Assembly (NCBI RefSeq): GCF_026967935.1
Contig: NZ_JAPVBL010000002.1
Span: 248,001 to 312,000 of the forward strand
From: Modestobacter sp. VKM Ac-2982
GTDB taxonomy: Bacteria > Actinomycetota > Actinomycetes > Mycobacteriales > Geodermatophilaceae
Direction: 5' to 3'
Length of the DNA stretch: 64,000 nt
The notes below the pieces were generated by a model that saw only the letters and a list, made by a program, of their open reading frames with translations, did no database searches and was not told the origin of the DNA. The position numbers were made by a program, and so were the translations under genes. Position 1 is the stretch's first letter; each line of letters starts with the position of its first letter. This document shows, one piece after another, positions 1 through 64,000 of this stretch.

Positions 1-22
1 CGCGCGGCTGCTGCGCCGCTGA
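1..22 (+). CDS. possible C-terminal end of an upstream gene (partial)
   Basis: Read from base 2, the first bases encode ARLLRR followed by a TGA stop at 20-22. This is compatible with the tail of a forward gene that begins outside the window. Nothing about its function can be said. A short G/C hairpin (GGGCC-gtcc-GGGCCC type) follows directly and could belong to its terminator. The call rests only on a plausible arginine-rich end and the position, so it is weak. Confidence 0.25.
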
Positions 23-70
23 TCAGCGGGCCGTCCGGGCCCGGTCAGCGATCGGTTGCGAGAGTGCAAC

Positions 71-85
71 CACCCTGTGAGGGTG
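71..85. promoter_or_regulatory. inverted repeat in the 5-prime leader of the Mo-enzyme gene
   Basis: CACCCT-gtg-AGGGTG is a perfect inverted repeat with 6-base arms and a 3-base spacer, about 185 bases before the start of the molybdopterin oxidoreductase gene. The 247-base stretch between base 22 and the start codon holds no convincing gene, so it is probably promoter plus leader. The repeat could be an operator or a small hairpin. I did not recognise a Moco, cobalamin or other riboswitch. Confidence 0.3.
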
Positions 86-269
86 AGGTCCGGAGCTGCC
101 TGGGCCGCCCCTCGGGGTGGAGCACGGGCAGGACGCGCTGAGCAGTGGCGCGCGGACGTCGTCCGAGTCCGACCGTGGCGTCGGCACCCCACCGGGGGCC
201 GCTTGCCGCAGATCGGTCAGGACCGGACGACGAGCACCGCAGAGGGCTGACTCGATCGGGAGACATGGC

Positions 270-2735
270 ATGCAGATCGACCGCATCGCAGAACCGTGGG
301 GCACCCGGACGCCGTACGGACCGGGGGAGGACTGGCCCACCCGGGTCGACACCCACCTGACCGACGGGGTGGCCGCCGAGGACGTGGACCGCTGGGTCCA
401 GTCGGCGACGATCCTGCACTCCAACGGCGACGGCCTGGACATCGCCGTCAAGGACGGCGAGATCGTCGGCGTCCGGGGCCGCGCCGAGGACCGGGTCAAC
501 CACGGCCGGCTCGGGCCCAAGGACCTCTTCGGCTGGCAGGCGAACAAGTCGCCGGACCGGTTGACGAAGCCGCTGATCCGGCGCAACGGGGAGCTGGTGG
601 AGACCGACTGGGACACCGCGATGGACGCGGTCGCCGGCCGGGCCAAGGAGCTGCTGGCCGAGCAGGGCCCCAGCGCGATCAGCTTCTACACCACCGGGCA
701 GCTGTTCCTGGAGGAGTACTACACCCTCGGGCTGATCGCCCACGGCGGCATCGGCACCAATCACGTCGACGGCAACACCCGGCTGTGCACGGCGACCGCG
801 GCCGCGGCGCTCAAGGAGTCCTTCGGCTGCGACGGGCAGCCCGGTTCCTACACCGACATCGACCACGCCGACGTGATCGCGCTCTTCGGGCACAACATGG
901 CCGAGACGCAGACCGTGCTGTGGACCCGGGTCCTGGACCGGCTGGCCGGCCCCAACCCGCCCCAGGTCATCTGCGTGGACCCGCGGGAGACCCCCGTCGC
1001 CCGGGCGGCGACGGTGCACCTCGCCCCGCGCCCGGGCACCAACGTCATGCTGATGAACGCCCTGCTGCACGAGGTGATCGCCAACGGCTGGGTCGACGAG
1101 GAGTACGTGCAGGCGCACGCCGTCGGGTTCGCCGAGCTGCAGCAGCGGGTGGCCGACTACCCGCCGGAGCTCGCCGCGCAGATCTGCGACGTCCCGGTCG
1201 AGCAGATCCGGGAGGCGGCCCGCATCGTCGGCACCGCCGAGCGGCTGATGTCCAGCGTCCTGCAGGGCTTCTACCAGTCGCACCAGGCCACCGCGGCCGC
1301 CGTGCAGGTCAACAACCTGCACATCATCCGCGGCATGCTCGGCAAGCCCGGCTGCGGGCTGCTGCAGATGAACGGCCAGCCCACCGCGCAGAACACCCGC
1401 GAGTGCGGCGCCGACGGCGACCTGCCCGCCTTCCGCAACTGGTCCAACGAGCAGCACGTGAAGGACCTCGCGAAGGTCTGGAACCTCGACCCGATGCAGA
1501 TCCCGCACTGGTCGCCGCCCACGCACGCCATGGAGATGTTCCGGTACGCCGAAGAGGGCTCCATCAGGTTCATGTGGGTGCAGGCCACCAACCCGGCGGT
1601 CTCCCTGCCCGAGCTGGGCCGGATCCGGGAGGTCCTCGCCCAGGAACGGCTGTTCCTCGTGGTGCAGGACATCTTCCTGTCCGAGACGGCGCAGCTCGCC
1701 GACGTCGTGCTGCCGGCGGCCACCTGGGGGGAGAAGACCGGCACGTTCACCAACGTCGACCGCACCGTGCACATCTCGGACAAGGCGGTCGAGCCCCCGG
1801 GGGAGGCCCGACCCGACCTGGACATCTTCATCGACTTCTCGCGTCGCATGGACCTGCAGGACAAGGACGGCCAGCCACTGGTGAAGTGGTCGACGCCCGA
1901 GGAGGCCTTCGAGGGCTGGAAGGAGTGCACCCGCGGGCGGCCCTGCGACTACACCGGCCTGAGCTACGAGAAGCTGCGCGGGGGCAGCGGCATCCAGTGG
2001 CCGTGCAACGAGGAGAACCCCGACGGAACCGAGCACATCTACGTCGACGGTCAGTTCTGGTCAGCGCCCGACTACTGCGAGAGCTACGGCCGGGACCTGG
2101 TGACCGGCGCGCCGGTGTCACCGGTCGAGTACAAGGCGCTGAACCCCACCGGCAAGGCGGTCCTGAAGGCGGTCGAGTACCTCCCGCCGCACGAGGTCGT
2201 CAGCCAGGACTTCCCCTTCCAGCTGATCACCGGCCGCACGCTCTACCACTTCCACACCCGGACGAAGACCGCCCGGGCGCCGCAGCTGCAGAAGGCAGCA
2301 CCGGAGGTGTGGGTGGAGCTGTCGGCCAGTGACGCCGCCGACCGTGGCTTCACCGAGGGCGACCTGCTGGAGATCAGCACCCCCCGGGGCCGGGTGGAGG
2401 CCCGGCTGCGGATCAGCGGGATCCGTCCTGGCGTGGCCTTCCTGCCGTTCCACTACGGGTACTGGGACGAGCCCTCGGGCCACGAACCAGACGGGAAGCG
2501 GGGCCGGGCGGCCAACGAGCTGACGCTCACCGACTGGGACCCGGCGTCCAAGCAGCCGATCTTCAAGACCGCCGCCGCCCGGGTGGAGCGCCTGGAGAAG
2601 AGCACCGGGCAGCCGTCGGCCGCGCCCACCACCACCGCGTCCCGGCCGGTCAGCGGGGACGTCCCGCCGACGGTGGGCGGCCCTGCCGCCTCGGCCACCG
2701 AAGAGCTCACGACCGTTTCCGGAGGCACGCGATGA
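270..2735 (+). CDS. molybdopterin (bis-MGD) oxidoreductase, nitrate reductase/formate dehydrogenase-like, without the usual Fe-S ligands
   Basis: An 821-residue member of the DMSO-reductase superfamily. It should carry a bis-MGD molybdenum cofactor and act as a cytoplasmic oxidoreductase; the substrate is unknown. The start at 270 is chosen because GGGAGA lies 6 bases upstream and the conserved N-terminal domain begins soon after. The Mo-domain motif NTRLC places a probable Mo-ligand cysteine at residue 173, as in assimilatory nitrate reductases. The C-terminal molydop-binding domain contains LITGRTLYHFHTRTKT. Oddly, the N-terminal CxxCxxxC motif that normally binds a [4Fe-4S] cluster reads T47-I-L-H50-S-N-G-D54: spacing is intact but all three cysteines are gone. 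The last ~50 residues are a low-complexity Pro/Ala/Ser/Thr tail. No signal peptide is visible. The stop overlaps the next gene by ATGA, so the two are probably translationally coupled. Family is certain; substrate and electron route are not. Confidence 0.9.
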   Translation: MQIDRIAEPWGTRTPYGPGEDWPTRVDTHLTDGVAAEDVDRWVQSATILHSNGDGLDIAVKDGEIVGVRGRAEDRVNHGRLGPKDLFGWQANKSPDRLTKPLIRRNGELVETDWDTAMDAVAGRAKELLAEQGPSAISFYTTGQLFLEEYYTLGLIAHGGIGTNHVDGNTRLCTATAAAALKESFGCDGQPGSYTDIDHADVIALFGHNMAETQTVLWTRVLDRLAGPNPPQVICVDPRETPVARAATVHLAPRPGTNVMLMNALLHEVIANGWVDEEYVQAHAVGFAELQQRVADYPPELAAQICDVPVEQIREAARIVGTAERLMSSVLQGFYQSHQATAAAVQVNNLHIIRGMLGKPGCGLLQMNGQPTAQNTRECGADGDLPAFRNWSNEQHVKDLAKVWNLDPMQIPHWSPPTHAMEMFRYAEEGSIRFMWVQATNPAVSLPELGRIREVLAQERLFLVVQDIFLSETAQLADVVLPAATWGEKTGTFTNVDRTVHISDKAVEPPGEARPDLDIFIDFSRRMDLQDKDGQPLVKWSTPEEAFEGWKECTRGRPCDYTGLSYEKLRGGSGIQWPCNEENPDGTEHIYVDGQFWSAPDYCESYGRDLVTGAPVSPVEYKALNPTGKAVLKAVEYLPPHEVVSQDFPFQLITGRTLYHFHTRTKTARAPQLQKAAPEVWVELSASDAADRGFTEGDLLEISTPRGRVEARLRISGIRPGVAFLPFHYGYWDEPSGHEPDGKRGRAANELTLTDWDPASKQPIFKTAAARVERLEKSTGQPSAAPTTTASRPVSGDVPPTVGGPAASATEELTTVSGGTR

Positions 2736-3214
2736 AGCTCGGACTGGCCATCGAGGAACTGCACCGTTCGGAGAACCACCTGGCGCGGGCGCTGCTGGCC
2801 GCCTCCGACCGGCACAAGACCGACCACGAGGTCTTCTACGTCGCACGCGACATCGCCCGGTGGTCGCAGGACCACGTGCAGGCGCTCGCCGCGATCGGCG
2901 CCGACTACGGGGTCGAACTCGACGCGGAACCCGAGGACGACCCGGGCATGCTGGCCGGCCTGCGGCAGAAGGCGGCCGAGGCCGTGGGGCGCCGGCCCGA
3001 GCCGGGGATGCTCATGCTCGCCGACCTGCGGCACATCCACCGCGAGGCGGCCGGCGTCTCGCTGGACTGGGAGCTGCTCGCCCAGGCCGCCCAGGGAGCC
3101 AAGCAGAAGAAGCTCCTGGAGCTGGCGCAGCGCTGCCACCCGGAGACCCTCCGGCAGATGCGCTGGGCGAACGGCAAGTTGAAGGCGTCGTCGACCCAGG
3201 TGCTGGTGAGCTGA
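2732..3214 (+). CDS. predicted alpha-helical bundle protein coupled to the Mo enzyme
   Basis: A 160-residue soluble protein of unknown function, starting inside the Mo-enzyme stop codon (ATGA). It looks almost entirely alpha-helical, with about four long helices. Potential metal ligands cluster in the first helices: E8, E9, H11, E14 and H16, then H28, H32, E33 and H48, with further histidines near the third helix (LRHIHREA). That layout suggests a ferritin- or hemerythrin-like fold, but I cannot assign a family. Given the overlap and the missing Fe-S ligands of its partner, it may be an electron-transfer, assembly or metal-delivery subunit. This is inference. Confidence 0.75.
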   Translation: MKLGLAIEELHRSENHLARALLAASDRHKTDHEVFYVARDIARWSQDHVQALAAIGADYGVELDAEPEDDPGMLAGLRQKAAEAVGRRPEPGMLMLADLRHIHREAAGVSLDWELLAQAAQGAKQKKLLELAQRCHPETLRQMRWANGKLKASSTQVLVS

Positions 3215-3882
3215 TGGCGGAGGGAGGTCCGGCGGCTCGGGTCGTCCTTCGTCCCCTGGCCACCCCCCTGCCGCTGGGCTTCCTGGCGTTGGCGCTGGCC
3301 ACGACGGTGTTCAGCGCCGCCCAACTCGGCTGGGTCTCACCGGACCAGGCCAGGATCGCGGCGATCACCGCCCTGGCCGCGACGGTCCCGTTGCAGTTCC
3401 TGGCCGCGGTGTTCGGGTTCCTCACCCGGGACCCGGTCGCGGCGACCGGGATGGGGATCCTCAGCGGCACCTGGGCGGTGGCCGGGGTCGCCACGCTCAC
3501 CCTCCCGGCAGGCGGGACCAGCCCCGGGCTCGGTGTGCTGCTGGTGGTCGCCGGCATCGCGATGACGGTGCCGGCTGCGGCGGCGATCAGCAGCAAGGTG
3601 ATGCCCGCGCTGGTGATGGTCGTCGCGGGCAGCCGGTTCGTCACGACGGGGGTCTACGAGATGACCGCCTCCGCGGACTGGAAGGCGGTGGCCGGCTGGG
3701 TCGGGATCGCGCTGGCCGTGGTCGCCTTCTACACCGCGCTGGCCCTGGAGCTCGAGGGCGCGCAGGAGAACACGGTGCTGCCGGTCGGGCGGCGCGGCCC
3801 GGGCCGGGCCGCGATGGACGGCGAGGGACCGCTCGGGCCGGGCTCCCTGGCGGAGGAGGCCGGTGTCCGGCCGCAGCTGTGA
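3214..3882 (+). CDS. SatP/YaaH-like (GPR1/FUN34/YaaH family) membrane protein
   Basis: A 222-residue protein with about six transmembrane segments. Near the N-terminus TPLPLGFLALAL resembles the NPAPLGL signature of the acetate/succinate-proton symporter family (SatP, Ady2), which moves small carboxylates across the cytoplasmic membrane. The ATG shares one base with the stop of the preceding gene (TGATG), so it is the third gene of the Mo-enzyme operon. The C-terminal ~45 residues are hydrophilic. The family call rests on the motif and topology; it could be a divergent relative with another small solute. It is convergent with the following lipoprotein gene, with 13 bases between the stops. 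Confidence 0.65.
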   Translation: MAEGGPAARVVLRPLATPLPLGFLALALATTVFSAAQLGWVSPDQARIAAITALAATVPLQFLAAVFGFLTRDPVAATGMGILSGTWAVAGVATLTLPAGGTSPGLGVLLVVAGIAMTVPAAAAISSKVMPALVMVVAGSRFVTTGVYEMTASADWKAVAGWVGIALAVVAFYTALALELEGAQENTVLPVGRRGPGRAAMDGEGPLGPGSLAEEAGVRPQL

Positions 3883-3895
3883 CGCCGCTGCGCGG

Positions 3896-4513
3896 TCAGG
3901 ACGTCGGCGAGGCGGAGGCGGTCAGCAGCTGCTCGTAGTCGGCGGCCGAGAGGGGCTGCGACGTCAGCTCGCCCGAGGGCAGTGGTGCCTCCACCGGCTG
4001 CCCGGCCCGGGTGAGCAGCACCGCCTCCACCTCCGGGAGGCTGGTGGCGGTCAACACGATCTGGGCGACCGCGCGGCGGCTCTCCTGACCCGCCGGTGCC
4101 TCGGCGGCCCCGCCCAGGTCGATCGTCACCGTCCCGTCGGACAGCTCGTCCACCGCCAGTGACGTCTCCGGCCGCAGCGCGGTGGACAGCCGGTCGGTCA
4201 GCTCGCTGGCCGTCGGGCCGGTCGCCAGGTCGTCGAGCAGCTGGTCGAGCTGGTCGATCAGCGCATCGGAGCGCAGCGACCGGCCGCGGGGGACGAGGGC
4301 GCCGTCCTCGGCCACCAGGTAGACGCGCGGCTCGTCCAGGCGTGCGGCGGCGGAGGGGGCCCCGGTGGCGGTCGGGCTGGGGGACCCGAGGTCGTAGGGC
4401 ACCTGGGAGGTGGGGATCGGCTCGGGTGCGCCGCCGGTCGGGACGCCGCAGCCGGCGAGGGCAGCGGACAGCACCAGCCCCCCGGTCCAGCGCCTCGCGT
4501 GGAGCCGGCTCAC
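3896..4513 (-). CDS. GerMN-domain lipoprotein of a two-component operon
   Basis: A 205-residue exported lipoprotein. The GTG start at 4513 overlaps the kinase stop as GTGA, and it gives a short basic N-terminus, a hydrophobic stretch and a lipobox LAGC, so it should be lipid-anchored outside the membrane. The body matches the GerMN (sporulation/germination) fold, with SLAVDELSDGTVTIDL and a run of conserved acidic and hydrophobic residues. Response regulator, kinase and GerMN lipoprotein in this order recalls mtrA-mtrB-lpqB and afsQ1-afsQ2 loci, where the lipoprotein modulates the sensor kinase. It is much shorter than LpqB. Confidence 0.8.
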   Translation of the reverse strand: MSRLHARRWTGGLVLSAALAGCGVPTGGAPEPIPTSQVPYDLGSPSPTATGAPSAAARLDEPRVYLVAEDGALVPRGRSLRSDALIDQLDQLLDDLATGPTASELTDRLSTALRPETSLAVDELSDGTVTIDLGGAAEAPAGQESRRAVAQIVLTATSLPEVEAVLLTRAGQPVEAPLPSGELTSQPLSAADYEQLLTASASPTS

Positions 4514-5883
4514 CGCGGTGCGCCGGGGAGGGAGAGGGTGAAGCGCGCCCCGCCGAACGGGCTCTCGGAACACCAGGCACCGCCGCCGTGCCCGGTCGCG
4601 GTCTCCTCCACGATCGCCAGCCCCAGGCCGGCGCCGGGCAGCGACCCGCGGGCGGCCCGCGGGCCCCGGGCGAACCGCTCGAACACCCGCTCCCGCTCGA
4701 CGAGGGGGACGCCGGGACCGGCGTCGTCGACCATCACGACCACCGAGCCCTCCCGGCGTTCCACCCGCACCGCCGCGGCCCCGGTCGCGTGCCGGTCGGC
4801 GTTGTCGAGCAGGTTGGTCACCGCCCGCTCCAGCCGGTTCTTGTCGCCCTGCACGACCGTCTCCTCGTCGGGGTCGGCGGAGAGCAGCACCTCCGGGCCG
4901 CCGCGGTGGGCCAGAACCTCGCGGACCAGCGCGGCCAGCGAGACGGGCTCGCCCACCGCCGTCACGGGATCGCCGTCCACCCGGGCCAGCTCCAGCAGGT
5001 CGTCGAGCATCCGGCGGAACCGGCCGAGCTCGCCCTGGATGAGCGCCAGCGCCTGCTGGCCGCGGGGCGAGAGCTCCTCACGGCGGGCGCCCAGCACCTC
5101 GACACTGGTGACCAGGCTGGTCAGCGGACTGCGCAGCTCGTGGCTGACGTCGCCGACGAACCGGGTGTCCCGCTCGATCCGGGAGGCGAGCGCGTCAACC
5201 ATGCTGTTGAAGCTCGCGACGATCGCCAGCAGGTCGGGGTCCTCGGTGGGCGGCAGCCGGATGTCCAGCTCGCCCCCGGCGATCCGGGTCGCGGCCCCGG
5301 CCACCTGCTCCAGCGGCTGGACGACGCGCCGGCTCGCCCAGGACCCGAACAGCGCGCCGGCGAGGGTGGCGGTCAGCGCACCGGCGCCGAGCACCGCGGC
5401 CAGCGTGCGCAGCGCGGTCTGCAGCTCGACCAGCGGGGCGACCTCGTAGAACTCGACGCCCGCCGCGGCGATCGGGATGCCGATCACCAGGTGCGGGCCG
5501 GTCGGGCTGCTGACCCGGGCGGTGCCGGCCTGGCCGGAGGCCACCAGCTCCTGCAGCGCGCCCGGGACGTCGCGGGCGCCGACGTCCAACCGGGAGGAGT
5601 ACCAGGCGCCGTCACTGCGCACCACGACGTCCGCGCCACCGGAGGGCACCAGGTCGTCGAGCTCCTCGCCGACCTCGCTGCCCGCCGTGGAGAGCCGGCT
5701 GGCCAGGACGTTCGCGTCGGTGAACGCCTGCCGGGTGGCGGCGCTCTCCCGCTGGTCCAGCAGGTAGCTCCGGGCGAGCCCGAAGGTGGTGGTCACCAGG
5801 ACGGCGGAGACGAGCAGCGCGCCGACGGCGAAGGCGAGCACGATGCGCGCCCGCAGCCGTCTCGGCGCGAGCGCCAGCCTCAC
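4510..5883 (-). CDS. MtrB/AfsQ2-like sensor histidine kinase
   Basis: A 457-residue membrane sensor kinase. The GTG start at 5883 overlaps the stop of the response regulator (GTGA). It has a first transmembrane segment near residues 12-35, an extracytoplasmic sensor region of about 125 residues, a second segment, then a HAMP domain, a HisKA dimerisation domain with phospho-acceptor motif VSHELRSPL, and a HATPase_c domain with N box (NLLDNADRH) and G boxes (DDAGPG, GAGLGLAI). It should phosphorylate the regulator encoded immediately upstream. The downstream GerMN lipoprotein is a likely accessory. The signal is unknown; cell-wall or envelope state is typical for this family. Confidence 0.9.
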   Translation of the reverse strand: MRLALAPRRLRARIVLAFAVGALLVSAVLVTTTFGLARSYLLDQRESAATRQAFTDANVLASRLSTAGSEVGEELDDLVPSGGADVVVRSDGAWYSSRLDVGARDVPGALQELVASGQAGTARVSSPTGPHLVIGIPIAAAGVEFYEVAPLVELQTALRTLAAVLGAGALTATLAGALFGSWASRRVVQPLEQVAGAATRIAGGELDIRLPPTEDPDLLAIVASFNSMVDALASRIERDTRFVGDVSHELRSPLTSLVTSVEVLGARREELSPRGQQALALIQGELGRFRRMLDDLLELARVDGDPVTAVGEPVSLAALVREVLAHRGGPEVLLSADPDEETVVQGDKNRLERAVTNLLDNADRHATGAAAVRVERREGSVVVMVDDAGPGVPLVERERVFERFARGPRAARGSLPGAGLGLAIVEETATGHGGGAWCSESPFGGARFTLSLPGAPR

Positions 5884-6596
5884 TGAGGATCCAGCCGGTA
5901 GCCCAGGCCCCGCACGGTCACCACCAGCGTCGGGGCGCCCGGGTCCCGCTCGACCTTGGTGCGCAGCCGGCGCACGTGCACGTCCACGAGCCGCTCGTCG
6001 CCGAAGAAGCCGTGCTCCCAGACCCGCTCCAGCAGCGCCTGCCGGCTGAGCACGCGGCCGGGGGAGGCGGCGAGCTCGCACAGCAACCGGAACTCCGTGA
6101 GGGTCAGGTGCAGCTGGTCGGTGCCGCGGTGCACGGTGCCCCGGTCGGGCCGGAGCACCAGCGGCGCCGCCGGGTCGCCGTCGAGGACGAGTTCCTGCGG
6201 TCGCTCGTCGCCGCCGGAGCTCGCGCCGACCCGGCGACGCAGGGCGCGCAGCCGGGCGGTGATCTCCTTGACCTGGAACGGCTTGGTCACGTAGTCGTCG
6301 GCGCCGGCCTCGAGCGCGGCGACGATGTCGTGGGTGTCGGCCCGGGCGCTGACCACGACGATCGGCAGGTCGTTGGCGCGGCGGACCTCCCGGATGACGG
6401 CGTAGCCGTCCATGGCCCCCAGCATCAGGTCGACGATCATCAGGTCGGGTGCGGCGATCGCCACCTGCCGGCAGGCGTCCTCACCGCTGGCGGCCTCGGC
6501 GACCTCGTAGCCCTCGTCCTCGAGGGCCCAGCGCAGGGGCATGCGGATGTGGTCGTCGTCCTCGACCAGCAGCAGACGCGGCGACACGCGGCCCAT
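5880..6596 (-). CDS. OmpR/PhoB-type response regulator, MtrA/AfsQ1-like
   Basis: A 238-residue DNA-binding response regulator. The receiver domain has the acidic pocket VEDDD, phospho-acceptor D56 (IVDLMLG) and the KPF lysine; the C-terminal winged helix has RVLSRQALLERVW and the terminal VRGLGYRLDP typical of OmpR family proteins. It is first of three genes with the kinase and lipoprotein, all joined by GTGA overlaps. ATG at 6596 is the first start before the receiver domain; the ribosome site is weak and a GTG three codons later is an alternative. The upstream region carries a repeated GGATCGCAA motif that may be its own binding site. Confidence 0.92.
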   Translation of the reverse strand: MGRVSPRLLLVEDDDHIRMPLRWALEDEGYEVAEAASGEDACRQVAIAAPDLMIVDLMLGAMDGYAVIREVRRANDLPIVVVSARADTHDIVAALEAGADDYVTKPFQVKEITARLRALRRRVGASSGGDERPQELVLDGDPAAPLVLRPDRGTVHRGTDQLHLTLTEFRLLCELAASPGRVLSRQALLERVWEHGFFGDERLVDVHVRRLRTKVERDPGAPTLVVTVRGLGYRLDPQ

Positions 6597-6638
6597 GCTG
6601 CCATCGCTCCGCTGCGCCCTCCGCGCCGGTCGTCCAGC

Positions 6639-6676
6639 CGTCACAGGATCGCAAACCAACGAGCGAGGGATCGCAA
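6639..6676. promoter_or_regulatory. tandem GGATCGCAA motifs in a divergent promoter region
   Basis: GGATCGCAA occurs at 6646-6654 and again at 6668-6676, 22 bases apart (about two helical turns), between the response-regulator gene and the divergent STAS gene. The first copy sits in CGTCACAGGATCGCAAA, a 17-base string that recurs inverted at 9258-9274. Same-face spacing and recurrence before another gene suggest a regulator-binding site, perhaps for the adjacent regulator; the GTCACA part recalls published MtrA sites. This is inference. Confidence 0.35.
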
Positions 6677-6738
6677 GGTGCGGCACCCATCCTCGGAGGG
6701 GTCCACCCGACCACGCAGAGCCGCGGGGAGCACTGCCG

Positions 6739-7134
6739 ATGACCGTCACCGCCGTCCACCGTCCACCGACGGGCACGGAGGCCGACCAGGCCGCCCCCGT
6801 GACATCGGCGGTCCCGGCCCGGCCCGGCCGGGACGGGCAGGTGGTCGTGCACCTGTCCGACGAGCTGCTCGCGGACGGGCTGGCGGACCTGCGCTGGCTG
6901 CTGCACGACGCCCTGCTGTCCGGCGCACGCCGGCTGGTGGTGGACCTCAGCGACGTCCGGCAGCTCTCCAGCACCGCGGTGGCCAGTTTCCTGTGGGCAC
7001 ACCGCACCTGCCGGGCCCGTGGCGGCGCCGTGGTCCTGCGCGGGGTGAACCGGCGCACCGAGGACCTCTTGCACCGCACCGGTCTGTGGCGGGTCATGCA
7101 GCTGGAGGACCCGGCTCACCCGACGGAGGGCTGA
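6739..7134 (+). CDS. STAS-domain anti-sigma-factor antagonist-like protein
   Basis: A 131-residue cytoplasmic protein with a single STAS domain (about residues 35-120). The core RLVVDLSDVRQLSSTAVASFLW matches the phosphorylation loop of SpoIIAA/RsbV antagonists, with Ser-Ser-Thr at the place where the target serine lies, although the usual DSSG is changed to SSTA. Such proteins release a sigma factor from its anti-sigma kinase when unphosphorylated. The start has GGGGAG 8 bases upstream. No kinase or sigma gene is adjacent, so it would act in trans. It is transcribed divergently from the two-component operon. Confidence 0.85.
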   Translation: MTVTAVHRPPTGTEADQAAPVTSAVPARPGRDGQVVVHLSDELLADGLADLRWLLHDALLSGARRLVVDLSDVRQLSSTAVASFLWAHRTCRARGGAVVLRGVNRRTEDLLHRTGLWRVMQLEDPAHPTEG

Positions 7135-7183
7135 CCGGCCCGCCGCACCGCCGCGGCACAGGCCGGTGGGCGACACTCCCGGC

Positions 7184-8542
7184 ATGTCCAATCCCGACTC
7201 CCACCGCGGCGGGCTGCTGAGCCGGCTGGTCGGCATGGTCCGGGGCAGCCTGTGGCCGATCCCGGCGCTGGGTGTGATGCTGGCCGTCGCCCTCGGCGTC
7301 CTGCTGCCGGAGCTGGACCAGCACTGGGCCACCCGCGAGCACCCGCTGACCTTCGCCTTCGGCGGCGGGGCGTCCGCGGCGCGCGACCTGCTGGCCGCGA
7401 TCGCCGGCTCGCTGATCTCGGTCACGGGCGTGACCTTCTCGCTCACCGTCGTCGCGCTGCAGCTGAGCAGCAGCCAGTTCACGCCCCGGCTGCTCCAGAC
7501 GTTCTCCACCGACCGCACGGTGCAGCTGACCCTGGCCCAGCTCGTGCTCACCTTCGTCTACGCGCTCACCGTGCTGCGGACGGTGCGCACCGAGAGCGCC
7601 ACGGAAGACGAGAGCGCCTTCGTGCCGCGGCTGTCGATCACGGTGGCCTACCTGCTGGCGCTGGGCAGCGTGCTGGCGCTCGTCCTCTTCCTGGGGCACC
7701 TCTCGCGGCTGCTGCGGGTGGAGACGATGTTGCGCGACGTCCACGACGAGGCCACCCAGACCGTCGCGCGGGAGCTCGACGAGCCGGACGGTGGGGCCCG
7801 CGACACGGTGGGGCACCACGCCGCCGGGCCGCCGGTGCCGCTGGTGGCCCGGTCCAGCGGCTTCCTCGTCGGGGTGGACGAGCGGGCGGCCGTCGCCGCC
7901 GCGCGCGAGGCCGGCGTGGTCGTCACCCTGGCCGTGCGGATCGGCGACTCCGTCGTCGAGGGGACGCCGGTGGCCCACGCCCGGTCGCTCGCGCCCGGCG
8001 GCAGCCCGGACACCGAGACGCTGGAGGAGGCGCTGGACTCGAGCTTCCAGCTGCACTACGAGCGGACTCCCGACCGGGACCTCGCCTACGGGCTGCGCAA
8101 GGTCGTGGACATCTGCGTCCGCGCGCTGTCCCCGGGCACCAACGACCCGACGACGGCGGTGCACGCCCTCTCGCACGCCTCCGCGATGCTCGGGCGGTTC
8201 GCCGAGTGCCCTGTGGAGCCCCGCGCCTGCCGCGACGAGGAGCAGCGGGTCCGGCTGGTCGTGCCGCCGTGGGAGCTGCCGGAGCTGCTGCAGCTGACGA
8301 TCGAGGAGCCGCTGCAGTTCGCCGAGGGGCAGCCCACCGTGCTCCGCCGGCTGGCGGGGCTGCTGCGAGAGTTCGCCTGGCGTGCGCAGGGCCGCTCCGT
8401 CGACGACCTGGTGTGCCGCTACGTCGACGCGGTCGCCGATCAGGCGCTGGCCTCCACCGGGATCACCGAGTCCGAGACCCGGGCGTGGCGGCAGAAGGTC
8501 CGCCAGGCGCTGGCCGGGAGCTGGCCGGCCGAGGTCGGCTGA
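7184..8542 (+). CDS. DUF2254 family predicted membrane protein
   Basis: A protein of about 452 residues matching the DUF2254 family (predicted membrane protein, role unknown). Transmembrane segments lie around residues 20-45, 70-100 (SLISVTGVTFSLTVVALQLSS region), 120-145 and 155-185; a soluble C-terminal half follows. The family signature QFTPRLLQTF follows the second hydrophobic region. ATG at 7184 is taken as start; an in-frame GTG at 7166 is possible and neither has a strong ribosome site. It stands alone between the STAS gene and a DUF421 gene. Confidence 0.8.
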   Translation: MSNPDSHRGGLLSRLVGMVRGSLWPIPALGVMLAVALGVLLPELDQHWATREHPLTFAFGGGASAARDLLAAIAGSLISVTGVTFSLTVVALQLSSSQFTPRLLQTFSTDRTVQLTLAQLVLTFVYALTVLRTVRTESATEDESAFVPRLSITVAYLLALGSVLALVLFLGHLSRLLRVETMLRDVHDEATQTVARELDEPDGGARDTVGHHAAGPPVPLVARSSGFLVGVDERAAVAAAREAGVVVTLAVRIGDSVVEGTPVAHARSLAPGGSPDTETLEEALDSSFQLHYERTPDRDLAYGLRKVVDICVRALSPGTNDPTTAVHALSHASAMLGRFAECPVEPRACRDEEQRVRLVVPPWELPELLQLTIEEPLQFAEGQPTVLRRLAGLLREFAWRAQGRSVDDLVCRYVDAVADQALASTGITESETRAWRQKVRQALAGSWPAEVG

Positions 8543-8562
8543 TCGTTCGTCGTCGCCGGTGC

Positions 8563-8588
8563 GTTTCCCGCCGGAGCGCGTTGGCTAC
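8563..8588 (+). promoter_or_regulatory. candidate SigB/SigF-type stress promoter
   Basis: GTTT at 8563-8566, a 16-base gap and GGCTAC at 8583-8588 fit the actinobacterial general-stress sigma pattern GTTT-N14-16-GGGTA(T/C) with one mismatch. It lies about 100 bases before the DUF421 gene, a family often under stress-sigma control in Gram-positive bacteria. The nearby STAS protein could belong to the same regulon. Pattern match only. Confidence 0.35.
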
Positions 8589-8688
8589 GGGGAGCGGGAC
8601 CCACCGGACGCAGCTGGTGCGTTCCTGCTGACCCGGCGCCAGGAGGGGAGCGGGCGAGCGGGCGAGCAGAACAGAGGAGAGCGCGTCG

Positions 8689-9228
8689 ATGTGGTTTGAC
8701 TCGTGGGCCGACCTGGGCCGGATCCTCGCGGTGGGGGCGGCGGCCTACGTCACCGTCGTCGTCGTCCTCCGCTTCTCCGGGAAGCGGACGCTGGCCAAGC
8801 TGAACGCCTACGACCTGGTCGTCACGGTGGCGCTCGGCTCGACCCTGGCCACCATCCTGATGAGCTCGGACGTCTCCTGGGCCGAGGGGGCGGTGGCGCT
8901 GGTCCTGTTGGCCGGGCTCCAGGCGCTGGTCGCCTGGGTGTCGGCGCACCGGTCCGGGGCGCGCAACGTCGTGACGTCGCGGCCGACGCTGCTGTTCCGG
9001 GAGGGACAGCCGCTGCCGCAGGCCCTGAGAGAGCAGCGGATGACCCTCGGCGAGATCCGGCAGGCCGTGCGCGCCACCGGCTCCGGTGACCTGGCCGACA
9101 TCGCCGCCGTGGTGCTGGAGAGCGACGGCACGCTCAGCGTCATCCCGCGCAGCAAGATCGGGGACTGGTCGGCGTTCGAGGGCGTGGCCGGGGCGGAGCA
9201 GGGCACCGCGGGCGACTGGGCGACCTGA
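8689..9228 (+). CDS. DUF421 (YetF-like) membrane protein
   Basis: A 179-residue protein of the DUF421/YetF family: three N-terminal transmembrane helices, with the family motif RFSGKRTLAKLNAYDLVVTVALGS split across the first two, followed by a small cytoplasmic domain with RPTLLFREG and a later LESDGTLSVIP strand. The biochemical function is not established; relatives are stress- or sporulation-linked membrane proteins. GAGGAGAG precedes the ATG by 7 bases. It is downstream of a candidate stress promoter. Confidence 0.85.
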   Translation: MWFDSWADLGRILAVGAAAYVTVVVVLRFSGKRTLAKLNAYDLVVTVALGSTLATILMSSDVSWAEGAVALVLLAGLQALVAWVSAHRSGARNVVTSRPTLLFREGQPLPQALREQRMTLGEIRQAVRATGSGDLADIAAVVLESDGTLSVIPRSKIGDWSAFEGVAGAEQGTAGDWAT

Positions 9229-9257
9229 CCGCCGCAGCCGGTCCGGCGCCGCCGTCT

Positions 9258-9274
9258 TTTGCGATCCTGTGACG
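9258..9274. promoter_or_regulatory. inverted copy of the 17-base CGTCACAGGATCGCAAA motif
   Basis: Bases 9258-9274 are the exact reverse complement of 6639-6655. This copy lies between the DUF421 gene and a small Cys-containing protein gene that starts at 9335, so it may be part of that gene's promoter. A related but imperfect TTGCGATC is found at 36879-36886 upstream of the phosphoketolase gene. Confidence 0.35.
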
Positions 9275-9334
9275 CTTCCCGGACACGCAGGCGGGGCTCT
9301 ACCGCCGGGCGGCCTGGTCACTCAGGGTGTGCGC

Positions 9335-9628
9335 ATGGTCTCCGTCTGGATCCAGTCCTTGCACAACCTCCACTGCCCCGAGTGCGACACCCGGCTGATC
9401 GAGCGCGCCGGCCGGTTCGAGGTGCCCGGACGCCCGCGCCCGGTGCTCGTCGGCGAGGTCGGCACGCTGTGCTGTCGGGGCGGGCACCCCCTGCCCAGCC
9501 GGCAGGATCTCTACGAACACCGCGAGCAGCGCGGCCACGCCCGGACGGCGGCCGTCCGGGAGGTCGCGCCCCCGACGTCCACCGATGTCCAGCTCGTGGC
9601 CGCCGGTGCACCGCTGGCCGACGCGTGA
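9335..9628 (+). CDS. small Cys-containing (zinc-ribbon-like) hypothetical protein
   Basis: A 97-residue protein of unknown function. It holds CPEC near residues 14-17 and CCRGGH about 35 residues later, a pattern compatible with a zinc ribbon or other metal site, followed by a disordered tail rich in Ala, Val and Thr. The ATG at 9335 is the clearest start; a GTG two codons upstream is possible. It follows the inverted 17-base motif and lies beside the Csp copper-binding gene, convergent with it. No family recognised. Confidence 0.5.
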   Translation: MVSVWIQSLHNLHCPECDTRLIERAGRFEVPGRPRPVLVGEVGTLCCRGGHPLPSRQDLYEHREQRGHARTAAVREVAPPTSTDVQLVAAGAPLADA

Positions 9629-9714
9629 ACCGGCGATGACCCTCTCGATCGCACCGACGAGCAGGACCGCCGCGTACCACCCCCCGGGCGGTTCGCGGCG
9701 GCGTGCCCGGCGGG

Positions 9715-10122
9715 TCAGCCCAGGGAGCTGATCAGCTCGCGGCAGGCCTGCTCGCACCGCCGGCAGGCCTCCGCGCAGACCCGGCAGTGCTCGTGCATCT
9801 CGGCGTGCCCGCTGCACTCGTCACCGCACGCCTTGCAGGCGGCCGCGCAGGCCTCGAGCACGGCCCGGACCACATCGGCGTCGGGCTGGGTGCGCCGCGA
9901 CAGGACCCGCCCGGTGGTCTCGCAGACGTCGGCGCAGTCCAGGTTGTTCCGGATACAGGCCCGCAGGTCGGTCACCATCTCCTCGGCCAGACAGGCGTCG
10001 GCGCACGCGGTGCAGGCCTGCGCGCACTCCAGGCACGCCTCGATGCAGGCGACCAGCTTCTCCCGGTCGATGCCCGCGAGGTCCTGCGGGTGGGTGTCCA
10101 GCATCTGGGTGACGACGGTCAT
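9715..10122 (-). CDS. csp3: cytosolic copper-storage protein, Csp3-like four-helix bundle
   Basis: A 135-residue protein with 18 cysteines spaced along four predicted helices (repeats such as [19 protein letters not shown] and [15 protein letters not shown]). That is the pattern of Csp proteins, which line the core of a four-helix bundle with cysteines and store many Cu(I) ions. There is no Tat signal, so it resembles the cytosolic Csp3 rather than Csp1. GGAGGAG lies 5 bases before the ATG. It is divergent from the devR-like gene. It should buffer copper in the cytoplasm. Confidence 0.88.
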
Positions 10123-10251
10123 CTCTGCTCCTCCACGTCGGCGGGGCGGCCGGCTGCCGCATCTCCTGCGGGCTGCCCTACCCACCCGGTCGTCGGGGGC
10201 ACGCACGACATGGCGTCGCCATCTGGGCGCGGTGGCAGCGCAGTGGTGCGG

Positions 10252-10298
10252 GGCGGGACCTTGGTCCTGCACCGGCCCTCGGTCCGGCCGCCTAGATT
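10252..10298 (+). promoter_or_regulatory. DevR/DosR-box-like site and -10 element before the devR-like gene
   Basis: GGGACCTTGGTCCT at 10255-10268 matches the core of the DosR/DevR box (GGGACTTTAGTCCC) at 11 of 14 positions and is itself a near palindrome. A TAGATT hexamer at 10293-10298 fits a -10 element. The box centre is about 43 bases upstream of the predicted transcription start, a usual place for DevR activation. This suggests autoregulation by the response regulator that starts at 10384. The rest of the 10123-10383 spacer holds no gene. Confidence 0.5.
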
Positions 10299-10383
10299 CG
10301 CTGCCGGAGGCGTGCGTCGGAGCGCGCCGGCAACGACGACCCAGCCGTGTCGCCACGGCACGGCGGAGAGCACGAGGTACCGC

Positions 10384-11061
10384 GTGACCACGGACGCTGC
10401 GTCCGGCCCCATCCGGGTGTTCCTGCTCGACGACCACGAGATCGTCCGGCGCGGTGTCGCCGAGGTGCTGGAGACCGACCCGGGCATCACGGTCGTCGGT
10501 GAGGCGAAGAACGCCGCCGAGGCGCTGGCCCGGGTGCCGGCGCTGCGCCCGGACGTCGCCGTCCTGGACGTGCGGCTGCCCGACGGTGACGGCGTCTCGG
10601 TCTGCCGGGAACTGCGGTCGCGGCTGCCGGACCTGAAGGCCGTGATGCTGACCAGCTACAGCGACGACGAGGCGCTGTTCGAGGCGATCATGGCCGGCGC
10701 CTCGGGCTACCTGCTGAAGCAGATCCTGGGCCAGGACCTGGTCAGTGCCGTGCGCACGGTGGCCGGCGGTGGGTCGCTGCTCGACCCGGCCGCGGCGGCC
10801 GCGGTCATGCAGCGGATGCGCCGGGCCGCCGAGCCCAGCGGCCCGCTGGCCAAGCTCAGCGACCAGGAGCGCACGGTGCTGGAGCTGATCGGGGAGGGGC
10901 TGACCAACCGGCAGATCGGCGAGCGGATGTTCCTGGCCGAGAAGACGATCAAGAACTACGTGTCCCACCTGCTGGCCAAGCTGGGGCTGGAGCGGCGGAC
11001 CCAGGCCGCGATCCTGGCCACCGAGCTCCGGCGCCCGGGCCCGGCGGCGTCCCACGGCTGA
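10384..11061 (+). CDS. devR: NarL/FixJ-type response regulator, DevR/DosR-like
   Basis: A 225-residue regulator. The receiver domain has LLDDHE near residues 15-19 and phospho-acceptor D62 ([11 protein letters not shown]); the C-terminal LuxR-type HTH reads [22 protein letters not shown] and continues with [23 protein letters not shown], nearly identical in pattern to mycobacterial DosR. DosR-type regulators switch on dormancy genes under hypoxia or nitric oxide. The GTG at 10384 has an AGG-type ribosome site. It is convergent with the DevS-like kinase gene, so the pair is not an operon. A DevR-box-like element lies upstream. Confidence 0.9.
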
Positions 11062-11089
11062 CCCGGGGGCGCGCCAGGTGTCGTGACGG

Positions 11090-13466
<2,377 letters not shown>

Positions 13467-13521
13467 GTGGCGGATTTCGTACGGAGCGCTCGATATCCGA
13501 GCTGCGGTCAAAGGAGACCTC

Positions 13522-14724
13522 ATGGGACGAAGGACCGCGACGACGCGTGCCGCCGCAGTGCTGGCGGCGATGACCCTCAGCCTGGCGGCTTGCGCCGAGT
13601 CCGAGGAGGGCGGTGGCGGCGGTGGCGGCGCCAGCGCCGACGAGACGGGCCCGATCAAGATCGGCGCCGTGCTGGACATCACCGGCGCCGGGGCGTCGCT
13701 GGGCGTGCCGGAGCGCCAGGCCCTCGAGCTGCTCGCCGGGCAGCTGGAGGAGGAGGGTGGCATCGACGGCCGCGAGGTCGAGCTGATCATCGAGGACAAC
13801 CAGTCCACCGAGGACGGCGCCGCCAAGGCGATGAACAAGCTGGTCAACGAGGACGAGGTCGACATCGTCCTCGGCGCCAGCCGCACCGGCCCCAGCCTGG
13901 CGATGCGGCCGATCGCGGAGTCCACCGAGACGCCGATGATCTCCCTGGCCGCGAACCAGGCGATCGTCGAGGACTCGGAGTGGGTCTTCAAGACCGCCCA
14001 GAACGACCGGGTCGTCATCGAGCGCATGATCGACTACATGGCCGAGCAGGGCTGGAGCACCGTCGGCCTGGCCCGGGACGCCTCCGGCTTCGGCGAGGGC
14101 GTGCAGGAGATGTTCGACGAGATCGGTGCAGAGCAGGGCATCTCCGTCGTGGCCACGGAGAAGTTCGCCCCGGACGCCACCGACTTCACCGCGCAGATGG
14201 TGAACCTGCGCGACGCCGGCGCCGACGTGAACGTCATCTGGGGCATCCCGCCGGCCGCCGGGCTGGCGCAGCGGGCGTACGACCAGCTGGGCATCGAGAC
14301 GCCGGTGATGCAGAGCCACGGCATCGGCAACCAGGTCTTCCTGGACACCGCCGGGGAGGCTGCCGAGGGCATGGTGGCACCGCTGGGCCGTCTCGTCGTC
14401 GCCGAGCAGCTGCCCGAGGACGACCCGCAGAAGGAGATCATCACCTCCTTCATCGAGGACTACACCGCTGAGTACGGGGCCGGGCCCTCCACGTTCTCCG
14501 GGCACGCCTACGACGCCTGGCAGCTCGCCGTCGACGCCCTGAGCGAGGAGGGCACCGACCCCCAGGCCATCCGCGACCACCTGGAGAGCGTCACCGACTT
14601 CACCGGCATCAGCGGGGTCTTCACGATGACCCCGGAGGACCACGCGGGGCTGTCGAAGGAGGCCCTCGCGCTGGTCACCGTGGAGAACGGTCAGTGGCAG
14701 CTGGTCCCGGACCAGGGCGACTGA
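13522..14724 (+). CDS. livK: branched-chain amino-acid-type ABC transporter substrate-binding lipoprotein
   Basis: A 400-residue extracellular binding protein. A signal peptide ends in lipobox LAAC, followed by a Glu/Gly-rich linker, then a type I periplasmic-binding fold beginning IKIGAVLDITGAGASLG as in LivK/AmiC/UrtA family proteins. GGAGA precedes the ATG by 6 bases. Genes for both permeases, two ATPases and a 2-hydroxy-acid dehydrogenase follow. The ligand may be a branched-chain amino acid, a hydroxy acid or an aromatic acid; the dehydrogenase context favours a hydroxy acid, by inference. Confidence 0.9.
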   Translation: MGRRTATTRAAAVLAAMTLSLAACAESEEGGGGGGGASADETGPIKIGAVLDITGAGASLGVPERQALELLAGQLEEEGGIDGREVELIIEDNQSTEDGAAKAMNKLVNEDEVDIVLGASRTGPSLAMRPIAESTETPMISLAANQAIVEDSEWVFKTAQNDRVVIERMIDYMAEQGWSTVGLARDASGFGEGVQEMFDEIGAEQGISVVATEKFAPDATDFTAQMVNLRDAGADVNVIWGIPPAAGLAQRAYDQLGIETPVMQSHGIGNQVFLDTAGEAAEGMVAPLGRLVVAEQLPEDDPQKEIITSFIEDYTAEYGAGPSTFSGHAYDAWQLAVDALSEEGTDPQAIRDHLESVTDFTGISGVFTMTPEDHAGLSKEALALVTVENGQWQLVPDQGD

Positions 14725-14757
14725 CGCCCGCCGTGAGCGTCGTCGCCAGGTCGTGCA

Positions 14758-14792
14758 GGGGGCTGTTGCCCCCGGTCCCGCCGGTCGGCGGG
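14758..14792 (+). promoter_or_regulatory. two tandem RNA hairpins between binding-protein and permease genes
   Basis: GGGGGC-tgtt-GCCCCC (14758-14773) and CCCGCC-ggtc-GGCGGG (14777-14792) are two perfect 6-base-pair stems with 4-base loops, 4 bases apart, in the 100-base gap before livH. Such structures often reduce read-through or protect the upstream message, so binding protein is made in excess over permease. No U-tract follows, so they are probably not a full intrinsic terminator. Confidence 0.5.
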
Positions 14793-14824
14793 TGCCCTGC
14801 GGACAGCGGTGAGGTGGTGGGTCG

Positions 14825-15694
14825 GTGACCGACCTGCTGCAGCTGCTGTTCGCCGGGCTCAGCCAGGGTGCGGTCTACGCACTCGTCGCCATCGGCTTCG
14901 TGGCGATCTTCACCGTCAGCGGGGTCATCAACCTGGCCCAGGGCGAGTTCGCCGCCCTGGCCGGGCTGGTGGCCATCTCCGCGGTGGGCAGCGGTCTCCC
15001 GCTGCTCGCCGCGGTGGTGCTCGCCGTGGTGTCGGTCGCCCTGGTGGCCGTGATCATGGAGCGGCTGGTCATCTTCCCGGTCAAGCGGATGACGACGCTG
15101 GTGTCGCTGATCCTCACCCTGGGTGTCTCCACCGGCCTCAAGGCCCTGATGCTGCTGGTCTACGGCCCGAACGCGGAGGGGCTGACGCCGCTGACCCCCG
15201 GCGGGTTCTCCCTGGGTGGGGTGAGCATCCGCTACCAGGAGCTGTGGATCCTGCTGATCGCCGGGGTGGTCTCGCTGGCGGTCTACTGGTTCTACGAGCG
15301 GACCCTGGCCGGCAAGTCGCTGCGCGCCTGCGCCGAGCAACCGGTGGCCGCCCGACTCGTCGGCATCTCGCTGACCAAGGCCTCGCTGCTGAGCTTCCTG
15401 ATCGCCGGGACCGTCGGGGCGATCGCCGGCGTGCTGGCCAGCCCGCTCTACTTCACGTCCTGGGAGTCCGGGCTCACCCTCGGGCTCAAGGGCTTCGTCG
15501 CCGCCACCCTGGGCGGGCTGATCTCGGTGCGGGGAGCCGTGCTCGGTGGGCTCCTGCTGGGCGTGCTCGAGACGCTCACCGCCGGCTACATCAGCACCGG
15601 CTTGCGGGACGCGGTGGCCTTCCTGCTGCTCATCATCGTGCTCGTCGCCCGGCCCGCCGGGATCTTCGGGCGTACCGCGGAAGCGAGGGTCTGA
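14825..15694 (+). CDS. livH: LivH-family ABC transporter permease
   Basis: A 289-residue inner-membrane permease with about eight transmembrane helices. The start region LLQLLFAGLSQGAVYALVAIGF and the following GVINLAQGEFAAL are the classic LivH signature. It forms the pore with the LivM-like half of the next protein. GTG start with GAGGTGG upstream. Only 3 bases separate it from the next gene. Confidence 0.93.
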   Translation: MTDLLQLLFAGLSQGAVYALVAIGFVAIFTVSGVINLAQGEFAALAGLVAISAVGSGLPLLAAVVLAVVSVALVAVIMERLVIFPVKRMTTLVSLILTLGVSTGLKALMLLVYGPNAEGLTPLTPGGFSLGGVSIRYQELWILLIAGVVSLAVYWFYERTLAGKSLRACAEQPVAARLVGISLTKASLLSFLIAGTVGAIAGVLASPLYFTSWESGLTLGLKGFVAATLGGLISVRGAVLGGLLLGVLETLTAGYISTGLRDAVAFLLLIIVLVARPAGIFGRTAEARV

Positions 15695-15697
15695 CCC

Positions 15698-17596
15698 GTG
15701 ACCCGTCGACTGCCCCGCATCGGGGCCCACCGCCGCCGCAGCCGGCGCGGCGACGTCATCGGCATCGCCGTCGTCGCGCTGCTCATGCTGGCGCTCCCGC
15801 TCGTCGCCTCCTCCAGTGTCATCAACGTCGGCGTCTACGCGCTCATCTACGCCCTGGCCGCACTCGGGCTGTCGCTGCTGATGGGGCTGGCCGGCCAGGT
15901 CAGCCTCGGGCAGGCCGGCTTCTTCGCGATCGGGGCCTACACGCAGGCGGTGCTCGTCACCAAGTACGAGTGGAGCGGGCTGCCGGCCTCGGTGCTGGCG
16001 GTGGCGGTGACGATGACGGCGGCGCTGCTCGTCGGGCTGCCGCTGCTGCGGCTGCGAGGCCACTACCTCGCCCTGGCCACCCTCGGCTTCGGCGTGATCG
16101 TCACCGTGCTGGCCACCGAGTCCGACTTCCTCGGCGCCACCTCGGGCATCTTCGGCATCACCAAGCCGGAGATGAACGGCCGCACGTACAACTCACCGAC
16201 CGAGTACTACCTGCTGCTGGTCCCGGTCGTGCTGCTCGGCCTGTGGCTGGCCCGCAACATCGTGGAGAGCCGGATCGGCCGCGCGCTCGGCGCGGTCAAC
16301 GACTCCGAGGTCGCCGCCGAGTCCCTCGGCGTGGACACCTTCCGGCTGCGGGTGCAGGTCTTCGTGCTCTCGGCCGCCTACGCCAGCGTCGCCGGGACGG
16401 CGTTCGCCCACTGGCTCGGGGTGATCAACCCGAACGCGGCGAACTTCCCGCTGTCGGTGAAGTTCCTGCTGATGGCGGTGCTCGGCGGGGTGGGCAGCGT
16501 CTACGGCGCGGTCGTCGGGGCCTTCGCCGTCGAGGGGCTGGACGACGGGCTGCGCCGGCTGATCCCGGAGCTGCTGCCCGGCGCGGTCGGTGAGGTGCAG
16601 CTGATCGGCTTCGGCATCCTGCTCACCACGATCATGATCTTCCTGCCCGGTGGTCTGCACCAGCTGTGGACCGGGGCCCGACGACGGATGGCCGGCAGTG
16701 CGCCCGAGCCCGACGACGACGAGGAGGAGATCCACCTGGAGCCGGTGGCCGACGACGTCCCGCTGCTCGCGCGGGAGGGCCGGCCGGCCCCGGGCACGCC
16801 GTTGCTGGAGGTGCGCGGGCTGACCAAGCGCTTCGGCGGGGTCACCGCCGTCGACGACTTCGACCTCACGGTGGCGGCCGGGGAGATCGTGGCGCTGATC
16901 GGGCCCAACGGCGCCGGCAAGACCACCGCCTTCAACATGATCAGCGGGGCGGTGACCCCGACCGCGGGCGAGGTCACGATGGCCGGCACCCGGGTGGAGG
17001 GGCGCAAGCCGCACGTGTTCGCCCGGGCCGGGGCCACCCGCACGTTCCAGAACCTGCAGATCTTCGCCTCGGCGACGGTGCTGGGGAACGTGATGGTCGG
17101 CCGCCACCTGCGCAGCCGTTCCGGGATGCTCGGGGCCGCGCTGGTGCTGCCGGCCCGGCGCGAGGAGCGCGCCGTCGAGGAGTCCGCACGCGAACTGCTG
17201 GACCTGCTCGGGCTGGGGGAGGACGCCGACCGGCTGGCGGTCGACCTGCCCTTCGGTCGGCAGCGGCTGGTCGAGATCGCCCGGGCACTGGCCCTGGACC
17301 CCGACCTGCTGCTGCTGGACGAGCCGATGGCCGGCCTGTCGGGCACCGAGCGGCGCGAGCTGGCCCGGTTGCTGCGCCGGCTGCGCGCCGGCGGCATGGC
17401 GATCGTCCTGGTCGAGCACGACGTGGAGGCGGTGCTCGCGCTCGCCGACCGGGTCGCCGTGCTGGAGGACGGCGTCCGGATCGCGCTGGGCACACCGGAC
17501 GAGGTGCGGCACGACCCGGCGGTGCTGGCGGCCTACCTGGGCGTCGAGCCGGAGGACGAGGCCGCGACCGCGGGCGCCGAGGCGGGCACCCCGTGA
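15698..17596 (+). CDS. fused LivM permease-LivG ATPase of the importer
   Basis: A 632-residue fusion. Residues 1-~325 are a LivM permease (about 9-10 helices; the GLAGQVSLGQAGFFAIGAY signature is visible). A hydrophilic acidic linker (PDDDEEE region, about 330-365) joins it to a LivG ATPase with Walker A GPNGAGKTT, signature LPFGRQR and Walker B LLLLDEP. In most bacteria these are two proteins. The fusion forces equal amounts of permease and ATPase. Fusions of this kind are known in some actinobacteria and proteobacteria, so it is uncommon rather than new. No frameshift is evident: the linker reads smoothly in one frame. Confidence 0.93.
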   Translation: MTRRLPRIGAHRRRSRRGDVIGIAVVALLMLALPLVASSSVINVGVYALIYALAALGLSLLMGLAGQVSLGQAGFFAIGAYTQAVLVTKYEWSGLPASVLAVAVTMTAALLVGLPLLRLRGHYLALATLGFGVIVTVLATESDFLGATSGIFGITKPEMNGRTYNSPTEYYLLLVPVVLLGLWLARNIVESRIGRALGAVNDSEVAAESLGVDTFRLRVQVFVLSAAYASVAGTAFAHWLGVINPNAANFPLSVKFLLMAVLGGVGSVYGAVVGAFAVEGLDDGLRRLIPELLPGAVGEVQLIGFGILLTTIMIFLPGGLHQLWTGARRRMAGSAPEPDDDEEEIHLEPVADDVPLLAREGRPAPGTPLLEVRGLTKRFGGVTAVDDFDLTVAAGEIVALIGPNGAGKTTAFNMISGAVTPTAGEVTMAGTRVEGRKPHVFARAGATRTFQNLQIFASATVLGNVMVGRHLRSRSGMLGAALVLPARREERAVEESARELLDLLGLGEDADRLAVDLPFGRQRLVEIARALALDPDLLLLDEPMAGLSGTERRELARLLRRLRAGGMAIVLVEHDVEAVLALADRVAVLEDGVRIALGTPDEVRHDPAVLAAYLGVEPEDEAATAGAEAGTP

Positions 17597-17648
17597 GCCG
17601 GCCGGGCACGGACGGACCGGCCCGCCCGGTCCCCGAGGAGGGACGGTC

Positions 17649-18451
<803 letters not shown>

Positions 18452-18455
<4 letters not shown>

Positions 18456-19654
18456 GCCCGGCGGAGATGGTCGCGCTGCTCCGCGTCCAGCGGCCGGAGC
18501 TGGACGGCGACCGGCGTCGGCTGGCCCGCTGCCACACGGTCGCGGACCTGCGGACGACGGCCCGCCGGCGGCTGCCGCGCGCGGTCTTCGACTACGTCGA
18601 CGGCGCCGCCGAGGACGAGGTCACGATGCGCCGCAACCGCACCGCCTTCGACGAGTGGGAGCTGGTGCCCTCGGTGCTCTGCGACGTCGGGGAGGTCGAG
18701 CTCGGCAGCGAGGTGCTCGGTGCCCGCTCGGCCCTGCCGCTGGTGCTGGGCCCGACCGGGTTCACCCGGATGGTCCACCCGGACGGCGAGCTGGCGGTGG
18801 CCCGGGCGGCCGCGGCCCGCGGCATCCCCTACACCGCCGCCACCCTGGGCACGACGTCGCTGGAGGACATCGCCGCAGCCGGGGGCAGCCCGCCGCAGTG
18901 GTTCCAGCTGTACGTCTGGCGTGACCGGGGACTGTGCAAGGAGCTGATCAGCCGGGCCCGGGAGGCCGGGTACCGCGCGCTGGTGCTGACCGTGGACACC
19001 CCGGTGCCCGGCGCGCGGGAGCGCGACCTGCGCAACGGGCTGACCATCCCGCCGGAGCTCGGGCTGCGCACGCTGGCCGACGGTGCCCGGCGGCCGCACT
19101 GGTGGTGGGGGCTGCTGCGCTCGGAGGCGGTCACCTTCGCCAACGTGCGGCACGTGGCCGGTGGGCCGCAGGCGGTGATGGAGTTCGTGGGCCGGCAGTT
19201 CGACCCGACCGTGACCTGGGACGACATCGGCTGGATGGTCGAGGCGTGGGGCGGGCCGTTCGTGGTCAAGGGCGTGCTGACCGCCGCTGACGCCCGGCGG
19301 GCCGCGGAGGTCGGGGTGGACGCCGTCGTGGTGTCCAACCACGGGGGGCGCCAGCTGGACCACGTGGGGGCGACGCTCACCGCGCTGACCGAGGTGGTGG
19401 ACGCCGTCGGCGACGACCTCGAGGTGCTCGTCGACTCCGGCTTCCGGCGGGGCACCGACATCGCCACGGCGCTGGCCCTGGGCGCCCGCGCGGTGCTGCT
19501 GGGCCGGCCGCAGCTGTACGGGCTGGCCGTCGCGGGTCAGGCCGGCGTCGAGCGGGCGGTCGACCTGCTGGCCGCCGAGCTGCGCCGGGCGCTGCAGCTG
19601 CTCGGGGTCACCGACGTCGCGCAGCTCGACCGCTCGGTGCTGCGCCGCCGCTGA
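18452..19654 (+). CDS. FMN-dependent 2-hydroxy-acid dehydrogenase/oxidase (LldD/mandelate dehydrogenase family)
   Basis: A 400-residue TIM-barrel flavoenzyme that oxidises an (S)-2-hydroxy acid to the 2-oxo acid. Seen: N-terminal [11 protein letters not shown] typical of the family, [37 protein letters not shown], the catalytic [11 protein letters not shown] (active-site His and Arg) and the FMN-phosphate region [20 protein letters not shown]. No transmembrane segment is obvious, so it is cytoplasmic or peripheral. The GTGA overlap with livF suggests that the importer's substrate is a hydroxy acid such as lactate, mandelate or a branched hydroxy acid, oxidised on entry. The substrate cannot be fixed from sequence. 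Confidence 0.9.
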
Positions 19655-19680
19655 GCCGGGGCGCAGCACCGAGGGGCAGT

Positions 19681-20187
19681 TCAGCGGGGTTGGGCTGCCC
19701 CGTCCCGGGCCGACCGCGCGGCCGGGCCGATCCGCTGCTCCAGCAGCTCCTCGGGCATCACCACCTGCACCGTCGTCCCGCGGCCGAGCTCCCGGCCCTG
19801 GGCGTCGGTGGCCGTGCAGGCGCAGGTCAGCCGGTTGCCCGAGACCTCCGTGCAGCGGGCCACCACCGTGACGGTGTCGCCGACCCAGCTGGGCCCCAGG
19901 TGCTCGACCGCCACCGACCGGCCGATCCCCGCCGAGCCGGGTTCGAGGTACTGGAGCAGCAGCTTGCGGCCGGCCTCCTCGAAGTGCTTGGCCATGCTGT
20001 AGGTCGCGTAGACCGGGTGCACCGGGCCGAGTTCGTCGAAGTGCACGGTGAGCTCGGGGGTGACGACGACGTCCAGCGTCGCGGTCGCCCCCACGGGGAC
20101 GGTGAGCACGGGGCCCTCCTCGGGCGGCGGGGCCGGCAGGGACCCGGGGGTCCCCGCCGGCCGGGTGGGCAGCGGTCGGCCGGTCAC
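19681..20187 (-). CDS. FlK-type hotdog acyl-CoA thioesterase in the bkd operon
   Basis: A 168-residue hotdog-fold protein. From my memory of fluoroacetyl-CoA thioesterase FlK (T42, E50, H76), the same triad is present here with exact spacing: T62 in VYATYSM, E70 in HFEEAG and H96 in VEHLGP, and a [10 protein letters not shown] segment matches FlK's YLEPGEGSLG. The GTG at 20187 overlaps the E2 stop (GTGA), so translation is coupled to the 2-oxoacid dehydrogenase. The first ~28 residues are Pro-rich and may be dispensable; an internal start is possible. It likely hydrolyses the short or branched acyl-CoA made by the complex or a toxic acyl-CoA. Confidence 0.75.
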
Positions 20188-21581
20188 AGCCGGGGGATGG
20201 CCGACGCCGGGTCCTCGATCGCGTCGGCCACCGCCCGGATGAACCCCGACGCGGTGCCGCCGTCGCAGACCCGGTGGTCGAAGACGAACGACATCTGGGT
20301 GATCTTCCGGACGACGATCTCCCCGTCGACCACCCACGGCCGGTCCAGGATGCGGCCGAAGCCCAGGATCGCCACCTGCGGGTGGTTGATGATCGCCGCG
20401 CTGCCGTCGACCCGGAAGCCGCCGTAGTTGTTCAGCGTGAAGGTGCCGGCGTTCAGCTCCTCCGCGCTCGCCTTTCCCTCGCGCGCCCGGGCGGTGAGCG
20501 CGCGGATCTCCCGGTCCAGCTGCTCGGTGGTCATCGTGTCGGCCCCCAGCACCGCCGGGACGACGAGCCCGCGGTCGCTCTGCACGGCCAGGCCCAGGTT
20601 GACCCGGTCGTGCTCCACGATCTCCTGGCGCTCGGTGTCCAGCCGGGAGTTGAGCACCGGGTACTGACGCAGACCGGCGACGACGAACCGGGCGAGGTAG
20701 GCCAGCAGCCCCGGCCCGGGGTCGGTCGCGGTGCGCGCGCTCTCCCGCAGCTCCACCAGCGGGGTGGCGTCCACGTCGACCCAGACGGTCGCCTCGGGGA
20801 TCTCCGACCGGCTGCGGGACAGCGCGGCCGAGACGGCCCGGCGGAACCCGTTGAGCGGGATCCGCCGCTCGCCGCCCTCGGGTGCGGCCGGTGCCGGGTC
20901 GGCGGCGGCGGGAGCGGCCGGCGCAGCCGGTTCGGCGGGGGTCGGCTCGGCGGAGGCCAGCTCGACGTGGGCCCGGGTGATCACCCCGCCGCCGTTGGCC
21001 GCGGCCAGCTCGTGCAGGTCCACCCCCTTCTCCCGCGCCAACTTGCGGACCAGCGGGGAGACGACCTGCGGCACCCCACGGGGACCTCCGGACCCCTCAG
21101 CAGCGACGGCAACGGGGTCCGGAGCCGGGTCGGGCACCGGGGCGGCGGCCGCTGGTGCGGCGGCGGGCTGCCCCGACGACCGGGGGCGGCGCCGTCGTCC
21201 CGACCCCGTGCTGGCCGTCGTGCCGTAGCCGATCAGCACGTTGCCCGAGCCGGCCTGCTCCTCCTCCCGGTACGCCTCTGCCTCGGGGGAGTCGGCGGCG
21301 TCCGGCTGGACCGGTGCGGCGACCGGCGACGGCGCGGACTCCGCCGCGGCCACGGTGATCAGCGGCCGGCCGGTCAGCACGGTCTCGCCCTCGGCGGCGT
21401 GCAGCGTGGCCACCCGCCCGGCGAAGGGGGTGGGGACGTCGACCACCGACTTCGCCGTCTCGACCTCCACCACGATCTGGTCGACGGCGACGACGTCGCC
21501 CTCGGCCACCAGCCAGCGGACCACCTCGACGTCGGTCAGGCCCTCGCCCAGGTCGGGGAGCAGGAAGGTCTCCTCGCTCAC
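20184..21581 (-). CDS. bkdC: branched-chain 2-oxoacid dehydrogenase E2 (dihydrolipoyl acyltransferase)
   Basis: A 465-residue E2. The N-terminal lipoyl domain has the lipoylation motif VETAKSVVDV; Pro/Ala-rich linkers surround a peripheral subunit-binding domain (VSPLVRKLAREKGVDL); the C-terminal catalytic domain has the active site FDHRVCDGGTASGF (HRVCDG for the usual HRVxDG). The GTG at 21581 overlaps the E1-beta stop (GTGA). It transfers branched acyl groups to CoA as part of valine, leucine and isoleucine breakdown and supplies starters for branched fatty acids. No E3 gene is present here, so dihydrolipoamide dehydrogenase must come from elsewhere. Confidence 0.93.
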   Translation of the reverse strand: MSEETFLLPDLGEGLTDVEVVRWLVAEGDVVAVDQIVVEVETAKSVVDVPTPFAGRVATLHAAEGETVLTGRPLITVAAAESAPSPVAAPVQPDAADSPEAEAYREEEQAGSGNVLIGYGTTASTGSGRRRRPRSSGQPAAAPAAAAPVPDPAPDPVAVAAEGSGGPRGVPQVVSPLVRKLAREKGVDLHELAAANGGGVITRAHVELASAEPTPAEPAAPAAPAAADPAPAAPEGGERRIPLNGFRRAVSAALSRSRSEIPEATVWVDVDATPLVELRESARTATDPGPGLLAYLARFVVAGLRQYPVLNSRLDTERQEIVEHDRVNLGLAVQSDRGLVVPAVLGADTMTTEQLDREIRALTARAREGKASAEELNAGTFTLNNYGGFRVDGSAAIINHPQVAILGFGRILDRPWVVDGEIVVRKITQMSFVFDHRVCDGGTASGFIRAVADAIEDPASAIPRL

Positions 21582-22582
21582 GACAGGTCCCACTGCAGGT
21601 CGTCGACGGCGTCGAGCACCCGGTCCACCCCGGGCAGCTGCACGTGTTCGAGCTTGGGGGCGGGGAAGGGGATGTCGAAGCCGACCGCCCGGCGGACCGG
21701 CGCGGCGAGGGAGTGGAAGCACCGCTCGGTGACCCGGGCGACGATCTCGGAGGCGACGCTGGCGAAGCCGGGGGCCTCGGCGACCACCACGGCCCGCCCG
21801 GTGGAGCGCACCGCGGCGCAGACCGTCTCGTCGTCGAACGGCACGATCGACCGCAGGTCGACCACCTGCAGGCTGCGCCCCTCCTGGGCGGCGACCTCGG
21901 CGGCCTCCAGGGCGACCGGGACGGACGGGCCGTAGGCGATCAGCGTGGCGTCGGTGCCCTCGCGGCGGATCATCGCCCGCCCGATGCCGGGCAGCTCGGC
22001 GCCGAGGTCGACCTCCTCCTTGGTCCAGTAGAGCTTCTTGGGCTCCATGAAGACGACCGGGTCCGGCGAGGCGATCGCCGCCCGCAGCAGCCGGTGGGCG
22101 TCCGCGGCGTTGGCCGGGGTGACGACGTGCAGGCCGGGGGTGTGCGCGTAGTAGGCCTCGGAGGAGTCGCAGTGGTGCTCGACCCCGCCGATCCCGCCGG
22201 CGTAGGGGATCCGGATGACCATCGGCAAGGACACCTTGCCCCGGGTCCGGTTGCGCATCTTCGCCACGTGGCTGGTGATCTGCTCGAACGCCGGGTAGGC
22301 GAAGGCGTCGAACTGCATCTCCACCACCGGCCGCATGCCGTTCATCGCCATCCCGACGGCCATGCCGACGATGCCGGACTCGGCCAGCGGCGTGTCGAAG
22401 CAGCGGGTGTCGCCGAACTCGGCGGTGAGCCCGTCGGTGATCCGGAAGACGCCGCCCAGCGCGCCGACGTCCTCCCCGAAGACGACCACCGAGTCGTCGG
22501 CGGCCATCGACTCCCGCAGGGCGCGGTTCAGCGCCTGCGCCATGGTGAGCTTCTCGTGCCCCGTCGTCGCAGTGCTGGTCAT
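21578..22582 (-). CDS. bkdB: branched-chain 2-oxoacid dehydrogenase E1 beta subunit
   Basis: A 334-residue transketolase-like E1 beta subunit. It has LTMAQALNRALRESM, FGEDVG, RCFDTPLAESGIVGMAVGMA, and EMQFDAFAYPAFEQI, as in BCKDH and PDH beta chains. The ATG overlaps the E1-alpha stop (ATGA), and its own stop overlaps the E2 start (GTGA). With E1 alpha it uses thiamine diphosphate to decarboxylate the branched 2-oxo acid. Confidence 0.94.
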   Translation of the reverse strand: MTSTATTGHEKLTMAQALNRALRESMAADDSVVVFGEDVGALGGVFRITDGLTAEFGDTRCFDTPLAESGIVGMAVGMAMNGMRPVVEMQFDAFAYPAFEQITSHVAKMRNRTRGKVSLPMVIRIPYAGGIGGVEHHCDSSEAYYAHTPGLHVVTPANAADAHRLLRAAIASPDPVVFMEPKKLYWTKEEVDLGAELPGIGRAMIRREGTDATLIAYGPSVPVALEAAEVAAQEGRSLQVVDLRSIVPFDDETVCAAVRSTGRAVVVAEAPGFASVASEIVARVTERCFHSLAAPVRRAVGFDIPFPAPKLEHVQLPGVDRVLDAVDDLQWDLS

Positions 22583-23673
22583 CGGTGCGCGTCCTCTCGG
22601 CTCAGCTCGTCGGCCACCACGGCGGCCTGCTCGACCAGCTGGGGTGTCGGGGTGGCGTACACGTGCGCGAACAGCTCGGCGGGCTCCGGGGTGGCGTCCC
22701 CGGCCAGCTCGGTGCGCATCCGCGCGGCGAGCTGGTCGGCGTCGGCGGTGACCGCGGCCAGCCGGGCGTCGTCGAGCAGGTCGTGCTGGCGCAGCCAGGT
22801 CTCCAGCCGGGCCAGCGGGTCGCGCTCCGCCCAGCCCGCGACCTCGTCGTCCTTGCGGTAGCGCCGGGAGTCGTCGGCGTTGGTGTGCGGCTGCATCCGG
22901 TAGGTGTGCGCCTCGACGAGCTGCGGGCCCTCGCCGGCCCGGGCCCGGGCCATGGCGGTGCCCAGCACGGCGAGCAGCGCGGCCACGTCGTTGCCGTCGA
23001 CCCGCTCGCCCGGGACCCCGTAGCCGATGCCCTTGTGTGCCAGCGACGGGGCGACCGACTGCCGGGCCAGCGGGACCGAGATGGCGTACTGGTTGTTCTG
23101 CACCAGGAACACCACCGGCGCCCGGAACACCGCGGCGAAGTTCAGCGCCTCGTGGAAGTCGCCCTCGCTGGTGGCGCCGTCGCCGCACAGCGCGAGCGCG
23201 ACGGTCGGCTCGCCGCGCAGCCGAGCGGCGTGGGCCACGCCCACCGCGTGCAGCAGCTGGGTGGCCAGCGGGGTCGCCTGGGGGGCGGTCTTGTGCTCGT
23301 GCGGGTCGTAGCCGGAGTGCCAGGCACCTTGCAGCGGCAGGAACGCCTCGGCCACGTCGACGCCGCGCATCACCACGGCCGCGGTGTCCCGGTAGGTGGG
23401 GAAGAGCCAGTCGTCGTCGGTGAGCACCTGGGCGGCGGCCACCTGGCACGCCTCCTGCCCGTGCGAGGAGGGGTAGACGGCGAGCCGGCCCTGGCGGGCG
23501 AGGGCGGAGGCCTGGTCGTTGATCCGGCGGGCGGTGGTCAGCCCGGCGAAGGCGCGCAGCAGCGCGGCGTCGTCCGGCAGCTCGCGCGTCGCCTCGGCCA
23601 CGGTCTGACCGGTCGGGTCGATCAGCTCGACGGGGTGAGGTGACGGCAGGAGGAGATCCAGGTCACGTGTCAT
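22579..23673 (-). CDS. bkdA: branched-chain 2-oxoacid dehydrogenase E1 alpha subunit
   Basis: A 364-residue E1 alpha subunit with the ThDP-binding GDGATSEGDFHEALNFAAV-type motif ending in QNNQYAISVP, and the phospho-loop-like region YRMQPHTNADDSRRYR. Substrate-side sequence LYPSSHGQEA-like (VYPSSHGQEACQVAAA) supports 2-oxoacid dehydrogenase E1. It is first gene of the bkd operon and is divergent from an Lrp/AsnC regulator. The 131-base divergent region contains a GCCAGG-a-CCTGGC palindrome. Confidence 0.94.
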   Translation of the reverse strand: MTRDLDLLLPSPHPVELIDPTGQTVAEATRELPDDAALLRAFAGLTTARRINDQASALARQGRLAVYPSSHGQEACQVAAAQVLTDDDWLFPTYRDTAAVVMRGVDVAEAFLPLQGAWHSGYDPHEHKTAPQATPLATQLLHAVGVAHAARLRGEPTVALALCGDGATSEGDFHEALNFAAVFRAPVVFLVQNNQYAISVPLARQSVAPSLAHKGIGYGVPGERVDGNDVAALLAVLGTAMARARAGEGPQLVEAHTYRMQPHTNADDSRRYRKDDEVAGWAERDPLARLETWLRQHDLLDDARLAAVTADADQLAARMRTELAGDATPEPAELFAHVYATPTPQLVEQAAVVADELSREDAHR

Positions 23674-23704
23674 GGTGGGATCGTCGTTGAGGCGTCATCT
23701 GCAC

Positions 23705-23717
23705 GCCAGGACCTGGC
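23705..23717. promoter_or_regulatory. 13-base palindrome between bkdA and the Lrp-type regulator
   Basis: GCCAGGACCTGGC is a perfect odd palindrome in the divergent region, 32 bases from the bkdA start. It is a reasonable operator for the Lrp-type regulator encoded on the other side, as in BkdR-controlled operons. The site is short, so binding is not proven. Confidence 0.35.
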
Positions 23718-23804
23718 CAGATGTGAGATGTTGTCGCGCCGGACCGGGCACCATCGAGCCAGGTGTCCAGCGCGGAACAGCGAAACGCACGGAGGAGAAG
23801 ACAC

Positions 23805-24260
23805 GTGGCCAGTGGCCTGGACGACATCGACCGCCGCATCCTCGACGAGCTGACCGCCGACGGCCGGATGCCCATGCGGGCGCTGGCCGAGAAGCTGCAC
23901 ATCTCCCGCGCCAACGCCTACGCCCGGGTGGAGCGGCTGCGGACCACCGGGGTGATCCGTGGCTTCTGCGCCGACGTGGACCCGGTCGCGGCCGGGCTGG
24001 GCACGTCGGCCTACGTCACGCTGAACACCCGGCAGGCCGACTGGCGGCACGTCCGGGAACGGCTGCGCGCCCTGCCGGGCATCGCGCACATCGGCCTGGT
24101 CGGGGGCGAGTTCGACGTGATCCTGCTGGTGCGGGCGCGGGACAACGCCGACCTGCGGCGGCTGGTGCTCGACGAGATCCAGGGCATGCCCGGGGTGCTG
24201 AGCAGCCGCACGCTCCTGGTGTTCGAGGAGCCCCCGCCGCTGGCCTGCACCCGGGTCTGA
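23805..24260 (+). CDS. bkdR: Lrp/AsnC-family transcriptional regulator, BkdR-like
   Basis: A 151-residue regulator: N-terminal winged HTH (DDIDRRILDELTADGRMPMRALAEKLHIS with recognition helix RANAYARVERLR) and C-terminal RAM/ligand-binding domain with GEFDVILLVRARD. GTG at 23805 is chosen because GGAGGAG is well placed; a GTG at 23763 would add 14 basic residues. It is divergent from the bkd operon, the usual place for BkdR, which senses branched amino or oxo acids. Confidence 0.9.
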   Translation: MASGLDDIDRRILDELTADGRMPMRALAEKLHISRANAYARVERLRTTGVIRGFCADVDPVAAGLGTSAYVTLNTRQADWRHVRERLRALPGIAHIGLVGGEFDVILLVRARDNADLRRLVLDEIQGMPGVLSSRTLLVFEEPPPLACTRV

Positions 24261-24381
24261 CGGACTGGCAGTCCAGCAGCGGTCGGTGGCGTTCCTGCCG
24301 CTGGCACTCCGGCGTCGGTGGGGTCATCGTGGGGACACGACGCCACACCCGAGGCGCCGGTCTGGGAGACGGGGGAGCCTG

Positions 24382-24606
24382 GTGGAGCTGTTCCTGTTCC
24401 TGGCCCTCGGGGTGCTGGTGTTCCGCACCCTGGGCCGGAGCTCCCGGCCGGAGTCCCCGCGGGCCCGCCCGCGCACCGACACCTGGCTGGACGGCGTGGT
24501 CGACCCCGTCGTCCGACTGGCCGGTGACGTCGCCCGCGGGGTGCGCATGCTCACCCGGCTGGACGCCGCCAACCGGGAACGGAAGGGCCGGTCGCCCTGG
24601 AGCTGA
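24382..24606 (+). CDS. small single-span membrane protein (hypothetical)
   Basis: A 74-residue protein with an N-terminal hydrophobic helix (ELFLFLALGVLVF) followed by a basic, Arg/Pro-rich stretch and an amphipathic segment. GGGGGAG stands 7 bases before the GTG. It follows the Lrp gene by about 120 bases and is convergent with the AtoE gene. No family recognised. Confidence 0.5.
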   Translation: MELFLFLALGVLVFRTLGRSSRPESPRARPRTDTWLDGVVDPVVRLAGDVARGVRMLTRLDAANRERKGRSPWS

Positions 24607-24621
24607 CCGGCCCGCCCGCCC

Positions 24622-26025
24622 TCAGGCCAGCACGCCGAGCAGCAGCGTCACCGTGCCGAACACCAGGCCCGAGGCGATCAGCGTGACCGTCGTGTATCCG
24701 AGGATGTCGCGCATCTTCAGCCCGGCGATCGCCAGCACCGGGAGCGCCCAGAACGGCTGGATCATGTTCGTCCACTGGTCGCCGTAGGCGATGGCCATGA
24801 TCGCGACCGCCGGGTCGACACCCAGGCTCTGCGCGGCGTCGATCATGACCGGCCCCTGGACGGCGAACTGACCGCCGCCGGAGGGGACGAAGAAGTTGAC
24901 GACGCCGGCGGAGAGGAAGGCGAGCAGCCCGAACGTCGCCGGGGAGGCGATGTCGACGACGGCGTCGGAGAAGACGGCGATCAGGCCCGTCGTCGACATG
25001 ATCCCCATGATCCCGGCGTACAGGGGGAACTGGAGCAGGATCTCCCCGACGTTGGCGGCGGCGTTCTTCACCAGCGCGATCAGCTCGAACGGGTTGCGGA
25101 CGAGCAGGAAGATCAGTGCCAGGAACGTCCAGTTGACGATGTCCAGGCTCGCGGTGCCGCCGTCGACGTAGTGGTGCACCAGGTAGGCGACCAGCGCCAG
25201 CCCGACCAGGGTGGTGACCAGCCGGCTGCCGTCGACCCGGTCGGCCGGGGTGACCACCTCGTCGTCCAGCGCGACCCCCTCGGCGTCGCGCACGTCGGCC
25301 GGCAGCTCGATCACCCGGTCACCGCCGCGGGGTGCGACCGCGGCCAGCGCGAGGCCGACGACCAGGATCGTGGCCACGGCCGCGGTGATGTTCCACCAGG
25401 TGAAGATGGTCTCGCTGATCGGGATGGTGCCGCCCAGCGCCTCGGCGAGGAAGGAGTCCTCGGTCGCGGCGGTGAGCGGGCCGGAGCCCGAGTAGCCCAT
25501 GTGCCAGATGACGTAGCCGGAGTACCCGGCGGCCACCAGCAGCGGGAAGTGCAGCCGCTGGCCCCGCTCCCGGCCCTGGACGGCCAGCTCCCGGGCCAGC
25601 AGCGCGCCGACGACCAGGCCCAGGCCCCAGGTGATCAGCGAGGCGAGGGCCGCGATGACGAAGACGTAGAGGTAGGCCTGCAGCGCCGTGCGGGGCACGG
25701 CGGCCAGCCGGGTGAGCAGCCGCCGCACCGGCCCGGTGTTGGCCAGGGTGTGCCCGAGCAGCAGGATCAGCGCCATCTGGGTCATGAACGCCAGCAGCCC
25801 CGACAGCCCGTCGCCCCAGCCGTCCAGGACGTCGATCGGGCCGGCGTCGGTCAGCAGCAGCGCGAGCGCGGCGACGACGAAGGTCAGCACCACGGCGAAG
25901 ACGAGCGCGCTGGGGATGTAGCGCTCGACGACGGCGTTGACCGGCCGCATCAGCGCGGAGAGCCCGCTCGACCGTCCGGCCTCGCTCTCGGGCTGTGGGG
26001 TCGGCGTCCGTGGGGTCCTGGTCAT
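24622..26025 (-). CDS. atoE: short-chain fatty acid transporter, AtoE family
   Basis: A 467-residue membrane protein with about 12 helices. Seen: RYIPSALVFAVVLT near the start, MTQMALILLLGHTLANT, WGLGLVVGALLARE, FVPSGGGQFAVQGPVM and YGDQWTNMIQPFWALP, all matching AtoE-type transporters that import short-chain fatty acids such as acetoacetate or butyrate. It is next to the bkd genes and the aldolase, which fits acid metabolism. The start codon has a weak ribosome site; the N-terminal 25 residues are hydrophilic. Confidence 0.88.
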   Translation of the reverse strand: MTRTPRTPTPQPESEAGRSSGLSALMRPVNAVVERYIPSALVFAVVLTFVVAALALLLTDAGPIDVLDGWGDGLSGLLAFMTQMALILLLGHTLANTGPVRRLLTRLAAVPRTALQAYLYVFVIAALASLITWGLGLVVGALLARELAVQGRERGQRLHFPLLVAAGYSGYVIWHMGYSGSGPLTAATEDSFLAEALGGTIPISETIFTWWNITAAVATILVVGLALAAVAPRGGDRVIELPADVRDAEGVALDDEVVTPADRVDGSRLVTTLVGLALVAYLVHHYVDGGTASLDIVNWTFLALIFLLVRNPFELIALVKNAAANVGEILLQFPLYAGIMGIMSTTGLIAVFSDAVVDIASPATFGLLAFLSAGVVNFFVPSGGGQFAVQGPVMIDAAQSLGVDPAVAIMAIAYGDQWTNMIQPFWALPVLAIAGLKMRDILGYTTVTLIASGLVFGTVTLLLGVLA

Positions 26026-26188
26026 CGCAGGCTCGCTCTCGGGAAGGCCGGGTGGCTGGGCCACGCCGGGATCGGCGGTCGGGGCACCGGCTGCACGGCG
26101 AGGGGTCCGACGACGGCAGCGGCGACCCAGGGATCCTGGCACCCGCAGGGGCCGCCGCGCGCGAGCGGTGAGACGGCAGACTGATCGG

Positions 26189-26950
26189 GTGCCGGTCGGT
26201 GAGCGTGCAGATGGTGGTGGGCCGGTGGGCCCGGGTGGCGTTGGTGCCCTGCGGGCCCGGTGGGCGGCCGGGGAGGCCTGTCACGGGATCTGGAGCCAGC
26301 TGCCCGGCGCGGTGACCGCGGAGCTGCTGGCCGGCACCGGCGCGGACTTCGTCGTGCTGGACCTGCAGCACGGGGCGCTCGCCGAGGCAGAGCTGCCCGG
26401 GGTGACGGCGGCGGTGACCCTGGCCGGCGCGGTGCCGCTGGTGCGCACCCGCAGCGCGCACTTCACCGACGTCGGCCGGCCGCTGGACCTGGGCGCCCAC
26501 GGCGTCCTGGTGCCGACCGTGTTCGGCGCCGACCACGTCCGGGAGGTCGTCGCCGCCTGCCGCTACGCGCCGCGGGGCAACCGCTCGGCCGGGCGGCTGT
26601 CCGGCGGGGCGGACGAGCCGCTGGTGCTCGTGGTCCTGGAGACGGCCGAGGCGCTGGCGGAGCTGGACGCCGTCCTGGCCGTCGACGGCCTCGACGGGGT
26701 CTACGTCGGTCCGGTCGACCTGGCCGCTTCCCTGGGGCTGGCCGGGGACGTCGAGCGGCTGCAGGAGGTGCTGTCCTCGGTCCTCACCCGGGCCCGGGCC
26801 GCCGGGGTGCCGGTGGGCGTGCACGCGTTCGAGGGGGCCGGCGCGGCGGCCCACGCGGCGGCAGGGGCGACGATCGTCACCGCGGCGATGGACACCACCG
26901 CGCTCCGGACGGCGCTGGCCGAGCAGCTGCGGCTGGCCCGCGGCGCCTGA
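26189..26950 (+). CDS. HpcH/HpaI-family class II aldolase/citrate-lyase-like enzyme
   Basis: About 253 residues forming a phosphoenolpyruvate-type TIM barrel. Motifs: ADFVVLDLQHG (metal/substrate region, normally D..EH), LVRTRSAHF, HGVLVPTVFGADHVREVVAACRYAPRGNRS, and DGVYVGPVDLAASLG, typical of 2-keto-3-deoxy acid aldolases such as HpaI/GarL. It probably cleaves or forms a carbon-carbon bond of a pyruvate-derived hydroxy-oxo acid using a divalent metal. The start is uncertain: GTG 26189 is taken, but a later in-frame GTG is possible. Divergent from atoE. Confidence 0.82.
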   Translation: MPVGERADGGGPVGPGGVGALRARWAAGEACHGIWSQLPGAVTAELLAGTGADFVVLDLQHGALAEAELPGVTAAVTLAGAVPLVRTRSAHFTDVGRPLDLGAHGVLVPTVFGADHVREVVAACRYAPRGNRSAGRLSGGADEPLVLVVLETAEALAELDAVLAVDGLDGVYVGPVDLAASLGLAGDVERLQEVLSSVLTRARAAGVPVGVHAFEGAGAAAHAAAGATIVTAAMDTTALRTALAEQLRLARGA

Positions 26951-27005
26951 GGTCGTCAGCACGCTGGATCAGGCCGCCCGACCTGCGGGGCGGGCCGTGC
27001 AGTGA

Positions 27006-28388
<1,383 letters not shown>

Positions 28389-28391
<3 letters not shown>

Positions 28392-28431
28392 TCGACGCTC
28401 CGCGGCCGGCCAGGCCGCGGGGCGTCGATCA
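28389..28431. terminator. bidirectional terminator hairpin between gdhA and the DivIVA-like gene
   Basis: The two arms pair over 19 positions (one T-G wobble) around the 5-base loop ggcca. The outer arm uses the gdhA stop codon; the other side ends 2 bases before the stop of the opposing gene. It sits exactly between convergent genes, so it probably stops transcription from both sides. No U-tract, as is common in high-GC actinobacteria. Confidence 0.8.
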
Positions 28432-28433
28432 GC

Positions 28434-29213
28434 TCAGGAGGAGGGGCGGGATGCCGGGACGGCCCCGGCCGGCTCGGTGTCGTCGGCGGTCGCGTTGGCG
28501 GCGAAGGCCACGTCCGGCCGACCGCGCTCCAGCTGCTGGGGCCGGGTGCCGCGCGGCGGCGTGGGGAGCGCGCCCGGATGGGCCCGTCCCCACTCGGTCT
28601 CCACGTCGCTGAGCAGCGCCTCGAGGTAGGAGCGGAGCTGCACCCGGCAGGCCTGGCTGAAGGCCTTGAGGTAGGCGACCTGCTCCTGCAGCTCCTCGGA
28701 CTCCGGCTGGCCACCGCTGACCACCGGGACGCCGTTGCCCCGGATGGCGGCACCGGCCTCCTGCGCCGCCTGGATGATCGCGCCGGCCTTCTCCCGTGCG
28801 GCGGTGAGCTGCTCCTCGTACTGGGCGCGCGCCTCGCTGGTCATCTGCCGGCTGAAGTCCTCCGCCTCGGCGACGTACTCGTCGGCGGTGAGCTGGGCGG
28901 TGGCCAGGATGCCGACGGCCTGGTCGCTGGGGGAGGGGCGGGCCGCCACGGCGTCCACCTGCTCCTGCAGCTCCTGGACCTGCGCGCGCAGCCGGGCGTT
29001 CTCCTCGGCGAGCTGGACGTTCTCCCGCGCGAGCCGGCCGTTCTCGTCGCTGAGCTGGGCGAGCCCGTCGGCCGCCCGGGCCAGAACGGCGTCGACCTCC
29101 CGGTCGGTGTAGCCGGGGTGCAGCATGCTCGCCGGGGTGAAGTGGACGGCGCGGAGGTCGTCGGCCGTGGGCGGCCCTGCCTCGTAGCCGGAGCCGGTGT
29201 CGCTGGTGGTCAT
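28434..29213 (-). CDS. DivIVA-domain coiled-coil protein coupled to flavohaemoglobin
   Basis: A 259-residue cytoplasmic protein. The N-terminal DivIVA-type motif (FTPASMLHPGYTDREVDAVL, residues ~25-45) is followed by a long coiled coil (Leu/Glu-rich, ~50-90), a second helical stretch rich in Ala/Glu/Gln (~105-150), and a disordered C-terminal tail. DivIVA/Wag31 family proteins sit at poles or septa and organise growth. Its ATG overlaps the stop of the flavohaemoglobin gene (ATGA), an unexpected partner. It is shorter and more divergent than Wag31, so it is probably a paralogue. Confidence 0.8.
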   Translation of the reverse strand: MTTSDTGSGYEAGPPTADDLRAVHFTPASMLHPGYTDREVDAVLARAADGLAQLSDENGRLARENVQLAEENARLRAQVQELQEQVDAVAARPSPSDQAVGILATAQLTADEYVAEAEDFSRQMTSEARAQYEEQLTAAREKAGAIIQAAQEAGAAIRGNGVPVVSGGQPESEELQEQVAYLKAFSQACRVQLRSYLEALLSDVETEWGRAHPGALPTPPRGTRPQQLERGRPDVAFAANATADDTEPAGAVPASRPSS

Positions 29214-30349
29214 TCGGTCACCTTCCCGTCGAGAGTCGGGCTCGGTCGGCTGGGGGCGAACACCTCGGTGCGGATGCGCGCCATGGGCACCCCGGAGTGG
29301 ATCAGACGGGTCACGGTGTCCTCGATCATGGCCGGGTTCCCGGCGACGTACACGTCCCGGCTGTTCCAGGGGCCGTGCCGCAGGACGACGTCACCGATGT
29401 CCCCGTGCTCGGCCGGCGAGCCCTTCTCCTGGGAGACCGCCGGCGTCACCGTCAGCCACGGGTGCTCCTGCTCCAGCCGGCGCAGGTCGGCCCGGTCGTA
29501 GAACGCGTCCTCGGTCCGGGCGCCCACGAAGAGGTCGACCCGCCGGGCCGGTCCGTGCCGGGCGACCTGGTCGACCAGGGCCTTGAGCGGGGCGAGCCCG
29601 GTGCCGCCGGCGACGAGCAGCAGGTCGCGGTCGGACTCGGTGTCCAGGGTCAGGTGCCCGACCGGTGGCCCGAGCCGCATGACGTCGCCCACCTGGGTCA
29701 GCCGGACCAGCGCGGAGCTGACCGGGCCGCCGTCCCGGGCCTTGACGTGCAGCTCCAGGACGCCGTCGGGTCGAGGGGCGTTGGCGGGGGAGTACCACCG
29801 CCAGAGCCGCGGGCGCTGGTCGATCTCCAGGGAGACCGCCTGCCCCGGCAGGTGCTCCAGGGGCGTCCGCGGGCGCACCTGCAGGACGGCGACGTCCAGG
29901 GTGCGGCGCTCGTGCGCGACGACCTCGGCCTCCCACCAGGCGGGCTGGTCGGCGGCCTCGTCAGCCGCGCCGATCATCACGTCGGCGATCAGGCCGTACG
30001 CCTCGGTCCAGGAGGCGGCCAGTTCGTCGTCCCACTCCTCGTCGAAGTGCTCGAGCGTGGCGAGCAGGCTGGCCCCGACCGCCGGGTAGTGGGCGGCGAG
30101 CGCGCCGAACTTGCGGTGGTCCCGCCCGAGCTGCTGCAGGATCGGCACCAGGGCGTCGAGGTCGTCGACCCGGGACATCACCTCGCCCAGGGCGGCGAAC
30201 AGCCGGTCCCGCTGCGTCGCCATGGAGACCGGGAACATCTCCCGGGTCTCCGGGTGGGTCAGGAACAGGTGGGAGTAGAACCACAGCGGGACCTGGTCTC
30301 CGTGGGCGGCCGCCTTGGCGAAGCTCGCCCGCATCGCGGGGATGTCCAC
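29210..30349 (-). CDS. hmp: flavohaemoglobin-type nitric oxide dioxygenase
   Basis: A 379-residue globin-FAD-NAD(P) protein. Globin domain: distal Tyr B10 in LWFYSHLF, Gln E7 in MATQRDRLF, and proximal His in GRDHRKFG. A FAD-binding barrel follows (RLWRWYSPANAP), then the NAD domain with VAGGTGLAPLKAL and YVAGNPAMIEDT. It detoxifies NO to nitrate with oxygen and NAD(P)H. The first gene of a two-gene operon with a DivIVA-like protein. The 209-base upstream spacer (30350-30558) holds no recognisable NsrR or DevR site. Confidence 0.9.
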   Translation of the reverse strand: MDIPAMRASFAKAAAHGDQVPLWFYSHLFLTHPETREMFPVSMATQRDRLFAALGEVMSRVDDLDALVPILQQLGRDHRKFGALAAHYPAVGASLLATLEHFDEEWDDELAASWTEAYGLIADVMIGAADEAADQPAWWEAEVVAHERRTLDVAVLQVRPRTPLEHLPGQAVSLEIDQRPRLWRWYSPANAPRPDGVLELHVKARDGGPVSSALVRLTQVGDVMRLGPPVGHLTLDTESDRDLLLVAGGTGLAPLKALVDQVARHGPARRVDLFVGARTEDAFYDRADLRRLEQEHPWLTVTPAVSQEKGSPAEHGDIGDVVLRHGPWNSRDVYVAGNPAMIEDTVTRLIHSGVPMARIRTEVFAPSRPSPTLDGKVTE

Positions 30350-30558
30350 TCGCTCGGTCCTCCTCCTGGTCGGCGTTCGGTGCGCCCCTCAGCGCCGGCG
30401 CTGGCTGCCGGTGCTCACCGCCGGTAGCCGAAGGGCCACGGACACGACGGCGAGTCTGGTCGCTCCGCGCGGGCGGTGCCAGTCGTGGATCACCAGGTGG
30501 ACCGGGCGGTGGGCGACTCGGTGGAGCCCCACCGACCGGCACCGGAGCCGGGCCGTGG

Positions 30559-31872
30559 TCAGCGGTCTCCGGCCGGTCCGGTGGAGCCTGCGGGGTAGGA
30601 CTGCAGCGGGGGCTCGCCGGCGGCCCAGGCCTGCAGCACCGGGTCGACGAACCGCCAGGCCTCCTCGGCCTCCGCCGCGCTGACCGCGGTCCGGGTGCCG
30701 CCGGACAGCAGGTCGGTGAGCACCGCGCTGTAGGCGGTGCGCTCACCCGGTGCGCGCACCGCCACCCCGGCAGTGTCCTGCTCGGCGCCATCGAGCGGGA
30801 TCTCCAGCCGGTCGTCGGCGACCCGGGTGACCCCCGGGGGAAGGGCGCTGGGTGCGGGCGCGCGCAGGTGTAGCACCACCCGCTTGCGGTCGGCCGCCAA
30901 CGCCTTGCCGGTCCGCAGCACGAACCGGGTGCCGGCCCAGCGGGGCGTGTCGACCACGAACCCCAGCTCGGCGAAGGTCTCGGTGCACCGCGCCGGGTCG
31001 ACGCCGTCCTCCTCGACGTAGGCCCGGGTGGCCGGGCCGGCGGTGTAGTGCGCCCGTCGGGTGGCCGTCACCTCGGGCACCCGCACCGACCGGAGGAGGT
31101 CCAGCCGGGCCCGGTGCAGGTCGTCCTCGGCCGTCGTCCCGGGCAGCTCCATCGCCAGCACGGTCAGCACCTGGACCAGGTGGTTCTGCAGCACGTCGCG
31201 CACCGCGCCGGTCCGGTCGTAGAAGCCGGCCCGGCCGCCGACGTCCAGCGTCTCCTCCCAGACGACGTCGACCCGGGCGAGGTGCTCGCCGCTCCACCGC
31301 CCGGCCAGGGCGCCGCCCGGCCGGCGGAGCCCGAGCAGCTCGGCCACGGCCGGCATGCCCAGGAAGTGGTCGACCCGGAAGGCCGCCTGCCCGTCGTCGC
31401 CGGTCGCCTGCGCCAGCAGCGCGTTCAGCGCCTGCGCGTCGGCCAGGTCCCGGCCGAAGGGCTTCTCCACCGCGATCCGGCTGCCCCGCGGGAGTCCGGC
31501 TGCGCCCAGCGCGCGGACGGTCGCTGGGAACAGCACGGGCGGCAGGGCCAGGTAGGCGGCGACCGGGCCGCTGCCGGTGAAGGCGGAGACCGCGGTCGCC
31601 ACGGAGCCCGGCTCGGTCAGGTCGACCCGGCGGTAGCGGGCGGCGTCCACCAGCGCCTGCCGGGCAGCTGCGGGCAGGTCGCCGGCGTGCTCCCGCAGCC
31701 GGGTGGCGACGTGCTCGGCGAACCGGGCGTCGTCCCAGTCCTGCTCGGCGGCGCCGACCAGCTGCAGGTCCGCCGGGAGCCGCCCCGCGGCGAGCACCCC
31801 GGCCAGGGCGGGCAGCAGGAAGCGGCCGGCGAGGTCGCCGGTGGCGCCGAGCAGGAGGAGCCGGGTGATCAC
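30559..31872 (-). CDS. divergent glucose-6-phosphate dehydrogenase-like enzyme
   Basis: A 437-residue member of the G6PD family, shorter than usual (~480-510). It has LGATGDLAGR for NADP binding, VEKPFGRDL, and FYDRTGAVRDVLQNHLVQVL. The signature RIDHYLGKE reads R166-V-D-H169-F-L-G-M173-P: the base His is kept, but the phosphate-binding lysine is Met, and the GASGDLAKRK lysine is also changed. So the substrate may not be glucose-6-phosphate. The GTG at 31872 overlaps the stop of an SDR gene (GTGA), suggesting a two-step sugar oxidation. I would not call it zwf without a test. Confidence 0.82.
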   Translation of the reverse strand: MITRLLLLGATGDLAGRFLLPALAGVLAAGRLPADLQLVGAAEQDWDDARFAEHVATRLREHAGDLPAAARQALVDAARYRRVDLTEPGSVATAVSAFTGSGPVAAYLALPPVLFPATVRALGAAGLPRGSRIAVEKPFGRDLADAQALNALLAQATGDDGQAAFRVDHFLGMPAVAELLGLRRPGGALAGRWSGEHLARVDVVWEETLDVGGRAGFYDRTGAVRDVLQNHLVQVLTVLAMELPGTTAEDDLHRARLDLLRSVRVPEVTATRRAHYTAGPATRAYVEEDGVDPARCTETFAELGFVVDTPRWAGTRFVLRTGKALAADRKRVVLHLRAPAPSALPPGVTRVADDRLEIPLDGAEQDTAGVAVRAPGERTAYSAVLTDLLSGGTRTAVSAAEAEEAWRFVDPVLQAWAAGEPPLQSYPAGSTGPAGDR

Positions 31873-32729
31873 CGGCCCACGGAGTCGCGCCAGGAGTGCT
31901 CGGGGGCGAACCCGAGCACCCGGCGGGCCTTGTCGATCGACAGCAGGGTGTCGTGGGTGCCGAGGTCCCGGTGGTGCGGGACGTCGGGGAACTGGGCCGC
32001 CAGCAGCTCGGCGTTCGGCCGGGCGGAGACCGTGTCGGCGTTGGCGACGATGAACACGTCGGCCCCGGGCTCGCCGTGCTCCAGGCCGCGCCGCACCGCC
32101 TGGGCGCCGTCGCGGGCGTCGATGTAGCCCCACAGGTTCCAGCGCCGCAGGGCCGGGTCGGCGTCGTAGCCGGCGAACGCGGCGTAGTCCTCGGGGTACA
32201 TCACGTTGCTGAACCGCAGCCCGGTCATCGACAGGTCCGGGTGCCACCGGCACAGCTGCCGGGCCAGCTCCTCCTCCAGCGTCTTGACCAGCGAGTAGGT
32301 GGTCGTCGGCCGGGGCGCGTACTCCTCGTCGACCGGGACGTAGGGCGGGTCCTCGTCGAAGGGCAGCCCGAGCACCGTCTCGCTGGAGGCCCAGACGATC
32401 TTCCGGACGCCGGCCCGCAGCGCGGCGCTGTACACGTTGTACGAGGCGGTCACGTTGTTGGCGAACGTGGCCGAGTCGGGCATCAGGCCCGGGGCCGGGA
32501 CGGCGGCCAGGTGCACCAGTGCGTCGATCGGCGTGCGGTGCTCGTCGAACCCGGCCAGCGCCTCGATCGCCTGGCCGGCGTCGGTGAGGTCGACGACCGC
32601 GGACTCCACGTCGGCCCGGGGGCTGGGCGTCCGGTCCAGCGCCAGGACGTCCCAGCCGTGCTCGAGCAGATGGGTGACCACCGCCCGGCCGAGCTTCCCG
32701 CTGCTGCCGGTGACCGCTGCCCGCGCCAT
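31869..32729 (-). CDS. NAD-dependent epimerase/dehydratase-type SDR
   Basis: A 286-residue extended SDR. GSSGKLGRAV binds NAD; the catalytic Ser is in VWASSETVLG and Tyr-Lys in TYSLVK. Later motifs (TGLRFSNVMYPEDY, GYIDARDGAQAVRRGL) resemble uronate dehydrogenase and sugar-nucleotide epimerases. It is upstream of the G6PD-like gene with a GTGA overlap, so both may work on one sugar. GGAG precedes the ATG. It is divergent from mug. Confidence 0.88.
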   Translation of the reverse strand: MARAAVTGSSGKLGRAVVTHLLEHGWDVLALDRTPSPRADVESAVVDLTDAGQAIEALAGFDEHRTPIDALVHLAAVPAPGLMPDSATFANNVTASYNVYSAALRAGVRKIVWASSETVLGLPFDEDPPYVPVDEEYAPRPTTTYSLVKTLEEELARQLCRWHPDLSMTGLRFSNVMYPEDYAAFAGYDADPALRRWNLWGYIDARDGAQAVRRGLEHGEPGADVFIVANADTVSARPNAELLAAQFPDVPHHRDLGTHDTLLSIDKARRVLGFAPEHSWRDSVGR

Positions 32730-32819
32730 GGTTCTCCTCTGTCCGTCGACCGATGTGCCCGGGACAGCCTGGCCCGTGGTCGGCGTGCCCGCACACCGGG
32801 GGGCGGGACACTGGACGTC

Positions 32820-33365
32820 ATGACCGAGCCCGAGACCGGTGCCGGCCGGCCCAAGCCGGTGCCCGACCTGATCGCCCCGGGGCTGGACGTGCTGTTCTGC
32901 GGGATCAACCCGTCGCTGCGCTCGGCCGAGACCGGCACCCACTTCGCCCGGCCGGGCAACCGGTTCTGGCCCGCCCTGCACCTGGCCGGTCTCACCCCGC
33001 GCCGGCTGACCCCGGCGGAGGGGCAGGAGCTGCTGCGCTGCGGGATCGGGGTGACCAACGTCGTCGACCGGCCGACCCGGACGGCGGCCGAGCTCGACCC
33101 GGCCGAGCTGCGCGCCGGCGCAGCGCAGCTCGAGGCGCTGGTGGCCCGGTACCGGCCGCGGGTGCTCGCCGTCCTGGGGGTCACCGCCTGGCGGCTGGCG
33201 TTCGACCGGCCGCGGGCCACGCTGGGGCGCCAGCCCGAGCGGATCGGCGGGGTCACCACCTGGGTGGCGCCCAACCCCAGCGGGCTCAACGCCCACCACC
33301 AGCTGCCCGACCTGGCCCGGCTCTACCGGGAGCTGCGCGATGCGCCGTCGGAGGTCAGCGGCTGA
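32820..33365 (+). CDS. mug: G/U(T) mismatch-specific uracil-DNA glycosylase (Mug family)
   Basis: A 181-residue glycosylase of the UDG superfamily, family 2. Motif 1 GINPSLRSAETGTHFARPGNRFW contains the catalytic GINPS; motif 2 APNPSGLNAHH contains NPSGLN. It removes uracil or ethenocytosine from mispairs during base-excision repair. Its last 11 bases overlap the convergent acetate kinase gene. Confidence 0.92.
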   Translation: MTEPETGAGRPKPVPDLIAPGLDVLFCGINPSLRSAETGTHFARPGNRFWPALHLAGLTPRRLTPAEGQELLRCGIGVTNVVDRPTRTAAELDPAELRAGAAQLEALVARYRPRVLAVLGVTAWRLAFDRPRATLGRQPERIGGVTTWVAPNPSGLNAHHQLPDLARLYRELRDAPSEVSG

Positions 33366-34434
33366 GGTCGCCGAGCACCCCGCGGGCCTGCCGGTCCAGC
33401 ACGATCTCCTCGTCGGCGGGGACGACCAGCGTGCGCACCGTGGCCCCGGCACCCGACAGGTCGCCCGGGCTGGGCGCCGCGGCGTCCAGGACGACGCCGA
33501 GGTGGGCCAGCCGGGCGGTGACCGCGGCCCGCACCGTCGCCGAGTGCTCGCCCACGCCGCCGGTGAACACCAGGGTGTCCAGGCCGCCGAGCACCGCGGT
33601 GTACCCGGCGACGGTCACCGCCACCGACCGGGCCAGGACGTCGAGGGCCAGCCGGCTGTCGGCGTCCCCGGCGTCGGCTCGGGCGGTGATCTCCCGGACG
33701 TCGGTGGAGCCGGCGATCCCGGCCAGCCCCGAGCGGTGGTCGACCAGGTCGCGGAGCTGCTCGACCGACCAGCCCCGGTCGGCCAGGAACAGCAGCGCGT
33801 CGGGGTCCAGGTCGCCGCTGCGGCTCGCCGACGGGATCCCGCCGGTCGGGGAGAAGCTCATCGTGGTGGCCACCGAGCGCCCCTCCGCCACCGCGGTGAC
33901 GCTGCAGCCGCCGCCGAGGTGGGCGACGACGGCCCGGCCGAGGTCGGGCACCGTGTCGACCACGTGCTCGAGGTTGAGCCCGTGGAAGCCGTAGCGCCGC
34001 ACCCCGAGTGCGTCGACCTCGGCCGGCAGCGGCAGCCGCCGGGCCTCCTCGGGCAGGCCGGCGTGGAAGGCGGTGTCGAAGCAGGCGACCTGCGGCAGGC
34101 CGGGCCACTGCGCCCGGGCGGCCTCCATCTCCGCGACGTCCCCGTGCAGGTGCAGCGGGGCGAAGGGCGCCAGCGCCCGCAGCGAGGCCAGCAGCTCGTC
34201 GTCCACCGGTGTCGGGCGGACGTGCTCCGGCCCGCCGTGCACCACCCGGTGGGCGACGGCGACGAGCTCGATGCCCTCGGCGGCCACCCGGTCGGCCAGC
34301 TCGGCGACCGCGGCGCGGGCGTCGTCGACCGGCCGGGTGACGTGCACGTCGAGCAGCCGCTGCCCGGCCGCGTCGTGCACGGCGGCCTTGAGCGATCGGG
34401 AGCCGGGGTTGATCGCCAGGACGGCGGCGGTCAC
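33355..34434 (-). CDS. ackA: acetate kinase (short form)
   Basis: A 359-residue acetate kinase, somewhat shorter than the usual ~400. Seen: VLAINPGSRSLK at the N-terminus, HRVVHGG, ACFDTAFH, YGFHGLNLEHV, VAHLGGGCSVTAV, TGGIPSASRSGDLDP and VFTGGVGEHS, all key ASKHA/acetate-kinase motifs. It makes ATP from acetyl phosphate. The GTG at 34434 overlaps the phosphoketolase stop (GTGA). No phosphotransacetylase is present, so acetyl phosphate would come directly from phosphoketolase. Confidence 0.92.
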   Translation of the reverse strand: MTAAVLAINPGSRSLKAAVHDAAGQRLLDVHVTRPVDDARAAVAELADRVAAEGIELVAVAHRVVHGGPEHVRPTPVDDELLASLRALAPFAPLHLHGDVAEMEAARAQWPGLPQVACFDTAFHAGLPEEARRLPLPAEVDALGVRRYGFHGLNLEHVVDTVPDLGRAVVAHLGGGCSVTAVAEGRSVATTMSFSPTGGIPSASRSGDLDPDALLFLADRGWSVEQLRDLVDHRSGLAGIAGSTDVREITARADAGDADSRLALDVLARSVAVTVAGYTAVLGGLDTLVFTGGVGEHSATVRAAVTARLAHLGVVLDAAAPSPGDLSGAGATVRTLVVPADEEIVLDRQARGVLGDLSR

Positions 34435-36830
34435 CGGCGCCCCGCCCCCCACGTCCAGTCCCGGACCTCCGGCATGTCCTCCAGGTGCTCGCGGACGTAC
34501 CCGTGGTGCCGGTCGAGCTGGTCGTGGCAGAACCGGACCAGCTCCGCGCCCCGCTCCGGTGCCCGCCGGGAACGGCGCAGCGCCTCGATCACCAGGTGGT
34601 ACCGGCTCATCCGGTTGAGCACCACCATGTCGAAGGGGGTGGTCGTCGTCCCCTGCTCCTCGAAGCCGCGCACGTGGAAGCGGCCCGGGTCGGGCCGGCC
34701 GTGCAGCAGCTGGTGCACCGCGCGCGGGTAGCCGTGGAAGGCGAAGACGACGTCGGTGTCGGCGGTGAACAGCTGGTCGAAGTGCTTCTCGGAGAACCCA
34801 TGCGGGTGGTCGTCCGGGGGGAGCAGGCCCATCAGGTCGATCACGTTGACCATCCGGACCCGCAGCGCGGGCACCCACTCCCGCAGCAGCTCGGCCGCGG
34901 CCAGGGTCTCCATCGTCGGCACGTCGCCGGCGGCAGCGAGGACGACGTCCGGTTCCGCCTGCCCGTCGTCCTCGGTGCCGGCCCAGTCCCACACCGACGC
35001 CCCGGCCGCCGCGTGGGCGTGCGCCTGCTCCAGCGTCAGGTACTGCAGGTGCGGCTGCTTGTCGGCGATCAGCAGGTTGACGTGGTCGGTGCTCTGCAGG
35101 CAGTGCTCGGCGACCGACAGCAGGGTGTTGGCGTCCGGCGGCAGCCACACCCGCACCACCTGCGGGGACAGCGGGATCACCGTGTCCAGCAGGCCGGGGC
35201 CCTGGTGGCTGAAGCCGTTGTGGTCGTTGCGCCAGCAGGTGCTGGTCAGCAGGATCGTGAGCGAGGAGACCGGCGCCCGCCAGGGCAGCGTGGCGGCGTG
35301 CTGCAGCCACTTCACGTGCTGGATCACCATCGAGGCGCTCACCATGGCGAAGGCCTCGTAGGTGGCGAAGAGGCCGTGCCGGCCGGACAGCAGGTAGCCC
35401 TCCAACCAGCCCTGGCACAGGTGCTCCGACAGCACCTCCATCACCCGGCCGTGCGGGGAGAGGTGGTCGTCGGTGGGCAGCACCTCGGCCTGCAGGCAGC
35501 GGTCGGTCACCTCGAACACCGACTGGAGCCGGTTGCTGGCGGTCTCGTCCGGACAGAACAGCCGGAAGGTCCCGCCGCCGTCCTCGGTCGTGGTGCGGGC
35601 GTAGACGTCGCGCAGCAGCTCACCGAGCGGGTGGGTGGTCTGCGCGAAGGTGGTCCCCGGCGCGGGGACGTCGACGGCGTAGGGCTCCAGCGGGGGCAGG
35701 TCCAGCGGGGTGCGCCGGCGCCCGCCGTTCGCGTGGGGCGTCGCGCCCATCCGCAGGTCGCCCTCGGGGGCCAGCGCCGCCAGCTCGGGCACCAGCGCGC
35801 CCCCGGCGGTGAAGAGGGTGTCGGGGGAGTAGGAGCGCATCCACTCCTCCAGCTGGGCCAGGTGCGCCCCGTCGGTCTGCACGCCCGACAGCGGCACCTG
35901 GTGGGCGCGGAAGGTGCCCTCGACCTGCACGCCGTCGACCTGCGCCGGGCCGGTCCAGCCCTTGGGGGTGCGCAGCACGATCGCCGGCCAGCCCGGGCGC
36001 ACGTCCTCCGCCCCGCCGCGGGCGGCGGCCTGGATCTCCCGGATCCGGTCGTGCGAGGTGCGCACCGCGGCCTCCAGGTCCCGGAACACCGCGCGCGGGT
36101 CGTCGCCGGCCACGAACACCGGTGCCCAGCCCTGGCTGCTCAGGTAGCCGCTGATCTCCTCGTCCGACGAGCGGCCCCACACCGTCGGGCTGTTGATCTT
36201 GTACCCGTTCAGGTGCAGCACCGGCAGGACGGCGCCGTCCCGGCGGGCGTCCAGGAAGGCGGGGATCTTCCAGGAGCCCGACAGCGGGCCGGTCTCTGCC
36301 TCGCCGTCCCCGACCACGCACGCCACCAGCAGGTCGGGGGAGTCGAAGGCGGCACCGGCGGCGTGCACCAGCGCGTAGCCGAGCTCACCGCCCTCGTGGA
36401 TGCTGCCCGGGGTCTGCACGCTCACGTGGCTGGGGACGCCGCCGGGGGTGGAGAACTGCCGGAACAGCCGGTGCACCCCCTCGGCGTCGCCGCTCACCTG
36501 CGGGTAGACCTCGCTGTAGCTGCCCTCCAGGTAGGTGGCGGCCACGAGCGCCGGGCCGCCGTGGCCCGGCCCGGCGACGTAGAGGCAGGGCGTGCCGGTG
36601 CGCCGGATCAGCCGGTTGAGCTGCACGTACAGCGCCGACAGGCCGGGGCTGGTGCCCCAGTGGCCGAGCAGTCGCGGCTTGACGTCGGTGTGCGCGAGCG
36701 GCCGGCGGAGCAGCGCGTTGTCCCGCAGGTAGATCTGGCCGACGGTGAGGTAGTTGGCCGCGGCCCACCACCGCAGGTCCAGTTCGAGCTCGTCGTCGGG
36801 GTAGTCCGCCGTCGTTCCCTGCTCCGTCAT
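34431..36830 (-). CDS. xfp: xylulose-5-phosphate/fructose-6-phosphate phosphoketolase
   Basis: A 799-residue ThDP enzyme that cleaves xylulose-5-P or fructose-6-P with phosphate to acetyl phosphate. Seen: the XFP N-terminal motif LLGHWGTSPGL, AGPGHGGPA, SIHEGGELGYAL, VGDGEAETGPL for ThDP/Mg, and later DHNGFSHQGPGLLD and the ADKQPHLQYL region. Length is typical. ATG at 36830 is chosen (GTGGAG upstream); an earlier GTG at 36875 is possible. It forms an operon with ackA, giving an ATP-yielding bypass. A degenerate DevR-like box and a TTGCGATC motif lie upstream. Confidence 0.95.
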   Translation of the reverse strand: MTEQGTTADYPDDELELDLRWWAAANYLTVGQIYLRDNALLRRPLAHTDVKPRLLGHWGTSPGLSALYVQLNRLIRRTGTPCLYVAGPGHGGPALVAATYLEGSYSEVYPQVSGDAEGVHRLFRQFSTPGGVPSHVSVQTPGSIHEGGELGYALVHAAGAAFDSPDLLVACVVGDGEAETGPLSGSWKIPAFLDARRDGAVLPVLHLNGYKINSPTVWGRSSDEEISGYLSSQGWAPVFVAGDDPRAVFRDLEAAVRTSHDRIREIQAAARGGAEDVRPGWPAIVLRTPKGWTGPAQVDGVQVEGTFRAHQVPLSGVQTDGAHLAQLEEWMRSYSPDTLFTAGGALVPELAALAPEGDLRMGATPHANGGRRRTPLDLPPLEPYAVDVPAPGTTFAQTTHPLGELLRDVYARTTTEDGGGTFRLFCPDETASNRLQSVFEVTDRCLQAEVLPTDDHLSPHGRVMEVLSEHLCQGWLEGYLLSGRHGLFATYEAFAMVSASMVIQHVKWLQHAATLPWRAPVSSLTILLTSTCWRNDHNGFSHQGPGLLDTVIPLSPQVVRVWLPPDANTLLSVAEHCLQSTDHVNLLIADKQPHLQYLTLEQAHAHAAAGASVWDWAGTEDDGQAEPDVVLAAAGDVPTMETLAAAELLREWVPALRVRMVNVIDLMGLLPPDDHPHGFSEKHFDQLFTADTDVVFAFHGYPRAVHQLLHGRPDPGRFHVRGFEEQGTTTTPFDMVVLNRMSRYHLVIEALRRSRRAPERGAELVRFCHDQLDRHHGYVREHLEDMPEVRDWTWGAGRR

Positions 36831-36928
36831 GGGCTCCACACTGTCGGTCGCGGGTGAACGCCGGGGGTCCGGCACCGGTTGCGATCGTGTGCGGACCAGG
36901 CCACCGGGCGCACGGGTCGAAGGTCCCG

Positions 36929-38266
36929 TCAGCCCAGCAGGTCGGCCAGCTCCAGGACGCCGCCGGCCGCCTCGAACTCCGCCTTCGCCGCGGCGAGCAC
37001 CGCCGGGTCGGCCAGCGCGTCGAGCGCGGTGAGCGCCAGGCCCACCGCGCCGTCCAGCACGGCGCGGTCACCGGCCGGGGAGGCGGCGGCCGCGGCGAAG
37101 CCGGTCGTGTGCATCGAGGTCTCCGGCCCGGCGATGGCGATCATCGGGTGGATCGAGGGCACCCGGACGCTGACGTTGCCCAGGTCGGTCGACCCGGCCA
37201 GCGACGCCGGGGTCACCCCGGGCGGCAGGGCGGTGCGGCCACGGCGGGCCTGGTGCCGGGTCCACCGGGCGGCGAGCTCCAGGTTGGCCCGGATCGGCAG
37301 GTAGGCCGGCAGCTCGTCCCAGAACAGCTCGTACCCGCAACCGGTCATCGCCGCCGCGCCGGCCATGACCGCCTCCATCCGGCGGCTCAGGTCGGCCAGC
37401 GTCTCCGGCGTCGCGGAGCGCACGTAGTACAGCGCCTCGGCGGTCTCCGGGACGACGTTGGGCCGCTGCCCGCCGTCGGTGATCACCCCGTGCACCCGGT
37501 CGGTGTCCGGGACGTGCTGGCGCAGCATCGCCACGCCGTTGTAGCCGGCGACCACGGCGTCCAGGGCGTTGCGGCCCATGAACGGCTGGGCCGAGGCGTG
37601 CGCGGCGATGCCGGTGTACACGACCCGCAGCTGGCGGCGGCCGAGGAAGGGCTGGACCGCGGCGTCGTAGGAGAACGGGTGCAGCATCACCACGGCGTCG
37701 ACGCCGTCGAAGGCACCGGCGCGGGCCATCAGCTCCTTGCCGCCGCCGCCCTCCTCGGCCGGGGTGCCCAGCAGCAGCACGGTGCCCTCGACCCCGCCGT
37801 CGGCCAGCACGGCGGCCAGCCCGAGGAACGCCCCCACGGCGGACGCGCAGATGACGTTGTGGCCGCAGCCGTGGCCGATGCCGGGCAGCGCGTCGTACTC
37901 GGCCAGCACCGCCACCGTCGGACCGCCGCTGCCGATGCTGGCCCGCAGCGCCGTCTCCAGCCCGAAGACGCCGACCTCCGCCTCGATGCCGGAGCGCGCG
38001 AGCAGGTCGGCCACCGCCTGGGCGGACCGGTGCTCCTCGTACCCCTCCTCGGGATGGGCGTGCAGGTCGTGGCTGAGCGCCAGCAGGTCCGCCGACGCCG
38101 ACTCGATCGCCTGCTCGGTGCGGGCCAGCAGCTCCTCGGGCGCACCGGCGTGCGGGGAGGAGAGCGGTTCGGCGGTGGCGGCCGCGCGGTCGGTGGCCGC
38201 CCGCAGCTCGTCCAGGTGGGCGGGGTCCGCCGGGCGGGGGAGCCGGGCGTCGACGGGGTCGGTCAT
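36929..38266 (-). CDS. M20-family amidohydrolase (AbgB/aminoacylase-like)
   Basis: A 445-residue metallo-amidohydrolase. It has HDLHAHPEEGYEE near residues 65-77, IGHGCGHNVICAS with metal-binding Cys/His, and TPAEEGGGGKELM with the catalytic Glu, then a dimerisation insert and a final His in MHTTGF. Such enzymes cleave N-acyl amino acids or p-aminobenzoyl-glutamate dipeptides with two metal ions. The first ~55 residues are an extra hydrophilic extension. The substrate is unknown. It stands alone, upstream of and on the same strand as phosphoketolase. Confidence 0.88.
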   Translation of the reverse strand: MTDPVDARLPRPADPAHLDELRAATDRAAATAEPLSSPHAGAPEELLARTEQAIESASADLLALSHDLHAHPEEGYEEHRSAQAVADLLARSGIEAEVGVFGLETALRASIGSGGPTVAVLAEYDALPGIGHGCGHNVICASAVGAFLGLAAVLADGGVEGTVLLLGTPAEEGGGGKELMARAGAFDGVDAVVMLHPFSYDAAVQPFLGRRQLRVVYTGIAAHASAQPFMGRNALDAVVAGYNGVAMLRQHVPDTDRVHGVITDGGQRPNVVPETAEALYYVRSATPETLADLSRRMEAVMAGAAAMTGCGYELFWDELPAYLPIRANLELAARWTRHQARRGRTALPPGVTPASLAGSTDLGNVSVRVPSIHPMIAIAGPETSMHTTGFAAAAASPAGDRAVLDGAVGLALTALDALADPAVLAAAKAEFEAAGGVLELADLLG

Positions 38267-38390
38267 GTGCCGTGTCTACCCGGTCGGGTGGCGCCGCGGA
38301 GACCGGCCGGGAACGATCTCGGTCGGAAAGTGGTTGAGCGCTTGACGGACGCCGGCCCCTCGTCGTCCGCTATCCCCTCTGGAGGACCCC

Positions 38391-39413
38391 ATGCACCTCG
38401 GCGTCGACAGCTTCGTCTCCGCAGTGACCGACCCGACCACCGAGCGCCTCGTCGGGCCGGAGGAGCGGATGGCGGACCTGCTCGAGGAGATCGAGCTCGC
38501 CGACCGGGTGGGGCTGTACTCCTTCGGCATCGGTGAGCACCACCGCAGCGAGTACTACGACTCGGCGCCGGCGATCATCCTCGCGGCGGCCGCGGCGCGG
38601 ACCTCCCGGATCCGGCTGGGCAGCGCGGTGACCGTGCTCAGCGCCGCCGACCCGGTGCGGGTCTTCCAGCAGTTCGCCACCCTCGACCTGATCGCCAAGG
38701 GCCGGATCGACCTGGTCGTGGGGCGCGGTTCGTTCACCGAGGCGTTCCCGCTGTTCGGGCTCTCGCTGGGCGACTACGACACGCTGTTCAGCGAGAAGCT
38801 CGACCTGTTGCTGAAGATCCGCGACTCCGAGCAGGTCACCTGGTCCGGCCGGCACCGCCCGGCGCTGACCGGTCAGGGCGTCTACCCGCGGCCGCTGCAG
38901 GACCCGCTGCCGGTCTGGGTCGGCGTCGGCGGCAGCCCGGAGTCCTTCGCCCGGGCCGGGCTGCTGGGCCTGCCGCTCATGGTGGCGATCATCGGCGGCG
39001 AGCCCCGCCAGTTCGCCCCGCTCATCGACCTCTACCGCCGCGCCGGTGCGCAGGCCGGGCACGCGCCCGAGAAGCTCCAGGTGGGGCTGCACGTGTTCGG
39101 CTTCGTCGCCGACAGCACCCAGGCCGCAGCGGACACGATCTACCCGGGGTGGCACGAGATGTTCGCCAAGATCTCCCGCGAGCGCGGCTTCTCCCAGCCG
39201 TCCCGGGCTCAGTTCGACGCCACGAGCGGCCCGAACGGCGCCTTCTTCATGGGCGACCCGGACACCGTGGCCGAGAAGCTGGTCCGCATCTCCGGGCAGC
39301 TCGGCGGCGTCGACCGGATCTCGCTGCAGATGACCAACCCGCGGCTGGCGCACGCCGACCTCCTGCGCGGCATCGAGCTGCTGGGCACCGAGGTCGCCCC
39401 GAAGGTCGCCTGA
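38391..39413 (+). CDS. LLM-class (bacterial luciferase-like) flavin-dependent oxidoreductase
   Basis: A 340-residue TIM-barrel flavoenzyme. Typical motifs: RVGLYSFGIGEHHRSEYYDSAP, RIRLGSAVTVLSAADPVRVFQQFATLDLIAKGRIDLVVGRG and PLPVWVGVGGSPESFARAG. It should use FMN or F420 for oxidation or monooxygenation. CTGGAGGA precedes the ATG by 4 bases. Divergent from the M20 gene. The substrate is unknown. Confidence 0.9.
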   Translation: MHLGVDSFVSAVTDPTTERLVGPEERMADLLEEIELADRVGLYSFGIGEHHRSEYYDSAPAIILAAAAARTSRIRLGSAVTVLSAADPVRVFQQFATLDLIAKGRIDLVVGRGSFTEAFPLFGLSLGDYDTLFSEKLDLLLKIRDSEQVTWSGRHRPALTGQGVYPRPLQDPLPVWVGVGGSPESFARAGLLGLPLMVAIIGGEPRQFAPLIDLYRRAGAQAGHAPEKLQVGLHVFGFVADSTQAAADTIYPGWHEMFAKISRERGFSQPSRAQFDATSGPNGAFFMGDPDTVAEKLVRISGQLGGVDRISLQMTNPRLAHADLLRGIELLGTEVAPKVA

Positions 39414-39430
39414 GGCGCCTCTTCTGGCCC

Positions 39431-39459
39431 TCGACTCATGTGAGCCCTCGCTCTAGCGT
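39431..39459 (+). promoter_or_regulatory. candidate promoter of the SRPBCC gene
   Basis: TCGACT (39431-39436), a 17-base spacer and TAGCGT (39454-39459) form a weak sigma-70-type pair about 120 bases before the SRPBCC start. Between it and the start lies the hairpin at 39539-39559. Pattern only. Confidence 0.3.
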
Positions 39460-39538
39460 CGTCGACGTGCACGCGTCGACGTCCTCGGCGACCCGGTCCG
39501 CCGGCCGTGCGCGCACGACACCACGGGGGCCAGGCGTC

Positions 39539-39559
39539 GCCGTCCCAGGAGGGGACGGC
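39539..39559 (+). promoter_or_regulatory. leader hairpin before the SRPBCC gene
   Basis: GCCGTCCC-aggag-GGGACGGC has perfect 8-base arms and a 5-base loop, 21 bases before the SRPBCC start. The loop carries AGGAG, but the working Shine-Dalgarno is a later GAGGAG at about 39571. It may be an mRNA structure or a dyad-type protein site. Its core GTCCCAG-N3-GGGAC recurs at 61896-61910. Confidence 0.4.
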
Positions 39560-39580
39560 GGCCGACACCGAGGAGTGCGC

Positions 39581-40207
39581 ATGAGGAACGTCCTGGACGA
39601 GTTGGCGGCGGCGGAGCGGGTGGTCACCCGGCGGGAGTCCGACGGGACCGAACTGGTCTCCGTGCTGGTCCGGCGCAGCTACGAAGCGGCCGTGCCGGAC
39701 GTCTGGGGTGCCGTGACCGATCCCGAGCGGCTGGCCCGCTGGTTCGCCCCGGTCAGCGGGGACCTCCGCCTCGGGGGAGCGTTCGCCGTCCAGGGGAACG
39801 CCGAGGGCGAGATCCAGGGCTGTGAGCCGCCGCGCCGGCTCACCCTCACCTGGGGCGGGCCGGTCAGCATCGTGGAGCTACGGCTGTCCGAGCGCGGCGG
39901 TGGCACCCTCCTGGAGCTCGAGCACACCGTGCCGGTCGAGTTCGTCGGCAGCGGGGCCGGGGCGCTGTACGTCGGCCCGGGCTGGGACGTCGCCGTCCTC
40001 GGGCTGGCCGGCTTCCTCCGCGAGGAGGTCGTCGACGACCCGGCCGCCTGGGAGAACACGCTGGAGGGGCAGCAGGCCGCCGCCCGGTCGATCGACGCCT
40101 GGGCCGACGCGGTACGCGGCGGCGGCACCGCGACCGAGGAGGAGATCGATGCGGGGACCGCGGCCGCGCGAGCCCAGTTCACCCCGGACCTGGTCGGCGA
40201 GGCCTGA
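39581..40207 (+). CDS. SRPBCC (AHSA1-like) domain protein
   Basis: A 208-residue protein with a single SRPBCC/START-like domain (about residues 25-160). It shows RRSYEAAVPDVWGAVTDPERLARWFAPVSGDLRLGGAF and LTLTWGG, the Activator-of-Hsp90-homologue type fold used for ligand binding. GAGGAG lies 6 bases before the ATG. The role is unknown. Confidence 0.82.
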   Translation: MRNVLDELAAAERVVTRRESDGTELVSVLVRRSYEAAVPDVWGAVTDPERLARWFAPVSGDLRLGGAFAVQGNAEGEIQGCEPPRRLTLTWGGPVSIVELRLSERGGGTLLELEHTVPVEFVGSGAGALYVGPGWDVAVLGLAGFLREEVVDDPAAWENTLEGQQAAARSIDAWADAVRGGGTATEEEIDAGTAAARAQFTPDLVGEA

Positions 40208-40395
40208 CCGGCGGCGGGAGCCAACCCGACCCGGACGACCCGCCGCCCCTCGGAGCCGGCGAGGAGAGGTCGGGAAAGGCGGCGCCGGCGGCCCGTGACC
40301 GCGGGCACACTTCCGGTCGAGCGCGGTCGGAACCCGACCCTGCTGTGCGCCCGGCCCGGGCCGACGGCGAACATGTGCAGGTGAACGGAGGAGGA

Positions 40396-41493
40396 GTGTC
40401 GGGGGCGCCGCAGGCGCAAGACCCGCCCTCTGGGGCCTCCCCGACCGGCCGCCGGAGCGCTCGCCGGCGGGTGCGGAACATCGTGCTGCGGGCCGTCCTG
40501 CTCGTGGCAGTCGGTGCCGGGATCGTCGTCTTCCGGGACCGGATCGCCGAGTGGTGGGACGGCCTGGTCGGCATCGCCTGGTCATGGGTCGCCCTCGCCG
40601 CTCTGACCCAGTTCCTCTCCCTGCACTTCCTGGTCCTGCAGCAGCTCGTGCTGGTGCGCGCGGGCGGCGGCAACGTCCCGCTGCGGCACGCCACGACCAC
40701 CATCTACGCGGGCAACACCATCGCCTCGACGGTGCCGGTGGCCGGAGCCCCGGCGAGCGCGGCGTACACCTACCGCCGGCTGCACGCGCTCGGCAACAGC
40801 CCTGCGCTGGTGGGCTGGGCGCTGGCTGTCTCCGGGATCGCAGCAACGGCCACGTTGGCGGTCGTCCTGGCTGTGGGGTCCGCGGCGACCGGGTCACTGT
40901 GGGGTGCACTCGGCGCCTTCTTGGCCACCGCGGCCGGGGTCGTCCCAGTGCTGGGCCTCGTGCTGGTGGTGCGGCACGAGCGGTCGCGCACCGTCGTCGT
41001 CCGGCTCGCCACGCGCGTCGTCACCGCGCTGGCCCGATGGATCCGGTCGCTGCGCGGACGGGACGTCGCGCGGCGGATCGACGAACTGCTGACCTCACTG
41101 GGCGCCTTCCGGCTGTCCTTCGGTACCGCGACGGCCGCCGGCCTGTTCGCGTTGGCCAACTGGGTGTTGGACGTCGCTGCCCTGGCCCTGGCCCTGGTGG
41201 CCGTGGGCGCGCCGATCCCGTGGCAGGGCCTGCTGCTCGCCTGGGCCGCCGGCGCACTGGCCTCCTCGGCGCGGCTGACCCCCGGTGGCATCGGGGTCGT
41301 GGAGGCGGCACTGGCCTCCGCGCTGATCGCCGTCGCCGGCCTGCCGGCCAGCGAGGCGGTGCCGGCCGTGCTGGTCTACCGGCTGGTCAGCCTGTGGCTG
41401 CCCGTCGGCATCGGGGCGCTCCTCCTCCTGGCGGACCCGGGCTCGACGGCGCGCGGAGGCCGCCGCCGGCACGCCAGCACCCCCGCGAGCTGA
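40396..41493 (+). CDS. YbhN/UPF0104-type integral membrane protein (LPG synthase TM-like)
   Basis: A protein of about 365 residues with roughly eight transmembrane segments. It contains the family motifs (YAGNTIASTVPVAGAPASAAYTYRRL, and LTPGGIGVVEAALASALI near the C-terminus) of the UPF0104/lysylphosphatidylglycerol-synthase membrane domain. It lacks the cytosolic synthetase domain, so it is probably a flippase-like or unknown transporter. The GTG at 40396 is preferred because GGAGG lies just upstream; a GTG at 40345 would add 17 residues. Confidence 0.8.
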   Translation: MSGAPQAQDPPSGASPTGRRSARRRVRNIVLRAVLLVAVGAGIVVFRDRIAEWWDGLVGIAWSWVALAALTQFLSLHFLVLQQLVLVRAGGGNVPLRHATTTIYAGNTIASTVPVAGAPASAAYTYRRLHALGNSPALVGWALAVSGIAATATLAVVLAVGSAATGSLWGALGAFLATAAGVVPVLGLVLVVRHERSRTVVVRLATRVVTALARWIRSLRGRDVARRIDELLTSLGAFRLSFGTATAAGLFALANWVLDVAALALALVAVGAPIPWQGLLLAWAAGALASSARLTPGGIGVVEAALASALIAVAGLPASEAVPAVLVYRLVSLWLPVGIGALLLLADPGSTARGGRRRHASTPAS

Positions 41494-41568
41494 CCGCCAC
41501 CACCACCGGGGGCACCGTCCGCGGACGCCCTCCCGTTTCGCCCGGTCCCTGGCGGGCACACCGGCTGC

Positions 41569-42243
41569 GTGCCTGACCTCCCCGAGCACTCCTCGTCCGG
41601 CCCGGCCACCTCACGCAGCGACCGGGCACCCGGCGTCCCACCCACGTTCGTCGACGGCACCCGGCTCTGGGTCGACGCCCGCCTGCGCGCTCTGGTCCAG
41701 GCTCGCATCGAGGCCCGGCTGCTGCTCCGGCTCGGCGGGCCGGTGCCCGGCGGTCGGGTGCTGGAACTCGGCACCGGCCGGCGCGGCACCGGCCTGCGGT
41801 CGGCGCTGGACACCTTCGGGGCCGCGCACGCCGACGGGGTGGAGCTGTTCCCCGCCAGCGTGGCGGACTGCCGGGCCGCGGTGCGCGACCTCGGCGACCG
41901 GGTGCAGGTCAGCGAGGGCGATGCGACCCGGCTGAGCGCAGCCGACGCCTCCTACGACGCGGTGTTCGGCTGGCACGTGCTGCACCACACCGACGACTGG
42001 CGGGCCGTGGTGGCCGAGGCGGCGCGGGTGTTGCGCCCCGGCGGCCGGCTCTACTCCTGCGAGATGACCGCCCGGTTCATCGACAGCCGGGTCCTCCGTG
42101 CGGTCGCCGCGCACCCGGCCGACGGCGACCGCCCCACTCCGGCGGCCATGGCGGAGGCGTGCCGCGCCGCCGGGCTGACGGTCACCGCCCAGGAGACCCG
42201 GCTGGCCGGCTGCTGGACGGCGCTCGTCGCCACCAGGTCGTGA
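41569..42243 (+). CDS. class I SAM-dependent methyltransferase
   Basis: A 224-residue methyltransferase. The SAM motif I is VLELGTGRRGTGL; motif II/III region DAVFGWHVLHHTDDWRAVVAEAARVLRPGGRL is classic. The substrate is unknown. The stop overlaps the GTG of the next gene (GTGA), beginning a three-gene operon with two small membrane proteins. Confidence 0.85.
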   Translation: MPDLPEHSSSGPATSRSDRAPGVPPTFVDGTRLWVDARLRALVQARIEARLLLRLGGPVPGGRVLELGTGRRGTGLRSALDTFGAAHADGVELFPASVADCRAAVRDLGDRVQVSEGDATRLSAADASYDAVFGWHVLHHTDDWRAVVAEAARVLRPGGRLYSCEMTARFIDSRVLRAVAAHPADGDRPTPAAMAEACRAAGLTVTAQETRLAGCWTALVATRS

Positions 42244-42821
42244 GCGAGGGCAGCCCAGCGCAGGGAACGGTCGGCACGCTCGGCACGGCGCTCCGGCTGC
42301 TGCGCCGGCACGCCCCGGCCGCCTTCCTCGCCGCCGCGGCCGCCGCCGCGGTCAACGCCGTCCCCGACGTGCTGCGGCACGTCCTTGTCTGGGACGACCC
42401 CCGGCTCTGGACCGCGCTGGCCGTCGACGTCGTCGGGTTCCTGACCGGTCTGGTCGCCCAGCTGTGGGTGACCGGGGCGGTCGCCGGCCTGCTCGACGGC
42501 GGGCGGCTCACCCCCTCCGGTGCGCTGCGGCGCGGGGTCGCGCTCGCGGTGCGGGCCGTGCGGCGCGCCCCCGGAACGGTGCTGGCCGGGGTGGTCACCG
42601 GGGGAGCGGTGTCCGCGCTGCTGACCCTGCCGGCGTCCGTGGCGGCGCTGGGCTTCGACCGGGTGCTGGGGCCACTGGACTCACCCGACGTCGGGGCCTT
42701 CGCCGTCGCCACCGTGAGCGACTTCGTGGCCAGCACGGCCACGCTGCCGTATCTCGCGTTCGTGCTCGTCCTGGTGGCGACCGGTTGGCGGGCCGGGCAG
42801 CCGGGCACCAGCCGGTCATGA
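42240..42821 (+). CDS. predicted membrane protein, function unknown
   Basis: A 193-residue protein with about four to five hydrophobic segments (FLAAAAAAAVNAVPDVL, VVGFLTGLVAQLWVTGAVAG, VLAGVVTGGAVSALLTLP, TLPYLAFVLVLVA). It starts inside the methyltransferase stop (GTGA) and ends in an ATGA overlap with the next gene. No family recognised. Confidence 0.75.
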   Translation: MSEGSPAQGTVGTLGTALRLLRRHAPAAFLAAAAAAAVNAVPDVLRHVLVWDDPRLWTALAVDVVGFLTGLVAQLWVTGAVAGLLDGGRLTPSGALRRGVALAVRAVRRAPGTVLAGVVTGGAVSALLTLPASVAALGFDRVLGPLDSPDVGAFAVATVSDFVASTATLPYLAFVLVLVATGWRAGQPGTSRS

Positions 42822-43195
42822 CGTTGAACTGGGACGTGACCCGCAAGAGCATCGGGACGTTGTCGATCTGGCTCGGCACCGGCGCGCTGTTCGCCCCCCG
42901 GGCGATGACCCGGGTGCTGGGGGTCGACGAGCGCGCCAGCAGCACCGACGTCGCCCTCCCGCTGCTGGTCCGGCTGATCGCGGCGCGGAACATCGCGATG
43001 GGCGCGGCCCTGCTGGTGACCCCCGTGCCCCAGGCCCGGCGCACCACGGAGGTCACCCTGCTGCTCACCGCGCTGGACGGAGCCGCCGTCCTGGTGGGCC
43101 GGCGCGGCGGCGACGTGGCCGACCGGAGCGTCGGCCTGTCGATGACCGTCCTCGGGCTGGCCGCCGCCGGCGCCGCCCACTGGCACCGCCGCTGA
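42818..43195 (+). CDS. small membrane protein, DUF4267-like
   Basis: A 125-residue protein with about three to four helices. It shows SIGTLSIWLGTGALFAPRAMTRVLG near the start and RLIAARNIAMGAALL, which resembles the DUF4267 pattern. The function is unknown. ATGA overlap with the preceding gene; convergent with the DNA ligase. Confidence 0.65.
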   Translation: MTLNWDVTRKSIGTLSIWLGTGALFAPRAMTRVLGVDERASSTDVALPLLVRLIAARNIAMGAALLVTPVPQARRTTEVTLLLTALDGAAVLVGRRGGDVADRSVGLSMTVLGLAAAGAAHWHRR

Positions 43196-43205
43196 CCGGC
43201 CCCGG

Positions 43206-44750
43206 TCAGTCGGCCGTCGGCCCACCGGCGAGCAGGGCACGCACCGCGTCGATCGTGTCGGCCTCGGCCGGGGTCTTGTCCGGGCGGTAGCGCAGCACCC
43301 GGGCGAACCGCAGGGCCACCCCGCCGGGGTAGCGGGTGCTGCGCTGGGCGCCGTCCACGCCGATCTCCACCACCAGCTCGGGGCGCAGCAGCACGCCCCA
43401 GTCCGGCTGCTCGGCGGCGTGCTCCGGGAACGTCCGGGTCTGCCAGGCCAGCAGCTCGTCGGTCATCCCCTTGAACGTCTTGCCGACCATCACCGGCTCG
43501 CCGCCGTCGGGGTCGCGGGCCCCGAGGTGGATGTTGGAGAGGGAACCCGCGCGCCGCCCGTACCCCCACTCCGCGCCGAGCACGACCAGGTCGAGGGTGT
43601 GCACCGGCTTGACCTTCTGCCACGCCTTGCCGCGGCGGCCGGCGGCGTAGGGCGCGTCCAGCGCCTTCACCACCACGCCCTCGTGGCCGGCGGTCAGCGC
43701 GTCGTCCAGCACGCCGGCGGCCTGCTCCGGGGTGGGCCGGCGCGCCCCGGGCATCCGCAGCGCCGCGTGCGCGTCGTCGGCCAGCAGCCCGGCCAGCGCG
43801 TCCAGCCGCACCGCCAGCGGCTCGTCGAGCAGGTCCCGGCCGTCCAGGTGCAGCACGTCGAAGAGGAAGGGGCTGAGCAGCACGCCGGCGTCCGCGCTGT
43901 CGCTGCCGAAGCGGCTCATCGTGTCCTGGAAGGCGCGCGGCCGGCCGTCGTCGTCCAGCGCGAGGGTCTCCCCGTCGAGCACGGCGGTCTCGCACGGCAG
44001 CGCCCGGATCCGCTCCACCAGCTCCGGCACGCCGTCGGTCACCTCCCGCAGCGACCGGGTCCACACCCGGACGACGTCGCCGTCCCGGTGCACCTGGATC
44101 CGGGCGCCGTCGAGCTTGAACTCGACGGTCACCTCAGCGCCGAGGTCGGCGAGCGCCGCGTCCAGCGAGGACCCGGGGCTGGCCAGCATCGGCCGCACCG
44201 GGCGGCCCACCTCCAGCCGCACCGCCGACAGCGCCGCCACCCCACCGGACAGCGCCAGCGCGGCGGTCTCCGGCAGCCGGCCGGACAGCATGAAGGCCCG
44301 GCGGACGACGGCGGCCGGCACCTCGGCCGCAGCGGCGACCGCGTCCAGCACGACGCCCTCCAGTGCGCCCTGGCGGAGTTCGCCGGTGAGCAGCCGGACC
44401 AGGAAGTGGTGCTCCTCCGGGGTGGCCGCGGCCAGCAGCCCGCCGAGGACGGCGTCGCGCCGCGCCGCCGACCCGGCACCGGTCGTCCCGGCCAGCTCGG
44501 TCAGCGCCGCGTCGACCTCCGGGACGGTCAGCGTCGGTGCGTCCGCGGCACCCCCGCCCAGCCGGGACAGCGTGCGCCAGCCGACCCCGAGCCGCCCCTG
44601 GCGCGGTTCCCCGGCCAGCCACCCGGTGACCGGCAGGACCTCCTCGGGGTCCGAGGCCCGCAGCAGCGTGGCGATGGCCGCGGCCTTGGCCGTGCGGGAC
44701 CGGGTGGCCGTGACCGCGGTGGACGCAGCGAGGACGTCGGTGAGCAGCAC
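43206..44750 (-). CDS. ligB: ATP-dependent DNA ligase (LigB-type)
   Basis: A 514-residue ligase with an N-terminal DNA-binding domain (~1-190), a nucleotidyltransferase domain with the adenylated lysine motif EFKLDGARIQVH (KxDG), motif III FLFDVLHLDG and motif IV EGVVVKALDAPY, and a C-terminal OB-fold with WQKVKP. The length and layout match mycobacterial LigB. It seals nicks using ATP, beside the essential NAD ligase. The GTG at 44750 has a weak ribosome site. Confidence 0.93.
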   Translation of the reverse strand: MLLTDVLAASTAVTATRSRTAKAAAIATLLRASDPEEVLPVTGWLAGEPRQGRLGVGWRTLSRLGGGAADAPTLTVPEVDAALTELAGTTGAGSAARRDAVLGGLLAAATPEEHHFLVRLLTGELRQGALEGVVLDAVAAAAEVPAAVVRRAFMLSGRLPETAALALSGGVAALSAVRLEVGRPVRPMLASPGSSLDAALADLGAEVTVEFKLDGARIQVHRDGDVVRVWTRSLREVTDGVPELVERIRALPCETAVLDGETLALDDDGRPRAFQDTMSRFGSDSADAGVLLSPFLFDVLHLDGRDLLDEPLAVRLDALAGLLADDAHAALRMPGARRPTPEQAAGVLDDALTAGHEGVVVKALDAPYAAGRRGKAWQKVKPVHTLDLVVLGAEWGYGRRAGSLSNIHLGARDPDGGEPVMVGKTFKGMTDELLAWQTRTFPEHAAEQPDWGVLLRPELVVEIGVDGAQRSTRYPGGVALRFARVLRYRPDKTPAEADTIDAVRALLAGGPTAD

Positions 44751-44819
44751 CCGATCATGTTCCCAGTCCGCCCGGCCGCAGGACTCCCGTTCCGTGCTCG
44801 CGCAGGCCAGGATGCGCCC

Positions 44820-45284
44820 ATGGACGTCGACGCACGGCTCCGCGAACTGGGCCTGGAGCTGCCCACCCCGATGGCGCCGGGCGGCAACTACCTGCCCGTC
44901 ATGGCCGCCGGGGACCTGCTGTTCCTCTCCGGGATGGGCCCGGTCCGACCCGACGGCACGCTGATCACCGGCAAGGTCGGCGACGGGGGCCTGGACCTGG
45001 ACACCGCCCGGGAGGCCGCCCGGCTCACCGGGCTGCAGCTGCTCGCCGCCCTGCGTGCCGAGCTGGGAGACCTCGGCCGGGTGCGCCAGGTGGTCAAGCT
45101 CTTCGGCATGGTCAACTGCCGGCCCGGCTTCAACCGCACGCCCGCCGTGATCGACGGCTGCTCGGACCTCTTCGTCGACGTGCTCGGGGACGCCGGTCGG
45201 GGCGCCCGGTCCGCGGTCGGCATGGCCGAGCTCCCGTTCGACATCGCCGTGGAGATCGAGGCCGTCGTCCGCATCACCACGTGA
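44820..45284 (+). CDS. RidA/YjgF/Rid-family protein
   Basis: A 154-residue Rid-like protein. Pattern: NYLPVMAAGDLLFLSGMGP, LLAALRAELGDLGRVRQVVKLFGMVN, and a late SAVGMAELPFDIAVEIEAV. RidA proteins destroy reactive enamine/imine intermediates. The usual catalytic Arg near the last motif is not obvious, so it may be a RidA subgroup of unknown role. Divergent from ligB; only 34 bases from the creatininase gene start. Confidence 0.85.
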   Translation: MDVDARLRELGLELPTPMAPGGNYLPVMAAGDLLFLSGMGPVRPDGTLITGKVGDGGLDLDTAREAARLTGLQLLAALRAELGDLGRVRQVVKLFGMVNCRPGFNRTPAVIDGCSDLFVDVLGDAGRGARSAVGMAELPFDIAVEIEAVVRITT

Positions 45285-45318
45285 GCCCGTGCCCCGACGA
45301 GACCCCACAGGAGACGAC

Positions 45319-46086
45319 GTGCTGCTCGAGACGATGACCTACGAAGAGGTGCAGGCCGCGCTCGCGGACGGACGGTGCGACGTCATCGTGCCGTGCGGCG
45401 CGGTGGAACAGCACGGCCCGCACCTGCCGCTGGACGTGGACGCGGTGCACGCCGACCGGCTGGCGGTGGAGCTGGCCCAGCGGCTGGGGACGGCGCTGGT
45501 CGCACCCACCATCCGGGTGGGCGTCTCGCCGCACCACATGGGCTTCGCCGGCACGATCAGCCTGCGCCCGGAGACCTTCGAGGCCGTCTACACCGACTAC
45601 TGCCAGAGCCTCGCCGCGCACGGTTTCCGGTCGATCCTCTGCTTCTCCGCCCACGGCGGGAACTTCGCGCCGTTGGCCGAGATGGCCGAGCGGCTGGACG
45701 CCGCCGTGGGGCCGGACTGCCGGGTGGTCGTCTGGTCCGACCTCCTCGGCCTGGTCGACATCTGGCGGTCCGCCGTCGCCGACGCCGGTGGGGACCCCGC
45801 GGGGGTCGGCGGTCACGCGGACGTCGCGGAGTCCTCCGTCTACGCCGTCCTCCGGCCCGGGCAGGTGCGCACCGAGCGGCTGGTCCGCGGGTACACCGGC
45901 CCGGTCGACGACGCCTTCCTGCAGCGCATGTTCACCGGCGGCGTCCGGGCGATCTCCGACACCGGGATCATGGGCGACCCGCACGGGCTGTCCACCGCCA
46001 TCGGGGAGCTGTGCGTGGAGCGGGTCGCCGACGCGCTCGCCGCCCACTTCACCCAGCAGCTGGAGGCCGTGCGGACCCTGCCCTGA
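45319..46086 (+). CDS. creatininase-family metallohydrolase
   Basis: A 255-residue metal-dependent hydrolase. The motif VPCGAVEQHGPHLPLDVD holds the metal-binding Glu/His, and FSAHGGNFAPLAEM the conserved HGGN. Related enzymes act on creatinine, formamides or keto-inositol rings. The GTG at 45319 follows AGGAG by 5 bases; an earlier in-frame GTG at 45289 is less likely. It lies between a Rid gene and a flavodoxin-like gene, near the ROK sugar locus. Confidence 0.88.
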   Translation: MLLETMTYEEVQAALADGRCDVIVPCGAVEQHGPHLPLDVDAVHADRLAVELAQRLGTALVAPTIRVGVSPHHMGFAGTISLRPETFEAVYTDYCQSLAAHGFRSILCFSAHGGNFAPLAEMAERLDAAVGPDCRVVVWSDLLGLVDIWRSAVADAGGDPAGVGGHADVAESSVYAVLRPGQVRTERLVRGYTGPVDDAFLQRMFTGGVRAISDTGIMGDPHGLSTAIGELCVERVADALAAHFTQQLEAVRTLP

Positions 46087-46104
46087 GCGGGGGAGGATGC
46101 CGGG

Positions 46105-46545
46105 ATGCCGCGCCTGCTGGTCGTCCACCACACGCCCTCGCCGGCCCTGCAGGCGGTGTTGACCGCCGTCCGCGAGGGCGTCGCGCTGGTCGAGGACGTC
46201 GAGCTGACCGTGCGGCCGGCCCTGTCGGCGGGGGCGGCGGACGTGCTCGCCGCCGACGGCGTCCTGCTCGGGACGCCGGCCAACATCGGCTACATGTCCG
46301 GTGCGCTCAAGCACTTCTTCGACACGGTCTTCTACCCGTGCCTGGACGCCACGGCGGGGCTGCCGTACGGGGTGTACGTGCACGGCAACGACGACACGGC
46401 CGGAGCCCTGACCAGCGTGCAGCGGATCACCGGGGCACTGGGCTGGCGACAGGTGGCGGCGCCGCTGAGCCTGACCGGGCCGCCGGGTGCCGAGGACCTG
46501 GAGGCGTGCCGGGAGCTGGCGGCGACGGTCGCGGTCGGGCTGTGA
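46105..46545 (+). CDS. flavodoxin-like NAD(P)H-dependent reductase
   Basis: A 146-residue flavodoxin-fold protein. It starts PRLLVVHHTPSPALQ (phosphate-binding loop) and contains LLGTPANIGYMSGALKHFFDTVF, typical of FMN-reductase or NAD(P)H-quinone-reductase-like proteins. It is 18 bases after the creatininase gene, so it is likely in the same operon. Confidence 0.85.
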   Translation: MPRLLVVHHTPSPALQAVLTAVREGVALVEDVELTVRPALSAGAADVLAADGVLLGTPANIGYMSGALKHFFDTVFYPCLDATAGLPYGVYVHGNDDTAGALTSVQRITGALGWRQVAAPLSLTGPPGAEDLEACRELAATVAVGL

Positions 46546-46601
46546 CAGCGCGCGCACGATGACCGCCGCCGGGTCACCGCCGCGCGTGCCACCATGACGA
46601 C

Positions 46602-47798
46602 GTGGCTTCCACCTCTGCCTCGGCCAGCGCGCTGCTGCACCACGTGCGCACCGGGCGGGCGCGGAGCCGCGCCGAACTCGTCGCGCTGACCGGCTCGTCC
46701 CGCAACACGGTCAGCGCCCGGGTCGACCAGCTGATCGCCGCGAACCTCCTCGAGGAGGGCGGCCGCGGCTGGAGCACCGGCGGGCGCCCGCCGACGCTGC
46801 TGCGCTTCAACAGCCAGGCCGGCTGCGTGCTCGCCGTCGACCTGGGCGTGACGAGCGTCGACGTCGCCGTCACCGACCTGTCCGCGGAGGTCCTGGCCAC
46901 GGTGGGCCACCCCATCGACATCGCCGAGGGGCCCGGCCCCGTGCTGGCCGAGGTCGACCGGCTGGCCCAGCGGGTGCTGGCCGAGGCCGGCCTGACCCCG
47001 GCCGACGTCTGCGCCGTCGGCGTCGGCGTCCCCGGGCCGGTGGAGTTCTCGACCGGCCGGCCGGTCCACCCCCCGATCATGCCGGGCTGGCACGACCACC
47101 CGATCCCGAGCGCCTTCGGCCGGTACGACTGCCCGGTCTTCGCCGACAACGACGTGAACGTGATGGCGCTGGGCGAGATGGGCATCGCCGGGTCGACCGA
47201 GGACGTGCTGGTGATCAAGGTCGGCACCGGCATCGGCTGCGGCATCGTCGTCGACGGGCAGGTCTACCGCGGCGCCCAGGGCAGCGCCGGCGACATCGGG
47301 CACATCTCCGTCCCGCCCCCGCAGGGCCGGCCGGTGCTCTGCCGGTGCGGCAACGAGAACTGTCTCGAGGCGATCGCCGGTGGCGGCGCCCTGCTCCGCG
47401 ACGCGCTGGCGGCGGGGCTGCCGGTGACGACGACGCGCGAGCTGGTGCAGCTGGCCGCCCAGGGTGACGGGCCGGCCCTGGAGCTGGTCCGCAACGCCGG
47501 CCGGACCATCGGCACCGTGCTGGCCAGCCTGGTCAACTTCTTCAACCCGCACCGGATCGTGATGACCGGGGGCGTGGCGCAGGCCGGGCCGCCGCTGCTG
47601 GCCGGCATCCGGGAGGCCGTCTACGGGCGCTCACTGCCGCTGGCCGCCCGCGCGCTGGACATCTCCGTGAGCGCGGCCCCGGACCTCTCCGGGCGGCTGG
47701 GCGCCGCGCTGATGGCGATCGAGGGCTTCCTGGAGGAGGACTCGGTCTACCAGGTGGCGCAGGACGCCGGCTCCGCCGAGGCGCCCACCGCCCGCTGA
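46602..47798 (+). CDS. ROK-family transcriptional regulator of the sugar ABC locus
   Basis: A 398-residue repressor: N-terminal winged HTH (TGRARSRAELVALTGSSRNTVSARVDQLI) and a ROK sugar-kinase-like domain with AVDLGVTSVDVAVTDL, GIGCGIVVDGQ, GDIGHISV and the zinc motif CRCGNENCLE. It senses a sugar or polyol and controls nearby transport genes. The downstream ABC operon has a 26-base dyad just after its promoter, the likely target. The 233-base spacer 47799-48031 contains that regulatory region and no gene. Confidence 0.9.
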   Translation: MASTSASASALLHHVRTGRARSRAELVALTGSSRNTVSARVDQLIAANLLEEGGRGWSTGGRPPTLLRFNSQAGCVLAVDLGVTSVDVAVTDLSAEVLATVGHPIDIAEGPGPVLAEVDRLAQRVLAEAGLTPADVCAVGVGVPGPVEFSTGRPVHPPIMPGWHDHPIPSAFGRYDCPVFADNDVNVMALGEMGIAGSTEDVLVIKVGTGIGCGIVVDGQVYRGAQGSAGDIGHISVPPPQGRPVLCRCGNENCLEAIAGGGALLRDALAAGLPVTTTRELVQLAAQGDGPALELVRNAGRTIGTVLASLVNFFNPHRIVMTGGVAQAGPPLLAGIREAVYGRSLPLAARALDISVSAAPDLSGRLGAALMAIEGFLEEDSVYQVAQDAGSAEAPTAR

Positions 47799-47911
47799 TC
47801 GCGGGCTCCACCTCTCCTCGGCCGCGGCCACCTGCCGGGCCCGGCCCCCGGTCGGCTCCCGGCCCGGTGCGGCCTGCTCCGGTTGCGGTTCGGTAACGCC
47901 GCAGCGGTGTC

Positions 47912-47941
47912 TTGACCCAGATGTGATGCCAGACATAGTGT
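47912..47941 (+). promoter_or_regulatory. sigma-70-type promoter of the sugar ABC operon
   Basis: TTGACC (47912-47917), an 18-base spacer and TAGTGT (47936-47941) fit an actinobacterial housekeeping promoter. It lies 90 bases before the ATPase gene and just upstream of the dyad operator. One of the clearest promoters in the window. Confidence 0.65.
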
Positions 47942-47953
47942 CCCGCCTGACGT

Positions 47954-47979
47954 ACTTCTGTTCAGTGCTGAGCATAAGT
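47954..47979. promoter_or_regulatory. 26-base dyad operator of the sugar ABC operon
   Basis: The 26 bases starting ACTTCTG and ending CATAAGT match their own reverse complement at 20 positions, with central TCAG-tg-CTGA. It begins 12 bases after the predicted -10, so a bound repressor would block transcription. The ROK regulator encoded directly upstream is the natural candidate. Confidence 0.65.
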
Positions 47980-48031
47980 CTGGAGTTGGTGGCATGTCCG
48001 GCGTCCTGCCCGCCCGGCGCGGAGAGCGCGC

Positions 48032-49585
48032 GTGACCGCGTCCTCGTCGACGCCGCTGCTGGAGATGCACGGCATCGTCAAGCAGTTCCCCGGCGTCCGG
48101 GCCCTCGACGGCGTCGACCTCGACGTCCGGGCCGGTGAGGTGCACTGCCTGCTCGGCCAGAACGGCGCGGGCAAGTCCACCCTGATCAAGGTCCTCGCCG
48201 GCGCGCACCAGCCCGACGAGGGCCATATCAGCTGGGACGGCGCCCCGGTCACCCTGGGCGACCCGCAGGCAGCGATGTCCCTGGGCATCGCCACCATCTA
48301 CCAGGAGCTCGACCTGGTCGCCGGGCTGACCGTCGCGGACAACGTCTTCCTGGGCCGGGAGCGGTCCCACCTGGGGATCACCCGGCCGGCGCAGGCGAAC
48401 CGGGCCGCCGGGGAGCTGCTGTCCCGGCTGGGACACCCGGAGATCCGGCCCACCGCCGAGGTCGGCTCGCTGTCGGCGGCCGCCCAGCAGATGGTCAGCA
48501 TGGCCCGGGCGCTGTCCCAGGACGCCCGGCTGATCGTCATGGACGAGCCCTCCGCGGTGCTCGACAGCGAGGAGGTCGAGCACCTCTTCCAGGTCATCCG
48601 CGACCTCACCGACTCCGGCGTCGCCGTCGTCTACATCTCCCACCGGCTGGAGGAGATCCGCGAAGTCGGTGACCGGATCACCGTGCTCAAGGACGGCCGG
48701 ACGGTCGCCACCGGCCTGCCGGCGGCTGACACCTCCACCCGGGAGGTCATCACCCTGATGACCGGCCGGACGATCGAGTACGTCTTCCCGGAGCGCCGCG
48801 AGTTCCCCGGCCAGGCCGCCGAGCCGGTGCTGCAGGTCCGGGACCTCTCGCTGGTCGGCAAGTTCAGCGACGTCTCCTTCGACGTCCGGCCGGGGGAGGT
48901 GCTGGGCCTCGCGGGGCTCGTCGGTTCCGGCCGGTCGGAGATCCTCGAGACCGTCTACGGCGCCCGGCGGGCCTCCACCGGCACGGTTCAGGTCGCCGGG
49001 CGCAGGCTCCGGCCCGGCGACGTGGCCGCGGCCGTCGGCGCGGGCGTCGGGCTGGCACCCGAGGAGCGCAAGAGCCAGGGCCTGCTGCTGGGTGAGCCGA
49101 TCTACCGCAACATCACGCTGGCCAGCCTGGCCCGGTTCGCCCGCGGGGGCCTGTTGTCCGGGGGAGCGGAGAAGCAGGCCGCCCGGGACCAGGCCGAGGC
49201 GCTGGACCTCCGGCCCGTGGACGTCGAGCGTGAGGTCCGCACCCTCTCCGGCGGCAACCAGCAGAAGGTCGTGCTGGCCCGCTGGCTGCTCCGCGACTGC
49301 ACGGTGCTGCTGCTCGACGAGCCCACCCGCGGCGTCGACGTCGGCGCCCGCTCGGAGATCTACGCGCTGATCCGCAAGCTGGCCGACCGCGGGGTCGCCG
49401 TGGTCGTCGTCTCCAGCGAGATCCCGGAGGTGCTCGGCCTGGCCGACCACGTGCTGGTCGTGGCCGACGGCGCCGTCATCGCCCGCGGCCCCGCCGACGA
49501 GCTCGACGAGCACCGGGTGCTCGACCTGGTCATGGAAGGAGCGGCCCCGACAGCGGGCGCCGCCCGCGAAGGAGACGTGGCATGA
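48032..49585 (+). CDS. sugar ABC transporter ATPase (RbsA/XylG/MglA type)
   Basis: A 517-residue double ATPase. First half: Walker A GQNGAGKST, VGSLSAAAQQMVSMARAL as its signature (LSxAxQQ). Second half: degenerate Walker A GLVGSGRSEI, RTLSGGNQQKVVLARWL and LLLDEPTRGVD. It energises uptake of a pentose, hexose or polyol. The stop overlaps the permease ATG (ATGA). Confidence 0.95.
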   Translation: MTASSSTPLLEMHGIVKQFPGVRALDGVDLDVRAGEVHCLLGQNGAGKSTLIKVLAGAHQPDEGHISWDGAPVTLGDPQAAMSLGIATIYQELDLVAGLTVADNVFLGRERSHLGITRPAQANRAAGELLSRLGHPEIRPTAEVGSLSAAAQQMVSMARALSQDARLIVMDEPSAVLDSEEVEHLFQVIRDLTDSGVAVVYISHRLEEIREVGDRITVLKDGRTVATGLPAADTSTREVITLMTGRTIEYVFPERREFPGQAAEPVLQVRDLSLVGKFSDVSFDVRPGEVLGLAGLVGSGRSEILETVYGARRASTGTVQVAGRRLRPGDVAAAVGAGVGLAPEERKSQGLLLGEPIYRNITLASLARFARGGLLSGGAEKQAARDQAEALDLRPVDVEREVRTLSGGNQQKVVLARWLLRDCTVLLLDEPTRGVDVGARSEIYALIRKLADRGVAVVVVSSEIPEVLGLADHVLVVADGAVIARGPADELDEHRVLDLVMEGAAPTAGAAREGDVA

Positions 49586-50748
49586 GCGAGACCACCACCG
49601 CGACACCGCCGGCGGACAGCAGGACCGGCTCCGCCGACGGCGACGGCAAGGGACCCGGTCTGCTGGCCGGCCCGCTGGGCCGCAACCTCGGGCTCGTCGT
49701 GGCCCTGCTGGTGCTCTGCGTGGTCGGCGCCATCACCGCGCCCGGCCGCTTCGTCGACGTGGACAACGTCCTGACGATCCTGCGGCTGGCCGCCGTCGTC
49801 GGCGTGGTCAGCGTCGGGATGACCTTCGTGATCATCGGTGGCGGCATCGACCTGTCGGTGGGTGCGCTGGTCGCGCTCTCCTCGGTCTGGGCGACCACGC
49901 TGGCCACCCAGGCGATGGCGGCGGACTTCCACTGGATCGTCATGGTGTTCACCGCGATCGCGGTCGGCGCCGGGGCGGGGTTGATCAACGGGATCGTCAT
50001 CGCCTACGGGAAACTGGTCGCCTTCATCGCCACCCTGGCGATGCTCGCGGCCGCCAGGGGGCTGGCGGAGATCATCGCCAACCGGCGGACCCAGATCGTC
50101 CAGGACCGGGGCTTCATCGAGTTCTTCGGCGGCGACGTCCTCGGCATCCCCACCCTGGTGATCATGTTCGCGCTGGTCGCCGGAGCCGGCTGGGTGCTGC
50201 TCAACCGCACCACCTTCGGCCGCCGCACCTTCGCCGTCGGCGGCAACGCCGAGGCCGCCCGGCTGGCCGGCATCCGGGTGCAGCGGCACACGGTGTGGCT
50301 GTACGTGCTGTCCGGGGTCACCTGCGGGATCGCCGCGGTGATGCTGATGGCCCGGACGACGACCGGCAGCTCCACCCACGGCACCCTGCTGGAGCTGGAC
50401 GCGATCGCCGCCGTCGTCATCGGCGGGACGCTGCTGGTCGGCGGGCGCGGCACCATCGTCGGCACCGTGCTGGGCGTGCTGATCTTCACCACGCTCGGCA
50501 ACGTCTTCACGCTGAACAACCTGTCCAGCTCGGCGCAGGCCGTCGCCCGCGGCGTGATCATCGTGCTCGCCGTGCTGCTGCAGCAGCGGCTGGCCGCCGG
50601 CGGCGCCCGCCCCCGCAAGAAGGCCCGCGGCGGCGGCGGCGCGGCGCGCCCGGGGAACCCGGCCGGGTCCCTGCCCGGCGGCTCGGCCGCCCCCGGCGGA
50701 CCGGCCGGAGCCCGCCCCGGCGACTCCCACAGTCGCCCCCCGACCTGA
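49582..50748 (+). CDS. sugar ABC transporter permease (RbsC type)
   Basis: A 388-residue permease with about ten helices. Motifs: GMTFVIIGGGIDLSVGALVALSSV, LINGIVIAYGKLVAFIATLAML and the NAEAARLAGIRVQRHTVWLYVLSG domain of RbsC proteins. The C-terminal ~45 residues are a basic, Gly/Ala/Arg/Pro-rich tail not needed for the fold. ATGA overlap with the ATPase gene. Confidence 0.94.
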   Translation: MSETTTATPPADSRTGSADGDGKGPGLLAGPLGRNLGLVVALLVLCVVGAITAPGRFVDVDNVLTILRLAAVVGVVSVGMTFVIIGGGIDLSVGALVALSSVWATTLATQAMAADFHWIVMVFTAIAVGAGAGLINGIVIAYGKLVAFIATLAMLAAARGLAEIIANRRTQIVQDRGFIEFFGGDVLGIPTLVIMFALVAGAGWVLLNRTTFGRRTFAVGGNAEAARLAGIRVQRHTVWLYVLSGVTCGIAAVMLMARTTTGSSTHGTLLELDAIAAVVIGGTLLVGGRGTIVGTVLGVLIFTTLGNVFTLNNLSSSAQAVARGVIIVLAVLLQQRLAAGGARPRKKARGGGGAARPGNPAGSLPGGSAAPGGPAGARPGDSHSRPPT

Positions 50749-50863
50749 ACCCGCCGTCGCGGTCACCCGCGGCCCCCGACCTCCGGCCGGCCACCCCGGC
50801 CCGCCGGCGCACCACCCCGACTCCTGGCGGCGCAGCCAGGGCGGCGATCTGCGAGGAGAGAAC

Positions 50864-51922
50864 ATGTCTGCAACGAGGCAGCGTCCGTACGGTCGCCTGC
50901 TGACCACCGCCGTCTGTGTGGTCGGAGCCGGTGCCCTGGTGGCCGGCTGCACCAGCAACACCCCGGAGACCTCCGGGTCCGACGAGGGCGGTGGCGACGT
51001 CGTCGCCAGCTCCAACGACGAGACCGGTGAGACGGTGCGGATCGGCTTCTCCGCGCCGGCCGCCGACCACGGCTGGATGGCCGGCATCAGCAACGCCGCC
51101 CAGGCCGAGGCCGAACGGCACGAGGACGTCGAGCTGGTCATCGCCGAGGGCACCAACGACCCCAGCACCCAGATCTCCCAGGTCGAGACCTTCATCAACG
51201 AGGGCGTCGACGCGATCGTGCTGCTGCCCTTCGACGGGGCCGCGCTCACCCCGGTGGCGCTGCGGGCGATGGAGGCCGGCATCCCGGTGATCAACGTCGA
51301 CCGGGAGTTCTCCAGCCCGTTCGCCGCCCGGGCCACCATCCTCGGCGACAACTACGGCATGGGCGTCTCCGCCGGCACGTACATCTGCTCCCGGCTGGGC
51401 GACCAGCCCGACGCCGTCGTGGCCGAGATCGCCGGCATCGACTCGCTCCCGCTGACCCAGGAGCGCAGCCAGGGCTTCGCCGACGCACTGGCCGACTGCG
51501 GCCTGGACGTCGACAACCGGGTGGCCGCGGAGTTCACCGTCGAGTCCGGTGAGGAGGCGGCGGCCAACCTGCTGCAGGCCGCACCGCAGATCGACGCGCT
51601 GTGGAACCACGACGACGACCAGGGCGTCGGCGTGCTGGCCGCGATCAACAACGCCGGCCGCGACGAGTTCTTCATGGTCGGCGGGGCCGGCTCGGCCAAC
51701 GCCATGCGGGACATCCAGTCCGGTGACTCCGTGCTGGAGGCGACCGTCATCTACCCGGCGACCCAGGCCGCCGACGGCATCGCGCTGGCCCGGCTGATCG
51801 CCCAGGGCAAGAGCATGTCCGACCTGGTGTCCCAGGAGGTGCCGCGGGAGATCGTGCTCAACGCGCCGGTGGTCACGGAAGAGAACGTCGACCAGTACAT
51901 CGACGACGCGTTCGAGTCCTGA
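50864..51922 (+). CDS. sugar ABC transporter substrate-binding lipoprotein (RbsB-like)
   Basis: A 352-residue binding protein. Signal peptide with lipobox VAGC; then a type I PBP fold beginning VRIGFSAPAADHGWMAGI and later VDAIVLLPFDGAALTPVA. It captures the substrate outside the membrane. GCGAGGAGAG lies upstream. A perfect 16-base-pair hairpin follows the stop. Confidence 0.93.
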   Translation: MSATRQRPYGRLLTTAVCVVGAGALVAGCTSNTPETSGSDEGGGDVVASSNDETGETVRIGFSAPAADHGWMAGISNAAQAEAERHEDVELVIAEGTNDPSTQISQVETFINEGVDAIVLLPFDGAALTPVALRAMEAGIPVINVDREFSSPFAARATILGDNYGMGVSAGTYICSRLGDQPDAVVAEIAGIDSLPLTQERSQGFADALADCGLDVDNRVAAEFTVESGEEAAANLLQAAPQIDALWNHDDDQGVGVLAAINNAGRDEFFMVGGAGSANAMRDIQSGDSVLEATVIYPATQAADGIALARLIAQGKSMSDLVSQEVPREIVLNAPVVTEENVDQYIDDAFES

Positions 51923-51934
51923 TCCTCCCGTCGG

Positions 51935-51972
51935 GGTGCCGCCGGTGACCACGACCGGTCACCGGCGGCACC
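51935..51972 (+). terminator. 16-base-pair hairpin after the binding-protein gene
   Basis: Arms 51935-51950 and 51957-51972 are perfect complements (GGTGCCGCCGGTGACC and its reverse), with loop acgacc. It lies 13 bases after the stop and just before the Gfo/Idh gene. It may partly terminate or protect the message, raising binding protein over downstream enzymes. No U-tract follows. Confidence 0.6.
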
Positions 51973-51994
51973 GGTCCCACTCCTGGAGCATGTG

Positions 51995-53170
51995 ATGACC
52001 CACCCTGCCCGGCCGGCGCTGCGCGTCGGCCTGATCGGCCACGCCTTCATGGGCGCGGCGCACTCCCACGCCTGGCGCACCGCGCCGCGCTTCTTCGACC
52101 TGCCCCTCACCCCGGAGCTGACCGTGCTGGCCGGCCGGAACCCGGAGGGGGTCGCCGCCGCGGCCGGCCGGCTCGGCTGGGCCGACACCGAGACCGACTG
52201 GCGCCGCGTGCTGGAGCGGGACGACGTCGACCTCGTCGACATCTGCACCCCCGGGCACACCCACGCCGAGATGGCGATCGCGGCGCTGGCGGCCGGCAAG
52301 CACGTCCTCTGCGAGAAGCCGCTGGCCAACTCCGTCGCCGAGGCCGAGGCCATGGCCGAGGCGGCCGAACGGGCCGCCGGCTCCGGGGTGCGGGCGATGG
52401 TCGGCTTCACCTACCGGCGGGTCCCGGCCATCACCCTCGCCCGGCAGCTGGTCGCCGAGGGGCGGCTGGGCCAGATCCGGCACGTCCGGGCGCAGTACCT
52501 GCAGGACTGGATCGCCGACCCCGCGTCGCCGATGTCCTGGCGGCTGGAGAAGGACAAGGCCGGGTCCGGCGCGCTGGGCGACATCGGTGCGCACATCGTC
52601 GACCTCACCCAGTTCATCACCGGTCAGACGCTCACCGGCGTCAGCGCGATCCTTGAGACGTTCGTGGCCAAGCGGCCGCTGCCGGCCAGCAGTGGGAAGC
52701 TCGGCGGGGTCGGTGGCGAGGGGATGGGCGAGGTCACCGTCGACGACGCCGCCGTCTTCCTGGGTCGCTTCACCGGGGGAGCGCTGGGCACCTTCGAGGC
52801 CACCCGCTTCGCCCTCGGCCGGAAGAACGCGATCCGGATCGAGGTGAACGGCTCGGCCGGCAGCCTGGCCTTCGACTTCGAGGACATGAACGTCCTGCAG
52901 TTCTTCGACGGCGGGGAACCGGCCACGACCGCCGGCTTCCGCCGCATCGTGGTCACCGAGCCCGAGCACCCCTACGTCGGTGCCTGGTGGCCGGCCGGTC
53001 ACGGGCTGGGCTACGAGCACGGCTTCACCCACCAGGTCGTCGACCTGGTCACCGCGCTGGCCGCCGGCGAGCAGCCCACCCCGTCGTTCGCCGACGGCCT
53101 GCAGGTGCAGCGGGTGCTCGACGCCGTGGAGCGCAGCGCCGCCGACAACTCCGCCTTCACCGAGATCTGA
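51995..53170 (+). CDS. Gfo/Idh/MocA-family sugar or polyol dehydrogenase
   Basis: A 391-residue NAD(P) oxidoreductase. Rossmann start [19 protein letters not shown], the EKPLANS motif with catalytic Lys ([16 protein letters not shown]), then the C-terminal alpha/beta domain with [21 protein letters not shown] holding the conserved Asp/His. It oxidises a sugar or inositol-type ring. ATG at 51995 with GGAG 6 bases upstream. It is followed after 11 bases by a TIM-barrel isomerase. Confidence 0.92.
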
Positions 53171-53181
53171 GGAGACCGCTG

Positions 53182-54189
53182 ATGCCCCGCCCCGTCACGT
53201 TGTTCACCGGCCAGTGGGCCGACCTGCCGTTCGAGGAGGTGTGCCGGCTGGCCTCCGGGTGGGGCTACGACGGCCTGGAGATCGCCTGCTGGGGCGACCA
53301 CCTCGACGTCGTCCGGGCCGCTGAGGACCCCGGCTACGTCAAGGAGCGGCTCGAGCTGCTCGACCGGCACGGCCTGTCGGTGTTCGCCATCTCCAACCAC
53401 CTCAACGGCCAGGCCGTCTGCGACGACCCCATCGACGAGCGGCACCGCGGCATGGTGAACGCCCGGGTGTGGGGGGACGGCGACCCCGAGGGGGTCCGGC
53501 AGCGGGCCGCGGAGGAGATGAAGGCCACCGCGCGGGCCGCCCGGGCGCTGGGCGTCGACGTCGTCGTCGGGTTCACCGGGTCGAAGATCTGGAAGACCGT
53601 GGCGATGTTCCCGCCGGTGCCCGAGTCGATGATCGAGGAGGGCTACGCCGACTTCGCCGCCCGCTGGAACCCTGTCCTCGACGTGTTCGACGAGGTGGGC
53701 GTGAAGTTCGCGCACGAGGTGCACCCGTCGGAGATCGCCTACGACTACTGGACGACGGTGCGCGCTCTGGAGGCGATCGGCCACCGGGAGGCGTTCGGGC
53801 TGAACTGGGACCCCAGCCACTTCGTCTGGCAGGACCTGGACCCGGTCGGCTTCCTCTGGGACTTCAAGGACCGGATCTACCACGTCGACTGCAAGGACGC
53901 GAAGAAGCAGGTGGGCAACGGGCGCAACGGCCGGATGGGGTCGCACCTGCCCTGGGCCGACCCGCGCCGCGGCTGGGACTTCGTCTCCACCGGGCACGGC
54001 GACGTCCCGTGGGAGGCCTGCTTCCGGATGCTCAACACCATCGGCTACACCGGGCCGATCTCGGTGGAGTGGGAGGACGCCGGGATGGACCGGCTGATCG
54101 GCGCGCCCGAGGCGCTGGAGTTCGTGCGTCGCCTGGCGTTCGACCCGCCGTCCGCGGCCTTCGACTCGGCCTTCTCCAGCGGCAACTGA
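53182..54189 (+). CDS. sugar phosphate isomerase/epimerase (xylose-isomerase-like TIM barrel)
   Basis: A 335-residue AP-endonuclease-2/xylose-isomerase-like barrel protein. Motifs: [56 protein letters not shown] and [10 protein letters not shown] give the metal-binding Glu, Asp and His set. It likely isomerises or hydrates the product of the Gfo/Idh enzyme. GGAG upstream of the ATG. Last gene of the sugar locus; a hairpin follows. Confidence 0.9.
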
Positions 54190-54202
54190 CGGCAGCACCT
54201 CG

Positions 54203-54232
54203 CCGGTGCCCGCGCACGGGGGCGGGCACCGG
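54203..54232 (+). terminator. hairpin terminator after the sugar locus
   Basis: CCGGTGCCCGC (54203-54213) and GCGGGCACCGG (54222-54232) pair over 11 bases with an 8-base loop. It starts 13 bases after the isomerase stop and is well placed to end the sugar operon. Confidence 0.6.
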
Positions 54233-54274
54233 ATGGGGCGTTCGCCCGATGTGCCGGCCGATCCTCGGCGAGCA

Positions 54275-54299
54275 CCCTCGGTCGCACCACGACCGAGGG
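54275..54299 (+). promoter_or_regulatory. leader hairpin touching the Shine-Dalgarno of the methyltransferase gene
   Basis: CCCTCGGTCG (54275-54284) and CGACCGAGGG (54290-54299) pair over 10 bases with a 5-base loop. The downstream arm runs into GAGGGAGG, the ribosome site of the gene starting at 54308, so the stem may hide part of it. It could tune translation or be an operator dyad. Confidence 0.45.
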
Positions 54300-54307
54300 A
54301 GGACCCG

Positions 54308-55132
54308 ATGACCGCCACCGTCAGCGACACCGAGCTCAAGGCACGCCACCGCGCCATGTGGGCCACCGGGGACTACCCCCGGATGGTCGACACCTTCCTG
54401 ACCCCGCTCGGGCCCCGGTTGGTCGACGCCTGTCAGCTGACCGACCGGGACCGGGTGCTCGACGTCGCCGCCGGCACCGGCAACGCCTCCCTGCCCGCGG
54501 CCGCCCGTGGTGCCCGGGTCACCGCCAGCGACCTCACCCCCGAGCTGCTCGACGACGGACGCCGGCGGGCCGAGGCCGCCGGGCTGCACCTGGAGTGGAC
54601 CGAGGCCGACGCCGAGCACCTGCCCTTCGACGACGCCTCCTACGACGTCGTGATGTCCGCGATCGGCGTCATGTTCGCTCCGCACCACCAGGAGTCGGCC
54701 GACGAGCTCCTCCGCGTCTGCCGGCCCGGCGGCCGCATCGGCCTGCTCTGCTGGACGCCCGACGGCATGCTCGGCGCGCTGTTCGCCACCATGAAGCCGT
54801 TCATGCCGCCCCCGCCGCCCGGCGCCCAGCCGCCGCCGTTGTGGGGGAGTGAGGAGCACCTGCGCGGGCTGTTCGGCGGCCGGGTCGAGTGGACGACGCT
54901 GGACCGGGACACCCTGGAGGTCACCGCGTTCCCGGAGGCGCACGGGTACGGCCGGCACTTCACCAGCTGCTACGGCCCCACGATCGCGGCGCGGGCCAAC
55001 GCGGCCAGGAACGGGCTGGAGCGGGAGTTCGACGCCGCGCTGGACGCCTTCTGCGAGGAGTGGGACCGCGGCGCACCGGGCGCGGCCCGCTACGAGATGC
55101 AGTACCTGCTCGCCGTCGGTACCCGGCACTGA
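54308..55132 (+). CDS. class I SAM-dependent methyltransferase (UbiE/MenG-like)
   Basis: A 274-residue methyltransferase. SAM motif [34 protein letters not shown], and [26 protein letters not shown] are typical. A Pro-rich loop follows ([16 protein letters not shown]). Substrate unknown. It stands alone; the LuxR gene starts 47 bases after its stop. Confidence 0.88.
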
Positions 55133-55179
55133 GCACGCAGAGGGTCCTCACCGGGCCCCGCACGTGGGACGCTCGTCGC

Positions 55180-56829
55180 GTGCCGGGGTCCGGCGGGGCT
55201 GCGCTGCTGGGAGCAGGCAGGCAGGCGCTGGAACGAGCGGACTGGGAGTCCGCCCGCTCCGCGTTCGCCGCTGCCCTCACCGCGGGCGGCGGGGCCGACG
55301 CCCGCGACGGGCTGGCCCAGGCCCAGTGGTTCCTCGGCCGGGTCACCGAGGCGATCGCGCTGCGCGAGCAGGCGTTCGAGGAGCACCTGCGGGCCGGGCG
55401 CTGCGCCGAGGCCGCCCGCAGTGCGGTCTGGGTGGCGCACCAGCACCTGCTGAGCGGCCGCGGCTCTGCGGCGCGCGGCTGGCTGGCCCGGTCCGAGCGG
55501 GTCATGGCCGGCCAGCCGCTCTGCGCCGGGCACGGCTGGGTGGCGGTCGAGTCCGCCCGGCAGGCGGCGACGGTGGGCGAGCAGGCCACGGCCGCGGCGC
55601 AGGCCCTGGAGGTCGCCCGGGCCGTCGGGGACGGCGACCTCGAGGTGCTGGCGATCAGCCTGCTCGGGTGTGCCGAGGTGCGAGCCGGGCGCTGGGCGCC
55701 CGGGCTGCGGCTGCTCGAAGAGGCCATGGCGGCCGCGACGGCCGGCCGGGTGACGGACCTGCACACGCTGGGCGAGGCCTACTGCAACCTGGTGCTCGGC
55801 TGCTCTTGCGCGGGGGAGTGGACTCAGGCCGCTGAGTGGTGCGAGCACGTGGCGTCCTTCGCCCGCGGCTCGGCGATCGCGCCGCTGTTCGGTGCCTGCC
55901 GCACGGTGCACGCCGACCTGCTGATCGCCGGCGGCCGGTGGTCCGACGCGGAGGCGGCCCTGCAGGAGGCGCTGGCGGTGCACGCCGAGCAGCTGCCGGG
56001 GGTGAGCGCACCGACGGTCGCCTCGCTGGCCGAGCTGCGGGTGCAGCAGGGGCGGCTGCGCGAGGCCGCGCAGCTGCTCGCCGGCCGGGAGGAGTACCCG
56101 GCGGTACTGCGCGCGCGGGCGCTGCTGCGGCTGGCCGACGGGCACCCCGGGCAGGCCACGGCCCTGCTGGAGCGGGGCCTGCGGGCGGCTCCGGACGACG
56201 CGGTGGCCGCCGGTGGCCTGCTGTCCCCGCTGGTGCACGCCCGGCTCGCCCTCGGCGACGTGCCGGGTGCCCGGACGGCGGCCGACGAGCTCGCGGCGCT
56301 GGGTGCGGCGACCGGCATCCGGCTGCTGGCGGCCCGGGCCGCGCTGGCCGCAGCCGCCGTCGAGCTCGCCGCCGGGCGGACGGGGGAGGCGGCGGAACCG
56401 GCCCGTCGTGCACTCCGTGGGTTCAGCGGGCTGCTCATGCCCTTCGACGCCGCGCTCGCGCGGCTGGTGCTGGCCCGGGCCGTGGCCCACGACGACCCGG
56501 GCACCGCGGCCGACGAGGCCGGTGCTGCCCTGGCCGCCCTCGAGGGGCTGGGCGCCGCACCGGCGGTGGGTGCGGCCACGGCGCTGCTCCGCGAGCTCCG
56601 GGAGCCCGCGCGCCGCTCGGTCCGGGGCGCCGGCGAGCTGTCCGCCCGGGAGGAGGAGGTGCTGGCCCTGATCGCCCGGGGGCTGTCGAACGCCGCCATC
56701 GGCCGGACCCTGGTCATCAGCGAGAAGACCGCCGGGCACCACGTCAGCCACATCCTGACCAAGCTGGGGGTGCGCAACCGGGCGGAGGCGGCCGCCCACG
56801 CCGTCCGCCGCGGCACGCCGGCCGGCTGA
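55180..56829 (+). CDS. LuxR-type regulator with TPR-like repeat domain
   Basis: A 549-residue regulator. Most of it is Ala/Leu-rich helical repeats resembling the TPR part of large MalT/LAL regulators, without the N-terminal ATPase. The C-terminal HTH is [28 protein letters not shown] followed by [23 protein letters not shown]. The GTG start at 55180 is inferred. It may regulate the methyltransferase or ppk2, but no operator is visible. Confidence 0.82.
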
Positions 56830-56911
56830 GCCGGACTCGCGACTGGCCACGTCCGCCGCGGCCGGGTGCACGCCGCTTGCCGCCGGGCGATCGGCGCGTG
56901 ATGCTCGTCAC

Positions 56912-57748
56912 ATGGTCAGCGCACCGGGTCCTACGTCGTCGGTCGAGGAGATGCCGGAGTCCACCGGCAAGGTCGACGACAAGTTCTACGAGCAGGAGTT
57001 GTCCCGGCTGCAGACGGAGCTGGTGAAGCAGCAGGAGCACGTCCGCGCGCGGGGTCTGCGGGTCGTCGTCCTCTTCGAGGGCCGCGACGCCGCCGGCAAG
57101 GGCGGTGCGATCCAGCGCATCACCGAGAGCCTCAACCCGCGGCATGCGCACGTCGTCGCGCTCCCGGCCCCGACCGAGCGGGAGAAGGGGCAGTGGTACT
57201 TCCAGCGGTACGTGGCGCACCTTCCCGGCCCGGGGGAGATGGTGCTGTTCGACCGGTCTTGGTACAACCGCGCCGGCGTCGAGCGGGTCATGGGCTTCTG
57301 CACCGACGAGGAGTACGAGGAGTTCCTCCGCTCGTGCCCGGAGTTCGAGCGGATGCTGGTGCGCAGCGGGATCACGGTCGTGAAGTACTGGTTCTCCGTC
57401 AGCGACACCGAGCAGGAGAAGCGCTTCCAGAAGCGGCTGAAGGACCCGACCAAGCGCTGGAAGCTGAGCCCGATGGACCTCGAGGCGCGAAACCGCTGGG
57501 TCGACTTCTCCCGGGCCAAGGACGCGATGTTCGCTGCCACCGACATCCCCGAGGCGCCCTGGTGGGTGGTCGAGGCCGAGGTGAAGAAGCGCGCCCGGCT
57601 CAACGTGATGGCCCACCTGCTGACCCAGGTGCCCTACGAGGACCTCACCCCGCCGGCCCCGGAGCTGCCGCCCCGGCCACCGGTGGAGGAGGACTACCTC
57701 CGGCCGCCCAAGGAGAGCCAGCACATCGTGCCCGACCTCGTGCCCTGA
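56912..57748 (+). CDS. ppk2: polyphosphate kinase 2 family protein
   Basis: A 278-residue PPK2. Walker A EGRDAAGKGGAI, lid/Walker B region LFDRSWYNRAGVERVMGF and QWYFQRYVAHLP are clear. PPK2 makes or uses polyphosphate to phosphorylate nucleotides (usually GDP or ADP). Its last 122 bases, encoding from VPYEDL to HIVPDLVP, are repeated at 58736-58857, after a 1-kb insert with an ATPase gene. Confidence 0.94.
   Translation: MVSAPGPTSSVEEMPESTGKVDDKFYEQELSRLQTELVKQQEHVRARGLRVVVLFEGRDAAGKGGAIQRITESLNPRHAHVVALPAPTEREKGQWYFQRYVAHLPGPGEMVLFDRSWYNRAGVERVMGFCTDEEYEEFLRSCPEFERMLVRSGITVVKYWFSVSDTEQEKRFQKRLKDPTKRWKLSPMDLEARNRWVDFSRAKDAMFAATDIPEAPWWVVEAEVKKRARLNVMAHLLTQVPYEDLTPPAPELPPRPPVEEDYLRPPKESQHIVPDLVP
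57627..57748 (+). repeat. 122-base direct repeat, copy 1 (3-prime end of ppk2)
   Basis: This copy is the real 3-prime end of ppk2. It matches 58736-58857 at 118 of 122 positions (four substitutions, one causing Tyr to His). The repeat ends exactly at the stop codon; the sequences on both sides then differ. Confidence 0.92.
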
Positions 57749-57903
57749 GCCGGCTGGACGAGCTGGTGCCGCCGTCCGGCGACGGCGTCCCTGAAGGCCT
57801 GTGAGACAGCCCCTGTTTCGGTAGACCACTCCTCCATCTCCAAGAGCACGTCCGCCACTGCTCCTGCTGACCGCGGACGTACCGACATGGACAGAATGAC
57901 GCC

Positions 57904-58623
57904 ATGGACCGCCGCCCCATCCGCCGCCTGCGCCCCGATCCTGGGGCCACGCCGATCGCCGACGGGCTCTGGCCGGCCACCGTGCCGGCCGTGGCGCACG
58001 TCCTGCGCAAGGGCATCGAACTACAGGCGGGCGTGACGGTGCTGGTCGGCGAGAACGGGTCGGGCAAGTCGACGCTGGTCGAGGTCATCGCGGCCGCCGT
58101 GGGGCTCAACGCGGAGGGCGGGTCGGGAGGTGCCCAGCACCGCACGCGCGCGAGCGAGCCAGGATCGCTGGGCCTGATCGTCGAGCGCGGCCCAGGCGCA
58201 CCCCGTTGGGCCTACCTGCTACGCGACGAGACCTTGCACGGGCTGTACAGCTACTTGGAGGAGAACCGCTCCTGGCACCGCGTTGAGCCGCGATTCCATG
58301 AGCTCTCCCACGGCGAGGCCTTCCTGAGCATCTTCCACGACCGGGCCACCCAACCGGGCCTGTACCTCTTGGACGAGCCCGACGCCGCCCTGTCGTTCAC
58401 CGCCACGCTCTCACTCCTGGCCGCCCTGAAAGACCTCGCCGCCGACGGCGCTCAGGTCGTCATCGCCACCCACTCACCGGTGCTGGCCGCCCTGCCGGGC
58501 GCGCACCTACTGGAGGTGGGTCCGTGGGGCATCCGGGCGGCGGCCTGGGACGAGCTCGAGCTGACCGCGAACTGGCGCCAGTTCCTCCGCGCGCCAGAGT
58601 CGTTTCTCAGACATCTGGGCTGA
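57904..58623 (+). CDS. AAA/ABC-type ATPase inserted beside ppk2
   Basis: A 239-residue soluble ATPase of the predicted-ATPase (COG3910-like) type. Walker A VGENGSGKSTL, signature-like LSHGEAFLSIF, Walker B LYLLDEPDAAL and H-loop VVIATHSPVLAA are present. There is no transmembrane domain, so it is not a transporter by itself. Its codons are less G/C-biased than neighbours (cta, ttg, ccg/cat and gtt appear), hinting at recent transfer. It lies between two copies of the ppk2 3-prime end. The role is unknown; related ATPases occur in defence or repair contexts, but nothing here proves that. Confidence 0.85.
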   Translation: MDRRPIRRLRPDPGATPIADGLWPATVPAVAHVLRKGIELQAGVTVLVGENGSGKSTLVEVIAAAVGLNAEGGSGGAQHRTRASEPGSLGLIVERGPGAPRWAYLLRDETLHGLYSYLEENRSWHRVEPRFHELSHGEAFLSIFHDRATQPGLYLLDEPDAALSFTATLSLLAALKDLAADGAQVVIATHSPVLAALPGAHLLEVGPWGIRAAAWDELELTANWRQFLRAPESFLRHLG

Positions 58624-58735
58624 GGGCGGCGCGACTGTTGGCGGCAGCTCGAGCGGGAGGCCAGCTGCGCGTTACCAACGCTCGCTCCCCAGCGGCACGG
58701 GCGGCGGGCGGCAGCGCGAGGCCGGGGTCGCTCTG

Positions 58736-58857
58736 AGGTGCCGTACGAGGACCTCACCCCGCCGGCGCCGGAGCTGCCGCCCCGGCCGCCGGTGGAGGAG
58801 GACCACCTCCGGCCGCCCAAGGAGAGCCAGCACATCGTGCCCGACCTCGTGCCCTGA
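58736..58857 (+). pseudogene. ppk2 3-prime remnant (direct repeat, copy 2)
   Basis: Bases 58736-58857 encode the PPK2 C-terminus from VPYEDL to HIVPDLVP and stop, with one residue changed (EEDHLRPP for EEDYLRPP), but no start or upstream ppk2 sequence. The stretch 58624-58735 between ATPase and remnant holds no clear gene. The remnant marks the far end of the ATPase module. Confidence 0.9.
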
Positions 58858-58909
58858 GGCCCGGGCGGTGCGTGCCCGGCGCCGGTGGCTGCCGACGCCG
58901 GGCCCGGGG

Positions 58910-60127
58910 TCACTGCCCGGCGCCGGCGACCTCCGGCTGCCGGTCCCGGCCGACGAGCGAGGCGTAGCAGGCCGTCTCGAACTCCAGGTAGCTGCCGAAG
59001 GACGTCGCATCGCCGAAGGGCAGGATCTGCGTCGCCCAGAAGCCGGCGTACCCGTTGTCGCGGTCGATCCAGTAGAAGAGGTTGGCCAACCCGGCCCAGC
59101 TGAGTGCGCCGGCGGGCCGTCCCGTCGGTGCCTGCTCGTCGTTGATCATGAACGGCAGCGACCAGGACTTCGGCATGCCGGGGAAGAACTCCGCGTCGTT
59201 GGACAGCGACGGGATCACCCCGGGGAGCCCGGTCACCTTGAGGTCGCCGAGGTGGTTCTGCACCGCCATCTGCACCGTCTCGGGCCGGAGGACGACGCCG
59301 TGCTCACCCCGGCCGTCGTTGAGCCACATCCGGAGGAAGCGCAGGTAGTCACCGACCGTGCCGTAGAGGCCGTGCCCGCCCATGTCGACCTCCGGGGGCG
59401 AGGGCAGCTCGAAGTCCATCGGCGTCAGCGACCCGTCCGCGCCGCGGGCGTGCATCGAGGCCAGCCGGCTGCGCAGCCGGTCGTCCAGCACGAAGGACGC
59501 GTCGGTCATGCCCAGGGGCTGGAACACCCGCTCGGCGACCACCTCGCCGAGGCGCTTCCCGGTGATGCCCTCCACCACCTGCCCGACCCAGTCCAGGTTG
59601 CTGCCGTACTCCCACCGCTCGCCCGGGTCGAACAGCAGCGGGGTGGTCAGCGCGGCCTTCGTGGCGGTGATGACGCTGGGCTGGCCCTGCTCCTGGGCCA
59701 GCCGGTTGTAGTGCTCGTTGAAGAAGTCGTACCCGAAGCCGCCGGTGTGCGTCAGCAGCATCCGGGTGGTCACCTCCCGCCGCGGGTCGCGCAGCCGTGG
59801 GGTGCCGTCCTCGCCGAATCCGTCGAGCACCTTCAGCTCACCGATGGCGGGGGCGTGGGTGCGGGCCGGGGCGTCGAGGTCCAGCCGCCCCTCCTCGACC
59901 AGCTGCAGCGCCGCCGTGGCGGTGACGGCCTTGGTGGTCGAGAACAGGGCGAAGACGGTGTCGGGGGTCATCGGCTGGTCCCCGCCGAGGCGTCGGGCGC
60001 CGGCCGCGCCGGAGTAGACGGTCTCCGAACGGTCGGTGACCATCGCGACGACCCCGGCGACGGGGGCCTCCGCCCGGGTGGCGCGGTCGAGGATCGCGTC
60101 GGCGGCGGCGCTGAACGGGTGGGTCAT
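58910..60127 (-). CDS. serine hydrolase of the beta-lactamase/esterase (class C, EstB-like) family
   Basis: A 405-residue serine hydrolase. SxxK motif [13 protein letters not shown] gives nucleophile Ser and Lys; the YGSN Tyr motif and a late [13 protein letters not shown] are family-typical. No signal peptide, so it is cytoplasmic. It is 49 bases after the BVMO gene on the same strand; together they could cleave the ester made by Baeyer-Villiger oxidation. An ester or lactone is the likely substrate. Confidence 0.88.
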
Positions 60128-60176
60128 GGCAGTCCTCCAGGTGGGTGCGGCTGAGTGCGGGGTCAGCTGGTGCGGG

Positions 60177-61820
60177 TCAGCGGATGTCGAAGCCGGGGTA
60201 GCCGGCCGAGGCCGACTCGGCGCACAGGTCTCGGTAGGCGCCGACGCCGCCGGTGTAGGACAGGACGCGGCGGGGCTTGCCCGGCACGTTCGCCCCGAGG
60301 TACCAGGACGACGTCCGGGAGATGAGGTTCACGCCGGCCGTCTCGTCGTGGTGCGCGACCCAGGCGTCCTCGACGTCCTTCGTCGGCTCGATGACCGACT
60401 TCCCTCCGGCCCGCAGGTGGGCGATCAGGTCGCTGATCCACTCCGTCTGCTGCTGCAGGCAGGTGGTCATGTTGCACAGCGCCGCCGACGGCGCCAGCGG
60501 GACGGCGGTGGTCAGCAGGTTCGGGTACCCGTGGACCATCAGCCCCATCGTGGTGCGGATGTCCCGGCCCCAGTCCTCGGTCAGGGAGCGGCCGCCGCGC
60601 CCGCGGATGTCGATGCGGGTCAGCGCCCCGGTCCCGGCGTCGAAGCCGGTGGCCAGGATCAGCACGTCCAGCTCGTGCACCGTCCCGTCGGCCAGCACCA
60701 GCCCCTCGGGGACGACGTGGGAGATGGCGTTGTCCCGCACGCCGACCAGCTCGACGTCCGGGCGGTGGTAGACCTCGAGGTAGTCGGTCTCCAGCGGGAC
60801 CCGGTGGGTGCCGAAGCCGTAGTCGGTGGGGATCAGGACGTCGCAGAGCTGCGGGTCCCGCAGCCGCTCGCGCATCTTCTCCCGGACGAACTCCGAGATC
60901 TCCTCGTTGACCTCCTCATCGAAGAACATCTCCGCGAACGAGGCGAGCCACAGCTTCAGCGATCCGTTGGCGTGGATCTCCTCCAGCTCCTCCCGCCGCT
61001 GCTCGGGGGTCAGCTCGGCCCAGGTGTGCGCCCACTCGTACTCGAAGCCGGTGAACGTGCGGGGGAGGGTGTCGCGCAGTTCGGGGAACCGCTCCTTGTA
61101 GCCGGCGACGTCGTCCGGGCCGAAGTGCGGGTTCTTCATCGGCAGCACGTACTGGGGGGTGCGGGCGAAGACGGTCAGGTGCCCGACGTGGCCGGCGATC
61201 GTCTGGATCACCTGGATCCCGGTGGCGCCGATGCCGACCACACCCACCCTCTTGCCGTCGAGCTCGACGCCCTCGGCCGGCCAGCGCGAGGTGTGCACGA
61301 CCGTGCCCCGGAAGGTGTCCTGACCGGGGAAGACCTCGGCCAGCGGCGCCGACAGCATCCCGGCGCAGGTGACGAGGAACCGGGTGTCGATCGTCTCGCC
61401 GCGGTCGGTCGTGACCGTCCACCGTCCGCGTTCCTCGTCGAACCGGGCGGCGGTGACCGTGGCCCCGAACTCGATGTCCCGGCGCAGGTCCAGGCGGTCG
61501 GTGACGTAGTGCATCCACCGCTCGATCTCGGGCTGGTCGGGGAACCGCTGGCTCCAGCTCCAGTCCTTGTACAGGTCCTCGTCGAAGAGGTACTGGTAGA
61601 TGTAGGCCTCGGAGTCGAACCGAGCACCGGGGTAGCGGTTCCAGAACCAGGTGCCGCCGACGTCGTTGGCGGCGTCGTAGGCGCGGACCTGCAGCCCCTG
61701 CTCACGCAGCTGGTGGAGCTGGTAGAGGCCGGCCACCCCGGCGCCGATGATCACGGCGTCGAGCTCGCGGGTCGCAGGTGCGCGGTCGGTGCCGGTGTCC
61801 GCGGCTGCCTGCACGGTCAT
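60177..61820 (-). CDS. Baeyer-Villiger monooxygenase (flavin-containing, type I)
   Basis: A 547-residue FAD/NADPH enzyme. The first Rossmann is [20 protein letters not shown]; the second is [18 protein letters not shown]. The BVMO fingerprint FxGxxxHxxxWP is exact at residues 170-181 ([12 protein letters not shown]). It inserts oxygen into ketones to give esters or lactones. The paired hydrolase gene downstream fits ketone breakdown. It is divergent from an AcoR-like regulator; the intergenic region has two palindromes. Confidence 0.94.
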
Positions 61821-61848
61821 CTGATGCCCTACCCTTCGATGTGGTCTG

Positions 61849-61864
61849 GATCACGTCTGTGATC
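61849..61864. promoter_or_regulatory. palindromic operator near the BVMO start
   Basis: GATCAC-gtct-GTGATC is a perfect 6-base-arm dyad, 28 bases upstream of the BVMO start. An overlapping perfect TGTGATCACA extends the pattern. It is a good candidate site for the divergent regulator or another regulator. Confidence 0.5.
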
Positions 61865-61895
61865 ACATCGTCGGGGTTCTGGGGCCCGGCGGACC

Positions 61896-61910
61896 GTCCC
61901 AGATTGGGAC
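61896..61910. promoter_or_regulatory. second palindrome in the BVMO-regulator intergenic region
   Basis: GTCCCA-gat-TGGGAC is a perfect 15-base dyad, 15 bases before the regulator's start codon. Its place suggests autoregulation or activation of the divergent BVMO operon. The same core occurs at 39542-39556. Confidence 0.5.
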
Positions 61911-61925
61911 AGTGCGCGGCCGGTC

Positions 61926-63761
61926 GTGGCTCGGGCGGACGCGTCCGGGCGGGGGGACACCGTGGAGGTGACCGTGCACCAAGGGCGGGACGCTCTTCGG
62001 CACGTGGCCGCTGCCCGGGCCGAGTTCCTGGAGCGTGGCGTGGCCGGGGCGACCGGGGTCCGCGACCTGGTCGCGGCCTCCTGGCGGCGCAGCCGCTCGG
62101 CCGGCGTCGACGCCGCCGAGTACCGGACCAGCTACCACGAGGACGTCGACCTGGACTCCCGCCTGGTCCGCAGCGCACGTCCGGTGATCGACCGGCTGGC
62201 CGTCGAGATGGTCGACGTGCCGGTCGCGATCGCCCTGTCCGACGCGCAGGCGCGCATCGTGCACCGGCTGGACTGCTCGACCGCGGTCGGCCGCCAGCTC
62301 GACCGGGTCGACTTCAACGCCGGCTTCGACTTCGGGGAGGGCGGCGTGGGCACCAACGGGATCGGGACCGTCTTCGAGACCGGGGCATCGGTCAGCGTCG
62401 TCGGGGCGGAGCACTTCACCGAGGCGCTCGTGCGGTTCGCCTGCACCGGGGCTCCGATCATCGACCCGGTGACGGGCCGGGTCGACGGGGTGCTCGACGT
62501 CAGCTCGCTCGCCGAGACCTGGACGCCGCTGATGCACACCCTCGTCCGGCGCGCGGCCGTGGACATCGGCCGCAACCTGCTGCTGGACCGCAGCCAGGCC
62601 AAGCGGGCGCTCTTCGAGACGTTCCTCCGAGCCGATGCCCGGCCCCGGCAGGCCGTCATGGCCGTGGGCGACTCGCTCACCGTCAACCGGCGGGCCCAGC
62701 AGCTCTACTCGGCCGCCGAGCAGAGGGCGGTCCACCAGCACGCGCTGTTCCTGATGAGCCGGCGGGACCGGGTCACGGACTCCGTCACGCTGGACTCCGG
62801 TCGCACCGTCCGGCTGCGGGCTACACGCATCCTGGTGGGCGAGGAGGTCGCCGGCATCGTGCTGGTGCTGGACGACGAGCCCAGCGTGCCGCGGCCCGAC
62901 GTCGCGTCGTCGGCGGCCCGCCCTCGGTCGCCCGCGGGCACGGACGGGCCGGCGCCGCCGGCCCCGGCACCGAGTGGCCGGTCACCGGCGTGGACGGCGG
63001 CGTGCGCGCAGGTCCGAGCCGGCCTCGATCGGGGCGACCGGCTGCTCGTCCTGGGCGAGCCGGGCGCGGGCCGGCGCACGATCGTCGCAGAGCTCTTCGG
63101 CGGCCTGCACCCCGCGGGAGCGGTGGTGGCGGGCGAGGTGGAGCAGGTGGTCGCGGAGGGTGTGCCGGCCGGGGCAGGGCCCACCCTCGTCGTCCTGCGG
63201 CACCTCGACCGGATCGGTCGGGACACGGCTGAACGGCTCCCCGCCTTCCTCGCCTCGCTGGACCGGGACCAGTACGCAGTCGCCGCGACGCTGGACGACG
63301 CACGTACCGGTGCGGACCTGCCGTTCCGGGCCGTGCTGCGGGAGTTCGCGCAGGCGGTCCGGTTGCCACCCCTGCGCCACCGCACCGACGACCTGCCACA
63401 GGTCGTCGAGCGGCTGCTCACCGAGCTGGCCCCCGACCGCGGGGTGCGGCTGCACCCCGCGGCGAGCCGGCTCATCGAGCGGCACCCCTGGCCGGGGAAC
63501 CTCGTCCAGCTGCGGGAGGCCCTGGCGGCCGCCCTGCAGCGGCGGCCGGTGGGCGAGCTCCGCCCCGACGACCTGCCGGCCTGGTGCCGGACGGGCGGCA
63601 GCAGCCGCACCCTGACCCCGCTCGAGTCGGCCGAGCGGGAGGCGATCGTCACCGTGCTGCAGGAGTGCCGGGGCAACCGGGTGCACGCCGCGGCCTCGCT
63701 CGGGATGGCCCGCAGCTCCCTCTACCGCAAGATCAAGAGCTACGCGATCACCGACGCGTGA
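61926..63761 (+). CDS. AcoR/NtrC-family-like GAF-AAA(degenerate)-Fis regulator without GAFTGA
   Basis: A 611-residue regulator. N-terminal GAF-type sensor region (about 60-200, with NAGFDFGEGGVGTNGIGTVFETG typical of AcoR), a PAS-like stretch, then a reduced AAA+ domain and a C-terminal Fis HTH (LQECRGNRVHAAASLGMARSSLYRKI). The AAA part keeps PPLRHRTDDLPQVVERLL, but the Walker A lysine is Arg (GEPGAGRRT, 377-385) and no GAFTGA loop for sigma-54 contact is visible. So it likely activates sigma-70 promoters without remodelling sigma-54. It is divergent from the BVMO operon and probably controls it. GTG start. Confidence 0.9.
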   Translation: MARADASGRGDTVEVTVHQGRDALRHVAAARAEFLERGVAGATGVRDLVAASWRRSRSAGVDAAEYRTSYHEDVDLDSRLVRSARPVIDRLAVEMVDVPVAIALSDAQARIVHRLDCSTAVGRQLDRVDFNAGFDFGEGGVGTNGIGTVFETGASVSVVGAEHFTEALVRFACTGAPIIDPVTGRVDGVLDVSSLAETWTPLMHTLVRRAAVDIGRNLLLDRSQAKRALFETFLRADARPRQAVMAVGDSLTVNRRAQQLYSAAEQRAVHQHALFLMSRRDRVTDSVTLDSGRTVRLRATRILVGEEVAGIVLVLDDEPSVPRPDVASSAARPRSPAGTDGPAPPAPAPSGRSPAWTAACAQVRAGLDRGDRLLVLGEPGAGRRTIVAELFGGLHPAGAVVAGEVEQVVAEGVPAGAGPTLVVLRHLDRIGRDTAERLPAFLASLDRDQYAVAATLDDARTGADLPFRAVLREFAQAVRLPPLRHRTDDLPQVVERLLTELAPDRGVRLHPAASRLIERHPWPGNLVQLREALAAALQRRPVGELRPDDLPAWCRTGGSSRTLTPLESAEREAIVTVLQECRGNRVHAAASLGMARSSLYRKIKSYAITDA

Positions 63762-63765
63762 GCGG

Positions 63766-64000
63766 TCAGCCCACGTCGAGGACGTGCCGCTGCAGCCAGT
63801 CGTTGCGGAAGGCGCCGCGCGGGTCGAGCCGGTCGACCAGGGCGACGAAGTCAGCGTGGCGCGGGTACCGGGGGGCGAGGGTGGCCGCGTCGGCGAGGAA
63901 GAGCTTGCCCCAGTGCGGGCGGGCACCCAGCGGGAGCAGCCGGGCCTCCAGCTCGACCAGCAGCTCCTCGACCTCGGCCTGGGCGGGCAGCCAGGTGAAG
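63766..64000 (-). CDS. FAD-dependent oxidase (alditol/aldonolactone oxidase family), C-terminal part
   Basis: The last 77 residues of a gene that runs off the right edge. They contain RPHWGKLFLADAATLAPRYPRHADFVALVDRLDPRGAF, the C-terminal signature of D-arabinono-1,4-lactone/L-gulonolactone/alditol oxidases (usually ~420-450 residues). The stop lies 4 bases from the stop of the regulator gene, so the two are convergent. The N-terminal FAD domain is not in the window. Confidence 0.85.
   Translation of the reverse strand, partial: FTWLPAQAEVEELLVELEARLLPLGARPHWGKLFLADAATLAPRYPRHADFVALVDRLDPRGAFRNDWLQRHVLDVG

Follow-up and report, generated by a model that had tools for sequence, protein, structure and literature searches.

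To our knowledge, the N-terminal iron-sulfur cluster FS0 is generally taken as standard in the Cys-ligated nitrate reductase and formate dehydrogenase (FDH) branch of the DMSOR-family molybdoenzymes, where it is regarded as the sole electron gate to molybdenum. In NapA of D. desulfuricans (PDB 2NAP/2V45), four Cys hold the cluster, the Mo ligand forms a Cys-Met pair, and NapB is the partner protein. FDHs of the FdhF/FdhH kind (Mo/W) carry Sec/Cys-His at molybdenum together with FS0. DorA, TorA, and BisC are Mo-only enzymes within the DMSOR fold, have no FS0, and use Ser as the Mo ligand. The arsenite oxidase AioA has a CxxCxxxC motif with a 3Fe-4S cluster, works with a Rieske partner, and has no Cys Mo ligand. 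In NarG, His ligation of FS0 is established (PMC10609526), with three Cys and the cluster kept. Here, we describe a clade of actinobacterial enzymes that departs from the Cys-ligated branch in a single hallmark, FS0, and agrees with it in the others.

We analyzed a 64,000-nucleotide window of the genome of Modestobacter sp. VKM Ac-2982 (contig NZ_JAPVBL010000002.1), in which the gene P1 (270..2735, + strand; third-codon-position GC content [GC3] of 0.97) encodes a DMSOR-family molybdopterin oxidoreductase of 821 amino acids (aa). The Pfam families Molybdopterin (2e-62) and Molydop_binding (5e-29) both matched P1 strongly, whereas Molybdop_Fe4S4 reached 18.1 bits against a cut-off of 22.7, its match beginning only at profile position 16. 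NapA of D. desulfuricans was the closest PDB relative both by sequence (376 bits) and by fold (TM 0.82/0.93). The AF2 model of P1 had a pLDDT of 87.6 and a pTM of 0.90, with plasmid-record sequences left out of the alignment used for structure prediction. Alignment with NapA confirmed the original prediction that three residues of P1, Thr47 (408-410), His50 (417-419), and Asp54 (429-431), stand with exact spacing at the three N-terminal cluster Cys, in the segment T47-I-L-H50-S-N-G-D54 (408..431, + strand) that occupies the CxxCxxxC site, and that the Mo ligand Cys173 is kept. The NapA motif GLLClKG aligned with G82-P-K84-D85 of P1 (513..524, + strand), placing Gly82 at the fourth cluster Cys and Lys84 at the bridging Lys; the next residue, Asp85, is confined to the type without the cluster. 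P1 lacks the full set of four cluster ligands and not just three of them. At the active site, Cys173 (786-788) is followed by Thr174 (C173-T174, 786..791, + strand), where NasA/NapA-type enzymes have Met and FDHs have His, and Arg377 aligned with the active-site Arg of NapA.

Domain order, fold, and Cys ligand make P1 a member of the Cys-ligated NapA/NasA/FDH branch, the four-Cys [4Fe-4S] site of which it lacks. It shares with NapA the Cys at molybdenum, the bridging Lys, and the active-site Arg. It differs in having Thr, His, Asp, and Gly (plus Asp85) in place of four cluster Cys, in its Cys-Thr pair, in having P2 rather than NapB as its partner, and in its N terminus, where no Tat signal was seen. 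The nitrate reductase models of NCBIfam missed their cut-offs on P1 (NasC, 416 versus 1100 bits; NapA, 322-337 versus 904-931 bits). P1 has the same fold as FdhF/FdhH, and TIGR01591 was its best NCBIfam model (458 bits, under the cut-off of 666); a further FDH likeness is that some relatives of P1 are linked to fdhD/fdhF or FNT. Unlike FDHs, all members of the P1 type have Cys-Thr, and they lack FS0.

P1 would resemble DorA, TorA, and BisC as a Mo-only enzyme without FS0. Since its Cys ligand places it in the NapA/FDH branch, as originally predicted, the cluster loss is separate from that in these Ser-ligated enzymes (the torA model scored 56 bits against a cut-off of 1465). The earlier idea of a convergent loss thus stands only relative to DorA/TorA; within the family itself, the tree is compatible with one loss. 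AioA is distant from P1 (107 bits), and its three-Cys motif is instead a likeness to the sister type described below. NarG, like P1, has a His at a position of the N-terminal cluster motif, but it retains three Cys and the cluster, whereas P1 has none of the Cys. By their described lengths and domain architecture, the Mycobacterium smegmatis proteins MSMEG_6816 and MSMEG_2237 (720 and 760 aa, with an Fe4S4 domain; PMC7816997) do not match P1.

The best 80 loci in a scan of GTDB species were 72 to 96% identical to P1, and the HSNGD signature was present in 80 out of 80. The genera represented include Modestobacter, Blastococcus, Geodermatophilus, Rhodococcus, Arthrobacter, Nocardioides, Streptomyces, Nonomuraea, Nocardia, Kribbella, Nocardiopsis, and Mycobacterium. 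As none of these closest homologues has the motif Cys, the loss of the cluster motif is real and a trait of the whole clade. In a class-level sample, the family (E<=1e-150) occurred in 62 of 395 genomes and 24 of 138 genera; 47 of the 62 genomes carried the form found in P1, which we refer to as the HD type, 10 had a three-Cys motif, and 5 had a degenerate one. Among deduplicated HD sequences, H50, D54, K84, D85, and C173 were each present in 135 of 135, T174 was likewise invariant, and so were the active-site and cofactor-binding positions. Position 47 was more relaxed (Ser in 91, Thr in 35, and Ala in 9), and position 82, the place of the fourth Cys, was Gly or Asp. The HD type showed no new invariant Cys beyond those already common in its C3 relatives. 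With other phyla covered through plasmids and the best 80 GTDB loci, HD sequences were found in Actinomycetota only. Public annotation names relatives on plasmids "nitrate reductase" by similarity only, and we found no report on the HD clade among open-licence papers.

Actinobacterial relatives reading CVLCSNGC at this site, as named in the original prediction, do exist, although they already lack the fourth Cys. This sister type, C3 (loci L125, L150, L169, L173-L180, L183, and L217), is 57 to 66% identical to P1; its members are found in some Actinomycetota and, carried by plasmids, in Deinococcus, Hymenobacter, Halomonas, and the cyanobacterium Gloeothece. The fourth cluster-Cys position is Gly, so these enzymes have three motif Cys only; about half of them have an extra Cys at position 56, two residues past the motif. 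Over the 821 positions, only 50, 54, and 85 separated the two types cleanly (a residue fixed in 90% or more of HD sequences and shared by no more than 10% of C3 sequences), which ties Asp85 to the cluster loss. Position 85 is Gly in 17 of 17 C3 sequences and Asp throughout the HD type, and Lys84 is invariant in both. C173, T174, H208, Y335, Q336, Q366, N375, R377, and E378 are identical in the two types, and this common active site (C173-T174, R377) is unlike that of NapA/NasA (Cys-Met) or FDH (Sec/Cys-His). From these shared residues, we infer that the reaction is unchanged and that the electron gate has changed. Upstream of an intact HD-type gene, Streptomyces sp. DH24 has a CVLCSNGC-type copy that is truncated and frameshifted (L043:694-1666), a remnant of the cluster-bearing form at this locus. 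A more distant relative (42%) on a Staphylococcus saprophyticus plasmid (L172:5404-8379) has CGLCSVGC and GRLGPKG (three Cys); it is preceded by a 181-aa protein without a Pfam family, and no P2 lies behind it.

A third clade, five sequences from one genus (L203-L207), nests with HD sequences in the tree and has Gly50, Asp or Glu at position 54, Arg84, and Glu85. It has lost C173 in three of the five sequences and both R377 and Q144 in all of them, and a P2-like sequence still lies nearby. Judged by these residues, its members are probably pseudoenzymes, that is, non-catalytic descendants. Trees were built without the trait columns, with cluster-bearing C4 sequences as the outgroup. C3 sequences were basal or interleaved, some of them falling among HD sequences in the free trees, which require two or three changes. 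Constraining HD and the third clade to group together did not worsen the fit (AU p=0.55, with a log-likelihood 1.8 higher), and the nodes near the C3/HD split had weak support (SH-aLRT of 87 to 96). One single cluster loss would thus be compatible with the tree, and we propose for the HD type an ancestor whose N-terminal cluster was held by three Cys.

The partner gene P2 (2732..3214, + strand), whose start overlaps the P1 stop (ATGA), encodes an all-helical protein of 160 aa with a putative ferritin-like four-helix fold. It adjoins P1 downstream in 79 of the best 80 GTDB loci, with a 4-bp overlap in 71 of the 79, and in the plasmid collection it occurs only beside P1-type enzymes (15 records). 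On a plasmid of Halomonas sp. KO116 (L166:6983-9811), the P2 domain is the C terminus of a C3-type enzyme. Linkage and fusion show P2 to be an almost obligate, stable subunit common to both types. Behind the Halomonas fusion lie HPP, fdhD, and, on the reverse strand, a DUF1641/fdhF pair. The AF2 model of P2 was a confident helical bundle (pLDDT of 90.2), and Foldseek matched it to ferritins and bacterioferritin with a probability of 1.00 but a weak E value (5e-3) and a TM of about 0.6 to 0.7; the P2 of C3 loci matched DUF892 and DUF2383, both below the cut-off. E14, H28, H48, D98, W113, Q118, C135, W145, K151, and Q156 are conserved in the partners of both types, with C135 kept in 116 of 120 HD partners and 12 of 15 C3 partners. 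A classical di-iron ferritin site was not supported, as E14, H28, H48, and D98 are conserved but the two ExxH motifs are lacking, and no known redox motif was shown in P2. Because P2 accompanies C3 (CVLCSNGC) enzymes as well, it predates the cluster loss, and replacement of the lost cluster was rejected as its origin; the coupled gene, suggested earlier as a supplier of the missing redox function, did not arise for that role.

The third gene, P3 (3214..3882, + strand), shares one base with the P2 stop and encodes a membrane carrier of the GPR1/FUN34/YaaH family (Pfam PF01184). A GPR1/FUN34/YaaH protein directly follows P2 in 23 loci and an HPP-family protein does so in 13 (C3 and HD); in Deinococcus aetherius, this slot has FNT and then HPP. 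HPP proteins are reportedly nitrite transporters (Maeda 2014), and FNT proteins carry formate or nitrite. The presence of unrelated carriers in one slot suggests that it encodes a small-anion carrier (of the HPP, FNT, or YaaH type, depending on the organism), and the substrate or product of P1 would then be a small anion, either a nitrate-like oxyanion or a formate-like carboxylate. Just upstream of the window lies a Zn-dependent alcohol dehydrogenase (ADH) gene (L005:11180-12421) with the glutathione-independent formaldehyde dehydrogenase model as its best match, below the cut-off. Related ADHs were found near 19 HD and 4 C3 loci, and these recurring neighbors would favor a C1 substrate for P1; the Cys-Thr pair in place of Cys/Sec-His would argue against P1 being an ordinary FDH. 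Wider clustering of neighbors gave only P3, ADH, SDR, NhaP, DUF2254, and DUF421, at lower frequency. A DUF2254 membrane protein is encoded at 7166-8542 of the window, and such proteins also occur in the vicinity of further HD loci and of the Gloeothece locus.

Elsewhere, the host genome encodes a NasC-like protein alongside NirB and NarK, which makes P1 unlikely to be its assimilatory nitrate reductase, as well as a separate FDH. FdhD was nearly universal in the sampled genomes, so its co-occurrence with P1 is uninformative; two P1-type carriers (G079 and G458) gave no match to FdhD. The host's own FDH (L244:7041-10574, contig C8) reads TAG in frame where selenocysteine would be encoded (R-I-TAG-H-S-A-T-V), putting TAG-His at the position of the Mo ligand. 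UAG-coded Sec has already been reported in Geodermatophilaceae (PMC5330540).

The reading that we favor, as the probable one from the sequence comparisons, is that P1 is a Mo-bisMGD-only enzyme whose cluster pocket has become a His/Asp/Asp/Lys polar network and whose electrons take a direct route. P1 would be a cytoplasmic member of the Cys-ligated NapA/NasA/FDH branch, the cluster having been lost in an ancestor, and H50, D54, and D85 would join the old bridging Lys84 in a fixed network of polar residues within the vacated pocket. This network may pack the fold and connect the proximal pterin to the surface. The Mo active site would be that of the cluster-bearing relatives and the reaction probably the same, with only electron entry or exit changed: electrons would pass directly between pterin/Mo and an external partner rather than through FS0, the putative partner being a soluble carrier or P2 docked on P1. 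The bridging Lys of NapA is essential, acting via a hydrogen-bond network between the Mo cofactor and the cluster (PMC13223375). The persistence of Lys84 in P1, where no cluster would be present, suggests that conservation falls on the network rather than on the cluster.

The strict invariance of His, Asp, and Asp nevertheless exceeds the usual need of packing and would also fit a metal site. Such a site, with a single Fe, Mn, Zn, or similar ion at H50, D54, and D85 as a new redox or structural center near Lys84 and the pterin, seems unlikely but is the main rival. The three residues appear together with the cluster loss, two of them where cluster ligands used to be and the third a single residue beyond the bridging Lys, and metals are commonly bound by one His together with two carboxylates. 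The polar network explains the same invariance, however, and the HD sequences may share one origin event, so that the co-occurrence is not independent evidence. The third clade also speaks against a metal, having Gly for H50 and Glu for D85, although the catalytic residues are lost there too. That this metal, with Lys84, would specifically relay electrons to the pterin, taking the place of the iron-sulfur relay in an enzyme left intact elsewhere, is slightly more doubtful still.

Far less probable is that the P1 type is a non-enzymatic or dying relic that lost its cluster as redox chemistry ceased. Decay does occur in the family, as the third clade illustrates, but in the HD type the active-site and cofactor-binding positions are all invariant, the P1 gene is under purifying selection (dN/dS of 0.12 to 0.24 versus neighbors), and many genera retain P1 together with P2. 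We give marginally less credence again to an iron-sulfur cluster still bound through His, Asp, and other residues or through a Cys donated by P2 (C135). The nearly invariant C135 and the His-ligated FS0 of NarG lend this some plausibility, but NarG keeps three Cys where P1 has none at four positions, and C135 is equally conserved beside cluster-bearing enzymes. We know of no precedent for a [4Fe-4S] cluster held by His and Asp with at most one foreign Cys. A sequencing error or local oddity of the Modestobacter genome is ruled out, as 135 distinct sequences, drawn from many genera and assemblies, have the same residues.

With all of the cluster Cys lost, we infer that the HD type, widespread in actinobacteria, must move electrons by a route other than FS0. 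The family offers a natural series around one active site, from three Cys through His/Asp/Asp to active-site decay. It allows tests of what purpose FS0 serves and of how a molybdoenzyme works without it. It also raises the question of whether the loss of an oxygen-sensitive cluster aided the spread of these enzymes among aerobic, often stress-tolerant soil actinobacteria, and it may indicate a possible route to simpler molybdoenzymes.
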